Assembly: GCA_019359415.1 (NCBI GenBank)
Contig: JAHHHH010000013.1
Span: 54,052-118,051, forward strand
Direction: 5' to 3'
Source of the DNA: Iphinoe sp. HA4291-MV1
Lineage (GTDB): Bacteria > Cyanobacteriota > Cyanobacteriia > Cyanobacteriales > Nostocaceae
DNA: 64,000 nt
Made by a program: the position numbers and the translations under genes. The notes below the pieces were generated by a model. That model made no database searches and had not been told where the DNA came from. It was given only the letters and a program-made list of their open reading frames with translations. Below are positions 1 to 64,000 of the stretch, in pieces (the stretch's first letter is position 1; each line of letters begins with the position of its first letter).

Positions 1-110
1 AGTTGCGTCTTTAAGTTAAAGTTTCCTGATTTGGATGAAAGGTGCCTACATGCACCATTACAGATCCAAGTGCACTAGAGATGCCTATCTTTCAGTTATC
101 CAGTTTACTT

Positions 111-148
111 TTCATGTCAAAATTCTTGATTTCATGTCAAAATTCTTG
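111..148. repeat. Two tandem copies of a 20-bp unit
   Basis: TTCATGTCAAAATTCTTG occurs at 111-128 and again at 131-148, a direct repeat with 20-bp period. No function is evident; it sits just beyond the 3' end of the small minus-strand reading frame at 154-381. Confidence 0.8.
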
Positions 149-153
149 GTATT

Positions 154-381
154 TTAGCGCAAACGAGTTTGTTTCTCTAAACTCCAAATTGTTTTTTCCC
201 AAAGGGCTAACACCGTGATATCCTGGTTTTCAGTCAGCAGTTTGAACGCCAAAGTTGTCACATTGGGGTTAGCTGCTAAGTGGGACTGAGCACAGCTTTT
301 GCCTAGCTCCTGTATCAGAGAATAGGTCAGCTTATCGCCTTGCTGGTCTAGACCCATTGAATCACATAGTACACCAATCAT
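154..381 (-). CDS. Possible small hypothetical protein (75 aa)
   Basis: A 75-codon minus-strand frame starting at ATG 381. The product is soluble-looking with a plausible amphipathic pattern and no membrane segment or motif I recognise. A purine-rich stretch (TAGGATG) lies upstream but at poor spacing. It is isolated and followed by A/T-rich DNA. I do not recognise the family; it may be a real small cyanobacterial gene or a chance frame. Confidence 0.3.
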   Translation of the reverse strand: MIGVLCDSMGLDQQGDKLTYSLIQELGKSCAQSHLAANPNVTTLAFKLLTENQDITVLALWEKTIWSLEKQTRLR

Positions 382-617
382 CTTGACAACGCATCCTACA
401 GGCGAAAAACCAGTTTTCAGCTAAGACGCAAAAGTTGAGCTTCATCCAAACGTTATCAAAGATGATCTGCTGTATAATAGATGTATAATAATAGAAGTTT
501 TAAATGTGTTGTAAGTTTAGTAAAAAATTATTGTGAATTACAATATTAACTAGCATAACTAACAAAATAAATGTATTAGATTAAGAAAGAAAATCATTTT
601 CTTTCTCAAAGTCAAAC

Positions 618-845
618 TATAGCAGTTCTATCTGAATTTATGGAAATTATCAACCGCCAGGACACTTTCGCCCTTCGCCCTTCGCGCAGCGTCTCCCTTA
701 GGAGAAGGGGCGACGCCAGAGGCGAACGCGCAGCGTCTCCCTTAGGAGAAGAGGCGACGCCAAAGGCGAACACGCAGCGTCTCCGCCAGGAGAAGGACGC
801 CAAGAAAGAGAGAGAAAAAAGTTCGAATCATTTAGGATTGCTATA
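618..845. mobile_element. Putative MITE-like element with TA ends
   Basis: The left edge reads TATAGCAGTTCTATCTGAAT (from 618) and the reverse complement of the right edge reads TATAGCAATCCTAAATGATT (ending at 845). These match at about 15 of 20 positions, starting with seven identical bases, and both ends begin with TA. TA-flanked imperfect inverted ends are typical of IS630/Tc1-type non-autonomous elements. The interior is a GC-rich tandem repeat, so this may be a chimera or a host for secondary repeats. No transposase is encoded. Confidence 0.5.
681..800. repeat. 44-bp GC-rich tandem repeat, about 2.5 copies
   Basis: The core CGCAGCGTCTCCCTTAGGAG starts at 685 and 729, with a diverged copy at 773, giving an exact 44-bp period. 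Each unit contains CCTTAGG/GGAGAAG inverted parts and a GGCGACGCC palindrome. Related GCGCAGCGTC-type repeats occur near 9.6 kb and 55.2 kb, so this is a dispersed family in this genome. Confidence 0.75.
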
Positions 846-941
846 TTAAAAGGCTTATTTAATGCCTACTATGATTGCCATTTAAACTTTGAGTTCCAAC
901 GAGAAATTGCACATAAATATCTAGTAAAGGAGGAAGCCAAT

Positions 942-1982
942 TTGTCTAAATCCTACAATGTAGCTATTTTGGGAGCTACTGGTGCCGTTGGCAAAGAGTT
1001 GCTGGAATTATTAGAAAGCCGTAATTTTCCTGTTTCTGACTTAAAGTTATTGGCATCAGAACGTAGTGCAGGACGAACACTGCCTTTTGAGGGGGAAGAT
1101 TTACCAGTAGAACCAGTGAGTGAAAAAGCTTTTGAAAACGTAGATTTAGTACTAGCAAGTGCGGGTGGTTCCACATCGAAAACTTGGACACCAAAAGCTG
1201 TCGCGGCTGGTGCTGTGGTGGTTGATAACTCCAGCGCGTTTCGCATGAGTCCGGAAGTTCCTTTGGTAGTTCCAGAAGTCAATCCAGAAGCTGCAGCGAA
1301 CCACAAAGGTATCATTGCTAACCCTAACTGTACGACAATTTTGATGACAGTCGCAGTGTGGCCCCTACATAAAGTTTCACCAGTGCAACGGCTTATGGCC
1401 GCAACTTACCAATCTGCCAGCGGTGCTGGTGCTCAGGCAATGGAAGAAGTGAAAACTCAAGCAAGTGCCATTTTAGCAGGCAAGCAACCTGTTGCTGAAA
1501 TCTTTCCACATCCGTTGGCGTTTAATGTATTCCCACACAACTCCCCATTGAATGACTTGGGGTACTGCGAGGAAGAAATAAAAATGGTTAATGAGACTCG
1601 CAAAATTTTTGGGACTCAAGAAATAAGAATTACTGCAACTTGTGTACGGATTCCCGTACTTCGTAGCCATTCGGAAGCGATTAACCTAGAATTTGAAGTG
1701 CCATTTAGCCCAGATAAGGCGAGAGAAATTCTAAGTCAAGCACCTGGTGTGAAATTGGTAGAAGATTGGAAGGCAAATTATTTCCCAATGCCAATTGAAG
1801 CTACAGGTCGAGATGAAGTTTTGGTAGGGAGAATTCGTCAAGATATTTCTCACCCGTGCGGTTTAGAATTATGGTTATGTGGTGATCAAGTCCGCAAAGG
1901 AGCAGCTTTAAATGCAATACAAATTGCTGAGTTATTAGTAGAAAGAAATCTGCTAAAACCAGCAGTAGTCGCTAGTCATTAA
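942..1982 (+). CDS. asd: Aspartate-semialdehyde dehydrogenase
   Basis: NADPH-dependent reduction of aspartyl phosphate to aspartate semialdehyde, the branch point to lysine/diaminopimelate, threonine and methionine; cytosolic. The 346-residue product starts with the Rossmann motif GATGAVGKEL (about 10-19) and carries the catalytic cysteine in NPNCTT at Cys130, with the QSASGAGAQAME segment following. Length fits the family. The start is TTG at 942, supported by a strong ribosome binding site (AAAGGAGGA, 926-934) at ideal spacing. dapA follows on the same strand, the next enzyme in the pathway, so co-expression is likely. Confidence 0.96.
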   Translation: MSKSYNVAILGATGAVGKELLELLESRNFPVSDLKLLASERSAGRTLPFEGEDLPVEPVSEKAFENVDLVLASAGGSTSKTWTPKAVAAGAVVVDNSSAFRMSPEVPLVVPEVNPEAAANHKGIIANPNCTTILMTVAVWPLHKVSPVQRLMAATYQSASGAGAQAMEEVKTQASAILAGKQPVAEIFPHPLAFNVFPHNSPLNDLGYCEEEIKMVNETRKIFGTQEIRITATCVRIPVLRSHSEAINLEFEVPFSPDKAREILSQAPGVKLVEDWKANYFPMPIEATGRDEVLVGRIRQDISHPCGLELWLCGDQVRKGAALNAIQIAELLVERNLLKPAVVASH

Positions 1983-2154
1983 TCCTCAGTCATGAGTGAT
2001 TTTGTGATAGATACCAGACAAAGAACAAATAACCTAGGAAGAATGCGTAAATTACGCTTGAAAGAAATAGTCAGATAGGTTATGACAGTATAAAACCACC
2101 AAGACCTACAAAAAAACTGAAGAACAAAGAGAAATATTTAGGAGTGAAAAGAGG

Positions 2155-3039
2155 GTGGTAGATTTTGGCAGAGTTCTAACCGCTATGATTACGCCGTTTA
2201 AGGAAGACGGCAGTGTTAATTATGATGTTGCAGCAGCATTAGCCGCACATCTCGCTGACAACGGTACGGATACAATTGTGGTATGTGGTACCACGGGAGA
2301 ATCTCCTACCCTGAATTGGGAGGAAGAATACCAATTGTTTTCTGTGGTGTTGCAGACGGTAGCAGGAAGAGCATCTGTGATTGCAGGGTGTGGCTCCAAT
2401 TCCACAAAAGAAGCAATTGCCGCTACCCAAAAAGCAGTTAAAATAGGAGTACATGGGGCACTGCACGTTGTTCCTTACTACAATAAACCCCCACAAGCAG
2501 GGCTTTATCAGCACTTTGTGGCGATCGCTCAGTCTACGCCTGACCTACCTGTGCTGTTATACAATATCCCTGGTCGTACAGGTCAAAATCTTCAACCAGA
2601 AACAGTTGCTCGGTTAGCTGAGATTGACAATATTGTCGGAATTAAGGAATCTACTGGCAATATAGATCAAGCAAGTGAAATTCGCCGCTTGACGCCAAAA
2701 GAATTCCAGATTTATTCTGGTGATGATTACATGACTTTACCTCTCTTGGCAATAGGAGCAAAGGGAGTCGTCAGTGTGGCTTCTCATCTGGTAGGAAACC
2801 AGCTACAAAAGATGATTCAAGCCTTTGATACAGGTCAAACTCAAGTAGCCAGGGAAATACATCTCCACCTCTTCCCTCTGTTTAAAGCTTTATTTGCAAC
2901 GACAAACCCCATCCCAGTAAAGAAAGCACTAAACCTTTTAGGTTGGGAGGTTGGTTCAACTCGTCCGCCGTTGTGCGAATCTGATTCACAAATCAGTCAA
3001 AAGTTAGAGCCAATTCTCAAAGAACTTGGTCTAATTTAG
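2155..3039 (+). CDS. dapA: 4-hydroxy-tetrahydrodipicolinate synthase
   Basis: Condenses pyruvate with aspartate semialdehyde to make hydroxytetrahydrodipicolinate, the first step committed to lysine and peptidoglycan diaminopimelate. The 294-residue TIM-barrel product shows GTTGES (about 45-50), the YNIPGRT segment, and the Schiff-base lysine in GIKESTGN (Lys164). The start is GTG at 2155, preceded by TTAGGAG. It lies 172 bp after asd and uses its product. Feedback inhibition by lysine is known for the family but not readable here. Confidence 0.96.
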
Positions 3040-3350
3040 CAGAAACTTGATGAAGGTTGATTAGCTCATTTGCCTGAGAAAATTATAAAAAAAGTGGTTA
3101 ACTTTACCGTAATTGTGGGTAAAAAGTTTGTGCTAAAACTGGATAAATATATTTATGGATTTTGAGCTTTTAAAGCCTAATTAATTAAATAACAATTTAA
3201 CATCTGATAAAAATTCAGCTGTTTTCAGACTGATTTTATAGACTACTTGTCTCGTCAGTTTTACAACAACGTTAAATTCCACATATTTATCGACAAAGAA
3301 CAATCTCTAAATTTCACATTTTTATTAACAAAGAACACTCTAAGGAGAAA
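3040..3350. other. Intergenic leader of rnj
   Basis: About 310 bp of A/T-rich DNA between dapA and rnj, with no open frame of note. It ends with a clear ribosome binding site (CTAAGGAG) just before the rnj ATG. A promoter is expected but I cannot assign boxes with confidence. Confidence 0.5.
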
Positions 3351-5123
3351 ATGACTAAAAACGAAACTTTAGCCGCCCTAAAAATTATTCCATTGGGCGG
3401 TTTGCATGAAATTGGTAAAAATACCTGTGTTTTTGAGTATGACGACGAAATGATCCTGTTAGATGCAGGATTGGCTTTTCCTACAGACGGGATGCACGGA
3501 GTTAATATTGTTCTCCCAGACATGACTTATGTACGGGAAAATCGTCATAAAATTAAAGGAATGATTGTCACCCACGGTCATGAAGACCATATTGGTGGGA
3601 TAGCCTTTCATCTCAAGCAATTTGAAATTCCTGTGATGTATGGTCCTAGACTAGCATTGGCAATGCTAGAGGGAAAATTGGAAGAAGCAGGGGTACGCGA
3701 TCGCACTGAATTAAGAACCGTTCTCCCCCGCGATGTGGTGAGAATTGGCAAACATTTCTTTGTGGAATATATTCGCAATACCCACTCCATTGCTGACAGC
3801 TTTACTGTGGCAATTAATACACCTGTTGGCGTAATTATCCATACAGGAGATTTCAAATTTGACCATACGCCAGTAGATGATGAACGTTTTGACTTACAAA
3901 GGCTAGCTGAGCACGGTGAAAAAGGCGTACTGTGCTTGATGAGCGACTCAACAAACTCGGAAGTACCGGGGTTCACGCCTTCAGAACGTTCTGTGTATCC
4001 AAATTTAGAAAGGGTATTCACTCAAGCAACTGGGCGATTGTTTGTGACAACTTTTGCTTCTAGCGTGCATCGCATTAACATGATTTTGCAACTGGCGCAA
4101 AAGTACAAGCGTGTCGTCACCGTGGTAGGGCGTTCTATGCTGAATTTGATTGCCCATGCCCGTAATCTAGGATACATCAAGTGTGATGACAATCTTCTTC
4201 AGCCATTGCATACAGTTCGCAATATGCCAGATGAGAATGTGTTGATTTTGACGACTGGTTCTCAAGGCGAGCCAATGTCAGCGATGACGCGCATTGCCAA
4301 TCAACAACATCCCCATATTAGAATTCGACAAGGAGATACAGTCGTTTTCTCAGCCAACCCCATTCCTGGAAATACAATTGCTGTGGTCACCATCATCGAT
4401 AAGTTGATGATGCAAGGAGCAAACGTCGTTTATGGTCGGGAAAAAGGAATTCACGTCTCCGGTCATGGATGTCAGGAAGATCAAAAGCTGATGATTGCTC
4501 TGACTAAACCCAAGTTCTTCCTACCAGTTCATGGAGAACATCGGATGCTGGTGAAGCATTCCCAAACGGCTCAGAGTATGGGCATTCCTGCGGAAAACAT
4601 GGTCATTATTCAGAATGGGAATATTGTCGAACTCACTGAAGAATCAATCCGTGTTGCTGGTAAAGTCCCCTCTGGTCTGGAACTAGTAGATACTTCTGGC
4701 AGTGGAATGGTTAGTGCGAAAGTGTTGCAAGAACGCCAACGTATGGCAGAAGAAGGTATTGTCACAATCGCGATGGCGGTAGATTGGAATGGTAAGCTCA
4801 TGGCAAAGCCAGAAATTCATCTACGAGGTGTTGTAACGAGCGTTGAGCGCTCCTTGCTGCAAAAATGGGTGCAACAGCGGATAGAAGAAATTCTTAGCGT
4901 TCGGTGGTCAGAATTTACCCAATCTTTTGATGATGAAAATCAAGAGGTCAACTGGGCTGGATTACAAGCACAATTGGAGAGAGAACTCGCGCGATCGCTG
5001 CGAAAGGAACTGCATTGTCAACCATCTGTCACTTTATTGATGCAAATTCCTGATGAGCCACCAGTAAAAGTTTCTGATGGCAGAAGGCGTCGCACTCGTA
5101 CTGCTGCTCAAGTTGCATCGTAA
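3351..5123 (+). CDS. rnj: Ribonuclease J
   Basis: Metallo-beta-lactamase/beta-CASP ribonuclease, with 5'-to-3' exo- and endonuclease roles in mRNA turnover and rRNA maturation in the family. The 590-residue product carries the zinc motif HGHEDH at 75-80, a downstream TGDFKFD aspartate motif, the beta-CASP region with SGHG, and PVHGEHRML. A C-terminal domain follows and ends in a basic tail (RRRRTRTAAQ), plausibly RNA-binding. ATG at 3351 follows AAGGAGAAA. The asd-dapA-rnj order is common in cyanobacteria. Confidence 0.95.
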   Translation: MTKNETLAALKIIPLGGLHEIGKNTCVFEYDDEMILLDAGLAFPTDGMHGVNIVLPDMTYVRENRHKIKGMIVTHGHEDHIGGIAFHLKQFEIPVMYGPRLALAMLEGKLEEAGVRDRTELRTVLPRDVVRIGKHFFVEYIRNTHSIADSFTVAINTPVGVIIHTGDFKFDHTPVDDERFDLQRLAEHGEKGVLCLMSDSTNSEVPGFTPSERSVYPNLERVFTQATGRLFVTTFASSVHRINMILQLAQKYKRVVTVVGRSMLNLIAHARNLGYIKCDDNLLQPLHTVRNMPDENVLILTTGSQGEPMSAMTRIANQQHPHIRIRQGDTVVFSANPIPGNTIAVVTIIDKLMMQGANVVYGREKGIHVSGHGCQEDQKLMIALTKPKFFLPVHGEHRMLVKHSQTAQSMGIPAENMVIIQNGNIVELTEESIRVAGKVPSGLELVDTSGSGMVSAKVLQERQRMAEEGIVTIAMAVDWNGKLMAKPEIHLRGVVTSVERSLLQKWVQQRIEEILSVRWSEFTQSFDDENQEVNWAGLQAQLERELARSLRKELHCQPSVTLLMQIPDEPPVKVSDGRRRRTRTAAQVAS

Positions 5124-5155
5124 GCAACAGATAGCCTAAGGCATAAGGCATAATG

Positions 5156-5227
5156 GATGTAACGGATAAGTTATCTTTTAGTCAACCAGACAAACTGTCC
5201 GTTATGTCCGTTACATCATCCGTTGCC
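5156..5227 (+). terminator. Hairpin after rnj
   Basis: GATGTAACGGA (5156-5166) pairs perfectly with TCCGTTACATC (5217-5227). The 11-bp stem has a 50-nt loop and begins 33 bp after the rnj stop. It lacks a U-tract, so it may be a transcript-end structure or a repeat rather than a classic intrinsic terminator. Confidence 0.45.
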
Positions 5228-5871
5228 AACTTTAACCCGGATTTCTCACTTATGAGAAAAAACACTTGGATGAGCAAAATTTAGAATAATTTAATTGATA
5301 CATCATTATTAAATTAGATGAACGAGCCGGATAAATCAAAGTAAAAACCGAAAACTTAAAGATAAATAAATGACATATTATCTGTTTGACACGGAGATAA
5401 AAAATCGTGATAAATGAAAGTAGAACAGTAACATAGTTTATCAAGTTATTTTTACACGGTTCCTTATCCCAACTATCAAGATGCATACCAACGAAAGAAT
5501 CAGTTTTTCTTGGTGCAAGATGTTAGTTCCCAATAAAAACTCAATTAATTTTCATTAAAAAAGTCACAAAAAGTCTTAAAAATATAATTTTTTTCATGGG
5601 GAGTGTTAAATATCGCAGCCAAGAATTACGCTCAAAACGCTCTGTACAAGAGATTTAAGAGAGATGCAGGGCATTTTCAGGCGGGAAAATAAAAAGAAAA
5701 GTACTAATCTTCTTCTCGTCAAACCTATAGTTTGATTTGTTGAAGATCAGTACTTTCCTTGTTCGCGTATTCATCTTTAGATCACTCTACCCTGAAGGGG
5801 TAGAGTGATCGGCTTCTCTGCCGTTCTAGCTCACTAAATAACCACTAAGGAGTTCTCAATCCTACTAACTC
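5228..5871. other. Intergenic region between convergent rnj and pdhB
   Basis: No gene is supported in 5228-5697, which is A/T-rich. Two strong hairpins lie next to the pdhB end. The first is an imperfect stem at 5698-5756 (AAAGTACTAATCTTC pairing with GAAGATCAGTACTTT, with an inner TCAAAC/GTTTGA stem). The second is the perfect stem listed separately at 5780-5810. Confidence 0.6.
5780..5810. terminator. Perfect 13-bp hairpin downstream of pdhB
   Basis: GATCACTCTACCC (5780-5792) pairs with GGGTAGAGTGATC (5798-5810) around a 5-nt loop. It lies 60 bp beyond the pdhB stop on the minus strand, between convergent genes, so it probably ends transcripts from either side. No long U-tract is present. 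Confidence 0.6.
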
Positions 5872-6855
5872 CTAAACGCGCAAAGCCACCATCTTTTCCA
5901 CTGCTTCAACAATTTGCTCTGGTTGAACAATGGTTAATCTCTCCAGAGTTCCATTATAAGGCGTGGGAATATCTTGGGAAGAAAGCCGTAGTACTGGTGC
6001 ATCTAATTCATCAAATAAGCGTTCATTGATGGAAGCGATTAATTCTGCTCCAATGCTCCCTGTTCTCATACCTTCTTCCACAATAATCACTCGATGGGTT
6101 TTTCTTATAGATGCACCAATTGTATCAAAATCTAGCGGTTTGAGCGATATCAGGTCAATGACTTCTGGGTCATAACCTTGTTTTTCCAATGTCTTGAGCG
6201 CTTGCGTCACATGATGTCGCATCCGTGAGTAAGTAAGGATTGTGACATCTTTTCCCTGTCGCACAACTTCTGCTTTATTCAAAGGCAGCAGATATTCTTC
6301 TTCTGGTAGATCTTCTTTCAAGTTGTAAAGCAGAACGTGTTCAAAGAACAACACTGGATTATCATCACGAATAGCTGATTTCAGTAATCCTTTGGCGTTG
6401 TAAGCTGTGGAGCAGGCGACAATCTTTAACCCAGGTACAGCTTGGAAGTATGTTTCTAGACGCTGGGAGTGTTCTGCACCAAGCTGTCTGCCTACACCTC
6501 CAGGACCACGGATAACCATTGGAATTTTAAAGTTACCACCGGAGGTATAGCGCAGCATTCCAGCATTGTTGGCTATTTGGTTGAAAGCAAGAAGTAAGAA
6601 TCCCATGTTCATGCCTTCAACGATTGGTCGCAACCCGGTCATTGCTGCCCCAACAGCCATACCTGTAAAGCTATTTTCGGCGATCGGGGTGTCTAAAAGT
6701 CGGAGTTCACCATATTTTTGGTATAAGTCTTTAGTCACTTTGTAGGAACCGCCGTAGTGTCCTACGTCTTCACCAAGAACGAATACAGTTGCGTCTCGCG
6801 CCATTTCTTCATCAATGGCTTCCCGCAAAGCGTTGAAGAACAGTGTTTCTGCCAT
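5872..6855 (-). CDS. pdhB: Pyruvate dehydrogenase E1 component, beta subunit
   Basis: Beta half of the thiamine-diphosphate E1 heterotetramer that decarboxylates pyruvate for acetyl-CoA synthesis. The 327-residue product has the family pattern: [10 protein letters not shown] near the N terminus, [46 protein letters not shown], and a C-terminal transketolase domain with [12 protein letters not shown]. The start ATG at 6855 has AAAGG upstream. The alpha subunit is not in the window, which is usual in cyanobacteria where the pdh genes are scattered. Confidence 0.95.
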
Positions 6856-6883
6856 TAGACCTTTATTGCGATTATTGTTCTAG

Positions 6884-7075
6884 AATCTTAACGCGCATCT
6901 GCTCTCTCAGACGGTGAGCGATCGCACGAGTTGCTTGTTTAAACCCCTCAAAGAGGAATTGGCAGGCTACTACCGCTATCGTATCGGCAACTATCGAGTG
7001 ATTTATCAGATTGATGATGACACAAATCAAGTTATTGTCAATACTATTGTTCATCGACGAGAGGCGTATAAATAA
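6884..7075 (+). pseudogene. RelE/ParE-type toxin remnant, 5' truncated
   Basis: The plus strand from about 6938 to the TAA at 7073-7075 encodes a typical toxin C-terminal half: PLKEELAGYYRYRIGNYRV, then IYQI and HRREAYK. This resembles the core beta-sheet of RelE/ParE toxins with its GYYRYRIGNYRVIY signature. The frame is open back to a TAG at 6881 but has no start codon, and the usual first 35-40 residues are missing, replaced by unrelated sequence next to pdhB. No antitoxin gene is adjacent. Best read as a dead toxin gene. Confidence 0.7.
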
Positions 7076-7108
7076 AGAGGTGGGGGAGTGAGAATGTAAG
7101 CTGAGTAT

Positions 7109-7198
7109 ATGCCCAAGAAAATTAGAGAATTAAAAAACTTGTTATTCCAAGCAGGATTTACTTATAAACCTGCAAAAGGTAGCCATAGTAAATTCTAG
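7109..7198 (+). pseudogene. HicA-type toxin remnant, 3' truncated
   Basis: ATG at 7109 opens a 29-codon frame, MPKKIRELKNLLFQAGF followed by KGSHSKF, ending in TAG at 7196-7198. The dsRBD-like start and the catalytic histidine context G-S-H-S-K match HicA mRNA interferases (YcfA family), which normally run to 60-80 residues. The rest of the domain and the usual hicB partner are absent. It starts 33 bp after the RelE-like remnant, so two toxin relics lie side by side. Confidence 0.65.
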
Positions 7199-7323
7199 GA
7201 AAATTCTGGAAGGTGGCATAGAAGTAAAAGTGAACTACCCCACCTTAGCTGTACAGAATGACTCCAGTAATTTTGACCAATGATTCCTTGATGGTACAAG
7301 CCCCCGGATAAATCCTGTGGAAC

Positions 7324-7414
7324 CAATTCCATTATCTAAAATCCGCTCATTCCCAAGCAAGCGGATTGATCCGTGGGGTCAATTCCATTATCCAAAATCT
7401 AAAATCCGCTCATT
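7324..7414. repeat. Direct repeat, about 28 bp, two copies
   Basis: CAATTCCATTATCTAAAATC (7324 on) recurs at 7380-7414 as CAATTCCATTATCCAAAATC with a short insertion, both followed by CGCTCATT. The DNA between also repeats CGGAT..ATCC..GTGG, so a larger unit was duplicated. There is no coding role; it lies between the toxin relics and the XRE regulator. Confidence 0.65.
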
Positions 7415-7488
7415 GTCTGACTGATGATTCTGAGTTCTTTGTTGATCACTTGTTTGAGGAACTGGAAACTCGGAGCTATAAATTTAAC

Positions 7489-7833
7489 TTAGTATCCAGC
7501 TTCTTTCAAGTGGAAATTTGGCGAATCAGGGACTTGATTAACTTGACTCACCTGATTTATTTGAGGAGTTTGATTGACCTGATTTTCAGGAAATCTTCTG
7601 GGTCTTCCTGGTTTACGCTTGTGTCGTTGATTGATAGATTTTTCGCTTGCAGTAGCCAGTTCTTCCGGTGTACATTTAAACAGCCGCAATGCATCTAAAT
7701 ATTTTTTGGGTGTCATGGTAGGTTCTGTACGCCCCGCTTCCCAGTTGCGAACACTAGTTTCACTAATTGCAAGCCTGAAGGCAACCTCTGCACGGCTAAG
7801 CCCCGCACGCTCTCTCAGGACTTGCATATCCAT
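7489..7833 (-). CDS. XRE-family DNA-binding regulator with AT-hook-like tail
   Basis: A 114-residue protein with an N-terminal HTH_3/XRE domain (about 1-60): LRERAGLSRAEVAFRLAISE, then SVRNWEAGR. After it comes a basic stretch, HKRKPGRPRRFPE (about 70-83), whose core GRPRR resembles an AT-hook. A low-complexity tail of N-Q-V/I repeats follows, encoded by a short DNA repeat. The product is predicted to bind DNA as a repressor; targets unknown. It could have been an antitoxin-type regulator given the toxin relics next door, but their strand and spacing do not support a joint operon. Confidence 0.75.
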   Translation of the reverse strand: MDMQVLRERAGLSRAEVAFRLAISETSVRNWEAGRTEPTMTPKKYLDALRLFKCTPEELATASEKSINQRHKRKPGRPRRFPENQVNQTPQINQVSQVNQVPDSPNFHLKEAGY

Positions 7834-8202
7834 ACCTAATGCTCCCTTTCCAAAACTATAGTACTTATTTATTAAATCAATTGACGTAAAAAAGCCAACT
7901 GAGGATTATTTCTTAACTATATTATTTTATAATCTATTACTTACGTATCTGGCAAACGGGCGATAACCCTCACCCCCTAAAGTCCTTATTTTCCTAACGT
8001 TTAGGAAACAGCCTCTATAAATAGTGTAAGTCTATATGTCATGGAAAAAGTCTTGGCATTTAAATTTATCTCCCAATTAGAGGATAATCTCACACCCAGC
8101 CACAAAGACACCTAGATTTACTCTGCGCCCTTGCGGCTGTATGTGAGATTATCAAAAGTTATTAAAACTTAATTTTATTGCTCTTGAGGCAAAGGTTACC
8201 AC
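7834..8202. other. Intergenic region between hemB end and XRE gene
   Basis: No gene seen. It contains a short palindrome TTTCCTAACGTTTAGGAAA near 7992-8010, upstream of the XRE gene and a conceivable operator, and the inverted repeat at 8083-8153 listed separately. Confidence 0.5.
8083..8153. repeat. Perfect 12-bp inverted repeat, 71 bp overall
   Basis: GATAATCTCACA (8083-8094) is the exact reverse complement of TGTGAGATTATC (8142-8153); inside it CAGCC/GGCTG extends the stem. It lies 50 bp past the hemB stop on the minus strand. It may be a small MITE-like repeat or a transcript-end hairpin; no obvious target duplication was found. Confidence 0.55.
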
Positions 8203-9183
8203 TTATCGCAACCACCGTGCTGCATCTTTGGCGTGGTAAGTTAAAATCAAATCTGCTCCGGCACGTTTAAAGCCAATGAGAGTTTCCATCACCACACGCT
8301 GTTCATCAATCCAGCCATTCAAAGCTGCAGCTTTAATCATGGAATACTCACCAGAGACGTTATAAGCCGCAACAGGCAAGTTGCAAGCTTCCTTAACGCG
8401 CCAGATCACGTCCATATATGCCAAAGCTGGCTTCACCATGAGCATATCCGCACCTTCAGCAATATCCAGTGCAATTTCTTTTAGGGCTTCGCGAGAATTA
8501 CCTGGGTCCATCTGGTACGTTCGGCGATCGCCAAACTGTGGAGCTGAATCTGCAGCATCCCGAAACGGACCGTAGTAAGCCGAAGCATATTTAGCAGCAT
8601 AAGACAAAATCGGGGTATCTTGGAATCCTGCTTCATCCAAAGCGCTACGAATGGCTTGCACAAATCCATCCATCATCCCGGAAGGAGCAATGATATCTGC
8701 CCCTGCTTGTGCCTGAGAAATCGCTGTTTTCCCAAGTAAATCCAGAGTTGGGTCATTCAAAACCCGCCCAGTTAAATCACCCACTTGCAAGTAACCGCAG
8801 TGTCCATGACTCGTGTACTCACACAGACAAGTATCAGCAATGACAATCAAATCTGGTACTGCTTTTTTAACAGCAGTCGCTGCTTTTTGAACAATACCGC
8901 AATCATGCCATGCGCCAGTGGCATCCACATCTTTATCTGCAGGAATGCCAAATAAAATAATGGCAGGAATTCCTAAGTCATAAACTTCCTTTGCCTCTTC
9001 CACGATTTTGTCTACCGAAAGTTGGTAAACTCCGGGCATCGATCTGACTTCATTCGCAATTCCCTCACCTGGTACGGCAAACAGAGGGTAAATTAAATCA
9101 TTGGTGGTTAAAACCGTTTCGCGTACCATACGGCGTAATTGTGGATGGGTACGCAGACGACGAGGGCGATGAGTAGGAAACAT
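8203..9183 (-). CDS. hemB: Delta-aminolevulinic acid dehydratase (porphobilinogen synthase)
   Basis: Condenses two 5-aminolevulinate molecules to porphobilinogen on the path to heme, chlorophyll and bilins. I choose the ATG at 9183 (product [11 protein letters not shown]...), 326 residues, as 14 upstream in-frame codons look non-coding and the family starts here. Motifs: metal-binding segment [14 protein letters not shown] (about 120-133), active-site lysines in the SYAAKYAS and LMVKPALAY segments. Product of a single gene with its own transcription; no neighbours share the pathway. Confidence 0.95.
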
Positions 9184-9828
9184 AAATTTTTGTAAACTGG
9201 ATAATAGACAATGGACACAAAACAAAGCACCACAAAGTAGGACATAAATGCTTTGTCCTCAGACATGCTACAAAAAGTACTTAACTGTTACGCCACTTGC
9301 ACGCCCCTATCAGCAGAGCGCGATAGCACAGTGGCTTCTGTTGTCCTACTGTTTGTGAGATTGTGTGGTAACTTTGTATTCTACAGCTATATTGTCAAAC
9401 AAAAATCTTAAAAATCCCCTCTATTTCTCCCTCTGGACGTCACCTCTTCTCCTGTCGGAACAGGTGAGCCAACGGGGAATTCAAAATTCAAAATTGTTCG
9501 CGCAGCGTCATGAAAAATTAATGGTGATGTGCGCGTAATTAGTCCAGAATGAAAGACCCACTAGCCTATGGTTTTTTGATGCATAGACTTCTTTGCACTC
9601 ATTCGCTCTTCTCGCGCTCAACTTTTGCGTCTTTGCGACGCCAGATACCTACGGTAAGTCCTGCGGACAGGCTTGAGCCAACGCGTAGCGTCTGGGCTAT
9701 TGAGAGGGAAACCCTCATCAAGTACAGGCTCGTCTACTCTGCGAGAACGGCTCCGCCGAATGCGTGAGACAAAAAAATATTTATGCCAGAGGTCTAATGA
9801 CTAACAGCTAATGGCTCATGACAAATAA
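9184..9828. other. Repeat-rich intergenic region
   Basis: About 640 bp without a supported gene. From about 9590 to 9775 the sequence is GC-rich and contains GCGACGCCAGATACC, GCGTAGCGTCT and similar strings of the dispersed GCGCAGCGTC repeat family also seen at 0.7 and 55.2 kb. Open frames there are repeat artefacts. Confidence 0.6.
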
Positions 9829-10170
9829 CTAAAAAACTCGGAAAATGAAGGGATAGCGAAAAGGTTTATCTGGATCACTAAGAACATGAAAAACCGCCCA
9901 AGTTGTCAGTCCCCAATGAGCTAGAAACCATAAACCTGCTAGTGGTAACAGCAAACCTAACGTTATCCAAGTCAGTGCTGTAACAATCGCTCCATAAAGC
10001 CATACATTAAAGTGGAAGTTGATGGATTCTTTCGCATTTTCCTTCACAACAGGGTCTTCAGATACAAAGAGTATTGCTATGGGTAGACCTACAGACACTA
10101 AGGTAGCGCTCAAGAAGATTGCACCATGACTCAGTGCTGATAAAATCTTTCGTTTGTCTGGGTCGTACAT
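9829..10170 (-). CDS. DUF4870 (Tic20-like) small membrane protein
   Basis: 113 residues: an N-terminal DPDKRKILSALSHGA segment, a membrane span (about 17-35), a short polar loop VVKENAKESINFHFN typical of DUF4870, then one or two further spans and a C-terminal KPFRYPFIFR. The family is related to Tic20-type membrane proteins, function undefined. Start ATG 10170. It is divergent from prfC, with about 225 bp between them holding promoters for both. Confidence 0.8.
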   Translation of the reverse strand: MYDPDKRKILSALSHGAIFLSATLVSVGLPIAILFVSEDPVVKENAKESINFHFNVWLYGAIVTALTWITLGLLLPLAGLWFLAHWGLTTWAVFHVLSDPDKPFRYPFIFRVF

Positions 10171-10396
10171 TCTTTTTTCTCTCCTTTTTGGCTTGGTAAT
10201 TATTTGACGCTCCCCTACCTGTTACAATATCGCGTCAGCGCTCATTTTAACTTAAAGGCAGAGGATTCTTATCTCAACGAGCAAGCCGTAAACCTTATAA
10301 CGACCCTATCACGAGCATTGTTGTTTTAAGATGAAAAGACTCGCTAAAGTTGGAAAAAGTTAAGTTAAGTTAAGTTACAAGTAATCAAATAACATT

Positions 10397-12031
10397 ATGT
10401 CTACTGAACTTCAGTCAGAACTGCACAGAGCAGTTGATCACCGTCGTAACTTTGCGATTATTTCTCACCCAGATGCTGGGAAAACAACACTGACAGAAAA
10501 GCTGCTGCTGTATGGAGGAGCAATTCATGAAGCTGGCGCAGTTAAGGCAAGACGAGCGCAGCGCAAAGCAACCTCTGACTGGATGGCAATGGAACAGCAA
10601 AGAGGTATTTCGATTACCTCTACAGTATTACAGTTTGAGTATCAGAACTGTCAGATAAATTTATTAGATACGCCTGGACACCAGGATTTTAGTGAAGATA
10701 CCTATCGTACCCTGGCAGCAGCAGATAATGCTGTGATGCTTATTGATGTGGCAAAAGGTTTAGAACCCCAGACGCGGAAGTTGTTTGAGGTGTGTAAGCT
10801 GCGCGGTATACCCATCTTCACATTTGTGAATAAGCTGGATCGTCCAGGAAGGGAACCTCTGGAACTGTTAGACGAAATTGAGCAGGAATTGGGTTTACAA
10901 ACCTATGCTGTTAATTGGCCCATTGGTATGGGCGATCGCTTCAAAGGTGTCTATGATCGCAAAAAACAACAAATACACCTGTTTGAAAGAAGCGCCCACG
11001 GTAGTCGCGAAGCTGTAGATACAGTCGTTGACTTAGGCGATGCAAGAATAGAAGAACTTTTAGAACAAAATCTCTACTACCAACTGAAAAACGACTTAGA
11101 ACTTTTAGAAGGAGTGGGACCAGAATTAGATTTGGAATTGGTTCATCAAGGCAAAATGACACCCGTTTTCTTTGGTAGTGCTATGACCAACTTCGGGGTT
11201 GAGTTGTTTCTCAAATATTTTCTTGATTATGCCCTCAAACCTGGTCCCCATAATAGCACTCTTGGCGAAGTTTCCCCAATATACCCAGAGTTTTCTGGGT
11301 TTATCTTCAAACTCCAAGCAAATATGGACCCGAAGCATCGCGATCGCGTTGCTTTTGTCCGCGTTTGTACAGGTAAGTTTGAAAAAGATATGACAGTCAA
11401 TCATGCCCGTACTGGCAAAATAATCCGCCTGTCCCGCCCGCAAAAACTATTTGCTCAAGAACGAGAATCGATAGATATCGCTTATGCTGGTGATGTGATT
11501 GGTTTGAACAATCCTGGTGTTTTTGCTATTGGTGATACCATTTATACTGGTCAAAGGCTGGAATATGAGGGTATCCCCTATTTCTCGCCTGAGTTATTTG
11601 CAGTTCTGCGCAACCCCAACCCTTCTAAGTTCAAGCAGTTTCAAAAAGGTGTTTCTGAATTACGGGAAGAAGGAGCTGTGCAAATTATGTACTCAGTGGA
11701 TGAAGCGAAACGTGACCCAATTTTGGCAGCAGTCGGTCAATTGCAATTTGAAGTGGTACAGTTCCGATTGCAAAACGAGTATGGAGTGGAAACTCTGCTA
11801 GAATTGTTGCCTTACAGTGTCGCCCGTTGGGTTGAAGGCGGTTGGGAAGCGTTGAACAAGATTGGACGTTTATTCAATACAACAACGGTGAAAGACAGTA
11901 TGGGGCGTCCAGTGTTACTGTTCCGCAATGAATGGAATTGTCACCAACTGCAGGAAGACCATCCAGAATTGAAATTGAGTACTATTGCCCCTGTTGTTTC
12001 TGGACAAGAACCGACAAATTCAAATGGTTAA
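10397..12031 (+). CDS. prfC: Peptide chain release factor 3
   Basis: Translational GTPase that recycles class I release factors after termination. The 544-residue product has G1 HPDAGKTT (24-31), switch region [11 protein letters not shown]3 DTPGHQDF, G4 NKLD, and the RF3-specific C-terminal domain. Length matches RF3 (about 530-550). No clear Shine-Dalgarno sequence precedes ATG 10397; upstream lies a short AAGTT tandem repeat. Monocistronic, with a strong hairpin downstream. Confidence 0.96.
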
Positions 12032-12129
12032 CTGTTATCGTACATTAAAGGGTTCAAGACCCCTACGTCTTTCCGTAGTACGCCAGATGTCTCAAGTCGG
12101 GAAACCCGCCCACGACACTGGCTCCTCAA

Positions 12130-12160
12130 TTTGAGTTGGGGTTTACATCCCCAACTCAAA
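12130..12160 (+). terminator. Hairpin downstream of prfC
   Basis: TTTGAGTTGGGG (12130-12141) and CCCCAACTCAAA (12149-12160) form a perfect 12-bp stem with a 7-nt loop, followed by a moderately T-rich stretch. About 100 bp after the prfC stop. Confidence 0.65.
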
Positions 12161-12373
12161 CTGTCTTTAATTTTGAATGAGCGAATTTTGGGCGTTGCAT
12201 AATTGAAGCCTGAATTAGCGTGATCGCTCAAAGGACACTGGCTCCCACAGCGATCGCGCACTCTATTTAATTTAAAACTCGTTATCTTACCAAAAAAGCA
12301 GCCCAATATCAAGCTTGACATTGAGCTGCTACCTAATCATGACTAAATTTATAATCCGTAGTTGAATGACAAA
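12161..12373. other. Intergenic between convergent prfC and rplL
   Basis: With the preceding stretch this is about 340 bp between convergent genes. It holds HIP1-type GCGATCGC sites and short GGCTCC repeats. No gene is supported. Confidence 0.5.
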
Positions 12374-12784
12374 TTACTTCACAGTTATCTTAGCGCCAGC
12401 ATCTTCCAACTGCTTCTTAGCTTCTTCTGCAGCTTCCTTCGCAATGCCTTCCTTAACAGCCTTAGGCGCAGCTTCTACCAAGTCTTTCGCTTCCTTGAGA
12501 CCCAAACCTGTTAATTCCCGTACAACCTTGAGTATGGCAATCTTCTTATCAGCGGGGACTGCTTCGAGAACGACGTCAAACTCAGTCTTCTCTTCTACAG
12601 GTTCAGCCGCAGCAGGTGCGGCTCCACCAGGAGCAGCAAGACCGGGCATCATCATCATACCACCACCAACAGGTGCGGAAGCATCAACTCCAAAAGCCTC
12701 TTCAATTTGCTTAACCAATTCAGAAGTTTCTAGCAGAGTCAGAGATTTTAACTGTTCTAAAATTTCGTCAGTTTTTACAGACAT
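12374..12784 (-). CDS. rplL: 50S ribosomal protein L7/L12
   Basis: Stalk protein that recruits translation factors to the 50S subunit. The 136-residue product has the N-terminal dimerisation helix ([15 protein letters not shown]), an Ala/Gly/Pro-rich hinge with a short methionine run, and the conserved C-terminal domain [20 protein letters not shown] plus [10 protein letters not shown]. Last gene of the minus-strand ribosomal operon, 112 bp after rplJ. Confidence 0.97.
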
Positions 12785-12896
12785 GAATAACTCCTAGTGA
12801 ATCGTGAAATGTTGAAGAACAATACAAGTCGAGAGCAAGGATATTTCTGAGTTTTATATGTGGCTATTTCCACTAAGTACTCAGCAATTGGTACTG

Positions 12897-13481
12897 CTAT
12901 GCAGCTTGAGAGTCGTCTTGAGAGCCACCTTCTTTCTCGGAAACGGCTTTGATAGCACGTACCAGAGAGCCAGGGACTTCTTTGATACCCACTGCCAGTT
13001 TTGTTGGTACAGCATTGAGTCCCACTGCCAGTTTGGTAGGAATTGCTTTGAGTCCTCCTGCCAAACGAGCCATGAGTTCTTCTTTTGAAGGTAGTTCTGT
13101 CAGTGCTTTGACATCGTCTTGAGTCAAAGCCTGTCCGTCCAACACACCGCCGCGAAGTTCCGTCTTCTTAGCAGCTTTCTGGAAGTCCTGGTAAATCTTA
13201 ATTGCAGCCTTCATATCATCCTGCACCAGCAGGAAGACAGAAGAACCTGTGAGGAACTCCGTCATTGGCTGCCATCTGCTATCACCTTCAATGGCAATTC
13301 GCATCAGGGTATTTTTTGTTCTTTTGCAGACGGTACCAGTTGGGCGCATCTTCCGCCGCAAATCAGTAATTTCTGCGACGGTTAACCCCTGATAGTCAAT
13401 GATGAGTGCCAGCTGAGACTGACTCAAAAGGCCTTTGAGTTCAGTGACTATCTCTTTTTTATCTTCTAGCGTTCTAGGCAT
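12897..13481 (-). CDS. rplJ: 50S ribosomal protein L10
   Basis: Anchors L7/L12 dimers to the ribosomal stalk and, with L12, represses its own operon through the L10 leader RNA. The 194-residue product starts MPRTLEDKKEIVTELKG and has the TDLRRKMRPTG region. The start is preceded by an excellent ribosome binding site (AAAGGAGGTG). The C-terminal third has internally repeated segments (VGLNAVPTKLAVG type), common in cyanobacterial L10. Confidence 0.96.
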   Translation of the reverse strand: MPRTLEDKKEIVTELKGLLSQSQLALIIDYQGLTVAEITDLRRKMRPTGTVCKRTKNTLMRIAIEGDSRWQPMTEFLTGSSVFLLVQDDMKAAIKIYQDFQKAAKKTELRGGVLDGQALTQDDVKALTELPSKEELMARLAGGLKAIPTKLAVGLNAVPTKLAVGIKEVPGSLVRAIKAVSEKEGGSQDDSQAA

Positions 13482-13553
13482 ACGATATCACCTCCTTTTA
13501 TTTATTAGTGATTAGTAGAATAACTAACCACTAACTATTGCCAGAAAAACAAT

Positions 13554-13580
13554 AAACCCCAGCTCTCGCAGCCGGGGTTT
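13554..13580 (-). terminator. Attenuator-type terminator just upstream of rplJ
   Basis: Read on the minus strand, AAACCCCGGCT pairs with AGCTGGGGTTT around a 5-nt loop (11 bp including one G-U pair) and is followed by TTTATTGTTTTT. It sits about 70 bp before the rplJ start and downstream of the L10 leader, the position expected for leader-controlled attenuation of rplJL. Confidence 0.7.
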
Positions 13581-13687
13581 CGTGATAGAGACGCGTCATA
13601 ACAATGCGTCTATACCTTATCATCCTTATGCCGTAGTACTCACACTTTGAACAGTTATCAATTATCAGTTATCAGTTACAAGTAATA

Positions 13688-13780
13688 AGTTATCAATTGG
13701 AAGAAGAATTCAGCAATTCTGCAATTCTTGATTCAGAAGGAAGGAAGAAATAAAGAATTTAGTTTTCTGACTTCTGACTT
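13688..13780. repeat. 93-bp dispersed repeat, copy 1
   Basis: Identical over 93 bp to 27890-27982 in the same orientation, from AGTTATCAATTGG to the start of the heptamer run. It contains GAATTCAGCAATTCTGCAATTC. Here it sits inside the rplJ leader. Confidence 0.9.
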
Positions 13781-13806
13781 CTGACTTCTGACTTCTGACT
13801 TCTGAC
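13765..13806. repeat. Heptamer tandem repeat (TTCTGAC)x6
   Basis: Six perfect copies of TTCTGAC, a short tandemly repeated repetitive sequence of the type common in heterocystous cyanobacteria. It adjoins the 93-bp repeat. Confidence 0.9.
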
Positions 13807-13839
13807 TCCTTCACTGTCCACTGTTCACTGATTTCGATC

Positions 13840-13925
13840 AGGCATGGTACTGGTAGCAGTTGGGGCGAAAACCTCGGCAGGATATTAAGCTAATAGCACC
13901 TGCTGTCTGCGGCTGTTGCCTATTT
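13840..13925 (-). promoter_or_regulatory. L10 leader RNA (autoregulatory site for L10-L12)
   Basis: On the minus strand the sequence GCCGCAGACAGCAGGTGC followed by TAATATCCTGCCGAGG is the conserved L10-binding kink-turn region of the ribosomal L10 leader family. It lies between rplA and rplJ as expected. Unusually, more than 300 bp (including repeats) separate it from the attenuator hairpin and the rplJ start. Confidence 0.75.
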
Positions 13926-13978
13926 CATTTTTGAAAATTTGTTTATGGCAAACGCTTAAGCGCTTACTACAAACTTAA

Positions 13979-14716
13979 TTATGCGGCTTCAGTCAGTTTC
14001 AAATCGCGTAGGGCGTTAATGTCTACGCTAATCGATGGTCCCATTGTGGCAGACACATACACTGTGCGCCAGTACCGACCTTTAGCTCCTGAAGGACGGT
14101 TACGATCAATTGTTTCTTGTAACGCCTTCAAGTTTACTAGTAAATCCTCGCTTGGGAATGATACCTTACCAAACATAACATGGACAATGCCAGTCCGATC
14201 AGCTCGGAACTCTAATTTACCTGCTTTGAATTCTGCGATCGCACTTCCTAAGTCGAATGTCACTGTCCCACCTTTGGGTGATGGCATCAAACCACGCGGA
14301 CCGAGTAACTTACCTAGCTTTGCCACTTGAGGCATGATATCAGGTGTGGCAATCAGCTTGTCAAAGTCCATTCTACCTTTCTGAATTTCGTCAATCAGCT
14401 CTTCTGAACCGACGACATCAGCGCCAGCATTGGTTGCTTCTGTGACTTTTTCGCCTCTGGCAATAACCGCCACCCGTACCGTTTGTCCTGTTCCTTTGGG
14501 CAGTATTACCGTTGTCCGCAGCTGTTGGTCTGTATATTTTGGGTCAATTCCTAACCGGATATGCGCTTCTGCTGCTTCGGGAAATTTTGCTGTTGCCGTT
14601 TCTTTTAAAAGAGATAATGCCTCTATAGGTGGATAATCTCTGTCTTCAACTTTTTCTAGCAGCGCCTGCATTCGGCGCGATAGTTTTTTCACCATTTTTC
14701 TCTCTCTTGGGGTCAA
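13979..14716 (-). CDS. rplA: 50S ribosomal protein L1
   Basis: Component of the ribosomal L1 stalk, involved in E-site tRNA release; also an autoregulator in many bacteria. 245 residues with [20 protein letters not shown] at the N terminus, the [15 protein letters not shown] signature near residue 140, and the expected length. Downstream of rplK in the operon. Confidence 0.97.
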
Positions 14717-14814
14717 TGACGAGGCTTAACCTCTCCCCCGAATAATGTTGTTATTTGTCCTTTGTCATTTGTCCTTTGTCATTTGCCTTTTACTAAATGA
14801 CTAATGACTAATGA

Positions 14815-15240
14815 TTAATCCGTAATTGTTACGCCCATGTTTTTTGCGGTGCCTTCGATAATGTTCATCGCTGCTTCAATATCATTAGCATTAAGGTCAG
14901 GCAGTTTGGTTTGGGCAATTTGCTTCAATTGCTCTCTAGTAATTGATCCAACTTTCCTCTTGTTGGGTTCACTGGAGCCTTTGTCTATTTTAGCTGCCTT
15001 GGTAATGAGTACTGATGCAGGTGGAGTCTTGAGGACAAATGTAAAACTCCGGTCTTCATAGACCGAAATTTCTACCGGAATCACCGTTCCGATTTGGTCA
15101 GCCGTCTTGGCGTTGTACTCCTTGCAAAACATCATGATGTTAACGCCGTGTTGACCCAATGCGGGACCCACTGGCGGTGCTGGGTTGGCTTTCCCAGCAT
15201 TTAGGGCCAATTTAATGACCGCTGTGACTTTCTTCGCCAT
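14815..15240 (-). CDS. rplK: 50S ribosomal protein L11
   Basis: Binds the GTPase-associated 23S rRNA region. 141 residues with the N-terminal [20 protein letters not shown] signature and the C-terminal rRNA-binding domain. It begins 5 bp after the nusG stop, so the two are translated as a unit. Confidence 0.97.
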
Positions 15241-15245
15241 TCTTA

Positions 15246-15887
15246 TTAGCTCTGTTTTTGAACCTGATTAAATTCCAATTCTACTGGTGTATCTCGTCCA
15301 AAAATCGAAAGCAGAGCTTTGAGCTTACTCCGTTCTGGACTAACTTCAATCACCTCGCCTTCAAAGTCCTTAAATGGACCTGAAAGCACGATTATCTTAT
15401 CACCAGTAGCCATATCAATTTTGACGACTGGCTCCTGTTCGCTAGTCTGTTTGAAGATTCTTTCTACTTCTGTATGACTCAGCGGCACAGGTTTGACATG
15501 ACCACGACCCTTGCCACTGCCACGTTTTTGCTCTGCTCCCACGAAATTAATGACATGGGAGGTGTTTCTCACCACCTGCCAGGTGTCATCATCCATCATC
15601 ATCCTCACTAGCACATAGCCAGGGAAGACTTTTTCTTCCGTATGCTGGCGACTACCATCTTTACGGATTTTTACTGCTGGTGTATGTGGAATCTCCACCT
15701 GAAGGATTTTATCAACGACATCGAAGGTCTGAATGCGCTGCTCTAAGTTCGTCTTGACACGCTTCTCACAGCCAGAGGCTACTTGCACTGCATACCAGCG
15801 AGCTTCTTGCGAAGTCTCTAATGCTGTTTCTGCTGCATCCTCTGACTGTAGCATCACATTGTAATCTCCGTCTGTTGCAAAAGTCAT
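15246..15887 (-). CDS. nusG: Transcription termination/antitermination factor NusG
   Basis: Binds RNA polymerase and couples elongation with translation and termination. NGN domain ([20 protein letters not shown]) and a C-terminal KOW domain ([18 protein letters not shown]). I place the start at the ATG at 15887 because it overlaps the secE stop as ATGA; an earlier in-frame ATG at 15911 would overlap secE by nine codons. Confidence 0.94.
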
Positions 15888-16108
15888 CGGAACACCTGTT
15901 GTGCTGCCCAAATAAAGAATCTATCTACCAAAAATATCAAAGATGCGGAGAGAGTCACCATTAGCAATACAGCAGCTGATTCACTCACCAGCTGCTTCCG
16001 ACTAGGCCAAACGACTTTGTCGAACTCTTCCTTTATTCCATTGAAAAAGTTTGCTATGCCAGACCCATTGCCTGTCTCGGTCATTTCTGCTTCGTTTTTT
16101 TTAGACAC
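15884..16108 (-). CDS. secE: Preprotein translocase subunit SecE
   Basis: Essential small subunit of the SecYEG channel in plasma and thylakoid membranes. 74 residues: polar N terminus, the conserved FNGIKEEFDKVVWPSRKQL amphipathic segment (about 23-41), and a single C-terminal membrane span. Start ATG 16108. First protein gene after tRNA-Trp, the standard arrangement. Confidence 0.95.
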   Translation of the reverse strand: MSKKNEAEMTETGNGSGIANFFNGIKEEFDKVVWPSRKQLVSESAAVLLMVTLSASLIFLVDRFFIWAAQQVFR

Positions 16109-16301
16109 GGTTGTCTGTTGTTCCCCCTCATTTCTGATACAAAAAAACTGTTGCCCGTTTCTATTTTTTGTAACAGTTAGTACTCAAACTAACTTGTCCG
16201 AAGCAATAAGCTGCAAACACAAAAATTAGACCCGAAATTTTCAAGCATACTGCTATGCTAGCAGATGTTGCATAATTATCGGGCTTTATTTTTGCTGACA
16301 G

Positions 16302-16374
16302 CGCGCCCTGGAGGACTTGAACCCCCGACATCAGGTTTTGGAGACCTGCGTTCTACCAACTGAACTAAGAGCGC
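16302..16374 (-). tRNA. trnW: tRNA-Trp (anticodon CCA)
   Basis: A 73-nt cloverleaf on the minus strand: acceptor GCGCTCT pairs with AGGGCGC, D-arm TAGTTCAGTTGGTA, anticodon loop CTCCAAA giving CCA, and T-arm GGGGGTTCAAGTCC. The discriminator is G; CCA is not encoded. It lies between rplS and secE, its usual cyanobacterial place. Confidence 0.97.
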
Positions 16375-16469
16375 ACAGGCTGACTTTTATTCAGTTATGA
16401 CACTTAATTTATCCTAGTTTAACGCAACTTGGCAATTTTTTTCTTTGACTTTGGTTCAGGGAACAAATG

Positions 16470-16485
16470 AGCGGCGGGAGCCGCT
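16470..16485 (+). terminator. Short GC-rich hairpin with T-tract on the plus strand
   Basis: AGCGGC-GGGA-GCCGCT followed by TTTTTG. It lies 37 bp beyond the rplS stop. The U-tract faces the plus strand, where no gene precedes it, so it either blocks antisense transcription or serves rplS as a simple stem. Confidence 0.5.
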
Positions 16486-16521
16486 TTTTGTTTAACCCTT
16501 CTCCCATATCTTGCTCTGAAA

Positions 16522-16884
16522 TCACAAAGCGCGGTCGAAGCGCTGCTTGATTCGGGTAGCTTTACCAACACGATTGCGCAGGTAATAAAGCTTAGCACGC
16601 CTTACCTTACCACGACGCAATACTTTGATATTGTCTATTCGAGGAGAATGCACAAGAAAAACTCGTTCAACTCCCACACCTTGGAAAACACGACGAACTG
16701 TAATAGTCTCGTTGATACCGCCATTGCGCTTAGCAATCACCACTCCTTCATAGGGTTGTATGCGGTATTTGTCGCCTTCCTTAATTCTGACTCCGACTCT
16801 CACTGTATCGCCCACAAATATTTGGGGCAAATCAGATTTTAGCTGTTCCGCTTCAATGGAGCGGATTATCTCTTGAGTATTCAT
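16522..16884 (-). CDS. rplS: 50S ribosomal protein L19
   Basis: Sits at the 30S-50S interface. I use the ATG at 16884, giving 120 residues starting [16 protein letters not shown], with the family motifs [17 protein letters not shown] and [13 protein letters not shown]. The frame continues 38 codons upstream to an earlier ATG, but that extension is Pro-rich and not conserved in the family; AAGG precedes the chosen start. Confidence 0.95.
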
Positions 16885-17100
16885 AAAACCTTGCGGGATG
16901 TGTGGAAACCCGTCGCCTTTAGGCACGGGAGGAAACAAAAGTGTGGGGACTAATGTCCCCTTAAGCTCATAGCCCACGAAAAAACTCACAATCAACAATA
17001 ATAAATCGACAACTACCTTACAGTCTAGTTATTTAAATAGAGAATTTTTTGACGACAACGTCATTGAGAACACAAGAAGAGTCTTACATACGGCTGTGCT

Positions 17101-17223
17101 ATGAGTGTTAAATATATGAAATTTAGCTTTGTTATCACGACATACAACCGTTTGAAGTTACTAAAACGAGCGATTCATTCTGTTCTGAACCAGACGATAC
17201 CTTGCGAACGGATTGTCTTGTGA
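17101..17223 (+). pseudogene. Glycosyltransferase family 2 N-terminal fragment
   Basis: The frame from ATG 17101 to TGA 17221-17223 encodes 40 residues with the classic GT-A start MKFSFVITTYNRLKLLKRAI, then SVLNQT. This is the nucleotide-sugar binding beginning of GT2 enzymes, which normally continue for 200-300 residues with a DxD motif. Everything after it is missing. A remnant of a lost gene. Confidence 0.7.
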
Positions 17224-17360
17224 TAATTTGTTCATTTTAACTGCTTTTAAGACGACATGAAAAGTTTAAGCGCAGAGCTTTCAATTGTTGAAAATGTACC
17301 ACTCCCTATTTACCATCACTACGGAAGTTAACAAAGGTCACAGCAAGTAAAAATTAAAAA

Positions 17361-17388
17361 GGTATCAGGTATCAGGTATCAGGTATCA
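17361..17388. repeat. Heptamer tandem repeat (GGTATCA)x4
   Basis: Four perfect copies of GGTATCA, of the short tandemly repeated class typical of Nostocales, upstream of the FHA-PrsW gene. Confidence 0.9.
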
Positions 17389-17498
17389 GGTTTGCTGGTA
17401 AATCCCCATACTTGAAAGTAGGGGATGAGAATATTGATAAGAAATAATATTTATATGTGTTATTAATTACTATAGGGATGGCGGGGGAAGTTGCCTAA

Positions 17499-18851
17499 AT
17501 GAGTCATGCATTTCTGCGGTTAGTCTCCAAGAGTGAAGAAACTTCTTACTCACTGCTAACTACGGGTGAGGTTATTATTGGGCGCGACCCTAGTTGCCAA
17601 GTTGTCTTGAAGTCAAATGAATATGGAATGGTTTCACGGCGTCATGCTACTGTTCGTCCATCTAAAACTCTAGAAGGCAGAACGAGCTATGTGCTGTGTG
17701 ATTTGAATAGTGCCAATGGTACTTATTTGAATGGACATGTTTTGCAGGGATGTCAGGAATTACAAGCAGGCGATCGCGTTACACTTGGCACTAATGGTCC
17801 AGAATTTTTCTTCGAGTATCAATATGACCAATCTGTTAGCAAACCAGAGCTAGAAGTAACGCAAACTTCGGTGGCGGTGAGTGCAAATTCCACAAAGTTC
17901 ACAAATACAGACAGTAATGCAAGTTGGTCGCAGCTTTTTCCTATTCTTTCTAAACCCAGAGATTTAACTCGCAAAGCTTACTTAGTACCAGGAATTATCA
18001 CAGTGATACTCGTGGTACTACTATTTTTTGTACAAGGATTTTTATATCAAGTATTATTTGGTGCTTACCTAGCTGGTGCTGCCTTATATTTTGTTTACCA
18101 GTTGTGTGGCAAAGCTAAACCTTGGTGGGTACTCATTGCGTCTGCTGTTTTTACTATACTGATTTTGAGCAGTCCTGTACTGAGTTTATTTATTCTCGTA
18201 TTTCGCAACATTCTTCCAGGAGATGTGCCTGATGATATCAGTGGTCTAGCCTTTGGCGAGTTGTTTATCCGGTACTTTTTTGGTGCTGGGTTATTGGAAG
18301 AGTTGCTCAAGGCTCTGCCAGTAATAGGATTTTACCTTTTAGGAAGAGCATTTGCATCTCCCATGCGTGAACGTATTGGTGTTAGGGAACCTCTAGATGG
18401 AATTTTGATAGGAAGCGCTTCTGCAGCTGGTTTCACTCTGTTTGAAACTCTAGGTCAGTATGTACCTGGTACAATTGCACAAGTTGCACAACGAATGGGA
18501 GCAGATGCTGGTTTGCGAGCAGGATTGGAACTTCTCATTCCGCGAATTTTAGGTGACGTGGCTGGTCACATGGCTTGGAGTGGATGGTTTGGGTATTGTA
18601 TTGGTTTGAGTGTGTTGAAACCGCGTCAAGCATGGCAAATTCTGGCTTTGGGATACTTGAGTGCGGCTGGACTCCACGGTTTGTGGAACAGCAGTACGGG
18701 ATTATCAAATACCTTGGGAATCTTTGTCCTATTGTTGTTAATGGTGGTTGGGGGCATATCTTACGTTTTATTTGGGGCAGCAATTATCAAAGCGCGTGCT
18801 TTATCACCGACGCGATCGCAAAATTTTGCTACTCGCTTTACCCGAACATAG
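17499..18851 (+). CDS. FHA domain fused to a PrsW-type intramembrane protease
   Basis: 450 residues. Residues about 1-105 form an FHA phosphothreonine-binding domain: GEVIIGRDPSCQVVLKS, VSRRHATV and SANGTYLNG. Then a linker and about eight predicted membrane spans with PrsW-family features: LLEELLKALP (the EExxK motif, about 265-275), TLFETLGQY (glutamate motif), GHMAWSGWFG and GLHGLWNS (histidines). PrsW proteases cleave membrane anti-sigma factors in Bacillus; here the FHA part suggests recruitment by a phosphorylated partner. Start ATG 17499. The next gene, a GNAT, begins 22 bp downstream. Confidence 0.82.
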   Translation: MSHAFLRLVSKSEETSYSLLTTGEVIIGRDPSCQVVLKSNEYGMVSRRHATVRPSKTLEGRTSYVLCDLNSANGTYLNGHVLQGCQELQAGDRVTLGTNGPEFFFEYQYDQSVSKPELEVTQTSVAVSANSTKFTNTDSNASWSQLFPILSKPRDLTRKAYLVPGIITVILVVLLFFVQGFLYQVLFGAYLAGAALYFVYQLCGKAKPWWVLIASAVFTILILSSPVLSLFILVFRNILPGDVPDDISGLAFGELFIRYFFGAGLLEELLKALPVIGFYLLGRAFASPMRERIGVREPLDGILIGSASAAGFTLFETLGQYVPGTIAQVAQRMGADAGLRAGLELLIPRILGDVAGHMAWSGWFGYCIGLSVLKPRQAWQILALGYLSAAGLHGLWNSSTGLSNTLGIFVLLLLMVVGGISYVLFGAAIIKARALSPTRSQNFATRFTRT

Positions 18852-18873
18852 AACTTAGTTAGCGCTATATTTT

Positions 18874-19347
18874 ATGTCAATTGTCTGTGTCGAAATTGAA
18901 ACTGTTTATTCCAATGATGTGCTAGAGCTTATTGAGCAACTCTCCTGTGAACTGGCAAAGCGTTACAACGAGGATGCAGAAGAGGGCAAGGGAGAATTTG
19001 AGCTATCTGATATGGATATACCTGGTGCTGCGTTTGTAGTCGCCCGATTGGATGGGCAGTCAATTGGCTGTGGCGCAATCCGTCCGTTTGATGAGCAAGG
19101 CGTAGCTGAAGTGAAGCGCATGTTTGTTATTCCAGCTATGCGTGGGCGTGGTATCTCAAAGCAAATTCTGACAAAGCTAGAAAATACTGCACGTAGCCTT
19201 GGTTACACTGCTACGATTTTAGAGACGGGTACACGTCAGCCAGAAGCAATGGCGCTTTACGAGAAGGCTGGCTACAAGCATTGTTACTGTTGGGGCAAAT
19301 ACATCAACTCTTCATGGAGTATTTGCTATCGCAAGGAGCTTGGATAA
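18874..19347 (+). CDS. GNAT-family N-acetyltransferase
   Basis: 157 residues with an acetyl-CoA binding motif in VKRMFVIPAMRGRGISKQIL (about 79-98, R-G-R-G-I) and the C-terminal ETGTRQPEAMALYEKAGY typical of the family. Substrate unknown. Only 22 bp after the FHA-PrsW gene, so probably cotranscribed. Confidence 0.88.
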   Translation: MSIVCVEIETVYSNDVLELIEQLSCELAKRYNEDAEEGKGEFELSDMDIPGAAFVVARLDGQSIGCGAIRPFDEQGVAEVKRMFVIPAMRGRGISKQILTKLENTARSLGYTATILETGTRQPEAMALYEKAGYKHCYCWGKYINSSWSICYRKELG

Positions 19348-19439
19348 TCGAGTGACTCAATGCTGCAATAGTTGAACAATTCAAGAGGACTTAAGTTAGT
19401 AACGCTTTCTCAAAACAGAGCGCATCCTGCTTAGTGTAG

Positions 19440-19628
19440 CTAATCCTGGTTGCTCGCAATCTTCACTTGTGATATTTTTTGTTGTCGTTCCTGAAGTTTA
19501 TTTTCAATAAGTTTGGCAAGAAGCCAGGAAATAGAACGTTCTTCCTCTTGTGCCCATGCCTCCAACTCTGCTTTGAGATCCGGGGAAATGTACGTTGTTA
19601 CACCAGACAATAGAGTTTTGCCGCCCAT
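19440..19628 (-). CDS. Ribbon-helix-helix (CopG-like) small protein
   Basis: 62 residues. The segment GVTTYISPDLKAELEAWAQE followed by SISWLLAKLIENKL fits a ribbon-helix-helix DNA-binding fold (beta strand, two helices). Often an antitoxin or repressor; no toxin gene adjoins it. Start ATG 19628. Confidence 0.72.
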   Translation of the reverse strand: MGGKTLLSGVTTYISPDLKAELEAWAQEEERSISWLLAKLIENKLQERQQKISQVKIASNQD

Positions 19629-19765
19629 TTCAAAATTTCTGTATTGCGTAGATAGTCCTTATCATAGCACCTTAAAATAGCTTTTATTGTCTTATCTTTA
19701 GCTATACTAGACTAAGCTAAGGTACGCTAAAATAGCAAGAGTAGTGAAATTTTACCTCTCTCCGC

Positions 19766-20581
19766 ATGAATATCCTTGATAGCCTCTTCACCCAGCCCGT
19801 TACTCAACAGCAAAGTCGTGGTATTAGCGTCAAGTCCCAACGTGAAATTGAAATCATGCGTCAAGCAGCTTCGATTGTTGCAACTGTGCTCAAAGAGATT
19901 TCTCAAATAGTGCAACCTGGGATGACGACTGCTGACTTAGATGCTTACGCAGAGAAACACATTCGAGAAATGGGCGCAACACCCAGTTTTAAGGGATACC
20001 ACGGATTTCCCGGCTCTATCTGCGCTTCCATTAATCATGAAGCCGTGCATGGCATCCCCAGTTCTAAGCGGGTGATTCGACCTGGAGATGTTTTGAAGGT
20101 TGATACAGCAGCTTGTTATCAGAACTTTCACGGTGATTCTTGTATCACTGTTGCCGTGGGTAAGGTATCTCCAAAGGCACAAAAGTTAATTCAGGTTGCC
20201 GAAGAGGCACTCTACAAGGGAATTGAGCAAGTCAAAGCAGGAGCGTATCTGATGGATATTGCTGGCGCTGTTCAAGACTGTGTAGAGGTACACGGCTTCA
20301 GTGTTCTTGAAAACTACACTGGGCACGGCATTGGTCGCAATATGCACGAAGAACCTTCAGTGTTCAACTTTCGTACTCGTGAAATGCCAAATGTGAAACT
20401 CCGGGCTGGAATGACATTGACAATCGAACCCATTGTAACTGCTGGTTCTAAAGTGACCCGCACTCTATCAGACCGTTGGACTGTAGTCACATTAGACAAA
20501 TCCCTAGCTGCTCAGTTTGAACATACACTGCTTGTGACTGACAATGGATACGAAATCTTAACTGACCGCACAAAGGTTTAG
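19766..20581 (+). CDS. map: Methionine aminopeptidase, type I
   Basis: Removes N-terminal methionine from nascent proteins. 271 residues with the metal ligands in [31 protein letters not shown] and FEHTLLVT, in the canonical D-D-H-E-E order. The N terminus has about 20 extra residues ([19 protein letters not shown]) before the core. ATG 19766 is preceded by a purine-poor leader without a strong ribosome binding site. Confidence 0.95.
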
Positions 20582-20671
20582 TCATCTCAAGTCCGGTTGA
20601 TTAGTTATTATTCAGGGCATGGGTGCAAAAATCTTAAAACTCTCTCTCCTTGCTGTCTTAATGATAAGTCT

Positions 20672-20821
20672 TTAATCGGACACGATTTCGTTTGTGAAAC
20701 CAAGTAGGTATTTGAAGTCAGCCAATTGCTTGAGTTTCTCTGGATTTACAACAATAAAAACAGATTGAATTCGGTTATCCCTAAAATCAAATGTCATAAC
20801 GCTGTAGGGGCGATCGCCAAT
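20672..20821 (-). pseudogene. SnoaL/NTF2-like C-terminal fragment (SigJ-type ECF factor relic)
   Basis: The minus strand reads N-Y-I-G-D-R-P-Y-S-V then MTFDFRDNRIQSVFIVVNPE and KLKQL, ending at TAA (20672-20674). This is the end of the SnoaL-like domain found at the C terminus of ECF41/SigJ-type sigma factors, where NPDKL recurs. No sigma domain or start exists upstream; the fragment abuts the RND pump stop at 20859. A truncated relic. Confidence 0.6.
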
Positions 20822-20858
20822 ATAATTAGAAATTTTTCGCCTTGCCAGAAGGCGATGT

Positions 20859-23800
20859 TTACATTTTCCTCAACTTACCCAGCCTACCGAACACGGGCTT
20901 TGCCCATTTCCCACCCAACAAATCGTGCAGCAGAGTATACAAACAGGGGATGAGAAACAGCGTGAGCATTGTGGCGATCGCCATCCCAAAAAATACGACA
21001 ATCCCTAAAGGCTGCAAAAACTCTGAACCTTCACCAATACCCAAAGCCAAGGGGAACAGCCCCAAGATAGTCGTGACTGTGGTCATTATAATCGGACGCA
21101 AACGCCCAGGTGCAGCTTTGAGAATGGCAGTGCGGCGATCGCAACCTTCCTCCTCTCGAATTTGGTTTGCCAGTTCTACCATCAAAATCCCTGCATTCAC
21201 GACAATACCCACCAACAGCACCGCACCGACTATCACCGTTGCGCCAATAGCTGTTTTAGTGATGTAAAGTCCAAAAATCCCCCCAGCTAAAGCTAGTGGT
21301 ACAGTAAACATAATGACCAATGGGTCAATCAGCGAGTTGTATTGCACAGCCATGACGACGAAAATTAAGAATGTCGCTAGCGCCCCCATAGTTTTCAAAG
21401 AGTTTTGCAACTGCTGATTCGTTTCCTGTGCGGAACTTGGCACAATCGTCACGCCATCAGGTAACTTAAGACTATTGACTATTTCACTCACTTGTGATAT
21501 CGCGTCACCCAGACTAGCTCCCTCGCTAAGGTTACCTGCAATAATGAAAACCTGACGCTGATTAATACGCTGAATCTCTCCCGGTGCTTGACCCTCTTCA
21601 ATACGGGCAAAGTCCAAAAGGCGGACTTGTTGGTTATTTTGCGTAAACAGTGGTAATCCTTCTAACTGGGAAGGACGCGCAATTGCTTCTTGATTTAACT
21701 CTACTCGCACATCAACTAAGCGGTTACCGCGTTGAATTTGTGTAGGAACTGAACCTTCAATAGCAGTTTGAATTGTTTCACCAATTTCTTGCGCTGTCAG
21801 TCCCAAAGTTGCAACTCTTTCCCAATCAGGGCGAATTTGCACTTCTGGTTGACGGGGATCAGCATCTGGTCGAAATCTGGCGAGTGTAGCGTCCTCTAAA
21901 GCTTGCACCACTTGCCTGCCTGCTTGCTGTAAGTTTTGTTCATCGTTGCCTTGCAAAATAACATCAACTTCTGAACCTTGAGCTGGAGTATTACTTAAGA
22001 TTAAACCCCGTACCTGACCCGGATTGAGGCGCAGCAAAATTCCTGCTAAATTCAGTTTGTTAAATTCCCGATTAACCTTTTGGACAAACTCTTCAACATC
22101 CTTGCCTGGTTTGAGATTGATAGTACTGCTGGCGCGTAGAGGATTTTCTGTTGTGTTACTACCAAAGAGAAAACCACCTACGGTTGAGAAAACATAGTCC
22201 GTTTCTGGTTGCTTCATCAAGATACCATCTACAACTTGCATGACTTTCTGAGAAGTTGCCAAAGGCGTACCTGGAGGAAACTGCACTCTTAAATTGGCTT
22301 GTCCAGTACTGATGCGCGGTAAAATTTCTTGAGAAATTTGACCTGCCATGAACAAGCTGCCACCGCCTAAAATGAGAAAAACGACAGTGATGGCTATTAC
22401 CCGATAACGTATAACATTCTTTAACAACCTACCGTATAAAATTGTTGCATCTTCAAAGCGGCGATTAAACTGGCGTAGTAGCCAAAACTCTCTTATACGA
22501 CTAGACCAAGGTATTGCCAGAAGTCGAGAACACAGCATCGGTACTACTGTGACGGCAACAACCAGCGAGGCGGCAACCGCAAAGCCAATCGTCAGAATCA
22601 TTTCATTAAATAGTAGTGAGATAAAGCCGCCAATGAGCAAGAATGGTACTACAGAAACCAAGTTAGCAGCAGTCGCAGCAATTAATGCAGATTCCACTTC
22701 TTGGGAAGATGCAATTGTAGTCTCGATAAAGAATTTTGAATTGGGTTTTTTCCCCATATCCTCATCTGCCAATTTCTCCCTCTGCTTCTGATTGGGAGTC
22801 ATGCCTGTTTTTTCAGCAACGTTCTCCAAAATAACGACTGATGTATCAATCGCTTGACCGATTCCCAAAGTCAAACCTGCCAAACTGAACACATTCAAAG
22901 TCAAGCCGAATAGTTTCATTAAGGCGATCGCCGCCAAAGTACACAGCGGAATTGCCAAACTAATAATAAATGTTTGTCGTATTGATCCCAAAAATAACAG
23001 CACTGCTGCTGCTGCTAACAATGCCCCGGAAACTGCTGATGTAATCACATCATTCAACGAATTACGAATGAAGCGAGATTCATCTGTTGTGGGGGTTAAA
23101 ATCATATCCGATGGAATCAAGCCAGAACGTCGCAATTCCTCGATCCGTTTCTTCACGCCATCTACGACGTTGATTGTATTGGCATCAGGCTGCTTTTGAA
23201 TTGAAACTTTCACCGCTGGCTGACGGTTTAAATAAACGAAGATTCGCTGTTCTTCTGTACCATCACTGATTTCAGCGAAGTCTCGTAGATAAACGCGGCG
23301 AGGAGGCGATGAGGGGGATGAGGGGGATGAGGGGGATGAGGGGGATGAGGGGGAGAGGGGGGGAGTGGGAGAAGTAGGGGAAGAGACTTGAAAGGAGAGG
23401 TTGCTGATTTCATCTGCGTTTTGGAAGCGTCCAAAAGTGCGGGTTAATGGCTCAGAATTTTCCCCTAAAATTCGACCACCAGATATATCTTGGTTCCGAG
23501 CTGTTAATTCATTCAGTACATTGGTTAACCCAACACCCAACGCTTGCAAACGGTTTAAGTCAACAAGCACCCGTACTTCTTCTTCAGCAGCACCGGAGAT
23601 ATCAACAGAAGCAACTCCTTGCACAACACTGAGTTCGCGAGACAGTTCTTCATCTGCAAATACCCGCAAATCTTTACCTTGTAGAGAGGGAGATGTCAGC
23701 GCCAATTCATAGATTGGTTGTTGGGAAGGGTCAAATTTAAATATACGCGGCTCTTCGATAGTGTCTGGCAGTTGTCCTCTGCCTCGGTTAAAAGCTGCAG

Positions 23801-24152
23801 TAGCATCATTTAGAGCCTGCTCAATATCGCCTCCTGGTTGGAAAAATAAATCGATGCTTACCTGTCCCTCACGAGTCCGGGAAAAAACTTGCTCGACATT
23901 CTCTGTAGCTGATAAAGCTTCTTCTAGGGGTCTAGTGATTTCATCTACTGCCACTTCAGGCGAGATACCAGGTGCTTCCAGCCGCACACCAATTCGCGGA
24001 TAAGTAATTGATGGTAGCAAATCTACTTGGATAGTCGTCAGAAAAAATATCCCAACAACAATAACCGCCACGGTGAGCATGAGTGTGCCTATATGCTGGC
24101 GAATTGAAATGGCACTAATACTAAATCCGCTAGTCTGGTTTACCTGCTGCAT
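20859..24152 (-). CDS. RND-family efflux transporter, HAE1 type (AcrB-like)
   Basis: Inner-membrane proton-driven pump working with the adaptor encoded upstream and an outer-membrane channel not in this window. 1097 residues: first span (about 20-40), DLLPSITYPRIGV, two large periplasmic loops, two groups of membrane spans, and GLTLGIGQAIDTSVVILENV in TM4. Substrate not inferable. The first periplasmic loop contains an in-frame 9-bp minisatellite encoding a Ser-Ser-Pro run (23308-23352). The adaptor stop (24206) is 54 bp from this start, so they form an operon. Confidence 0.92.
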   Translation of the reverse strand: MQQVNQTSGFSISAISIRQHIGTLMLTVAVIVVGIFFLTTIQVDLLPSITYPRIGVRLEAPGISPEVAVDEITRPLEEALSATENVEQVFSRTREGQVSIDLFFQPGGDIEQALNDATAAFNRGRGQLPDTIEEPRIFKFDPSQQPIYELALTSPSLQGKDLRVFADEELSRELSVVQGVASVDISGAAEEEVRVLVDLNRLQALGVGLTNVLNELTARNQDISGGRILGENSEPLTRTFGRFQNADEISNLSFQVSSPTSPTPPLSPSSPSSPSSPSSPSSPPRRVYLRDFAEISDGTEEQRIFVYLNRQPAVKVSIQKQPDANTINVVDGVKKRIEELRRSGLIPSDMILTPTTDESRFIRNSLNDVITSAVSGALLAAAAVLLFLGSIRQTFIISLAIPLCTLAAIALMKLFGLTLNVFSLAGLTLGIGQAIDTSVVILENVAEKTGMTPNQKQREKLADEDMGKKPNSKFFIETTIASSQEVESALIAATAANLVSVVPFLLIGGFISLLFNEMILTIGFAVAASLVVAVTVVPMLCSRLLAIPWSSRIREFWLLRQFNRRFEDATILYGRLLKNVIRYRVIAITVVFLILGGGSLFMAGQISQEILPRISTGQANLRVQFPPGTPLATSQKVMQVVDGILMKQPETDYVFSTVGGFLFGSNTTENPLRASSTINLKPGKDVEEFVQKVNREFNKLNLAGILLRLNPGQVRGLILSNTPAQGSEVDVILQGNDEQNLQQAGRQVVQALEDATLARFRPDADPRQPEVQIRPDWERVATLGLTAQEIGETIQTAIEGSVPTQIQRGNRLVDVRVELNQEAIARPSQLEGLPLFTQNNQQVRLLDFARIEEGQAPGEIQRINQRQVFIIAGNLSEGASLGDAISQVSEIVNSLKLPDGVTIVPSSAQETNQQLQNSLKTMGALATFLIFVVMAVQYNSLIDPLVIMFTVPLALAGGIFGLYITKTAIGATVIVGAVLLVGIVVNAGILMVELANQIREEEGCDRRTAILKAAPGRLRPIIMTTVTTILGLFPLALGIGEGSEFLQPLGIVVFFGMAIATMLTLFLIPCLYTLLHDLLGGKWAKPVFGRLGKLRKM
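23308..23352. repeat. 9-bp coding minisatellite (GATGAGGGG)x5
   Basis: Five in-phase copies of a 9-bp unit inside the RND pump gene, read on the minus strand as Ser-Ser-Pro repeats and flanked by more Ser/Pro codons. In-frame length changes would be tolerated. Confidence 0.9.
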
Positions 24153-24205
24153 GATACTAGGTAGTGAGTACTGAGTATTGTTGTCTCGATATATTGAGTA
24201 ATGGT

Positions 24206-25564
24206 TTACGATTGTTGCTCAGAAATAGCAGAAATACTTACAGTGCTGCCATCTTTCAATGGTTTGCCACTACGAGTCACAAATCTTTCTCCTGCTTGCA
24301 AGCCAGATAAAACTTCTACATTGCCATCAGCCCTATCTCCCAGCGTTACAGATCTCGCTGTCACCGTTACTTTATCACCTGCTTGCTTGACAACAAATAC
24401 CATCCCCTGGCGTTTGGGCGGTTGAGATTGAGGAGATGAGGAAGATGAGGAAGCAGATCTCCCTTTGTCTTGTCCTCCTTGTCCCTTTGTCTCCTTGTCC
24501 CTCTCTCCTCCCTGAAGCGCTGTTTCAGGTATGATGACTCGCGCTTGTGTTTGGGTTTCAAAATTGACTCTTGCCAACAAACCACTGCCAATTTTAGCGT
24601 TACTGTTGGGAATGACGACTTCAACTGGCACTAGGCGAGCGGTTATATCGGCTGCTGGGGAAATGCGCGTCACTTGCCCAGTGTATGTTTGATTGGGAAA
24701 GGCATCTAAGCGCACTTTAACTCGTTGTCCTAAGCGAATTTTCCCCAGTTCTAATTCCGAAACTTGAACCACGACTTTGACACGGCTAAAATCACCAAGT
24801 CTCAAAACTTCATTACCCGGTTGGAGAAGATTTCCCGGTTCTGTCACCTTTTCTAAAACTGCCCCAGTAATTGGGGATGTGAGCTTTGCATAGGAGCGGC
24901 GCTCTTTTGCTTCTGCAACGACAGCTTGTTGAGCAACGACTCTACCTTGCGCTGCAGCGATCGCTTGCTGTTCTGTGCGAACTTGCTCTTGTGCAGCACG
25001 AAGGACTTGGACAGCAGTTAGGCTCTCGGTACGTGCTTGTTCGGCTGTTTGTTGTGCGATCGCCCCCTCTTTCACGAGTTTCTGCTGCCTTTGTGAGTCT
25101 GCTTGTGCTTGCACCAGTTGTGCTCGCGCTTTTTCTACCTCGGCACGGGCATTGCTTACCTGCGCTCTTGTCCGTGCGACTTCTGACTTGAGTGCTGCCA
25201 GTTCTGCTTCTGCTTGATTTTGGGCAGTTCTGAGGAGGGCATCATCTATCTGTGCGATGATTTGTCCTTGCTTAACAGCATCACCCACATCCGCATTCAA
25301 TGCCAAAAGCCGCCCTTCTACTTGCGATCGCAGTGATACTGTACGGAATGGCGTGGTTGTACCTGTATATTCTGGCTCTTGTCGCAACACACCAGTACGG
25401 GCAATAGATGCATCCACAGGAACTGCACCACCTCCCTCTTGCTTACCTCTAGGACGCTGTGATTCAGCTTCAGCTGATTCTTTTGGGAGTGAACCGCAAC
25501 CAGCAGTCAGTAGTCCCACACCCAGCACAGAAGCAATGAGAATTTTCCTTGTATTAACTTGCAT
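24206..25564 (-). CDS. RND efflux periplasmic adaptor (AcrA/HlyD family lipoprotein)
   Basis: 452 residues. Lipoprotein signal with lipobox LLTAGC (Cys23). Barrel-sandwich halves (RTVSLRSQVEGRLLALNADV and ...ITGAVLEKVTEPGNLLQPG) flank a long coiled-coil hairpin rich in A/Q/E (about 105-220). The C-terminal membrane-proximal domain is interrupted by a low-complexity GGERDKETKGQGGQDKGR and poly-Ser insert (about 355-385), encoded by simple CCTCCTTGTCC repeats. Together with the pump it would span the periplasm. Confidence 0.92.
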   Translation of the reverse strand: MQVNTRKILIASVLGVGLLTAGCGSLPKESAEAESQRPRGKQEGGGAVPVDASIARTGVLRQEPEYTGTTTPFRTVSLRSQVEGRLLALNADVGDAVKQGQIIAQIDDALLRTAQNQAEAELAALKSEVARTRAQVSNARAEVEKARAQLVQAQADSQRQQKLVKEGAIAQQTAEQARTESLTAVQVLRAAQEQVRTEQQAIAAAQGRVVAQQAVVAEAKERRSYAKLTSPITGAVLEKVTEPGNLLQPGNEVLRLGDFSRVKVVVQVSELELGKIRLGQRVKVRLDAFPNQTYTGQVTRISPAADITARLVPVEVVIPNSNAKIGSGLLARVNFETQTQARVIIPETALQGGERDKETKGQGGQDKGRSASSSSSSPQSQPPKRQGMVFVVKQAGDKVTVTARSVTLGDRADGNVEVLSGLQAGERFVTRSGKPLKDGSTVSISAISEQQS

Positions 25565-26482
25565 TTTTTTTATGTTGGCTGTTTCAAAAAACTATCTCTG
25601 TTTTTCTGCCTTTAGCTATGTGTTAATTTATGTGCTACTTTAAGCTGCTGATTTCCTTCCAAAATCATCTATGCACACTCCTATCAGGTAGTTTTGGATT
25701 AGTCTAGTCGTTTGATTTTCTAAAATTTAATACTTTAAACAAAAATGATTAATAAAGATAAACACCTCCTGTACTTTCTACAGTTTTGCCAGATATATTG
25801 TTTTTTATGTTAGCTAATGCAAATTTTATTAAAATTATTATAACTATTTTTACATTTCCTTGACTCTATCTATAGGTTAGCTATCTTATCTGGTCTGAAA
25901 GGAAAATATGACAAGCTTAAATAGCAAAAAGGTGGTGAAACTGTGTAAATAAGAGATTTCCATGCCTTGGTGACGAAGAAGGACAAGGAAGACGACTTAG
26001 GAGCAAAACAAGTCAAAAGTCAAATGAAAACAAGCTCTGTCTATACAGATGACATTTTCTATCTACTGATTCCAATAGCTGCAAAATTTTATTTGGAGAA
26101 ATGCTATTTTTGTGTCTTTGCTTTTTGCTTCAAATGATTTTCAAAAAAGACAAAAATAAGCTGTAACGCCTTAACGCTAATACTGATTTGTGAGAGTCGT
26201 CAAGAATCAAAAGTCCTGAGCAATTATTGACTTTTTACCCTTGACAAATGAACTGCCATAACTAGAAAAGCGAAAATACCTCCTCCCAATTCCCCATTGT
26301 CAAGCTTGTGCAATATACACACGCAACCGCTTATCTATTTCTCCTGGTGTAGCAAAACTATCAGCAACTCTCGTAAGATCGAGATAATCTTAAGAAACGT
26401 AAATAAGTCTGGTATTTTGAACCAAGATAGTGTAGCAAACTATAACCGATTGTCAATTCACTTTACGGGAGGAACGATACCA
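25565..26482. other. Long intergenic region
   Basis: About 900 bp of mostly A/T-rich DNA between the adaptor start and the bilin lyase, on divergent strands. I see no RNA gene, transposon end or protein relic. The frame extending from 26297 into the lyase gene is open, but its first 62 codons do not look like the family. Confidence 0.5.
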
Positions 26483-27025
26483 GTGACACCACAGATCAAA
26501 CTGACACAAACTGCTGACGAATCTCTGCTGGCAGAGTTTTTTCAAGAATCAGTCGGTAAATGGCGTTCGGAACGGCGCTATTATACACTACCAGATGGGG
26601 AAACAAAGGAAATGGTGAGTCTCATCACTATTCGGTTTTTGACACAGGGATGCGATGAATTGCAAAAGCTGGCTCAAATGCACGGTCTACCTGATACGGT
26701 TAGTTTGAATTGTGGCACTGAAGTGATCTGGAATAGTGAGAATTGTGTAACGGGAAGGAAAGAGTCTGTAGGCTCAACAGTGTTTGGTGCATTGGGACAT
26801 ACGTTGTATCGCGATCGCGGTTTTGCGACAACCAAACCTGTTACCGCCCAGTATTATTTACCCAATCCCAAAACATTGTGTTTGCGAACAGAATACAACG
26901 GTTCAGTGTTTGAGGAAGAGTTAAAGCTGATTGGCAGCAAATACCGTACGCGCCAGTCTATTATCTCTCGTGCTGGGGAACAGTTGATGATTGGTCAATA
27001 TTTGGAGAAGAGAGTAGAGAGTTAG
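26483..27025 (+). CDS. Phycobiliprotein lyase, CpcS/CpeS family
   Basis: Attaches phycocyanobilin (or a related bilin) to the conserved Cys of phycobiliprotein subunits. I choose GTG 26483 because GGGAGGAACG sits at proper spacing and the family begins here; product about 180 residues: LLAEFFQESVGKWRSERRYY, a lipocalin-like beta barrel with GALGHTLYRDRGF, and SKYRTRQSIISRAGEQLMIG near the end. An upstream ATG at 26297 is in frame but unsupported. Which subunit (S or U type) cannot be told. Confidence 0.85.
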   Translation: MTPQIKLTQTADESLLAEFFQESVGKWRSERRYYTLPDGETKEMVSLITIRFLTQGCDELQKLAQMHGLPDTVSLNCGTEVIWNSENCVTGRKESVGSTVFGALGHTLYRDRGFATTKPVTAQYYLPNPKTLCLRTEYNGSVFEEELKLIGSKYRTRQSIISRAGEQLMIGQYLEKRVES

Positions 27026-27134
27026 AAAGAATTTTTCGTGTTACCTGTAACTCAAACCCGGTTTGCCATGCAGAGTTGATAAAACTGCTCATCGGTTAAG
27101 TGAACAACTGGTTCCAGATTTAGCACAACTGTAT

Positions 27135-27710
27135 TCATTTTTCCAAATAACCTGCACTAAACACCTGCTCAGGAGCGATCGCTAATTCTGGAAATGTCCG
27201 CGATACAATCTGTTGATTTGCACTTAAAATAGTCTGTTCGTACAAGCCCTCTTCCAACAACAAAACTGATATTGTTGCTTGTAGGGGGTCTACAATCCAA
27301 TACTCTGGAACTTCCAGTGCTGCGTATTCAGAGCGCTTGTAACGATAATCTCGCTTTACCGACTCCGGACTGACTATCTCTACAATCAACAGCGCTGGTG
27401 ACTGAAATACTGCTGACAAATTCATCAGTTCTGTTGCTTGTTCTTGTGTCACCACACACAAGTCAGTCAATCTGGATTTATTTCTACCTGTTCTGACTCC
27501 AGTTTCTCGAAAGCATAGCCAAGATAAACCCAATCGCTTGATTTCTGCATCCAGTATTTGTTCAAGCAATTTAGCAATTAAAAAATGTTGAATTGTAGGT
27601 GGATTCATCAGTTCTAGCCTACCATCCACCAATTCATAATGAAAACCAGTGCCATCATCATAGGTTAAATACTGCTCAAAGGTGAGGCTGGTTGTTTGTG
27701 TTGTGACCAT
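27135..27710 (-). CDS. Uma2-family (DUF820) putative restriction-like endonuclease
   Basis: About 191 residues with the PD-(D/E)XK fold signature VEIVSPESVKRDYRYKRSEY and EYWIVDP. Abundant, multi-copy family in cyanobacteria; role unproven. The ATG at 27710 (MVTTQTTSLTFEQYL) fits the family; another ATG lies 10 codons upstream at 27740. Confidence 0.85.
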   Translation of the reverse strand: MVTTQTTSLTFEQYLTYDDGTGFHYELVDGRLELMNPPTIQHFLIAKLLEQILDAEIKRLGLSWLCFRETGVRTGRNKSRLTDLCVVTQEQATELMNLSAVFQSPALLIVEIVSPESVKRDYRYKRSEYAALEVPEYWIVDPLQATISVLLLEEGLYEQTILSANQQIVSRTFPELAIAPEQVFSAGYLEK

Positions 27711-28028
27711 CCCGACTAACTCCAGTGACGGTATTCCCATCGTAACCTATAGAATACAGGAGATGACCTGCACGAAACACTTGCGAGCTTGGCGATGGTG
27801 CCTCTGGGGCAGGAGAAAAGCGCCATCGCTAACTGGCAAAAGAATGACAACTTGTGGGATCAACTAGCGAACAATATTTAACAGTTATCAGTTATCAATT
27901 GGAAGAAGAATTCAGCAATTCTGCAATTCTTGATTCAGAAGGAAGGAAGAAATAAAGAATTTAGTTTTCTGACTTCTGACTTGGTGACTTCTGACTCCTG
28001 ACTCCTGACTCCTTCACTGTTCACTGGT
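27711..28028. other. Intergenic region containing dispersed repeats
   Basis: Contains a GCGATGG...CCATCGCT inverted repeat near 27793-27830, the second copy of the 93-bp repeat and diverged heptamers up to the porin stop. No gene. Confidence 0.6.
27890..27982. repeat. 93-bp dispersed repeat, copy 2
   Basis: Identical to 13688-13780. It continues into a degenerate TTCTGAC/TCCTGAC heptamer run (to about 28012) and TTCACTGTTCACTG, as copy 1 does. Confidence 0.9.
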
Positions 28029-29981
28029 TTAAAAAGTGAAGGTAGTTCGGAGTACACCTACAGTTGTTGTGTCGTTTCTACTGTCGCTTTCGGGATTGAA
28101 AAGGACAAATGCTCCTGGGGTAATGCTGATATTGTCATTCACTTTAAAACGGTAATAAGCTTCTAGATGGTAAGGAACAGCCCGATCTACACCCGCTTCG
28201 GCAAGTCTAGCATCACCATCTGCAGAAGTGCGATAGAGTGGCTGTCCAAAAATAATCCCCGCATTGTTTCCTGGTTTGAATAAATCATTGAAGTGCAATC
28301 CCACCATCCAACTTGTGAAGGTAGTAGAAGCATCAACACGACCAGAAGAATCATCAACAAATATCGCCGCACCGTAACCAGACAAAGCAACTTTTGGAGA
28401 AAAACGCCAAGTTAGTGTACCGCCAAAGGAGTTCAGTTTAACTGGTATTCCTAGTGGAACGCCAGCTAAAGCACCGAAATCACTACTAGTTAATCCTGTG
28501 CCTAGGATGTTGATTTCGTGATAACTATTGGCATAGTTTAGACCAATCTCTAGGGAACTGCTTGGTCTAAGGGTTAATTGTGTCGCCACGATAGTACTAC
28601 CTCCAAACACGCCTGCTCCCAAAGGTGTGCCAGAAACTCCCGGCTGGATATCCGCAGCCGAACTAGGAATATTGGCATTTGCACTGGCATACAAAGCTCT
28701 CAGATCCAGCTGCTTTGATATGTTAAAAATAAATCCCGCAGCCGATGGTAAACCAGAACCCGATGTACCACCAGAGACACGTATCACAGGGTTCACACCT
28801 GCAAAGCGAGAAACTGCCTCTTGTCCTTCACCGTAAAAAGGTGTGATGGCAGGAAAGGCATCTGGCACTTCTGCCGCAGTCCCAGCAAATAAAGTTAATT
28901 TCTTAGCGACGGGAAAGATATAAACCAGCTTGTAAAGCTGAACGTCATTACTACCAATGTCCGACAAAGTCTTAGGATCAATGCCAGGAAATTGCGGTTC
29001 AAAACTGACGCGAGCGTTACTGGCACTAAATCCTGAGGGAGCTAAGCCCAAAGATTCTTGAAGGCTACCACGACCATCCGAACCGCCTAAAAAGTTATGA
29101 GCTTGCAAACCAGTAATCAGTAAGTCTTTGCCTGTGAAACTTGTGTTGAGAGTCAACCGTACTCTATTTGTCAGGATGATATTTGGATCATTCCTACCAG
29201 GAGCGCCTCCTGTTGCACCAATCCCTGCAATAATGACCTCACCACTCAGTTTGGTCGTTGTGGAAAACTGATTTGCTTCCAGTTCTGCTGTGCGAGCTTC
29301 TACAACATCTACTCGACCTCGCAGTGTCGCTAGTTCTGCTGCGAATTCTTCTTGCAGTTTTTGCAAGGTAGCTAAATCCTCTTTCTTTACCAAATCAGCA
29401 GTCGCTGTAGCAATGAGTTCGTTGACTCGATTTAGACAGGCGTTTAAGCCAGCAGCAAATTCATAGCGAGTCATCGCGCGATCGCCTCGGTAGGTGCCAT
29501 TTGGATACCCAGCAATACAACCGTAGCGCTCGACTAGAGATTGCAGTGCCGCAAATGCCCAGTCAGTAGGCTGTACATCAGACAATTGTGATACAGATGT
29601 GACTTGTGCTATTGTGCCTGATGCCGAGACTCTATTTGGAGATTTTGAGGTCGTTTGAAGTGAAGAACTAGGAGCAGCAGTTAGCCCTAAATCTCCGCGT
29701 TCCTGCCTCTGATTCAAAGTAGGTGAATCTTGTTGTTTATTCTCTGTAGATATAATGAATTTTGCCTGACTTTCACCAGATATAACACTATAGTTATAAT
29801 TACCAATCTCATAATAAGCGATACTACTGTTAGAGATGTCTAATTGTTCAGCATAATTGAGTGCAAGAGTGTCATATGCTACGTCAATATTAGGTATTGC
29901 CTGTATTGCGTGCACAGGTAACAGTCTGGCAATTAAGCACAAAAAACTTGCTCCACCAGAAGCTAGTAGATATTTTCTCAT
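28029..29981 (-). CDS. SLH-domain porin, OprB/iron-uptake type
   Basis: About 650 residues. Signal peptide (MRKYLLASGGASFLCLIARL...HA), a low-complexity region, an S-layer homology domain (DWAFAALQSLVERYGCIAGY, MTRYEFAAGLNACLNRV, about 165-215), a coiled coil (EDLATLQKLQEEFAAELATL), then an OprB-type beta barrel ending in aromatic TFTF. The SLH part anchors to the cell wall; the barrel forms an outer-membrane channel for small solutes or ions. ATG 29981 is preferred over 30002 because the signal peptide starts there. Confidence 0.9.
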   Translation of the reverse strand: MRKYLLASGGASFLCLIARLLPVHAIQAIPNIDVAYDTLALNYAEQLDISNSSIAYYEIGNYNYSVISGESQAKFIISTENKQQDSPTLNQRQERGDLGLTAAPSSSLQTTSKSPNRVSASGTIAQVTSVSQLSDVQPTDWAFAALQSLVERYGCIAGYPNGTYRGDRAMTRYEFAAGLNACLNRVNELIATATADLVKKEDLATLQKLQEEFAAELATLRGRVDVVEARTAELEANQFSTTTKLSGEVIIAGIGATGGAPGRNDPNIILTNRVRLTLNTSFTGKDLLITGLQAHNFLGGSDGRGSLQESLGLAPSGFSASNARVSFEPQFPGIDPKTLSDIGSNDVQLYKLVYIFPVAKKLTLFAGTAAEVPDAFPAITPFYGEGQEAVSRFAGVNPVIRVSGGTSGSGLPSAAGFIFNISKQLDLRALYASANANIPSSAADIQPGVSGTPLGAGVFGGSTIVATQLTLRPSSSLEIGLNYANSYHEINILGTGLTSSDFGALAGVPLGIPVKLNSFGGTLTWRFSPKVALSGYGAAIFVDDSSGRVDASTTFTSWMVGLHFNDLFKPGNNAGIIFGQPLYRTSADGDARLAEAGVDRAVPYHLEAYYRFKVNDNISITPGAFVLFNPESDSRNDTTTVGVLRTTFTF

Positions 29982-30645
29982 GAGAACTCCTAACACCACC
30001 ACATACAGGAAACTAGACCGAGATATTCAAAAACAATAGTTAAGTAAAACTAAGGCAAATTTTACAACAGAATGTTGCTTACTTCGTCTCAATTTTCCCA
30101 AAGGAAAGAATTTTATTTAGGGAAATTTATTAATCACTTACAAGTAATTACCGTAAGTGCTTAACTATAAGCAATCTATTTACAGCAATAATTAACACAA
30201 GCTGTTATTTGTAATTTTTATGATTACTATGTGACAAAGCATTGTCCAACTTGACCCAGCGCGGTAGATTGTATTAGATAATACAGAACTGCACAGCGCC
30301 CACCTAAGACAGAACTTTAGTGTACATTTGCGGTAGCTTTTTGATTTTTATTATTTTTAGTGACAATTATTACAAAATTGTATCAATTTTACAATAATTT
30401 TACTAAACACGTTAGTATTTTTACTAAAACAATGGTACGATAGATAACTTTATACAAATCTATAGTAGTAGCATTAATATCTTTTTTACCGTTTTTTGAT
30501 ACAGAGATAGATTTTATGTAGTTTTAGCAAAAGTAGCATGAGAATTACGGAATGGTGGTTGTTCATTGTGTATAATTCCTTAATTGCCTAACAAGCACTA
30601 GTTAGTAAGCAAGGTAGAGAATCCAACAAAACATAAGAGGATTTT
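29982..30645. other. Intergenic region between divergent porin and exported-protein genes
   Basis: About 660 bp, A/T-rich; must hold promoters for both flanking genes. No RNA gene, repeat or relic is recognisable. The adjacent gene start is preceded by AAGAGG. Confidence 0.5.
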
Positions 30646-31584
30646 ATGAAGCAATATCTGAGATTTGCCAAGCAGTTTTCACTACTGTTCACTCCATTAG
30701 TAGCTACTTCTGTGCTTTTCACCTCACCTAGTCGGGCTGCTACTTCTGCTTTTTCTGATGGAGAATTAAGTTTGACAGATTTCAGTGGAATTCTTTTCAC
30801 TGAATTTAACAGCGACAATAATGCTGATACTGAAGCTATTACTCTAGGTAAGGATGATTTTGTAGATTTTCAAAATAATCCAGTAGTAGAGACGTCAACT
30901 TCTCCAGCAAAAGCATTTACTGATGTTGTTAGTTCAGTGAATGGTGAAGGTAGGAATTATACAGGATTGGTAAAAAGTAATTCGGGAATTGTCGGTAATT
31001 TTGATATAGGTGCTGGTCAGACTTTTTCTTTTAACTTCTCCTCTTTTCTAAACCTAGGGACAGACATAGATGCATCTCCAATAGAGAATGCCCAAGCTAA
31101 TGGAGATATTGCTTTCTACTTATTCGATACTTCAGATATATCTGAACAAGCTCTTCCTGACTTTCTTACTGGCTTATTAGATGATCCAAACAGCATTAAC
31201 AAAAGTCCATTGTCCTTCTTTTCTCTTTCTGGGAATGTCAGCACTCTTGGTGATGATTTTATTCTCAGTCAAAATAGTTCAGATATTACCTTAACTAATA
31301 CTTCTAAAGAAGTTGATTTTGAAGGCAATGAAGAATTTGCTTTCGCTGATTTTACGGGTTCTTTCCAACGCTATTTTGATAAATCAGCAAATGTTACTTT
31401 AATCGCAACCAGGAGAAGTAAAGCGAGAGTGACAGCACCTGAACCTTCAACTAGTTTAGCTTTACTGTCATTTTTAGCATTACTAGTTATAGCTAACAAA
31501 AATAGATTGAAAGCAAATATCTTAAGGCGCTCTTTGGAAGTAAAGGCTATCAAGTTAACTGTTGAGAATGAAGTCAAACTGTAA
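30646..31584 (+). CDS. Exported protein with PEP-CTERM-like sorting signal
   Basis: 312 residues. N-terminal signal peptide (KQYLRFAKQFSLLFTPLVAT... cleaved near PSRAA), a beta-rich body (FDIGAGQTFSFNFSSFLNLG), and a C-terminal APEPSTSLALLSFLALLVIA followed by basic residues, which fits PEP-CTERM signals (PEP motif, membrane span, Arg/Lys cluster) though with a longer tail than usual. Function unknown; probably surface or extracellular. A degenerate paralog follows immediately. Confidence 0.75.
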   Translation: MKQYLRFAKQFSLLFTPLVATSVLFTSPSRAATSAFSDGELSLTDFSGILFTEFNSDNNADTEAITLGKDDFVDFQNNPVVETSTSPAKAFTDVVSSVNGEGRNYTGLVKSNSGIVGNFDIGAGQTFSFNFSSFLNLGTDIDASPIENAQANGDIAFYLFDTSDISEQALPDFLTGLLDDPNSINKSPLSFFSLSGNVSTLGDDFILSQNSSDITLTNTSKEVDFEGNEEFAFADFTGSFQRYFDKSANVTLIATRRSKARVTAPEPSTSLALLSFLALLVIANKNRLKANILRRSLEVKAIKLTVENEVKL

Positions 31585-31636
31585 ATAGAAAATTATGTTG
31601 ATCGCTATCTAAAAACTTGCAAAGAGGTTTTTTCTA

Positions 31637-32518
31637 ATGGCTACTCCAAGTATAGCTACTTCTGCATCTTCCACGTCACCCATAGTGAGTGTGACTTCTG
31701 CTCTTTCTTATGGAGATTTATTCTTAACAAATTTGAGTCAAAGCTTTTCTACTATTGACAGCGATAATCAGGCTGATACCTCAGCTTTTGCAGATGGTGG
31801 TGTAGCGACTGTTTACAATAATGCAGTCGTAGAAGCTGACGATACAGAAGTATTGACTTTTGCCACTAGTTCAGCCTTTGGTGAAAATAAAGATTATTTT
31901 GGCTTTGCAGAAACTCATGCAGTTATTGTTGGTAATTTTTTTGTAGATGCAGGTAAAACTTTGTCTTTCAATTTTACATCTGCTATAGACTTGGAAACCT
32001 CCATAGAGGCTCCACAGCAAATAGAGAATGCTAGCGTAATTCGAGAAATTTCCTTCTCATTATACGACACTTCGGATATATCTAAAGAAAGTCTGAAAGA
32101 CTTCCTTACCAATTTATTACCTGACCCAGATAGCATTCAAAAAAACCCTTTATTGTTCTTTTCTCTATCTGGAAATTTAAACACTTCGCGTCGTAATGAT
32201 AATTTTTTGACCAGTGAGAAAAGCGAAAATGTGACCATAAGCACTGAATTCAAGGATTCTAATTTTGAAGGAAGTCAAAAATTTGCTAGCGCTTTTATTC
32301 GTGGTTCTGTAAAACGCTCTTTTAATAAGCAAGCAAATGTCACTTTAATCGCTTTGAGAAGGGGTCAAGCGAGAGTCGCTGCACCTGAACCTTCACCTAG
32401 CTTAACTTTACTCTCAAAACCTGGATCACTGGGCGTCGCTACTCAAGGTAGACGTCAAGGTGCGACATCTGGACGCTCTTGTGATAAAAAGGTCATGAAG
32501 GTGACTGTTGGGAAGTAA
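31637..32518 (+). CDS. Degenerate paralog of the upstream PEP-CTERM protein
   Basis: 293 residues, aligned along its length with the preceding protein (for example SFNFTSAIDLETSIEAPQQI, LYDTSDISKESLKDFLTNLL, QANVTLIALRRGQARV). Two parts differ. The signal peptide is gone: upstream codons still resemble it (K-L-A-K-R-F-F-L) but follow a stop. The C-terminal span is replaced: after APEPSPSLTLLS comes KPGSLGVATQGRRQG and a basic tail. Expressed, it would stay cytosolic. Probably a decaying duplicate. Confidence 0.6.
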   Translation: MATPSIATSASSTSPIVSVTSALSYGDLFLTNLSQSFSTIDSDNQADTSAFADGGVATVYNNAVVEADDTEVLTFATSSAFGENKDYFGFAETHAVIVGNFFVDAGKTLSFNFTSAIDLETSIEAPQQIENASVIREISFSLYDTSDISKESLKDFLTNLLPDPDSIQKNPLLFFSLSGNLNTSRRNDNFLTSEKSENVTISTEFKDSNFEGSQKFASAFIRGSVKRSFNKQANVTLIALRRGQARVAAPEPSPSLTLLSKPGSLGVATQGRRQGATSGRSCDKKVMKVTVGK

Positions 32519-33083
32519 TTCCAGTAGCATGCATGACATTCTCAAAATCCAATCTCAAAATCCAATTAGATGGAGTAGCAACAAAGAAGGAAAATATCTT
32601 TTGAGCCTCTCAATAAAGCTGACTTTTCCCGTTAAGTCGGGAATCATTGAAATAGCAAGGGTTTCACACCCAAGTTTATTCTCAACAAGTGAATTGTAAT
32701 GACAATCAATCACGAGAGAATAGGACTTTGGGATAGGGGGCATAGTAAGCGATCGCTTCGCCAAAAAGATAACGGGAAAAGTCAGATGCATAAATGATTG
32801 AAACTCCACCTGTAAATGAGGTGCAACTGCACACCATAGTCATACCAGCAAATCTTAAAAGATTTCTATTAGAAGCAGATTCCACTAAAAAAGATGAATT
32901 GTGGGATCAATCAGGTCTTGAGTTAGTACTACCTATCTTAGATGCAGGTGCAGTTCAATTTCGAGATGGTAGTTTTCGCCTTGGTCAAGTGAGCCGCGCC
33001 CTTACAAATCCTCACGCCAATGTTGACTCAAAGCAAAGCGAAGCAGAGTTAAGAGCAAGTATCAAAAAAATATTGCCTAAATT

Positions 33084-33295
33084 CAGTAGACCGAAAACTT
33101 TTGTCAGTCAACGCAAGAATGAGGGTTTGGGGCGATGTTTTTGGCACAGGGTCGAGCGATCGCTTACCTTAGCAGGAGAACTCATCTACAACCCTATTGC
33201 TCAAAACGCAGATGATACGGGCATTCTGGCGGATTGTATACAATCCGCCAGAATGCCCCAATGGTAAGCCTTCTAGAAATCTTTTCGGTCTACTG
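33084..33295. mobile_element. MITE-like element A, copy 1 (212 bp)
   Basis: Ends CAGTAGACCGAAAA and TTTTCGGTCTACTG are perfect 14-bp inverted repeats. The host sequence AAATT is duplicated on both sides (33079-33083 and 33296-33300), and removing the element plus one copy restores the oxidoreductase frame CCT AAA TTA GGC. No transposase is encoded. It includes a perfect 40-bp palindrome at 33219-33258. A second, inverted copy starts at 63877. Confidence 0.88.
33219..33258. repeat. Perfect 40-bp palindrome inside element A
   Basis: GGGCATTCTGGCGGATTGTA followed directly by its reverse complement, with no loop bases. It can form a cruciform or a 20-bp RNA hairpin. The same palindrome occurs at 63914-63953. 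Confidence 0.92.
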
Positions 33296-33596
33296 AAATT
33301 AGGCAATTTACCAGGAACTTGGCATCATTGCTTGGTGTCATTCAGTAGAGATGCACTCCCCTTGATTAGTCTCATCCCAGAGCGCGAAGGCGTTCATGTT
33401 TTTTCTGGTTTTAGCAATCCCCTTGTGATTGTGCCTTGTGATTGTGCCTCCTCTGGCACAACGCTTTGCTAACTGGGTTTTTGGAATGGAAGACGAAATT
33501 ATTACTAAATTGTCCCCTGTTCGCTTTCAAAACTTTCTATAGTCTTTTAAGAAAAACTAATACTTAATTATTATATAATATACAATATTTCATATA

Positions 33597-34352
33597 CTAC
33601 TCAATTGACGCTTCCATATCAATTTTTTCCGAAGCTAAAATTTCTACTGCTTCTTGTAAAAGGTGGTTCTGCTCTGTTTGAATTTCCTCTAGTCGAGTAG
33701 AAATTTCTACCAATCTTTGCTGCTTATCCTTGTGGATTTGTGGAGAGATGGTAGGTAGTAAAGTTGCTATATGATCAGTTGTTTTCACATCGGTCGGTTG
33801 TTTAAAAGCTAAGCTATTAACTTTTGTAAATAATATAAAGCTGACCTTTACAAGAGCTTGAAGCAATTTGAAAGGAATTTGCAAAAGCGACAAACTAGCT
33901 GACTCAACTATACGACCAATTGCTTTGATGAGGCTCCAAACTATAGCAAGAGCAAAAAGCAGAATGACTAAACTGATAATTGGGTGATTAGCCACCCAAC
34001 CAAGAATTTGAACGAGCTGCAAAAGTGTGGGGTGTTGCTCAAACCAATCACCCACAGTAGAAGAAATGGCTGTTTGGACCATCACCGATGTTGTACTCTT
34101 GACTTGTTCAGCTGATTGCAATGTTTGTTCAACAGAAGCTTTAGCTTGTTCAAGGGTTGTTGTAGTTGTATCAACAGCCCGACTAGCCGCTTGAGATGCT
34201 ATTTCCTGCCAAGACTCCCCAATTTGTTGCGCTGATTGAGTTAGAGAGTTAACGCTCTGGTTAACAAAATTTTTCGTCTGCTGAAAACGTTGCAAAATTT
34301 TCTCAGGTAGATTTATATCTTTATATAAATCAGAAATTTCGGCTAGAAGTGC
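33597..34352 (-). CDS. Conserved membrane-associated protein with coiled coils
   Basis: About 251 residues from ATG 34352 (MALLAEISDLYKDINLPEKI); an in-frame ATG 11 codons upstream is less likely. Long amphipathic helices rich in S/T/A/Q (about 25-95), then one or two membrane spans (HPIISLVILLFALAIVWSLI), another hydrophobic segment, and a C-terminal coiled coil (LVEISTRLEEIQTEQNHLLQ). Resembles structural or scaffold proteins of cyanobacterial membranes; I do not recognise a named family. Confidence 0.7.
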   Translation of the reverse strand, partial: ALLAEISDLYKDINLPEKILQRFQQTKNFVNQSVNSLTQSAQQIGESWQEIASQAASRAVDTTTTTLEQAKASVEQTLQSAEQVKSTTSVMVQTAISSTVGDWFEQHPTLLQLVQILGWVANHPIISLVILLFALAIVWSLIKAIGRIVESASLSLLQIPFKLLQALVKVSFILFTKVNSLAFKQPTDVKTTDHIATLLPTISPQIHKDKQQRLVEISTRLEEIQTEQNHLLQEAVEILASEKIDMEASIE

Positions 34353-35098
34353 CATAGAGTATTTCACAAGGGACACTGAAAGCAAGATGATTAACTTGAT
34401 TCAACGTAAGCAAAAATTTTTCAAGTAAGTTGTAGCCAATCAATGTTCTATCCTTAGATAGAAGGATAATAGCTCTATCTGTTGTATTGATAAAATCTGT
34501 GTCACAGGCGTGTTAAATAATTCAACAATCAGTGCAGTAGATGTTCAAACAGGCGGAATCATCTACTTATACTTAGATAGCAACTCTACAGGTCATCCTC
34601 CATATATTATAAATTATCATTCCTAAGTTAGAAGCTAAGGGGGAGAATTACTTGTTACAAATAAGACATAGATAAATTGAAAGAGCAAGTGTCAATACAC
34701 TACTCGTGCAATCATCCAAAGGGTTTTTACTAAGGTACACCTACACTTTTTTACATAAAAAGATTTTTACGTCAAAATAAGACGTATAGCCCGAGTCTTT
34801 TAATAAAGTTACATACTTTAGTAGAATCTTCAGTAGAATGTCTCAACCTGTTAATAAGCAGTTTTTGTAAAACATTGGCTTTTTCTCGGCAAATTCTTGC
34901 AAATTACCAAGTTTTGTATTTGTATACAAATCATGCATTCACTGTCCCACAGATAATTACGATGATCACACTACCCGATAAAGGCTTACAGCCTAGCCTA
35001 CCTTGGCATTCTATATGTTAAAAGCATGACATTTTAACAAAAAGTCTACTTACGTTTTACTTAGCAACACCATTGAGCTATCTACCGTCACAAGCCTC
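34353..35098. other. Intergenic region, possible protein relic
   Basis: About 745 bp. From about 34511 to 34626 the plus strand reads V-L-N-N-S-T-I-S-A-V-D-V-Q-T-G-G-I-I-Y-L then Y-L-D-S-N-S and a TAA, which looks like the end of a beta-rich exported protein, but it has no start and I cannot name a family. The rest is A/T-rich without recognisable features. Confidence 0.4.
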
Positions 35099-35758
35099 AT
35101 GAATGTCATCATTCGTTCGCTGAGCGTTACTCTCTTTGTGTCTGCATTTGCAGCCATACCATACGTTGCAAGAGCGCAGGAGACTCCAACGACTCCTCAA
35201 CCAAGAGCAAAGCAGAATCTTTGCTCTTCCGATGCCGTGGAGGATTTGCTACCTTCACCAGCGCTGAAGCAGAGCCTTTCTCCATTTTCCTACCTGGCGC
35301 AACAAGGTTTTACACAGAAGCCAGACGGTTCTTGGGTCTGCTATATGAGAGATAACCGAAAACAGGAGCGCTATTACACCCTCTTCAAAGTCCAACAAGT
35401 CAATGGAACACTTGTCGCTAGTTCTTTCCTAGAAAGCGGCACTTTGATTGAGGAGCAAGACACTCGCAGCTTGGACTTGTTCATGATCCTGATTGAAAAT
35501 CATACGAATATAAATCAAGGCAATCGTCAAAGTATCCAAAGGTATTTAGAATCCTTCATTTCTTTCGTAAAGCAAGGAAAAATACCTCCGTCACGCCGAG
35601 CGTATCTTTTTGACCAACCAAGTCGTGGAGTCGTTGTGTATCATCCAATTACAGAAGGAGAACTTAAGGGTACAGCAATTACGATTAACATCAACTCGCC
35701 TCAGAACTTAAGTTCCTCTCCAGTCTCTGAGGCTGAATCCTTTCGAGGCAGGGTGTAG
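35099..35758 (+). CDS. Exported hypothetical protein
   Basis: 219 residues with a clear signal peptide (NVIIRSLSVTLFVSAFAAIP...ARAQ, cleavage near residue 26). Body contains two Cys (LCSSDA and WVCYMRD) that could form a disulfide, and aromatic-rich beta segments. Not recognised. The next gene, also exported, begins 61 bp downstream, so they may work together at the cell surface. Confidence 0.7.
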   Translation: MNVIIRSLSVTLFVSAFAAIPYVARAQETPTTPQPRAKQNLCSSDAVEDLLPSPALKQSLSPFSYLAQQGFTQKPDGSWVCYMRDNRKQERYYTLFKVQQVNGTLVASSFLESGTLIEEQDTRSLDLFMILIENHTNINQGNRQSIQRYLESFISFVKQGKIPPSRRAYLFDQPSRGVVVYHPITEGELKGTAITININSPQNLSSSPVSEAESFRGRV

Positions 35759-35819
35759 AAAAATTCAAAATTCAAAAAACTATCTCAATTAATAATGATT
35801 TTGAATTTTTGGAGTTCAT

Positions 35820-37595
35820 TTGTCCTCAATCCACTACAGCCTTGTTTACTGGAGGTTCATCTTGTTTAAGTCTCGTGTTACAAAAATCGTTATTGCGTTT
35901 TCATCCTATGGGGCGACAATTCTGACTGCGCCTCAGCAAGCTTTGGCTCAACTTAGAGTTGGGAGCCCTGGTGTTCAACCAGGACTGGAGGAAAATTACC
36001 TCCAGTATCAGATATCGGGGCAAGATTTAAGCCGAATGCAAGTTATTCCTGGATGTAGCGTGGGATTTGGTGCTGCTTGTAACAAGCCTGCAGCAGCACT
36101 ACAGCAATTAGTAGAATCTAACAACGGACCCAGTTACTATGACCTATTAATGCGAGCGGCTGGTGGCGAGCAAAACTTCCAAAATTTTGCTTCTTTCTAC
36201 GGAAATAATCCTAATCTTTCTCAGATACCCTATGCCTCATTCTGGCAAAATGACAATCCTTATATTATGGATGGGTATCGGTATCTTCTTGGGCAAACAG
36301 TTAGTCGGACACCCCAAGCAGGTCTGGGACAGGTTACCAAAAACTTTTACTGGGCACCCGAAGGATCTGGGAACTCGCTTGACCCTCGTAGTGGTTTGCT
36401 GAATTTGAAATACTCCTACGGGCGTTTGCTGTTGGAAGAGGTCGCAAAAATTCCCAATTGGAAGCAGCAGATTCAGTCTCAGGATTTGCCGGCAGAAGCC
36501 AAGCAGTATTATGTGAGTAGCTTCTCTCAAGGATTGCGTGCGTTGAATAGTGGCAATGAAAAGCAACTAGAACACAACATTCTCGAACTCCAGTCTATGC
36601 CATACTCCCCAGAAGGAGGTCTGTTCAGCCGTCCAAATGGTGGTATTCCTCCAGAGTTTAACCAGATTACTGGGCAAGGTCTTCCAGGAGATGCTTTTGT
36701 AGCTACAGTTCCAATATTACCTGATGGAGAAGCGATAACCCAGGAGATTATTCCCAGCCCTGAAGGAAATGTGGTACAAGGAGGCAGAGGTCCTGCGTTC
36801 CCATACTGGACACTCGCTGGTATTCCTCTACTGCTTCTACCTTTTCTTTTTAGCGGTGGAGATGATGATGATTCCTCAGATAGGGTAGCTGTGTCACCAC
36901 CTCCAGGAGGGGAAACTCCACCCCCAGGAACTCAACCACCTCCAGGAGGGGAAACTCCACCCCCAGGAACTCAACCACCTCCAGGCGGTGAAACTCCACC
37001 CCCAGGAACTCAACCACCTCCAGGCGGTGAAACTCCACCCCCAGGAACTCAACCACCTCCAGGAGGGGAAACTCCACCCCCAGGAACTCAACCACCTCCA
37101 GGCGGTGAAACTCCACCCCCAGGAACTCAACCACCTCCAGGCGGTGAAACTCCACCCCCAGGAACTCAACCACCTCCAGGAGGGGAAACTCCACCCCCAG
37201 GAACTCAACCACCTCCAGGAGGGGAAACTCCACCCCCAGGAACTCAACCACCTCCAGGCGGTGAAACTCCACCCCCAGGAACTCAGCCACCTCCAGGAGG
37301 TGAAACTCCACCCCCAGGAACTCAGCCACCTCCAGGCGGTGAAACTCCACCCCCAGGAACTCAGCCACCTCCAGGAGGGGAAACTCCACCCCCAGGAACT
37401 CAACCACCTCCAGGCGGTGAAACTCCACCCCCAGGAACTCAGCCACCTCCAGGCGGTGAAACTCCACCCCCAGGAACTCAGCCACCTCCAGGCGGTGTAC
37501 AGCCTATACCGGAGTCATCAACATTAACACCTCTTTTGTTGCTGACCATGATCATGTCCATACTCAGTTACAGAAAGTGGCTCAAGCAGAGCTAA
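35820..37595 (+). CDS. Exported repeat protein with PEP-CTERM-like anchor
   Basis: 591 residues from TTG 35820, with GGAG a few bases upstream. N-terminal signal region (IVIAFSSYGATILTAPQQAL), a globular part of about 290 residues with YDLLMRAAGGEQNFQNFASF, one internal hydrophobic segment (FPYWTLAGIPLLLLPFLFSG) followed by acidic DDDDSSD, then 15 exact 13-residue repeats (PPPGGETPPPGTQ) and a C-terminal IPESSTLTPLLLLTMIMSIL with RKW. A Pro/Gly-rich stalk projecting a domain from the membrane is plausible. Function unknown. Confidence 0.78.
   Translation: MSSIHYSLVYWRFILFKSRVTKIVIAFSSYGATILTAPQQALAQLRVGSPGVQPGLEENYLQYQISGQDLSRMQVIPGCSVGFGAACNKPAAALQQLVESNNGPSYYDLLMRAAGGEQNFQNFASFYGNNPNLSQIPYASFWQNDNPYIMDGYRYLLGQTVSRTPQAGLGQVTKNFYWAPEGSGNSLDPRSGLLNLKYSYGRLLLEEVAKIPNWKQQIQSQDLPAEAKQYYVSSFSQGLRALNSGNEKQLEHNILELQSMPYSPEGGLFSRPNGGIPPEFNQITGQGLPGDAFVATVPILPDGEAITQEIIPSPEGNVVQGGRGPAFPYWTLAGIPLLLLPFLFSGGDDDDSSDRVAVSPPPGGETPPPGTQPPPGGETPPPGTQPPPGGETPPPGTQPPPGGETPPPGTQPPPGGETPPPGTQPPPGGETPPPGTQPPPGGETPPPGTQPPPGGETPPPGTQPPPGGETPPPGTQPPPGGETPPPGTQPPPGGETPPPGTQPPPGGETPPPGTQPPPGGETPPPGTQPPPGGETPPPGTQPPPGGETPPPGTQPPPGGVQPIPESSTLTPLLLLTMIMSILSYRKWLKQS
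36897..37496. repeat. 39-bp coding tandem repeat, 15 units plus a partial
   Basis: 36897-37481 is exactly 15 x 39 bp, each encoding PPPGGETPPPGTQ; a 15-bp partial unit follows to 37496. Units differ only by synonymous changes (GGAGGGG, GGCGGT or GGAGGT for Gly-Gly; CAA or CAG for Gln), and variants are interspersed, suggesting unequal crossing-over or slippage. Confidence 0.95.
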
Positions 37596-37604
37596 AAGGG
37601 TGTA

Positions 37605-37648
37605 ATATCAAGCCTGTAACTGGCGTTCGTCAGCTACAGGCTTGATAT
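37605..37648. terminator. Bidirectional terminator-like hairpin
   Basis: ATATCAAGCCTGTA (37605-37618) pairs perfectly with TACAGGCTTGATAT (37635-37648), with a 16-nt loop. It lies between the convergent repeat-protein gene and ilvD, and A/T-rich DNA flanks both sides. Confidence 0.75.
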
Positions 37649-37662
37649 AAAGATGTAGAAAA

Positions 37663-39348
37663 TTAAAACAAATCCAAATCCGTTACTGCACCAAGACTGC
37701 TGGAAGATACCAATTTGGTATATTTTGCCAGCACACCCGTAGTGTAACGGGGTGGACGGGACTGCCAATTGGCACGACGACGGGCTAACTCTTCATTAGA
37801 TATGTGTAAATGTAGTGAACGAGCATGGGCGTCAATGGTGATGGTGTCGCCTTCTTCGACTAGAGCGATCGCACCCCCAACTGCGGCTTCTGGCGCAACA
37901 TGACCAACAACCATACCATAGGTACCACCTGAAAAACGTCCGTCGGTAATGAGTCCCACGGAATCACCCAAGCCAGCACCAATAATTGCCGAGGTGGGAG
38001 CTAGCATTTCCCGCATACCAGGACCGCCTTTAGGTCCTTCGTAGCGGATAACGATGACATCTCCTGGGTTAATTTTCTTGTCCAAAATCGCATCCAAGCA
38101 GGATTCCTCAGATTCAAAAATCCGTGCTGGTCCAGTCATTTTGGGTGTTTTGACTCCGGTAATCTTGGCGACAGCCCCTTCTGTTGCTAAGTTACCTCTG
38201 AGGATGGCTAAGTGTCCTTGTTGATACAGCGGGTTACTCCAGGGACGGATGACATCTTGATTCGCAGGTGGTTCTTCTGGAACATCAGCCAACACTTGGA
38301 CGACCGTTTGCCCGGTAATTGTTAAGCAGTCTCCATGTATCAAGTCATGCACAAGTAACATTTTCATGACTTGAGGAATACCACCCACTTTGTGCAGGTC
38401 TGTGGCTACATATCGACCACTGGGTTTTAAATCGCACAAAACGGAAACACGATCGCGGATAGTTTCAAAGTCATTCAGGGAAAGTTCAACACCAGCAGCA
38501 TGGGCGATCGCCAGCAGATGCAACACTGCATTTGTCGAACCACCCACCGCCATGACGACAGAAATAGCATTTTCTATCGATTTGCGAGTTATAATCTGAT
38601 AGGGTAAGATTTGCTTACGAATTGCTTCTACCAAGACGGAAGCAGACTTTTCAGTACTTTCAGCTTTTTCTTCATCTTCTGCTGCCATTGTAGAGGAGTA
38701 AGGTAAACTCATCCCCATTGCTTCAATGGCACTAGACATAGTGTTTGCCGTGTACATTCCACCGCAGGAACCAGCTCCTGGGCAAGCCCTTCTCTCAACC
38801 TCCAATAATTCCTTCTCGTCGATTTTATCAGCACTGTATTGACCGACTGCTTCAAAGGCGCTAACGACAGTCAAGTCGCGTCCGTTGTAATGTCCGGGCT
38901 TGATGGTACCGCCATAAACAAAGATGGCGGGGATGTTCATGCGAGCGATCGCTATTATTGCCCCTGGCATATTCTTGTCGCAACCCCCAATGGCAAGAAC
39001 ACCGTCCATACTTTGCCCATTGCAAGCAGTTTCTATTGAGTCAGCGATGACTTCCCGTGAAACCAAGGAATATTTCATCCCTTCTGTTCCCATAGAAATG
39101 CCATCACTGATGGTAATTGTGCCGAACATTTGTGGCATTGCCTTGGCATTTGTTATGCCAATTTCTGCTCTTTGTGCTAGTTTGTTGATCCCCATATTGC
39201 ATGGGGTAATGGTACTATAGCCATTGGCAATACCAACGATCGCTTTGGAAAAATCCTCATCTTGAAAACCAACAGCACGCAGCATTGCCCGGTTAGGCGA
39301 TCGCTGCACTCCTTGCGTTACAATTTGGCTTCTTAAGTTCTCTGACAT
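37663..39348 (-). CDS. ilvD: Dihydroxy-acid dehydratase
   Basis: Fe-S dehydratase making 2-oxo acids in valine, isoleucine and leucine (and pantothenate) synthesis. 561 residues with cluster cysteines in [10 protein letters not shown] and [16 protein letters not shown] and the C-terminal [20 protein letters not shown] signature. Start ATG 39348. Monocistronic. Confidence 0.96.
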
Positions 39349-39470
39349 ATTGATAATTCCCTTGCGCCGTCATCTTTACTCTTGGCACATTTGCTCTGTA
39401 ATTATCTCAAAATATCAGATACTCTACAGCTCATTTTCACGCGTTTGTCGAAAGATTACAGCTACTATAG

Positions 39471-39917
39471 CTAATCATTAATTGTACCATCTGGCATAAT
39501 TGTATCCCGCAACAGAGTACCCATCATGTATGCCCCATAGAGATTAGCTCTCTGTAAATTTGCAGCAGTGAAGTCTGCGTCTATCAAGTCTGCCATTTTC
39601 AAGACAGCCCCATTAAGAATGGCTCCTGTAAGCTTTGCCTCATAAAGATTTGCTCCACTGAGATTTGCTCCACTGAGATTTGCTCCACTGAGGTTAGCTC
39701 TGACTAAAGATGCTTCTGTCAAGTCAACCCCAACCAAATTTGCTTTACTCAAATCAACTTCACTCAAGGCAGCTCCTTTTAAAGTCGCTCCGCTAAGATT
39801 GACTCCATTTAGATAACCACCCTGGAGATTTATGCCCTTGAAATTTCTTTCTCCTGCTTGATAGCGTTTCAACAAATCATCTACGCTCATTGGACTATTT
39901 AACAACACCTCTTGCAT
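39471..39917 (-). CDS. Pentapeptide-repeat protein
   Basis: 148 residues, almost entirely A(D/N)LXX repeats after a short N-terminal helix (about 12-148): for example LSKANLVGVDLTEASLVRAN and LSGANLSGANLSGANLYEAK. Folds as a right-handed quadrilateral beta helix. No signal peptide, so cytosolic. Function unknown. Confidence 0.88.
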   Translation of the reverse strand: MQEVLLNSPMSVDDLLKRYQAGERNFKGINLQGGYLNGVNLSGATLKGAALSEVDLSKANLVGVDLTEASLVRANLSGANLSGANLSGANLYEAKLTGAILNGAVLKMADLIDADFTAANLQRANLYGAYMMGTLLRDTIMPDGTIND

Positions 39918-40238
39918 GTAGTGTGCCTCAAAGAACAGACTTCACTAGGTTAATTGTGTCATGATTTCAAGTTATGACAAACTATGTCATTAATTAACAA
40001 ACTATCATGATAGCAATCCAAACTCAGTCATTGGTGAACAACTCACAAATGATAGTTTGTTAGGGCGTAAACACTACCACAAAATCAAGTTGTCTGTTGA
40101 AAAGCTTTCACTCAAGTTGTATGTCAAGTTTTTTACTGAATGAGTATAGTTGTCTTATTTGTATCAGTTTCCCACGCCGAGGCAACTGGCTCTCCCGTTG
40201 GGCGTAAGTTCTGATTTTGAACGAACACAAGCGCCGAT
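39918..40238. other. Intergenic region with inverted-repeat character
   Basis: About 320 bp. It contains ACAAACTATGTCATTAATT, ACAAACTATCATGATAGC and AATGATAGTTTGTTAGG, related inverted strings suggesting a decayed repeat element, though I cannot define ends. No gene. Confidence 0.4.
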
Positions 40239-40862
40239 TTATAAACATTCCCATGCTGCTTGAAAAAAGTCTCGCTCACACAACATTGCATAACGATAAG
40301 TTGAGTTTACCAACGTCGTGCGACTCGTATAACGATCAACCAAATCTTCTAATTGTTGCGTGAGTGGTTGAAAATCTGCACCACTATAAGTACGAATCCA
40401 ATCCGCATACTGATGATTGGGAATACCATCACGAGCCAATTGTTTGCCTAAAAAAGAATACAAACGCATACAAGGAGACATAGCCGCAGCAGTTAAACCC
40501 ACATCACCACTCCAAGCAGTTGCTAACAAAAAGTCAGTATAGTGACGAGTAGTGACTCCAGGTTCCACAGAATGCAAACTGACTCCCCACTTTGCTGCAT
40601 AACCTTCATGAAGTTTCAGTTCTTGTAAAACTCCATCAGCTAAGAAGTGAAATGTAGTAAATACAGAAAAATCTGGCGCTTTAGCTGCAGCTATACTGTA
40701 AGCACGAGCAAAGGCTTCCAAGAAAAAAGCATCTTGTCCCACATAATAGGTAAATTTTTTCTGCTCAAGAGTACCGTCACCTATACCTTGGATAAAGGGA
40801 TGCTCCAGACAAGCTTGCGCTATGTCTTGATTTGCTTGCCACAATTCCTTTGAGATAGTCAT
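40239..40862 (-). CDS. tenA: TenA-family thiaminase II / aminopyrimidine aminohydrolase
   Basis: Hydrolyses aminopyrimidines in thiamin salvage. 207 residues, all-alpha: residues near the N terminus (SKELWQANQDIAQACLEHPF), YVGQDAFFLEAFARAYSIAA, MSPCMRLYSFLGKQLA with the catalytic-type cysteine, and YRYAMLCERDFFQAAWE with the conserved glutamate. No other thiamin genes or TPP riboswitch are adjacent. Confidence 0.9.
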   Translation of the reverse strand: MTISKELWQANQDIAQACLEHPFIQGIGDGTLEQKKFTYYVGQDAFFLEAFARAYSIAAAKAPDFSVFTTFHFLADGVLQELKLHEGYAAKWGVSLHSVEPGVTTRHYTDFLLATAWSGDVGLTAAAMSPCMRLYSFLGKQLARDGIPNHQYADWIRTYSGADFQPLTQQLEDLVDRYTSRTTLVNSTYRYAMLCERDFFQAAWECL

Positions 40863-40951
40863 TTTGAGTTACCAATAAATCAGTGAACAGTGAACAGTTG
40901 TCAGATAACTGATAACTGATAACTGTTTTAATTGCTTATAACTCTTCCTCT

Positions 40952-41722
40952 CTAAAATGGCAAAAACTGGAGTAATAGAGAGCCAACACTTCCTACAAAA
41001 TCAACGAAATCGGGTTTGGCAGGTTTTACCTTAGTTTCGTAGGATGTTTGCAGTTCTTTTATAAAAGCCTGTGCTGTTTGTATTCCAGTGCTATTGTTTT
41101 GGGATACAAATAGTTTTTCAGCGATTTGGGCGTCTTGAAATGCACCTTGTCGGTCAAATATTTGGTAACGAACAACACCACGAGCTAGATAAGCACCTGC
41201 ATAATCAGGGTTCATGACAATAGCTTGATTGAAATAGTCAATTGCTTGCTGTTGATTACCTTTTTGTGCTTCAGCAACACCCCAAGCATAAAATTTCTCA
41301 TGTGTAGCAATTTGCGATGGTATACTTACTGCTCCTTGCAAGTTAATACCATTAAGATTAACACTATTAAATTGAGCGTTAACTAAATAAGTATTTCTCA
41401 AATCAGCATTCTGTAGATTTGCTCCACTGAGATTTGCTCCGCTTAGGTTAGCACCAAATAAACCAACACCACTTAAGTTTGCGCCCCTCAAATCAGCACC
41501 GCTCAAGTTAGCGCGGCTGAGATTGGCTCCTGCGAGATTGGCTTTACTTAAATCCGCTCCTGATAAATCAGCCATAACCAAACCAGCCCCAGTTAAATCA
41601 CAGTTTTGACATTGTTTGCTTGTGAGTAACTGTCTGACGTGTTCGAGATTTGCTGCTTGAACTGTCTGACTTAGGTTGATAAGAGTTAAAAATGCGGCTG
41701 TGGCTAGAATTTGGCTTTTCAT
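40952..41722 (-). CDS. Exported pentapeptide-repeat protein with TPR segment
   Basis: 256 residues: signal peptide (KSQILATAAFLTLINLSQTV...), an N-terminal segment LEHVRQLLTSKQCQNCDLTG common before cyanobacterial pentapeptide repeats, repeats to about residue 135, then a TPR-like pair (AWGVAEAQKGNQQQAIDYFN, AGAYLARGVVRYQIFDRQGA). Probably periplasmic or thylakoid-lumenal. One of three such proteins here. Confidence 0.85.
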   Translation of the reverse strand: MKSQILATAAFLTLINLSQTVQAANLEHVRQLLTSKQCQNCDLTGAGLVMADLSGADLSKANLAGANLSRANLSGADLRGANLSGVGLFGANLSGANLSGANLQNADLRNTYLVNAQFNSVNLNGINLQGAVSIPSQIATHEKFYAWGVAEAQKGNQQQAIDYFNQAIVMNPDYAGAYLARGVVRYQIFDRQGAFQDAQIAEKLFVSQNNSTGIQTAQAFIKELQTSYETKVKPAKPDFVDFVGSVGSLLLQFLPF

Positions 41723-41769
41723 TATTGGTGTCGCAATGTCTTACCCGTGACTTAGTACAACATTTCATT

Positions 41770-41902
41770 AATTCGTGGCGAATTCTCCGCGTTCCTGGTG
41801 CGCTTACCTCTGCGCGACGGCAGTTTGCACCGTCAGGGGAACCACCAAGGGCGCGCTGCCTCTCCTTTGCGTTTAAATTTCAACCCTCAATTCGCCACGA
41901 TT
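41770..41902. repeat. 12-bp inverted repeat bounding 130 bp between pentapeptide genes
   Basis: TCGTGGCGAATT (41773-41784) is the exact reverse complement of AATTCGCCACGA (41889-41900). The interior is GC-rich and unlike its A/T-rich surroundings. It could be a MITE-like insertion; no target duplication was identified. Confidence 0.5.
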
Positions 41903-41972
41903 TTATGCAAAGCTGTACTTAGAACAGTTCTGTCAGTGAGAGTGTCACCGACATAGCATATGTGTGGCTTAT

Positions 41973-42593
41973 TTACCTAAAACTAGCTCCTTTAGGCATA
42001 ATTGCGCCATTGAGATTTGCACCTTCTAAACGAGTTTCTCTCAAAATAGCTCCCTTAAGATTAGCATCACCAAGATTCGCACCCCTAAAGTCGGCACGAC
42101 TCAGATTAGCATTGCGGAGATTAGCATTGTTAAGATTTGCACCACTGAGATTAGCGCTGCTCAAGTTAACACCACTTAAATTAGTATTGTCAAGATTTGC
42201 ACCACTTAGGGTTGCTCCACTCAAATCAACACCACTTAAATTAGCATTTGCAAGATTCGCACCACCTAAATTGGCATAACGCAGCTTCATCCCCCGTAAG
42301 TCCTTTCCTTCCCAACTAACACCACCTAGGTTCTGCGCTAGTTCGTTGTGCTGTTCTTGAATGAGTACTACTGGTGTGTCTTCTTGTGGTGAAACTGATG
42401 TGTTTGCTGCTGGCGGAACTAATGTATCGACAGGTGCTTCTGTGATGTCTGGCGCGGTTACTGTTTGATTGGGTGCTGCAACTGGTGTTTCCACGCTTTT
42501 GAGTGCTACATAGATTCCAACTCCAACTAAAAGAGTTGCTCCAGTTAGTACAGCAGAGAGGGTGAAAAGCAAACTTTGACGCTGCTGATACAT
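41973..42593 (-). CDS. Membrane-anchored pentapeptide-repeat protein
   Basis: 206 residues: N-terminal membrane anchor (SLLFTLSAVLTGATLLVGVG), a Pro/Val/Thr-rich linker, then pentapeptide repeats (about 95-200) such as LRYANLGGANLANANLSGVD and ending in ANLNGAIMPKGA. The repeat domain would face the periplasm or lumen. Confidence 0.86.
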   Translation of the reverse strand: MYQQRQSLLFTLSAVLTGATLLVGVGIYVALKSVETPVAAPNQTVTAPDITEAPVDTLVPPAANTSVSPQEDTPVVLIQEQHNELAQNLGGVSWEGKDLRGMKLRYANLGGANLANANLSGVDLSGATLSGANLDNTNLSGVNLSSANLSGANLNNANLRNANLSRADFRGANLGDANLKGAILRETRLEGANLNGAIMPKGASFR

Positions 42594-42763
42594 TTGTGCT
42601 GCCTCAGTGGTATAAATTTGGGCTTTTGCCTACTATTTATAGCAGTTCTCAAGTCAGTAAAGTACGCTGAAGTTTGTATCCTTGTGTCTACCCTATTGGC
42701 TACAGCACGGGACTTACAACTCCTTAAACTCCTCTTTAGTTAAAATAACGATTTAAAACAACA

Positions 42764-43807
42764 ATGTGGAATTACGACTACTTATTTCACAGAATTGAAG
42801 AATTAGTCATGCATCATTCTCCCAGTGGTGCAGAGGCAGAAATTAACCAATTCTTGATGCAGCAATTTGCGGCGCTAGGAGTGGAAGTATGGTGTGATCG
42901 CGCTGACAATATTATTGCTAAAATTCCTGGGAAAGATCCCACTAGACAGATTGCCATTACTGCTCACAAAGATGAAATAGGCGCAATTGTGAAAACAGTT
43001 GGCGACAAAGGTCGAGTCGAAGTTCGCAAGCTAGGCGGTTCATTCCCGTGGGTTTATGGCGAAGGAGTCGTAGATTTACTAGGAGACAACACAACCGTGA
43101 GCGGTATTCTTAGTTTTGGTTCCCGTCACGTCTCCCATGAATCACCCCAAAAAGTCGAGCAAGAAGACACGCCTGTAAAATGGGAGAATGCCTGGATAGA
43201 AACAAAATGCACTACCACCGAACTGGAAGCAGCTGGCATTCGACCAGGTACCAGAATGGTTATCGGTAAGCATCGAAAACACCCAATCAGGCTAAACGAT
43301 TATATCGCCAGTTATACCTTGGATAACAAAGCTTCTGTTGCTATCCTACTAGCACTTGCCGAAAAAGTAAAACAGCCAGCAGTCGATGTGTATCTAGTCG
43401 CATCAGCAAAAGAAGAAGTGGGAGCAATTGGGGCACTTTTCTTTACTCAAAACCAGCGTTTAGATGCCTTGATTGCTTTAGAAATTTGTCCTCTCTCATC
43501 AGAATACCCAATTGAGGATGGGAAAAGCCCTGTTATACTTTCTCAAGATGGGTATGGAATTTACGATGAAACGCTAAATGGGCAACTGCGTCACTGTGCC
43601 AAGCAATTGGATATGTCAATACAGCTAGCAACATTAAGCAGTTTTGGTAGTGATGCTTCCATTGCCATGAAGTTTGGTCATGTTGCTCGTGGTGCTTGTT
43701 TGGCATTTCCGACACAGAATACTCATGGATACGAAATTGCCCATTTGGGAGCAATTGCTAATTGTATCGATTTGTTACAAGTGTTCTGCGAGACTGAATT
43801 TGAGTGA
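42764..43807 (+). CDS. M42-family metallopeptidase
   Basis: 347 residues, dinuclear aminopeptidase/endoglucanase-like family (FrvX/PepA-type). Motifs: HHSPSGAEAEINQF at the start, ITAHKDEIGAIV with a metal ligand, SYTLDNKASVAILLALAEKV (bridging Asp), SAKEEVGAIGALFF with the catalytic Glu pair, and CLAFPTQNTHGYE with the last His. Substrate unknown. Start ATG 42764. Confidence 0.9.
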   Translation: MWNYDYLFHRIEELVMHHSPSGAEAEINQFLMQQFAALGVEVWCDRADNIIAKIPGKDPTRQIAITAHKDEIGAIVKTVGDKGRVEVRKLGGSFPWVYGEGVVDLLGDNTTVSGILSFGSRHVSHESPQKVEQEDTPVKWENAWIETKCTTTELEAAGIRPGTRMVIGKHRKHPIRLNDYIASYTLDNKASVAILLALAEKVKQPAVDVYLVASAKEEVGAIGALFFTQNQRLDALIALEICPLSSEYPIEDGKSPVILSQDGYGIYDETLNGQLRHCAKQLDMSIQLATLSSFGSDASIAMKFGHVARGACLAFPTQNTHGYEIAHLGAIANCIDLLQVFCETEFE

Positions 43808-43930
43808 TGATTTTTCTTTCTCTACTTGCCCTTCTTCTTCACAGGTAACAATGTATTAACCTGATAGGGTTACTACCCACAATTCTTTACAATGATCCCA
43901 GGTAAGTTAATTAAAAGTGACTGTAAGCCA

Positions 43931-44395
43931 ATGCCTAAGACCGTTGCCGATATCATGAGCCATAATCCGATTGTCGTCCAACCAGAAACTCCTCTACAGG
44001 AAGCCATTAAAATTCTGGCAGAACGACGCATTAGCGGGCTACCTGTTGTGAATGACATTGGTAAGTTAGTAGGTATTATCTCGGAAACGGATTTAATGTG
44101 GCAACAAACTGGGGTAACCCCTCCGGCTTATATCATGTTTCTTGATAGCGTGATCTATTTGCAAAACCCCGCAGATTATGAACGTGATTTGCACAAAGCG
44201 CTTGGGCAAAATGTTGGTGAAGTCATGAGCAAAAACCCTATCACCATTTCTCCTGACAAAACTGTCACAGAAGCGGCTAAACTCATGCACGATCGCAATG
44301 TTCACCGCTTACCAGTTCTTGACAGCGAGAGCCAAGTCATTGGTATTCTCACTCGTGGTGACATCATTCGGGCAATGGCAGCTAGTCAAGATTAG
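43931..44395 (+). CDS. Tandem CBS-domain protein
   Basis: About 154 residues forming one Bateman module: VADIMSHNPIVVQPETPLQE... and VGEVMSKNPITISPDKTVTE..., each with the RRISGLPVVND or RNVHRLPVLDS helix-strand pattern. Such modules bind adenine nucleotides and sense energy state. ATG 43931 (MPKTVADIM) matches the family; an in-frame ATG 13 codons upstream is possible. Confidence 0.88.
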   Translation: MPKTVADIMSHNPIVVQPETPLQEAIKILAERRISGLPVVNDIGKLVGIISETDLMWQQTGVTPPAYIMFLDSVIYLQNPADYERDLHKALGQNVGEVMSKNPITISPDKTVTEAAKLMHDRNVHRLPVLDSESQVIGILTRGDIIRAMAASQD

Positions 44396-44540
44396 TCATT
44401 AGTCATTAGTACAGGACGATAGAAATAACTAGACAGTTAAGAACAGCTTTATTACCCTGGTTATTTAAACATTTTTCTCTTCTGACTTGGTGATTCGGTG
44501 ACTCCTTTTTAAAAACATCTTTGAAAATTGGGATAATGAA

Positions 44541-45206
44541 ATGAGTATTACTCCTGAATCTGTCAAGCAATTGCTAAATTCCGAAGATTTAGGTGATCGC
44601 TTGCAAGCAGTTAATCAAATCCGTCAATTAGAACCAGCTACGGGTTTTGAGTTGATTCAAAATGCTGTTAATGATAGTAATTCCCGTGTGCGGTACTCAG
44701 CTGTGAGTCAGTTGGATACTCTGGGTAGACAAGATTTAAATTTGTCTCTAAATATATTGCGTGATCGCTTGTTCAATGATCCCGAACCTGATGTACAAGC
44801 AGCCGCAGCAGATTGTTTGGGTGCTCTCAAGCTGCATGAAGCTTTTGAAGATTTACAACAACTCTACCAAACCAGCAACGAGTGGATTGTAAAGTTCAGC
44901 ATCATCGCTACGCTAGGAGAGTTGAACGATCCAAGAGGCTTTGAGTTGCTAAAGGTAGCACTTTCTTCAGACAATGACTTAGTCAAAACCGCAGCTATTA
45001 GTTCTCTGGGGGAGTTGGGAGATTTGCAGGCTATTCCCCTCTTGGCTTCCTATGCAACAGATCCAGATTGGCAAGTTCGCTATAGGCTAGTGCACGCCTT
45101 GAGTCGTTTAGGTGGTACAGACGCAAAATCTATATTAGAAACTTTGGCGAATGATGAAGTAGACGCTGTTGCAACTGAAGCCAAAAAATCTTTAACCAAG
45201 GCTTGA
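44541..45206 (+). CDS. nblB: HEAT-repeat (PBS-lyase-like) protein, probable NblB
   Basis: 221 residues of HEAT-like repeats throughout, for example SNSRVRYSAVSQLDTLGRQD, PEPDVQAAAADCLGALKLHE and NDLVKTAAISSLGELGDLQA. Length and composition match NblB, the phycobilisome-degradation factor related to bilin lyases. nblA lies 635 bp downstream, which supports the call, but other HEAT bilin-lyase paralogs look similar. Confidence 0.65.
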   Translation: MSITPESVKQLLNSEDLGDRLQAVNQIRQLEPATGFELIQNAVNDSNSRVRYSAVSQLDTLGRQDLNLSLNILRDRLFNDPEPDVQAAAADCLGALKLHEAFEDLQQLYQTSNEWIVKFSIIATLGELNDPRGFELLKVALSSDNDLVKTAAISSLGELGDLQAIPLLASYATDPDWQVRYRLVHALSRLGGTDAKSILETLANDEVDAVATEAKKSLTKA

Positions 45207-45841
45207 AGTGTCTGGCTTTACTTGGGAATCTAACCAATCGTAGCACAAAGGATTTAACATGACTCATAGCAACCGTATTGCTCCATACCCACTCAAAATT
45301 TGTTCAGACTAAGCATTTTTCTTATTTACAGTTTGATACATATACTCATAGCCTCCGAAGTTCCAAACTCGGGAGGCTAATTATCATATTTTGTGTAATT
45401 GACATCTTGCACACAATAAGGTAGAGCGAATATAATTCACCTTACCTACCTTAAATACCCTTAAAAAGCAGGGTTTATGGGACAAGGACGGAATGCATTG
45501 TGTCTCTATCAATGTAGCGATGTATAAAAATCACTACATCAATCCCAAACCTACCCTAATCTCAAATTAAGGGAAAGAAGGGAGTTCCTACCACATAAGG
45601 GTTTAAAAATCCCTACTTTCCCGGAATCTGCTTTAACAGACTTGGGATCTATATCAGTGGGCTTAGGAACAAGGTGTCACAACCTAAAAATTACCCATTA
45701 GGGTATGGGCAATTTGTCAAACACTTGTTATCGTTCGTAATACGGAGGTACAAATGTTTTGGACAATAAAAGTCCAGCTATTTACCCTATTAGTTCATTG
45801 ACAGCTGCATCACCTTTACTTTTTGTTTTTAGGAGTTTGTT
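45207..45841. other. Long nblA upstream region
   Basis: 635 bp between the HEAT gene and nblA. It holds an NtcA-like site (45275-45288) with a -10-like TAAGCAT 21 bp on, a hairpin at 45350-45378 (AGCCTCC pairing with GGAGGCT), and otherwise no gene. A long 5' leader for nblA is possible. Confidence 0.5.
45275..45288 (+). promoter_or_regulatory. Candidate NtcA-binding site
   Basis: GTATTGCTCCATAC matches GTAN8TAC exactly; TAAGCAT begins 21 bp after it, near the spacing of NtcA class II promoters. nblA induction by nitrogen starvation is well established. By chance one such match is expected about once in 4 kb, so this needs testing. Confidence 0.45.
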
Positions 45842-46039
45842 ATGAATCAACCAATCGAATTGACCCTCGAACAGCAATTCAACATTTGCTCATTTGCTAC
45901 TCAAGTGCAGCACATGAGCCATGACCAAGCTAAAGACTTTCTAGTCAAGCTTTATGAACAAATGGTAGTCCGGGAAGCGACTTATAAAGAGCTTCTCAAG
46001 CACCAATGGGGATTAGATTCTGGTTCCACTTGGGCATAG
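45842..46039 (+). CDS. nblA: Phycobilisome degradation protein NblA
   Basis: 65 residues: MNQPIELTLEQQFNICSFAT, then VKLYEQMVVREATYKELLKH, the helical hairpin typical of NblA. It binds phycobiliproteins and recruits Clp chaperone (ClpC) for breakdown under nutrient stress. TAGGAG lies 9 bp before ATG. clpS, an adaptor of the same Clp system, is about 3.4 kb away. Confidence 0.95.
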   Translation: MNQPIELTLEQQFNICSFATQVQHMSHDQAKDFLVKLYEQMVVREATYKELLKHQWGLDSGSTWA

Positions 46040-46487
46040 GTATTAGCGCCGCAGTAGGCGACCTCCTTCTCTTGCTCGGTTCCAAGGAGGAAAGGAGCTG
46101 GGGATGCAGGGGCGTCAACTAAAATGAGCAACTCTGACTAGAGACTTTCAACGATAATTCATCTAATTGAGCAACTCTCACTGTATTTTTCCAAGTAGTT
46201 CAGGTTAACATTGGGCTTGACTAGCTTTATGCATTTCTCAGCTGACGACTGCTCATTTGCAGGCTAGGAGCAAATGCAATTGCACGTGTTTTCTTGAAAC
46301 AGCGTTTCGCTTATTGAGCTACTGTAAGCCCAGTCATTAGTCTACCCAAATTTTACCGCTTAGATCCTTTAATATTTATATTTCTTATAACTTTATTTAT
46401 TATTATATACAATGTAGCTTTTTTATAAAAAAAAATACAATTATTTTTTATGACATACGTATGACAAGATTCGACATTATATTTTTT
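46040..46487. other. Intergenic region between nblA and the kinase
   Basis: About 450 bp between convergent genes; the distal part is strongly A/T-rich. Nothing recognisable beyond AAGGAGGAAAGGAG-like purine strings without a following gene. Confidence 0.45.
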
Positions 46488-48044
46488 CTAGCCGGAAAGG
46501 TCAAATGGGGAATCTGTATCCATTGCTTGAATTTTAGCCAAAATATAGGGTTTAATCTTTTCGTACTCAGTTTTAAGTAAAGTTTTACTAAATTCCGGTT
46601 CGGCAGATGATACTAGTTTGTTGCTCATCGTCAACCAGTGATGTAACCACTGGCATTGTGTAGAGGCGATACTTGAAAGTAATACATGAACACAACGATT
46701 TGGTGTCTCTCTAGCAAAGAACAGTATCGGGTAAAAACCTGTTTGTCCTAGTAAACAAGTGATTTTTTGCGCGAAAGTTGTTTTTAGATCAAGGTAGTAT
46801 GGCAACCATTTGGCACCATATTTACGGTTATAGATAAGGGTAATCCATAGCAGTATAGGGTGAGGAGCAGTAATGAAAAGAAATTGATTATAGCGCGTAC
46901 AAACCAGACGCTTTTGAATTTCCAAATGCGGTAGCATCACCCACAAAGCAGGTAGAACCTCTCCATTGAAACGGAGGGGACTGGGAAAGACGATATCGGC
47001 GATAGGTTTATTCGGGGGCCAAGAAGCTTGCTGTGCAATTTCATCTATCAATCTAGATGATAGCGTCACTACCTGGGTTTTGTGCTCAACATCTGTTTTT
47101 GCTGGGGAAGAGACAGTAGGAAGTTCATCAATGCGTGACAAAGTTTTGCTTGTGCCATAACGCTGTTCTAGGGATGTCACAACCTTAAGGATTTCATTTA
47201 TACTTTGAGGTCGTGAGCTTGGTGCCTTGGCTAAACAACTCATGATCAAATTTTCTACATCTAGTGGTAATTGTAGATTGGGTGCAACCTCAGCAAAGGA
47301 ACGTGGTTGTTGATAGTGATGTACTTTGTACCATGCTCCAAAAGAGTGAGTGGATGCTACTAAGGGAATTTTGCCTGTAAGCATCTCAAACATCATGACT
47401 CCTAAACTATAAATATCAGCACGGTTATCTAATTCCTTACCATCCATCTGTTCGGGAGAAGAATAAGCGAGAGTACCTAAATAGTAGTTAGTGTAATTGC
47501 TATCTGAATGTAGTAACTTGGCGATACCAAAATCTAAAACTTTGACTAATTCGCCGAAACTATGGTCTTGAATGACTAGCATATTACTCGGCTTAATATC
47601 GCGGTGGATAATTGGGCATATTTTGCCGTCAACCAAGATACCATCGTGAGCACACTGTAACCCCAAGCAAATTTGACGCACCATGCTCAAAAATCTTGGG
47701 TTAGATATTTGTTGCTGGCGGATAACATTACTCAAGCTGTTTCCTTGCAGGTATTCCATAACATAGAATGGAGTATTATTCTCGTCTATGCCATAGTCCA
47801 TGACTCGAACAATGTGGATACTTTTTTGTCCAAGTAAGGCACAGGTTTTTGCTTCTTGCTCAAAGCGCTCTTGCACCCGCAGATTTTGATTTTGGGTTGA
47901 TAGCGCAAGAAACTTAACAGCAACGGGTACGCCACCCAACAAAACGTCCTTAGCACGATAAACTCTACCCATTGCTCCAGTACCAATTATTTCCTGGAGT
48001 TCGTAGCGTTTACCAAGTAAACGACCAATGTTGGGATCTGACAT
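46488..48044 (-). CDS. Serine/threonine protein kinase
   Basis: 518 residues from ATG 48044 (MSDPNIGRLLGKRYELQEII), chosen for the GGAG 12 bp upstream and the family start; earlier in-frame ATGs extend 31 codons. Hanks-type domain: P-loop GTGAMGRVYRAKD, VAVKFL lysine, IIHRDIKPSN, DFGIAK and GTLAYSSPEQMDG. After about residue 280 comes a linker and a C-terminal domain of about 180 residues without membrane span, which I do not recognise. Likely a cytosolic signalling kinase. Confidence 0.9.
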   Translation of the reverse strand: MSDPNIGRLLGKRYELQEIIGTGAMGRVYRAKDVLLGGVPVAVKFLALSTQNQNLRVQERFEQEAKTCALLGQKSIHIVRVMDYGIDENNTPFYVMEYLQGNSLSNVIRQQQISNPRFLSMVRQICLGLQCAHDGILVDGKICPIIHRDIKPSNMLVIQDHSFGELVKVLDFGIAKLLHSDSNYTNYYLGTLAYSSPEQMDGKELDNRADIYSLGVMMFEMLTGKIPLVASTHSFGAWYKVHHYQQPRSFAEVAPNLQLPLDVENLIMSCLAKAPSSRPQSINEILKVVTSLEQRYGTSKTLSRIDELPTVSSPAKTDVEHKTQVVTLSSRLIDEIAQQASWPPNKPIADIVFPSPLRFNGEVLPALWVMLPHLEIQKRLVCTRYNQFLFITAPHPILLWITLIYNRKYGAKWLPYYLDLKTTFAQKITCLLGQTGFYPILFFARETPNRCVHVLLSSIASTQCQWLHHWLTMSNKLVSSAEPEFSKTLLKTEYEKIKPYILAKIQAMDTDSPFDLSG

Positions 48045-48550
48045 AGAAGATTCGACTCCAATATTTAACAGTCTTGAGAGAACCCTGCGTAGCATACAAC
48101 TTGTCAATTGTTGTGATTTGAAAGTAGGTATAGACAAAAAATTTTAGTATATTCACTTATTTATTTGTACTATCTCATACCTTTGCTATTCATTAGTTTT
48201 CCCAAAATTGAACAGCTAAATAACGTGAGGCGTGTAAAAAATGGTGAAGAGGAGAAGTCGTTGGTAGTAGTTAATGATACTTACTCCTCCTCTAAGGCAA
48301 TATCAATTTCCCCAACTGCAAAACTGATGTCTGCAGCAGCTAGTGTTTCACCACAGGAACTTCGCCGGGTACAGAAACCGGGTTTCAAGAGAGATCGTTC
48401 AGCCTGCAAAGTTGCTTTGGCAGACTACTAGAGCGGGTGCATCGTTGATGCCATCTTCTTAAAAAAATATTTGAACAAATATTCAATTGTGCAAATACTT
48501 AGTTTTGGTTAATATTGATATTGATAACCATTGCCTCAACGATATCTGTT
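48045..48550. other. Intergenic region upstream of the metal sensor
   Basis: About 500 bp between divergent kinase and SmtB-like genes. An 88-codon open frame at 48165-48431 has weak coding character and no recognisable domain; I do not call it. The operator at 48471-48486 is listed separately. Confidence 0.4.
48471..48486 (+). promoter_or_regulatory. Candidate ArsR/SmtB operator
   Basis: TTGAACAAATATTCAA, an inverted repeat TTGAA-N6-TTCAA like known SmtB-family operators (TGAA-N6-TTCA), about 65 bp upstream of the regulator start. Suggests autoregulation. Confidence 0.6.
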
Positions 48551-48955
48551 ATGAACAAGCGTTCTGGAAAGCAAGACTTGGACTTACTTCAAAGTTCTGA
48601 CGTGCCCAAGTGTGACACTCATCTAGTGCACCTAGATAATGTACGCTCAATTGGGGCACAAATCCTGCCAATAGATCAAGCACAGCAGATGGCAGAAATC
48701 TTTGGGGTGTTGTCAGATACAAACCGTCTACGTCTTCTATCGGCTTTGGCAAACCAAGAGTTGTGTGTTTGCGATCTAGCTGCATTAACGAAAATGACAG
48801 AATCAGCCGTTTCTCATCAACTACGATTATTAAAAGTAATGCGTTTAGTTAGCTATCGTCGAGAAGGTCGTAACGTCTACTATAGCTTGGCTGACAGTCA
48901 CATCATCAACTTGTATCACTCTGTAGCAGAACTCCTGGATATATCAAATGTTTAG
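48551..48955 (+). CDS. ArsR/SmtB-family metal sensor repressor
   Basis: About 134 residues, winged helix with ALANQELCVCDLAALTKMTE and SAVSHQLRLLKVMRLVSYRR (recognition helix). The N-terminal CDTHLVHL fits an alpha-3N metal site together with C-V-C of the helix. The alpha-5 site appears degraded: DSHIINLYHS keeps D-x-H but lacks the later His/Glu of SmtB. Predicted to sense Zn(II)/Cd(II)-type ions, like AztR/BxmR. No metal exporter or metallothionein gene is adjacent. ATG 48551 chosen over 48515. Confidence 0.82.
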   Translation: MNKRSGKQDLDLLQSSDVPKCDTHLVHLDNVRSIGAQILPIDQAQQMAEIFGVLSDTNRLRLLSALANQELCVCDLAALTKMTESAVSHQLRLLKVMRLVSYRREGRNVYYSLADSHIINLYHSVAELLDISNV

Positions 48956-49146
48956 GTTTTTGCACCAAGTCTGAAAAGCTGGCGTGTTGTTGTATTCGCG
49001 GTTGAAGTTATGGAACACGCCCACAGACACTTGGTCGAGTACTAGGAAGCTCGGAGGAAACCCCTGACGCAGTCGCCAAGGGCAGGGGAAACCCCAACAC
49101 TGACTAAATTCTGAGTTCTGGGTTCTTTCATAAATATAATTAATAA

Positions 49147-49440
49147 TTACTTTTTCATTGCAAAGGCGATCGCCTCTTCCAATTGATTCTGAACCAAATT
49201 CGTCAGGATAAACACCTCTTGTACTGTTTTCCCTTGGCGTGCGATGACTTTAAAGCCACCTCGAATTGGTACAGAAACTCGTAATTGTAAATGAGGGCAA
49301 TGACCTTTCACCCGCCCAATTTCTCCTGGTGTCACGGTTTGAATTCCATCCTGCCGTATGAGACGTTCTAGGATGGGGATGAGACCACTAATGTGGGTCG
49401 AGTGATTCCAAACAAGTCTGCCCTCAGTGGATTTTGTCAT
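49147..49440 (-). CDS. DUF2103-domain protein
   Basis: About 97 residues from ATG 49440 (MTKSTEGRLVWNHSTHISGL), just 13 bp after the clpS stop; an upstream in-frame ATG at 49467 overlaps clpS. Compact domain ending in LTNLVQNQLEEAIAFAM. Function unknown. Pairing with clpS suggests co-expression. Confidence 0.78.
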   Translation of the reverse strand: MTKSTEGRLVWNHSTHISGLIPILERLIRQDGIQTVTPGEIGRVKGHCPHLQLRVSVPIRGGFKVIARQGKTVQEVFILTNLVQNQLEEAIAFAMKK

Positions 49441-49453
49441 GATTTTTACAGTG

Positions 49454-49747
49454 TTATCCTGCCTCAAGAGGAGCCATTGTCAAACCAGCTCGATATAGCT
49501 GCTGGTGGTATAATTCTGCAGGTTCTTGCGGACCGATCCAGACAATTGCTTGACCTTCGGAATGCACTTGGTTGGTGAGTTTCCAAGCGCGATCGCTATT
49601 CATACCCGGAATATACTTTACCAAACAATCGTGAACATGCTGGAAAGTATTAAAATCATCATCTAATACAATCACTTTATAATTCGGATATAGCTTGCGG
49701 GTCACTTGACTAGACCGTTCAGGAGCTATAGTTGGTGCTGTTGCCAT
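49454..49747 (-). CDS. clpS: ATP-dependent Clp protease adaptor ClpS
   Basis: Delivers N-degron substrates to ClpC/ClpA. Core: YPNYKVIVLDDDFNTFQHVH, then LVKYIPGM and AWKLTNQVHSEGQAIVWIG. The D-D-D-F-N-T-F motif forms the N-degron pocket. I place the start at ATG 49747 (MATAPTIAPERSS), giving 97 residues; ATGs at 49780 and 49795 are alternatives. Confidence 0.9.
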   Translation of the reverse strand: MATAPTIAPERSSQVTRKLYPNYKVIVLDDDFNTFQHVHDCLVKYIPGMNSDRAWKLTNQVHSEGQAIVWIGPQEPAELYHQQLYRAGLTMAPLEAG

Positions 49748-49849
49748 CCCGTAAACAGCTGCTGAATGTCTGGTAACCATAGAACACTTAGCCAAAAAGC
49801 TTTATAAAACTAAACTACAATTAACTAGTTTAACTGAATCGCCGTAAGT

Positions 49850-49886
49850 CCCCCATCTGAATTTGGTACTCCAAATCAGTGGCGGG
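49850..49886. mobile_element. Relic right-end hairpin of an IS200/IS605-group element
   Basis: CCCCCATCTGAATTTGGTAC followed by TCCAAATCAGTGGCGGG forms a hairpin that aligns with the right-end hairpin of the TnpB element at 51287-51321 (shared core TTGGTACTCCAA and CAGTG.GGG). It is diverged and not attached to any tnpB, so it may be the trace of a second related element or part of the left end. Confidence 0.5.
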
Positions 49887-50064
49887 ATATAAGGCGGGCT
49901 GCGACGATTGCATCTTTGAGTAAATCTTTCCGCAGGAAAGACCGGGAAAAGATGTATGTTAGCGGAGCGGCGCGTTAGCGCGGAGTAGCCAAATATTTTT
50001 CCTGATTTGCTTTACTAGCAAGTGTAGATAGTAGTAAGATACAAAAACAAGGAGGTGATATTGA

Positions 50065-51324
50065 GTGCTACATAAAGCCGTGCAAGTTCGTTTATACCCA
50101 TCAAAAGAGCAAGAAATACTATTAGCGCAGACATTTGGATGTTCTCGTTGGTGGTGGAATTATGCCTTGAATAAATCAATTGAAACTTACAAAGAAACAG
50201 GCAAAGGACTTGCTCAAATAGCACTCAATGCATTATTGCCCAAGCTCAAAAAAGAAAAAGATACAGAATGGTTAGCTAATTGTTATAGCCAAGTTTTACA
50301 AGCTACGACGCTCAATCTAACTACTGCATATAAAAACTTTTTTGATGGTAAAGCAAGGTTTCCTCGGTTCAAATCCAAGCATGGTAAGCAGTCAATCCAA
50401 TATCCTCAAAACGTCAAGATTGTAGATGGGAATGTCAAACTTCCCGGTAATATCGGAGTAGTCAAAGCCAAAATACATAGACCAGTTGAAGGAAAAATTA
50501 AGACTGTCACTGTCAGCAAGATTCCGTCAGGTAAATATTTTGCATCTATCCTGACTGTTAGCGAAGCGGGCGGGCAACGCCCGACAGTAGAAGGTGAAAC
50601 CCCTGCTGTTACAGAAGGTAAAATTTATGGAATTGATTTAGGATTGAAGCATTTTACTGTTGTTACTGACGGCGAAAAAGTTTCAAAGTACGACAATCCT
50701 AAGCACCTTGCCAAACACGAAAAGAACCTCAAGCGTAAACAACAGAAATTAGCACGTAAACAAAAAGGGAGTAAGTCAAGAAATAGATACAGAAAAGTTG
50801 TTGCCAAAGTATACGAACAAGTTAGCAATTCGCGGCAAGATTTTTTACATAAACTTAGTTACAAGTTGGTCAGCGATAGCCAAGCTGTCATAGTGGAGAA
50901 TCTTCATGTCAAAGGCATGGTACGTAATCATAACTTGGCAAAAGCAATATCTGATGTTGGGTGGGGAACATTCACTAATTTCTTAGCCTATAAGCTAGAG
51001 CGTAAAGGTGGGAAGTTGGTAGAGATTGATAGATGGTTCCCCAGTTCCAAGCTCTGCTCTAATTGCTTCTATCAGATGGATAAGATGCCGCTAGATGTGC
51101 GGGAATGGATTTGCCCTCACTGTGGCACTCATCACGATAGAGATGGGAACGCAGCAATAAATATTAGAGCAGAAGGTATCAGAATGCTAAAGGCGGATGG
51201 TTCAGCCGTCTCTGCTGTAGGAGGGGAGGTAAGTCCAAAAATGGGACGAAAGTCTCATTTGAGGCACTCGCTTTTGAGTACAGAAGCCCACACTGCACTT
51301 GGTACTCCAAGTCAGTGTGGGTAG
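50065..51324 (+). CDS. tnpB: TnpB RNA-guided nuclease (IS200/IS605 group), apparently intact
   Basis: 419 residues from GTG 50065 with GGAGG at 50051. N-terminal VQVRLYPSKEQEILLAQTFG helix-rich domain, RuvC-I GIDLGLKHFTV (Asp191), RuvC-II VIVENLHVKGM (Glu278), zinc finger CSNC...CPHC, and RuvC-III HHDRDGNAAINI (Asp360). All catalytic residues present. TnpB uses an RNA from the element's right end to guide cleavage beside a target motif. No TnpA transposase is adjacent, so the element depends on one elsewhere or is immobile. Confidence 0.92.
   Translation: MLHKAVQVRLYPSKEQEILLAQTFGCSRWWWNYALNKSIETYKETGKGLAQIALNALLPKLKKEKDTEWLANCYSQVLQATTLNLTTAYKNFFDGKARFPRFKSKHGKQSIQYPQNVKIVDGNVKLPGNIGVVKAKIHRPVEGKIKTVTVSKIPSGKYFASILTVSEAGGQRPTVEGETPAVTEGKIYGIDLGLKHFTVVTDGEKVSKYDNPKHLAKHEKNLKRKQQKLARKQKGSKSRNRYRKVVAKVYEQVSNSRQDFLHKLSYKLVSDSQAVIVENLHVKGMVRNHNLAKAISDVGWGTFTNFLAYKLERKGGKLVEIDRWFPSSKLCSNCFYQMDKMPLDVREWICPHCGTHHDRDGNAAINIRAEGIRMLKADGSAVSAVGGEVSPKMGRKSHLRHSLLSTEAHTALGTPSQCG
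51287..51321 (+). ncRNA. Right-end hairpin, probable scaffold end of the TnpB guide RNA
   Basis: CCCACACTGCACTTGG-TACT-CCAAGTCAGTGTGGG, a near-perfect stem overlapping the last codons of tnpB; the tnpB stop follows at once and GTTCAC closes the element. In this family the guide RNA spans the tnpB 3' end and runs into flanking DNA, so the guide would begin near 51331. Confidence 0.6.
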
Positions 51325-51418
51325 TTCACAGACACAAAGAGCGATACTTCCTTGGAAAGACGCAAGTCCCCTGCTGCCTCCCTAGGATTGTAGCAGTTAC
51401 ATAGGAGTTTGGACGGTT

Positions 51419-52339
51419 ATGAATAGTTCGTTGACCCGACCCCTAGCTGTCGTGACGGGTGCCTCTAACGGCATCCGCTACGAACTCGCCAAACAGTTCG
51501 CCCAAAATGGCTTTGATCTCCTTGTCACGGCCACCGGACCAAGCATTAACGAAGCCGCTGAAGCCTTCGAGGCTCTGGGTGCCAAGGTTGAGACGGTGCA
51601 AGCCGATCTCGCTACCGATGACGGTGTCGAAACGCTCTACAACCAGATTAAGGCAACTAACCGACCAGTGGATGCGATCGCGATCAATGCAGGTGTCGGT
51701 GTCGGTGGTGATTTTGCCCGCGAAACCGAGCTTACAGCAGTTTTCTGTAAGGTGGGCATTGCTCACCAATATCTCAAATGTCTATCACATAAGCTTTTTT
51801 GAGCAATGCCCACCCTACGATTTGTGGTCTATTCATATGAAAACCGCTGTAAAGACGAGCTCAATCTCATCAATTTGAACGTCGTGTCGTCCGTTCATCT
51901 CGCCAAACGGGTGGTGAAGGATATGGTTGAGCGTGGCAAGGGTCGAATTCTGTTCACTTCGTCAATCGCCGCTTTGATGCCCGGACCGTTTGAGGCGGTT
52001 TACTCAGCCTCCAAAGCGTTTCTGCACTCTTTCTCAGAAGGATTACGCAGCGAGTTGAAGGACACGGGCATCACCGTCACTGCGCTCATGCCTGGACCGA
52101 CCGATACCAACTTCTTCCATCGCGCAGGTATGGACGATACCAAAGTGGGCACAAGCAAGAAGGACGACCCAGCCGAGGTTGCCAAGCAGGGTTTCGAGGC
52201 CCTGATGGCAGGCAGGGATGATATCATCGCAGGTTCACTCAAGACGAAGCTTCAAGGCACCGTGAGCAAGGTCTTGCCTGATACCGTCAATGCCGAACAG
52301 CACCGCCAACTCGCTGAGCCTGGGTCAGACAACAAGTAA
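51419..52339 (+). pseudogene. Short-chain dehydrogenase interrupted in frame by element B
   Basis: First part: PLAVVTGASNGIRYELAKQF, AINAGVGVGG, ending ARETEL. Second part: KDELNLINLNVVSSVHLAKR, ILFTSSIAALMPG, AVYSASKAFLHSF (catalytic Y-x-x-x-K). A 115-bp element plus a TA duplication lies between; 117 bp is 39 codons, so the frame is kept and only one stop (TGA, 51800-51802) intervenes, with ATG three bases later at 51806. The gene is more GC-rich than its surroundings, suggesting transfer. May be inactive, or make two pieces. Confidence 0.82.
51735..51849. mobile_element. MITE-like element B (115 bp, TA target)
   Basis: Flanked by TA at 51733-51734 and 51850-51851; removing the element and one TA restores GAG CTT AAA GAC. 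Ends CAGCAGTTTTC and GAAAACCGCTG are inverted with one mismatch. Inside, GGTGGGCATTGCTCA is inverted at TGAGCAATGCCCACC (15 bp perfect). TA duplication points to the IS630/Tc1-mariner mechanism. No coding capacity of its own. Confidence 0.87.
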
Positions 52340-52407
52340 TCCGCTTTGGATCTGCCGTACTAGCCGCATAGAAAACCGTTGCAGCATAATTCAGGAGACA
52401 TAGAAGA

Positions 52408-52542
52408 ATGGTTAGTCAGTTGCAGAAGTTACCTGCCGTTGAACCGCTAGGCACACTGGAGTCAGTTGCTCACTTTGACGGCGCGATGCCGACCGGCGTG
52501 ACAGTGTCACATCAGGGGCGTATCTTCGTATTCCCAGTCTGA
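52408..52542 (+). pseudogene. MRJP/yellow-family N-terminal fragment
   Basis: ATG 52408, preceded by CAGGAGA, opens 44 codons including VEPLGTLESVAHFDGAMPTG followed by VTVSHQGRIFV, the start of bacterial major-royal-jelly-like (L-dopachrome-related) proteins, normally about 350-400 residues. It breaks into unrelated sequence with a CCCAGTCTGAGACTGGG palindrome and stops at 52540-52542. It likely formed an operon with the foreign SDR upstream. Confidence 0.65.
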
Positions 52543-52633
52543 GACTGGGAACAAGTCTGTGGGGTGTGACCCCCGATTGCCAGCAGTATCCTTATAAAAG
52601 TGAGGGACGGTCTCACTAATGACCAACGACTAA

Positions 52634-54661
52634 TTATTTCCAATCATCCCAATTTTGGTTAAAAATCGAGGTATCAGGGAAGGCGGTGGGGTTGCCATTT
52701 TGCTCCAACAACTGTTTGAGGAGTTGTAGTCGCGGTTCTGGTAAAGGCAATTTTTCTACGAGTTGGTAAGGTGCGATGCCATTTTTTAGGGCAAAAGCCG
52801 CTGTCGTTCCAGCTGCTGCACCAGCAGACCATTCAAAAGAGTGTACCCTATAAGCGGCAGCGGCGATATGACTAGTTGCAATGCTTTTACCACCTACGAG
52901 TAAATTGTCGATTTTTTGGGGAATCATCGCCCTCAGTGCAATTTGGAAAGGATAAGCTTGCCCAGCACCACGCCTTTCGCCTGCACGATCTGTATTTCCA
53001 GGCGCTTCTGGAGGGCTTTTGGTCATGCAAGGATGGAAGTCTATGGCATAGTGACCGATACCCACAGCATCAGGGAAGATTGTAGAACGAGTCCGCCGCG
53101 CTATATTTTCTGGACTCTTCTGACCTGAAAGTACCGATGCTGCTTCTAAACCTGCTAATGAAGCTTTTAAACGTCGGTACATATCTTGTGGTAATGTCTT
53201 GCGATAATACTCATCATCGTAGTTGCGACGAGAGATATCAATTTCCCAAATAGAAAAGCCTTCGGGTTGTCCCCAGCTTGGACGTCCAATGATGCGTCGT
53301 CCTTCACGCATATACGGATGTTTCGACAAGCCATACATTGTCCCCATCGGTGAATCCAGCCCCGATAAAAAGCGGTTATTTGGTTGCGGCTGCTTGACAC
53401 CATCCCCCAATTGAGAATCTGTATTCCCAGCTGTCAACCAGTAATAGTATCCCAGAGAGATTTCCTCAGCTTTTCGTAAGGCTTCTGTCCGCAGTCCGCC
53501 CATCCAGCTTCCTGGTTTCAATTGCCCAGTAGCTTGTAACTGCTGGCGGCTGTAAATGAGGTTATCGGCAGAAGTTCCCGGACGGTAATCATTACCCCAA
53601 GTCCAGTTTTGCATTGAAATGTCCCCTGGTGTGGGAGCGCTAAACTTGATACCACCAAATTCCATTGGTTGTCCTTTCGTGGGACTCCAAATACGACGGT
53701 AGCTAAAAACCAAGGGAAAACTTGCCAGACGCTTCAATTCATAGCTATAATAAGGAGCATATTGTGGATAAAATGGCGGCATTATTTGAGTTTGCGGTTC
53801 CTTGGTAGCCTCCATTGCAAAGGTGTAGGTAAAGCCTTGGGTACAGAAAGTGTCATTTTGAGTACTGGAGGAAGAAGGCTCCAAGTAAGAACGGGCATCA
53901 ATACCCAGTCGGTAGGGAACATCAGCAAGGGCGATAATCTCCCCAGTTTCTGAAGTATCTACAACATACCACTTGGGGGCATTACTGCCAGCTTTACTAT
54001 TGGTTTGCTTTGAGACGAAGCGAACAATAGTTTTGGCAAACCGAGACGAGTTTTGGTAGGTATAAGCGTCTTCGATGGTTTGAGATAAAGGAAAGGTGTT
54101 GAGAGGTGGTGCGCCTTTGGCTGGTTGATGTTGGATAGCGATCGCACTACTAATAAGTTTCCCATCGCTACTATATTCCAATTCCTTAATGACCGTGTTC
54201 GGGAACCATTGCAACTTTCCTTTGCCTTTTTTTTCGGCATCTTTGAGCATTGAAGTCAAAATTTCATGACCATCGCGGGGAAGAAAGCAGGAGTCGCTGA
54301 CCCAACACTCACCAGGATTAAGATTACCACGGTATTTGCGCTCAATGCGTTTTCGCAATTCTAAGTAACCACGAGAATAAAAGAGTTTGCGACGCTGGGT
54401 TGGTCGTTCATCAAGCGCAGCAGTTCCTTGAGCGGAGATTTGTCCTCCCAACCAATCAGTAATTTCAGTCAGGCACACTGTTTGCCCTGCCAGTATAGCT
54501 TCATAAGCCGTAGCGACACCAGACAGTCCTCCACCCACAACCAGAATATCACAATTGACTGTTTTGTCTGGTGTTTTAGGTGGTGCAGCGATAACAGCGT
54601 ACGGTGCAAAAAAAGAGACAAAAGTAGAGCAAAAAGTCAGTATAGATAGCGATCGCTTCAT
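52634..54661 (-). CDS. Exported FAD-dependent oxidoreductase
   Basis: About 675 residues from ATG 54661. Signal peptide (KRSLSILTFCSTFVSFFAPY...A), then Rossmann VNCDILVVGGGLSGVATAYE (about 37-56), and a C-terminal LVGGKSIATSHIAAAAYRVH typical of the FAD_oxidored family (PF12831-like). Probably periplasmic. Substrate unknown. An upstream in-frame ATG at 54670 is possible. Confidence 0.85.
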   Translation of the reverse strand: MKRSLSILTFCSTFVSFFAPYAVIAAPPKTPDKTVNCDILVVGGGLSGVATAYEAILAGQTVCLTEITDWLGGQISAQGTAALDERPTQRRKLFYSRGYLELRKRIERKYRGNLNPGECWVSDSCFLPRDGHEILTSMLKDAEKKGKGKLQWFPNTVIKELEYSSDGKLISSAIAIQHQPAKGAPPLNTFPLSQTIEDAYTYQNSSRFAKTIVRFVSKQTNSKAGSNAPKWYVVDTSETGEIIALADVPYRLGIDARSYLEPSSSSTQNDTFCTQGFTYTFAMEATKEPQTQIMPPFYPQYAPYYSYELKRLASFPLVFSYRRIWSPTKGQPMEFGGIKFSAPTPGDISMQNWTWGNDYRPGTSADNLIYSRQQLQATGQLKPGSWMGGLRTEALRKAEEISLGYYYWLTAGNTDSQLGDGVKQPQPNNRFLSGLDSPMGTMYGLSKHPYMREGRRIIGRPSWGQPEGFSIWEIDISRRNYDDEYYRKTLPQDMYRRLKASLAGLEAASVLSGQKSPENIARRTRSTIFPDAVGIGHYAIDFHPCMTKSPPEAPGNTDRAGERRGAGQAYPFQIALRAMIPQKIDNLLVGGKSIATSHIAAAAYRVHSFEWSAGAAAGTTAAFALKNGIAPYQLVEKLPLPEPRLQLLKQLLEQNGNPTAFPDTSIFNQNWDDWK

Positions 54662-55300
54662 TATTAACAAGATCCGTTCAACTCCTCAATCAGCTTTTAA
54701 AGCATTTTTCCCGAATTTTCTGGCGACTTTTTCTGCGACAAGACAAACAAAACCTGCATTTGCAGGTTTCTGTAGGTTTCATACCCTTAGGGACGACGCG
54801 TACGAACGTCCACATTTGACAAGTCGCAATATCGCTTTCGCCAGTTACTATAGCAGCAATTTAAGACGCTACCATTCTGAGAATGTTCTTCACATTTTAC
54901 AAATAAAAATTTATACTTCGTAATGAGTCATTCGCGATCGCTCATTCAATGACGAATGATTAACTATTTGGCAATATTTTATATCAAGATAAAAAATTTA
55001 AGTAAACTGACTTGAAAATGGGGCAATGGGCAGTGCTCGATTCCCAATGCCCAATTCCCATTTTCATGCGTTCTGGTGTTAGCGCAGCGTTAGCGACACC
55101 AGGAGCGTCGGCAGTGCGTTGGGGAGCCAGTACTGCAGGAGGGTTTCCCGACAGAGGTATCTGGCGTCCGGGTTTCCCGACAGAGGTATCTGGCGTCCGG
55201 GTTTCCCGACTTGTTCGCGCAGCGTCTCCGCGCTTGAGAAGCAACTGCCGAACCCGAAGGGTGTACGCAGTTTATGATGGCTATTTAAGAATTGAGGTCT
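54662..55300. other. Intergenic region with hairpin and repeats
   Basis: About 640 bp. AAACCTGCA/TGCAGGTTT hairpin at 54750-54769, TGGGCA-type simple repeats at 55020-55065, GCGCAGCGT-family repeats and a 29-bp tandem repeat at 55141-55210. Frames crossing these repeats are not called as genes. Confidence 0.6.
55141..55210. repeat. 29-bp tandem repeat, 2.4 copies
   Basis: Unit GGGTTTCCCGACAGAGGTAT plus CTGGCGTCC at 55141-55169 and 55170-55198, then a partial copy GGGTTTCCCGAC to 55210. Lies upstream of the nitroreductase-like gene. Confidence 0.92.
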
Positions 55301-56368
55301 ATGTCAAAGACGTTAACATCCCACTCTTTGTGCCCTTGGAATGTTTCAGGAACTCACTTTCCCAAATTAGGTAGTCCTTCTGAGCAGTTGGAATTTCTCT
55401 TAAACTATGCAATTCTGGCTCCATCAGGACACAATACTCAGCCTTGGCTATTTAGAATTGCTCACGAAACTATCGAACTTTATGCCGATAGAACCCGTGC
55501 TTTGCCTGTCGTTGATCTCCAAGACCGCGAGTTAATTATAAGTTGCGGTGCAGCACTATTCAATTTACGATTAGCAATTCGGCATTTTGGTTACACCGAT
55601 GCAGTCAAAACTTTTCCGAACCCCAACGATCCAGACTTGCTAGCTCATGTCTGGTTGGGGAATCCGAGAAAGGAAACAGAAGAGGAGTATTTACTCTTCG
55701 CAACAATTACTAAGCGACACACCAATAGATTCCCGTTTCGAAATTGTGACATTCCAGAAACACTGCTTTCTATTATGCAAGAATCCACAACACAGGAGGG
55801 GGCTTGGCTTGAAATTATTAAAGGCGAAGACCTTCGCAATGCGGTGGCTGATTTAATTGTAGAGGGCGATCGCATTCAAATGGCAAACCCTCATTTTCGT
55901 CGTGAACTAGCTGCATGGATTCACTCCAATCGTAACCTCACCCATGATGGTATGCCTGCTTATTCCCAAAATGTCAGTCAACTGTTGGACTTTGCTACGC
56001 CGATTCCTGCCAACGTCATATGTACCTTTGACATAGGTAGAGGAAAGGCAGCAAATGACGGGGAATTAGCTGTTGGATCACCTACTCTTGCTGTTCTAGG
56101 AACAAATGAAGACACGCCTGCTAGCTGGTTGAGTGCTGGACAGGCGTTAGAGAGAACTCTGCTGCTTGGAGTGGCGATCGGTGTTTCTGCATCGTTCTTA
56201 AATCAACCTATACAGGTGGCTCTACTACGTCCTAGACTCCAAACCCTTCTCAATAAACCTGGTTATCCTCAAATTGGTTATCCTCAAATATTACTGCGTC
56301 TTGGTTTTGGTCCCCAAGTAAAGCCTACACCAAGAAGAGCAGTTAGTGAAGTCCTTTTAGATGAGTGA
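55301..56368 (+). CDS. Nitroreductase-like (Acg family) protein
   Basis: About 355 residues. FLLNYAILAPSGHNTQPWLF matches the FMN-binding start of the nitroreductase fold; ADRTRALPVVDLQDRELIIS and RHTNRFPFRN follow, as in Acg-type proteins that sequester FMN or reduce unknown substrates. ATG 55301 (MSKTLTSHS) or 55292 may be used; neither has a clear ribosome binding site. Confidence 0.82.
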   Translation: MSKTLTSHSLCPWNVSGTHFPKLGSPSEQLEFLLNYAILAPSGHNTQPWLFRIAHETIELYADRTRALPVVDLQDRELIISCGAALFNLRLAIRHFGYTDAVKTFPNPNDPDLLAHVWLGNPRKETEEEYLLFATITKRHTNRFPFRNCDIPETLLSIMQESTTQEGAWLEIIKGEDLRNAVADLIVEGDRIQMANPHFRRELAAWIHSNRNLTHDGMPAYSQNVSQLLDFATPIPANVICTFDIGRGKAANDGELAVGSPTLAVLGTNEDTPASWLSAGQALERTLLLGVAIGVSASFLNQPIQVALLRPRLQTLLNKPGYPQIGYPQILLRLGFGPQVKPTPRRAVSEVLLDE

Positions 56369-56648
56369 CATCTCCATGCCTCAAAACCGAAGGTATGGAG
56401 CGGGACTTCCGCAGCTTACGTTAAATCTACCAAAAAATTGATAATATTAGCAATAGCCAGATTAGTTAGGACGCTAAACGTAAGACATGCTCCATAGCAG
56501 TTCGTAGACTATCAAACTGCTCTATCTGCTTGCGGATGCGGCTTTATAACTGTAGAGTTTGGACATCATGCCAGCGCACACTATTCAGATGACACACAAC
56601 TAACTCCATTTTATATCCTAACATACATGGCTGCTGCTATACCTGTGC
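56369..56648. other. Intergenic region, short possible relic
   Basis: 280 bp. On the minus strand a short frame reads R-K-Q-I-E-Q-F-D-S-L-R-T-A-M-E-H-V-L-R-L then a stop (about 56475-56540), which looks protein-like but has no start and is not assignable. No other feature. Confidence 0.35.
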
Positions 56649-57665
56649 CTACTTGACATTTTTCACTTTGTTTAATATGTCAGAAATCTTCTGTAGCGTT
56701 AACTCTACATATGTGGTTTTGCTCTCTCCCACAAATGCTGTACCAAAATAACCTTTTGGTCCATCATGAGCATGAGGACCACTGGTCATAACAGTGTAAC
56801 GTCCTTGCAGACGAGCTTGGTTAAAGGGAGAGCCAACTATCCAATACCAGCGCGAAGCAAAGACAATGCTGGTAATATCCTCAACCCGATCTTGACGACC
56901 TTGCAGATGATACACATGGTCAACCTCTTCAAAGCCAGTGTTACCATCAAAGCAACCTCCAACGGAAAAGACAATTATTTGAGCATTCAGCCATTGATTC
57001 AGATAGGAAACTGCTCCAAGAGCAACTTGTGCTCCTCCACTGGTGCCAATCAGAATGAGTTTGAGAGGTTGTGGGTGAGATTGCGGGATAGGATGTGCGG
57101 CGTTCATGCGATCAACAATTGCCTCAGCAATTCCCAGGTTATAAACTGAACCGTAGCGTTCATCAGCAGAAATCGCAAACCGCCAGAGATTGCGGATTTT
57201 GATGAGGATATCTGCATTTTTCAGCCAACCGTCTCCTTTTTCCGCAGCACGCCACAAGGGAGCTAGTAATCGTTGTCCACCCAAACTTTCATTAGCTGCT
57301 GAATAAGGAAAGACATCCCGAACCGTTACACAGTTGGGATAAAGTTGTTCTAACCGATTTAGAAAAAACTCTTCACCAGGGGTCAATTCATTGGCAGAAA
57401 AATCTCCCACTCCTGGTAAAAAGACTATGTAGCAGTCAATTTTTGCACCCTTTGTAACTCTTCTAGAAGAATTGTCTCCTAGTAAGTTCTTTGTTTTCTG
57501 ATTTGTATTCAACCCCAAACTTTCAGCACCTTGACGGACCCACCATACCAAAGTTCCCACAGGTGCAAAAATTCCCGAAGCAAGAAGTATCACTCCTGCC
57601 AAAATGAGCAGCTTTAAGGTGTCATCTTTGACCCGTAACAATATCCACTGAATGAATTTAAGCAT
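56649..57665 (-). CDS. Alpha/beta-hydrolase-like membrane protein
   Basis: 338 residues. N-terminal membrane anchor (LKLLILAGVILLASGIFAPV), then a soluble domain: IDCYIVFLPGVGDFSANELT, LILIGTSGGAQVALGAVSYL with a G-T-S-G-G nucleophile elbow, and HVYHLQGRQDRVED. Conserved cyanobacterial type of unknown substrate; the active-site His is plausibly in SGPHAHDGP. Divergent from the Yip1 gene. Confidence 0.7.
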   Translation of the reverse strand: MLKFIQWILLRVKDDTLKLLILAGVILLASGIFAPVGTLVWWVRQGAESLGLNTNQKTKNLLGDNSSRRVTKGAKIDCYIVFLPGVGDFSANELTPGEEFFLNRLEQLYPNCVTVRDVFPYSAANESLGGQRLLAPLWRAAEKGDGWLKNADILIKIRNLWRFAISADERYGSVYNLGIAEAIVDRMNAAHPIPQSHPQPLKLILIGTSGGAQVALGAVSYLNQWLNAQIIVFSVGGCFDGNTGFEEVDHVYHLQGRQDRVEDITSIVFASRWYWIVGSPFNQARLQGRYTVMTSGPHAHDGPKGYFGTAFVGESKTTYVELTLQKISDILNKVKNVK

Positions 57666-57793
57666 TCCGAGAGATTGAGTACATATTGAACAAACAAAGT
57701 ACTCTTAAAAATAAGGATTTATTGCTGTTTTTTGTGCTGAATTGAACAAAACTTAATCTTCTTTAGTTTATCATCCATCCTAAGCCATAAAAA

Positions 57794-58360
57794 ATGAGTG
57801 TGAATAACAAACAGTCAAAGCATGGGTTATGTAAGACACTTAGAGATGCCTTGCTTCTTAATGCCAGTCTCTATGAAAATGCTCGCAATACACCAAAAAC
57901 TCATCGCTTAGCCCTAACTATCGTGATTTTGGCAGCTCTTTCTCATGCTTTGGGGAGTACTGTTATTTTGATAATCAATCTTGCTTCTCTACCTGTGATG
58001 ATAGTGGCACTTGTCATTGACGCACTCTCTATAGTAGCAGGCTATTATTTTTGGACCTTCAGTATTTGGAAGGTTGGACAATGGCTCAAACCAATAGATC
58101 CAAATTACGGTGACTTGCTTAGTCCAATTGGCTTTGCATATGCACCGCAAGTGCTAAATTTTTTAACCGTAATTCCCTTACTAGGAAGACCAATTGAGTT
58201 GATATTAGCGGTATGGAGTCTGCTGGCGGTGATTGTAGCAGTTCGCCAGGGATTAGACATTAGCACGACTCGTGCAGCGATCATATGTTTGTTAGGTTGG
58301 CCCCTGATTCAAATTGTGATTGGCTTAGTGCAAGTTACAGAACAACAATTGACGAGATAG
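57794..58360 (+). CDS. Yip1-family membrane protein
   Basis: 188 residues with about five predicted spans: LALTIVILAALSHALGSTVI, ASLPVMIVALVIDALSIVAG, FWTFSIWKVGQW, ending in IICLLGWPLIQIVIGLVQV. Matches the Yip1/YIF1-like integral membrane family. Function in bacteria unclear. Confidence 0.78.
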   Translation: MSVNNKQSKHGLCKTLRDALLLNASLYENARNTPKTHRLALTIVILAALSHALGSTVILIINLASLPVMIVALVIDALSIVAGYYFWTFSIWKVGQWLKPIDPNYGDLLSPIGFAYAPQVLNFLTVIPLLGRPIELILAVWSLLAVIVAVRQGLDISTTRAAIICLLGWPLIQIVIGLVQVTEQQLTR

Positions 58361-58459
58361 GGAAATTAAATAATCGCGCTAACATGACTTGCCAAAAATC
58401 AAGCACTTCACGCTGCTCCGCTTATTCTCTGGGTTAAGAATTGGCTTTACAGCACATCA

Positions 58460-60295
58460 TTAATTCCTATCAGTTGCAGTCGAGGCAGAACTTTCGGGAG
58501 CATCCCAATTTTGCAAAGATGGTAGTGGGAGCATCTTGCTCCCTACTTTATTACTAAAGCGGGCTGTTCGGCCCGCACTACAAAATAAAATAGATTTACA
58601 CATTTGGGATGCTCCCGAACTTTTCAGGCTAAGAGACTGTACCAAACTCAGTGGTAACGGTTGCTGACTGATGGTGTTGATGTAATCTGCATTCAAGTAG
58701 CGACGGTAACTCGGCTCATTAGCAAGATAGGTTTGGAAGAAAGGAAGACTCAAGGTTCTCACATATCGCTGTGCTAACGCAGGATTAGGACCAATCACTT
58801 GTTCGGGAACGGGTACACCAGAACTTTGTGATTCTCCAATTGTTGAGAAGTGCGTGCCACCATTAATTAATACTAAATATTTATTTGGGGTTGTTAACCA
58901 AGTGAAGGGTTGAATTTGTTCTGGAAGTGCGGGAGCAACGGTATCGGCGCTTCCTGCCATAATCATTACTGGGATTTTAATTTGGCTGAGACTGGCTTGC
59001 CCCATAATACTGCTATCAATCTGATTAATTGCGATCGCACTTTTCACTCGTGGATCAGATAAGTTATATGTTGTAGTTTGCGGTAAACTCACAGCCAAGC
59101 ACTGAAGTAACAGCGAAACATTGAATGTGCCCGGTGGAGCTGGGCAGTTTTTTGCTAGTTGCTTAAAATCAATTGGTGCTCCTGCCAATGCTAAAGCCGT
59201 GTAACCACCAAAGGATTGACCGACTATGCCTACCTGTTCTAAATTCAAGCGTCCTCTGTATGTAGAGTCAGCTTGAGATAGATTACTGAGGTGATTCAAC
59301 AAATACTTTATATCCAAAGGTCGGTCGATAAATTCTCTGGGTTCAGTCACTTGATCTGATCTACCTGCTAATAGTGCTTGCAACTGTTTGGCATCACTGC
59401 CAGGATGTTCTGGAACGGCAACGACAAAGCCATAAGAAGCAAGGTATTCAGCAAGGTAAGCAAAACTGGTACGATCAGAACCGAGTCCGTGGGAGATCAC
59501 AATAACCGGACGAGGGCTGGATACATTTGGTAGGTAGATGTCAGCAGGAAAAGTGCGACTACGAGATGTATCGTTGAGCGTAATAGTTTGCTTCTGCCAA
59601 CGGAAATTTCCTGGTCGTGGCGGGTCTATCACTGAAGTATTATCTAGTGTAGAGGCAGTGCCTGCATCCAAGGAAGACTGCTTGTTGATGAGTGCGATCG
59701 CTCGTTGAGTCTGATTGACCAGATTCTGGAACGCTCGTGCAATCTCTAAACTGCGAGCTAAATCTATCGCGATCGCTCTCGAGGGAAACTTGCGTAGTAT
59801 ATTTAATAAAGTCAATCCTTGTGGGTCTGCTGCTGCAAGAATGAGTGCTGCTCGAATTGCATAAAACCCACTAATGCCAGATTCCTGCTGTACGACTTCT
59901 CCCAAATTTTCTAACAATCTCTTGCCTATTGGCGTGTAGAGAAACTGCGAAACCTGTACAGCATTTAGAGGAATGGGAGTCAGCAAAAATTGCCGTAGCT
60001 GGTTTAGCTGCTCCTTATCTGCATGCTGAACGTATGCAGCCAATTCATCATCTACTTTGCCTGTTTTGGCGTAAGTTTCAAGAGAATTAATCGGAATAGA
60101 GCGAGCCGCAATACCATAGGAGATAGTTAAACGCTCTGCACTTAAACTAGGACGAGCGGTTAGAGTAGGAATTAACCCAATACTGAGAATCCCCAAAGCA
60201 ACTTGTAGCCAAACTGACTGCTTGCTGAAAAAATGAGTACGAGGACGCAACCGAACAACTTTAGGGATAGCAGGCGAAATCGGCGAGCAATTCAT
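58460..60295 (-). CDS. Exported alpha/beta hydrolase with element-extended C terminus
   Basis: 611 residues. Signal/anchor near 25-45, N-terminal DUF1400-like all-helical region (ERLTISYGIAARSIPINSLE, about 50-190), then a PAF-acetylhydrolase-like domain: IVISHGLGSDRTSFAYLAEY, VGIVGQSFGGYTALALAGAP (catalytic Ser in G-Q-S-F-G), VMIMAGSADTVAPA (Asp) and INGGTHFSTIG (His). The last 60 residues include 43 encoded by element C; without it the tail would read LSLKSSASTATDRN. Secreted esterase or lipase of unknown substrate. Confidence 0.88.
   Translation of the reverse strand: MNCSPISPAIPKVVRLRPRTHFFSKQSVWLQVALGILSIGLIPTLTARPSLSAERLTISYGIAARSIPINSLETYAKTGKVDDELAAYVQHADKEQLNQLRQFLLTPIPLNAVQVSQFLYTPIGKRLLENLGEVVQQESGISGFYAIRAALILAAADPQGLTLLNILRKFPSRAIAIDLARSLEIARAFQNLVNQTQRAIALINKQSSLDAGTASTLDNTSVIDPPRPGNFRWQKQTITLNDTSRSRTFPADIYLPNVSSPRPVIVISHGLGSDRTSFAYLAEYLASYGFVVAVPEHPGSDAKQLQALLAGRSDQVTEPREFIDRPLDIKYLLNHLSNLSQADSTYRGRLNLEQVGIVGQSFGGYTALALAGAPIDFKQLAKNCPAPPGTFNVSLLLQCLAVSLPQTTTYNLSDPRVKSAIAINQIDSSIMGQASLSQIKIPVMIMAGSADTVAPALPEQIQPFTWLTTPNKYLVLINGGTHFSTIGESQSSGVPVPEQVIGPNPALAQRYVRTLSLPFFQTYLANEPSYRRYLNADYINTISQQPLPLSLVQSLSLKSSGASQMCKSILFCSAGRTARFSNKVGSKMLPLPSLQNWDAPESSASTATDRN
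58495..58617. mobile_element. MITE-like element C (123 bp), in frame in a hydrolase gene
   Basis: Ends CGGGAGCATCCCAA and TTGGGATGCTCCCG are perfect 14-bp inverted repeats. AACTTT is duplicated at 58489-58494 and 58618-58623. Internal hairpins GGGAGCATCTTGCTCCC and GCGGGCTGTTCGGCCCGC. Element plus one duplication is 129 bp, exactly 43 codons, with no stop in the host frame. Confidence 0.9.
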
Positions 60296-60475
60296 GAATA
60301 TTACTAAGCGTTTCTTTAGTAATTTTAGCTAACTCCAAGAAAAACCCAACATCATATTTTTTGAGGTATGATGTTGGGAAGAATTTTGGAGCTATTGCAA
60401 ATGCCACACCCAATTAACAAGTTCGATTAGGCTACCCTTGAGATGCGGGGTGGTCGAATAACCAATCTCTGGCTA

Positions 60476-60982
60476 CTAATTACTTGCACTACCACTAGCA
60501 CGCAGTGGAGCATAGCCGAAAGTCGCATTTGCCATACGGCACCAGATGACCGCAGACTTGAAGTTAGATAGATTGATGGCAGCAGGAATTGGATAGCGTT
60601 GTTCACCTTTGAATTTCTCCAGTTTACCCAGATTTACGTAACTGCTGAAATTCTGATACTTCATTGGTGGTTTTTCAGATGCATCCAGAAGAACATGCAA
60701 GTCCGGTCCCTGACTGCTAGTCTGAAAAGATGAATCTAGGACAAGGTATTGTTGCCCATTTTCCGTAACAATCCGCGCTGTTCCAGAGGTAGGCTGTTCT
60801 GCTTTAACAAAAGTACCAGATGCAGCAACGACTTGCTGTTTTTGAGCAATAAGAGCGCTAGAATTAGCAGTTGCAACTGTCGATATTTTGGCAGATGATG
60901 TCAATGCTTTCACAGTACCGACTGAGAGAAAACAAGCTAAAGAAGAAATAACGCCTAGTTGTATTAGCTGATTCAACTTCAT
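60476..60982 (-). CDS. Exported DM13-domain protein
   Basis: 168 residues: signal peptide (KLNQLIQLGVISSLACFLSV...), then a DM13 domain (FVKAEQPTSGTARIVTENGQ, QGPDLHVLLDAS, AVIWCRMANATFGYAPL). The conserved cysteine in the V-I-W-C motif is present. The family is proposed to have redox or electron-transfer roles; unproven. Start ATG 60982. Confidence 0.85.
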   Translation of the reverse strand: MKLNQLIQLGVISSLACFLSVGTVKALTSSAKISTVATANSSALIAQKQQVVAASGTFVKAEQPTSGTARIVTENGQQYLVLDSSFQTSSQGPDLHVLLDASEKPPMKYQNFSSYVNLGKLEKFKGEQRYPIPAAINLSNFKSAVIWCRMANATFGYAPLRASGSASN

Positions 60983-61237
60983 AAATTCTACCTATGAGAA
61001 CAAAAATTTTTACTTTGCTAAGTTTCAAACACAAAGTTATTATCGCTTTCTGGTTCTGGTTTAGTATGAGTTTTTCCTGAGAATTAACACTAAATATCAT
61101 GAGAAATCTTTTAGAAAAACTTAAAGAAATTGAAAAACAATGTTTTCTTTATCCAAATAATTTGTAGAATACGAAGTTTTTATCTTAGAAAATTTTTAGG
61201 TTCATAATCTATTTAAAATGAATAAGGAGAACAGGCA

Positions 61238-62008
61238 ATGGATAATAACCGCTGGACACTAACAGGAAGAAAAGCCTTGATTACTGGAGCGACAAAAGGA
61301 ATTGGACTGGCGATCGCTCAAGAATTTCTGTCCCTAAATGCTGAGATTATGATTGTTGCCAGAGATGCACAAGCAATAAACCAGCAGCTTGAGAACTGGG
61401 AATTGCAAGGATGGCAAGCTTATGGTATTGCCGCAGATGTTGCCACATCTGATGGTCGTCAGGCAATTATTGAACAAGTCAATCAAACCTTAGGAGGATT
61501 AGATATCCTTGTCAACAATGTTGGCACTAATATTCGCAAAAAGGCGTTGGAATATACAGAACAAGAGTATGAGTATATATTTCAAACCAACTTAACCTCT
61601 ACATTTGAAATGTGCCGACTCGCTTACCCTTTGCTGAAAGCTGGAGACAACAGTAGCATCGTGAACGTTGGTTCTGTTGCTGGGTTAACCTCGGTTCGCA
61701 CAGGCGCACCTTATGGAATGACAAAAGCAGCGCTTGTACAATTGACCCGTTCTTTAGCCATAGAATGGGCAGGAAACCAAATTCGGGTAAACACTGTCGC
61801 TCCCTGGTTTATTCTCACCCCTTTGACAGAACCTCTCTTGAACAATTCAGATGTGTTAAGTTCTGTTCTATCACGTACCCCAATAGGGAGAGTTGGCACA
61901 CCAGAGGAAGTTGCAGGTTTAGTGGCGTTTTTGTGTATGCCAACAGCCACTTACATTACTGGACAGTGTATTGCAGTTGATGGTGGCTTTTTAGCTTTTG
62001 GTTTCTAG
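61238..62008 (+). CDS. SDR-family oxidoreductase (tropinone-reductase-like)
   Basis: 256 residues with [20 protein letters not shown] (NADP-binding G-x-x-x-G-x-G), NNVGTN, catalytic Ser in [10 protein letters not shown], and Y-x-x-x-K in [35 protein letters not shown] precedes ATG 61238. Substrate unknown. Confidence 0.92.
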
Positions 62009-62316
62009 AAAGTACGGCGATATCTACTCACGACTCTTGATGCAACCAGTTAAAAAGTCCTGTCCTTAAAAAAAAAGGCAAAAGGTAAAATAATCTTTTA
62101 CCCTTTACCCTTTTAGACGTAGCTGTGCAAAACGTTTCTATCCTTATTAATACTTTTTTAAAAAATAGTATTATTAGCGATCGCCTTTTGGGCGGCTCTT
62201 TTGGAGCATCGCTGCTTGCGGCGCTGGGTTTTGCCCAATCGCCAATCGGTTAAGTTCCTCAACAAATTTCAATCAAGTAGTATCTGTATTATTATTGGCA
62301 TACATAAGCTATGACA

Positions 62317-62338
62317 GTACCCTTGAGGGTACCTTTTT
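62317..62338 (+). terminator. Intrinsic terminator
   Basis: GTACCC-TTGA-GGGTAC followed by CTTTTTG. Points along the plus strand, about 300 bp after the SDR stop. Confidence 0.7.
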
Positions 62339-62353
62339 GAATATAAGACAACG

Positions 62354-62386
62354 AAACCTGGTTTCTCTCAGAAACCAGGTTTTTAT
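62354..62386 (+). terminator. Strong intrinsic terminator
   Basis: AAACCTGGTTTC (62354-62365), 5-nt loop, GAAACCAGGTTT (62371-62382), continuing in T residues: 12-bp perfect stem with U-tract. No plus-strand gene lies between this and the previous terminator, so a short transcript may end here. Confidence 0.75.
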
Positions 62387-62522
62387 CCTTCAAATAATTC
62401 AAATTGTGATAGACTACTTGACCGAAGCCCACTGCCGTTGCAGGCTTGGTCAATAAGCTAGCAGTCGATAGTCCTACAGTAGTTGTAGCGAGTGTTAAGT
62501 GTTCATGCTGTATTTGTCAATT

Positions 62523-62660
62523 CTAGGCAGCAGAAAACATTGTAACTATCACTAACAGCATAACTAATCCAGCAACCCACAGTATTAAAGCCCCCCAACT
62601 CACAGAATCTCGTTGTAATTTCTGCCACAAATTTGTGACAAAATTATTATGGACTGTCAT
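62523..62660 (-). CDS. Small single-span membrane protein (45 aa)
   Basis: ATG at 62660 is preceded by a strong ribosome binding site (AGGAGGGGATAAA). The product begins MTVHNNFVTNLWQKLQRDSV, then SWGALILWVAGLVMLLVIVT, ending MFSAA: a polar/basic N terminus and one C-terminal membrane span. The size and layout resemble small photosynthetic-complex or stress proteins, but I cannot assign a family. Confidence 0.65.
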   Translation of the reverse strand: MTVHNNFVTNLWQKLQRDSVSWGALILWVAGLVMLLVIVTMFSAA

Positions 62661-63101
62661 TTTATCCCCTCCTATTTTTGGTAAGCTTGTACCAGACGCC
62701 ACTCATGGGACTTGAACTCAGTTATGTTAAATTCGTCCTTAGAAATAGGAGCATGAATTTCTCACTTCTAAGGATTAAGCAACTGAGATTTAAGTGAATC
62801 AATGGAGCGCATGCAAATGTATACCTCTATGTGCACTCCCTTGCTTAAAAAATTATAAAAAGACATTTGTCGCCTCTAAATCGTATTCTGCCATACGTCG
62901 GCGTTTACATTCCCATATTTTGCAAATTTGAGAAAATTCTTAATGCTTGTTGTTGTTTCAGCTAGAAATTTAGAACCTCTCATCTTACGGAAATCACACA
63001 TAAAAACAGATTTCTATGGTTTCAGTATCATAGATTGACATCCGAAATAAAAAGTATATTGAGAATAAAAAGCTGTTATCGGTTTAAATAGGTGAAAAAA
63101 G
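62661..63101. other. Intergenic region
   Basis: About 440 bp. A TCCTTAGAA/TTCTAAGGA inverted repeat at roughly 62731-62774; otherwise A/T-rich with no gene, tRNA or element recognised. Confidence 0.45.
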
Positions 63102-63320
63102 ATGGTGCAACAAATAAGACATGGTGAACAACAGTATATTTGTGTTGTTCCAGTCGAGAGTATAACAGGCAATCAAGAGGAAGAAATAATGACTTTTGGT
63201 GTGTCTGCTGATGAAGCAAAACATCAAGCCGAGGAATTGTTAGCAAATAATTACGGATGCAAGCGATGGCGCAGAGCGCCCGCAATCATGCGATTGCCCA
63301 AGGGGCACCAGCAAAGCTGA
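63102..63320 (+). CDS. Small hypothetical protein (72 aa)
   Basis: ATG 63102; product MVQQIRHGEQQYICVVPVES followed by TFGVSADEAKHQAEELLANN. The middle part looks like a beta-beta-alpha segment with an amphipathic helix, and the C terminus is basic. The last 20 codons overlap a HIP1-like repeat. No recognised family; coding status moderately likely. Confidence 0.45.
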   Translation: MVQQIRHGEQQYICVVPVESITGNQEEEIMTFGVSADEAKHQAEELLANNYGCKRWRRAPAIMRLPKGHQQS

Positions 63321-63334
63321 TCACAAGTTGTGGA

Positions 63335-63396
63335 ATTGATGCAGCAAGCAAGAATCGAACCAATAGCTCAGTGGTGTTCTGCCAATACTCACCTTT
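63335..63396 (-). pseudogene. Possible tRNA relic
   Basis: On the minus strand GGTTCGATTC (T-arm-like) is followed by TTGCTTGCTGCA, while ACCACTGAGCTA is D-arm-like. The arms are too close together and no anticodon stem exists, so it would be a collapsed tRNA gene. Weak evidence. Confidence 0.3.
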
Positions 63397-63467
63397 GAAT
63401 ACTATTTAGGTACACGCAAACTATTGTACCCCTACTCCTAACTCATAATTTCTTACTTATTTCACCC

Positions 63468-63899
63468 ATGCAAATATTCAAGACGCTACTACGGGTTCGG
63501 CACTATGAAATGGACGCTTTAGGACACGTCAATAATGCAGTCTACCAAAACTATCTAGAACAGGCGGCTATTGAACACTCTGAGCACCTGGGCTTAACTT
63601 TCGATGTCTATCGGGAAGTGGGCGGTGTATTCGTCATGCGACGCGTAGAAATTGACTACTTGCGTCCTGCTGTAGCTGGCGATACACTAGAAGTCACTAC
63701 TTGGGTGAAGGAAATGCGTGGTACCCGTGTGTATCGACAGTACGAAATTCGTAAACAAAACCAAGAAGATTTATTAGTAACTGCTGAAGCTCTATGGGTA
63801 TGGGTAGATGCCAAGACAATGCGCCCTCGACCTATTCCTGATATGTTACTAGAAAAATTCTTGCAGATACGAACATCAGTAGACCGAAAAGATTTCTAG
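63468..63899 (+). CDS. Acyl-CoA thioesterase (4HBT/YbgC type), C terminus supplied by element A
   Basis: 143 residues, hot-dog fold: LLRVRHYEMDALGHVNNAVY (catalytic-type Asp), NYLEQAAIEHSEHLG, VEIDYLRPAVAGDTLEVTTW. Might hydrolyse acyl-CoA or dihydroxynaphthoyl-CoA-type esters; substrate not inferable. The last seven codons (S-V-D-R-K-D-F) and the stop lie in or at the edge of element A starting at 63877, so the native end has been replaced. Confidence 0.87.
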   Translation: MQIFKTLLRVRHYEMDALGHVNNAVYQNYLEQAAIEHSEHLGLTFDVYREVGGVFVMRRVEIDYLRPAVAGDTLEVTTWVKEMRGTRVYRQYEIRKQNQEDLLVTAEALWVWVDAKTMRPRPIPDMLLEKFLQIRTSVDRKDF

Positions 63900-64000
63900 A
63901 AGGCTTACCATTGGGGCATTCTGGCGGATTGTATACAATCCGCCAGAATGCCCGTATCATCTGCGTTTTGAGCAATAGGGTTGTAGATGAGTTCTCCTGC
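63877..64000. mobile_element. MITE-like element A, copy 2 (partial, runs off the window)
   Basis: 124 bp identical to the reverse complement of 33172-33295, beginning with the terminal repeat CAGTAGACCGAAAA and including the 40-bp palindrome (63914-63953). The other end lies beyond the window. Orientation is opposite to copy 1. Confidence 0.9.

Follow-up and report, generated by a model that had tools for sequence, protein, structure and literature searches.

A 212-bp MITE with ISH3-type ends, present in many near-identical copies in the cyanobacterium Iphinoe sp. HA4291-MV1

Introduction

MITEs have been described before in cyanobacteria of the order Nostocales. Those of Anabaena sp. 90 were termed type II because no IS of that genome had their ends, according to the accessible part of the report (PMC3542288). 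The accessible text of a further paper (PMC10969869) covers Nezha, a cyanobacterial MITE reported active, and Chunjie, a MITE of Geobacter uraniireducens. As to the ISH3 family of insertion sequences, an earlier count in Nostocales gives one element, in Nodularia spumigena CENA596 (PMC5853447, accessible part).

Here we analysed a window of 64,000 nucleotides of Iphinoe sp. HA4291-MV1 (contig C22:54052-118051; genome of 7.36 Mb in 140 contigs) containing a MITE with the same 14-bp ends as an autonomous ISH3-family element of a congener. The enzyme that moves the MITE very probably comes from a larger element of that family, and we infer that it acts in trans.

Results

A 212-bp element inserted in a broken oxidoreductase gene

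The element occupies positions 33084-33295 of the window (plus strand) and is bounded by perfect 14-bp inverted repeats (14/14 match), CAGTAGACCGAAAA on the left (33084-33097, plus strand) and TTTTCGGTCTACTG on the right (33282-33295, minus strand). Direct reading places one copy of the target duplication AAATT on either side (33079-33083 and 33296-33300, both plus strand). The original prediction of a 212-bp MITE-like element with these ends and this duplication was thus exact when re-measured. Its interior had been described as free of transposase, and indeed we found no such gene within the 212 bp; an overlapping frame in the list enters from the host gene and ends at 33267. The interior holds a perfect 40-bp palindrome made of two 20-bp arms with zero loop (33219-33258, no strand). 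An identical inverted stretch had also been noted from 63877, and all 124 of its 124 bp match the reverse complement of the MITE. This second copy (63877-64000, minus strand) reaches 124 bp inward from the right end and is incomplete because the window ends where the contig ends.

The MITE splits the remnant of a gene (32794-33510, end approximate, plus strand) for the C-terminal part of a DAO-type FAD-dependent oxidoreductase, with orthologs in six congeners. One of these orthologs (G001) matches Pfam DAO with 36.8 bits against a cut-off of 27.9, and the window's own pieces of the gene gave no Pfam match. The stretch around the insertion site was found in six of seven congeners and the site is empty in 6/6, with a single AAATT and no insert, so that the 212 bp are absent from the orthologous host gene, as expected of a mobile element; G003, the seventh congener, did not yield the stretch, and its contig ends nearby. 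The claim that removing the MITE plus one AAATT restores an open frame holds locally, but the joined frame diverges from the orthologs further downstream. The gene is therefore also broken independently of the MITE, with a second repeat lying close upstream. This other MITE-like repeat (32619-32785) is 167 bp long, has 16-bp perfect inverted ends (CTGACTTTTCCCGTTA) and at least 15 more near-full-length matches in the genome at 77-91% identity (40 of 51 candidates scored); no flanking direct repeat was seen by eye.

Many copies with one variable site

The exact 14-bp end occurs 129 times in the genome and the reversed control pattern 0 times, so that the abundance of the motif is not due to chance. 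In the loci retrieved, 55 left ends of the type CAGTAGACCGAAAACTTTTG could be matched to a right end, and 52 of the 55 pairs span exactly 212 bp. The three others (315, 211, and 255 bp) are different elements and were excluded from copy counts. The 52 complete copies share identical boundaries and differ at a single site, element position 59, with G in 43 and T in nine; the window copy has the T haplotype. The right-end 20-mer occurs 55 times, once in each of the 52 complete copies and three times at contig ends. Adding to the 52 complete copies five further left ends at contig ends gives at least 57 copies; of the 129 places of the end motif, the first 100 were listed. No more than 17 of the 129 motifs can be assigned to other elements or to fragments (13 of these viewed by eye). 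Common boundaries across genome copies and recent activity, both anticipated in the original prediction, are thus borne out, and we read the pattern as a recent burst that started from a single source copy or from two.

Target duplications are of exactly 5 bp in 48 of the 52 copies, of 6 bp in one, and absent from three. All 48 read ANNNT, with 24 different sequences among them. The window target, ATTGCCT-AAATT-AGGCAAT, is palindromic. Across the 48 sites, the fixed outer A and T alone always pair; since the other positions pair in just 9-22 of the 48 (no formal test), we take the palindrome at the window target as a coincidence and rejected a palindromic target preference.

Insertions are depleted in long open frames: 20 of 45 sites lie in a frame of at least 120 codons compared to 69% of ANNNT positions (binomial P ~0.0004), and 14 of 45 in a frame of at least 150 codons compared to 60% (P ~0.0001). 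Here, 45 of the 52 sites had enough flank, and the control was the ANNNT positions of the 64-kb window only. Copies are also clustered, with 10 adjacent pairs less than 10 kb apart among the 55 listed right ends (3.9 expected; p 0.0035, a value that ignores contig ends). On contig C115, five MITE copies lie within 9.3 kb (145-9451; L071), a density matched by 0 of 2000 random placements.

ISH3-family elements with the same ends

A full-length IS bounded by these 14 bp, the search for which had been proposed along with the original prediction, exists in a congener and not in the own assembly. In Brasilonema sp. CT11 (G005; L129, 501-2349), an 1849-bp element has 14-bp ends identical to those of the MITE, a duplication ACCGT, and a 378-aa transposase scoring 233.9 bits with the NCBIfam ISH3 model (NF033541; cut-off 225) and 28.5 with Pfam DDE_Tnp_1 (cut-off 23); a protein of Brasilonema sp. 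CT11 is 100% identical to it. Several ISH3-type elements of Nostoc have ends identical to the first 20 bp of the MITE on its left. When the longer end CAGTAGACCGAAAANTTTNGCGATCGC served as a search pattern, with one mismatch tolerated, 30 of 150 genomes matched, own genome counted, and relatives of the CT11 transposase gave matches in 46 of 150, again counting the own one, many of them mere fragments.

Ends vary within the family. Eight ISH3-transposase loci show the types CAGTAGACCGAAAA (the CT11 element), CAGTAAACCAAAAA, CAGTAGATCACAAA, and CAGTAGATGGAAAA, and at seven loci with more distant ISH3 transposases (54-60% identity) the ends differ from CAGTAGACCGAAAA. Out of 44 named ISH3 loci, we examined 26 with near-complete transposases, many with stops; one of the 44 (L252) is the CT11 element itself. 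CAGTAGACCGAAAA flanks 18 of the 26 on both sides with at most one mismatch, exactly in 12, and the remaining eight have it at one end, have more distant ends, or have none that was found. A matching 5-bp duplication accompanies six of the 18 copies with good ends (L253-L280) and is missing from 12. In 11 of these 12 both flanks nonetheless read ANNNT, and recombination between old copies may have removed the duplications.

Elements of the ISH3 family duplicate 4-5 bp of target. The ACCGT of the CT11 element, the ANNNT of the MITE, and the duplications of the six autonomous copies agree with this. Tn3-derived MITEs (TIME) also make 5-bp duplications, and their ends are of about 38 bp and begin with GGGG; we rejected this assignment since the ends of the MITE begin with CAGTAGACC and match over 14 bp.

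Two further elements with these ends carry passenger genes. One (L102:680-1527, genome G144) has the duplication ACATT and a DUF6985 gene, and the other (L124:1501-2883, genome G054) has the duplication AAATT, a DUF6694 lipoprotein gene, and a gene without family match. No transposase frame was seen in either, and they look like mobile insertion cassettes.

Traces of ISH3 elements in the own assembly

The NF033541 profile gave 0 matches in the own assembly at E up to 0.1, in a search that was positive in 5 of 14 control genomes. The sole trace of the transposase is a 43-aa remnant (E 1.6e-4) with two stops. All of the contigs seen (67 of 140) are at least 10,371 bp long, which suggests that the assembly was length-filtered and that short IS contigs were possibly dropped. 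Contig C63 begins 124 bp inside an ISH3-type end, an overhang about equal to that at eight MITE-bearing contig ends (120-124 bp). Together, the apparent filter and this contig start make a missing autonomous copy plausible, and we read the start of C63 as the mark of one.

Two other arrangements of ends were seen. A 2.1-kb stretch of C115 (10806-12916; L071, L072) has AAATT at each end and two ISH3-type end fragments facing outward; these are short, and their orientation led us to reject them as the ends of one autonomous element. On C99 (116526-116564; L296), a 39-bp unit consists of two end repeats of the CAGTAGATCACAAAGTTTC type back to back, with ATAGT on either side, and lies about 0.1 kb inward of an older CAGTAGACCGAAAA-type end. 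No further copies of it were found in 150 genomes, and a family of such end-to-end palindromes was rejected on this ground.

Relatives of the MITE and its palindrome

Among 149 other genomes (five candidates scored in each), the best near-full-length match to the MITE has 79% identity (query 7-212), with higher values over parts only, so that the burst is private to its own species among the genomes and candidates covered. In relatives, 12 of 26 candidate elements, of 205-238 bp, have 5-bp ANNNT duplications and align with the window MITE mainly at both ends, from which the MITE family appears to be old. The MITE matches autonomous ISH3 elements over the first 20-21 bp only, with no clear similarity beyond. 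A simple internal deletion in any of the copies seen would thus not give the MITE, and we rejected that origin. A plasmid or phage vehicle was likewise rejected: plasmids gave two weak matches (72% identity over 61% and 80% over 29% of the element), and phages none.

The palindrome is perfect in the copies of the own genome and imperfect in aligned relatives, where the left arm is largely retained and the right arm differs, reading ACTCGCTTAAATGAACGG in G014, similarly in others, and AATCCGTCAAATGAACGG in G024 and G011. The perfect part is 18 bp in G024; for the remaining rows, the top inverted repeat among those listed is either shorter or situated elsewhere. Going from G024 to the window, every difference in the right arm yields the exact complement of the left arm (by eye). 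Such a pattern is the signature of template switching that corrects a quasi-palindrome, a known process (PMC8794818, accessible part), and the palindrome seems to be a clear instance of it inside a mobile element. The 22-bp core of the palindrome had no match in the contigs of 84,980 species, a set that may leave out the own genome.

Discussion

We consider it highly likely that the element is a MITE whose terminal repeats are those of a cyanobacterial ISH3-family IS and that it is moved in trans by an ISH3-type transposase. The basis is the set of ends, the duplication, the empty site, the many near-identical copies, and the autonomous element of a congener with the same ends and an ANNNT duplication. 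Against it stand the eight of the 26 ISH3 loci without such ends on both sides, the presence of a matching duplication in only six of the 18 with them, the lack of clear similarity to autonomous elements beyond the first 20-21 bp, and the absence of an ISH3 transposase from the own assembly. The latter, in an assembly searched for the ISH3 family alone, and the unlikeness of the interior to ISH3 elements would fit a different transposase of the own genome that recognises the same ends, the link to ISH3 then being one of shared ancestry of the ends only. We find this unlikely, given that an ISH3 transposase in a congener lies between exact copies of the 14-bp ends, with an ANNNT duplication of 5 bp outside them, that ends within one mismatch flank 18 of the 26 ISH3 loci, and that an assembly apparently devoid of contigs below 10 kb, together with the start of C63, makes a missing autonomous copy plausible.

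Near-identity has to be read with the assembly in mind, since short-read assemblers can flatten rare variants within repeats. If this happened here, the near-identity of the copies may be inflated, and the eight contig ends that fall 120-124 bp inside the MITE are in line with such trouble. That the multiplicity of identical copies is itself partly an artefact is nevertheless very improbable, because the flanks differ among the 52 complete copies, 48 of which bear their own 5-bp duplication (24 sequences in all). The strong folding of the unit (z -7.85) and the presence of related elements in other genera could instead speak for a conserved repeat with a regulatory or structural-RNA role, maintained by selection, rather than a recent transposon. 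The fold, however, is made largely of the end repeats and the palindrome, and the latter is not perfect in any aligned relative; Rfam gave just four weak matches to microRNA models, all on the palindrome, with E 0.094-0.49 and far under gathering scores, so that structural RNA was rejected; no terminator-like site was found in the MITE, and there is one promoter-like match where 0.7 are expected. With orthologous sites empty in 6/6 congeners already contradicting it, this explanation is left with a negligible probability.

For the ISH3-driven MITE we propose the following course. A DDE transposase of the ISH3 type, supplied from elsewhere in the cell, would bind the CAGTAGACCGAAAA ends and excise the MITE, or copy it; the MITE would then be joined to target DNA cut with a 5-bp stagger at ANNNT, and repair would convert the stagger into the 5-bp duplication. 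The palindrome might have contributed to the burst: perfected by template switching, it could have made an old low-copy MITE a high-copy one, through a 40-bp hairpin that favours excision, replication, or escape from host control. We regard such a causal role as improbable.

A MITE with ISH3-type ends is an ordinary type of element, here unusually well resolved. We found no description of an ISH3-family MITE of this kind in the accessible open-access literature, and one may be known in subscription papers or ISfinder. The interest of the locus lies in a MITE that is cleanly delimited, was active recently, and can be paired with a likely donor family of IS. Now that its ends, its likely donor, and its target rule are available, movement in trans by an ISH3 transposase becomes directly testable.

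Compared to ISH3-family IS (NF033541; the 1849-bp CT11 element and the elements of about 1.5 kb in Nostoc and Tolypothrix), the MITE has the same 14-bp ends, the same first 20 bp, and the same 5-bp ANNNT duplication in those IS copies that have one, but it is 212 bp long, has no transposase gene, and does not share their interior. The MITEs of Anabaena sp. 90 (PMC3542288), likened here by the description in the accessible part of that report, are also short inverted-repeat elements of a nostocalean host, some of them splitting genes; they were described there without a donor, whereas the MITE studied here has an IS counterpart with identical ends in a congener. Nezha (PMC10969869), again likened by its accessible description only, is comparable as a cyanobacterial MITE. 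Chunjie, as far as the accessible text of the same paper describes it, is similar in size (178-235 bp) and in copy number (38 with conserved ends), but its copies vary in length, while the 52 copies described here have one length and one variable site.
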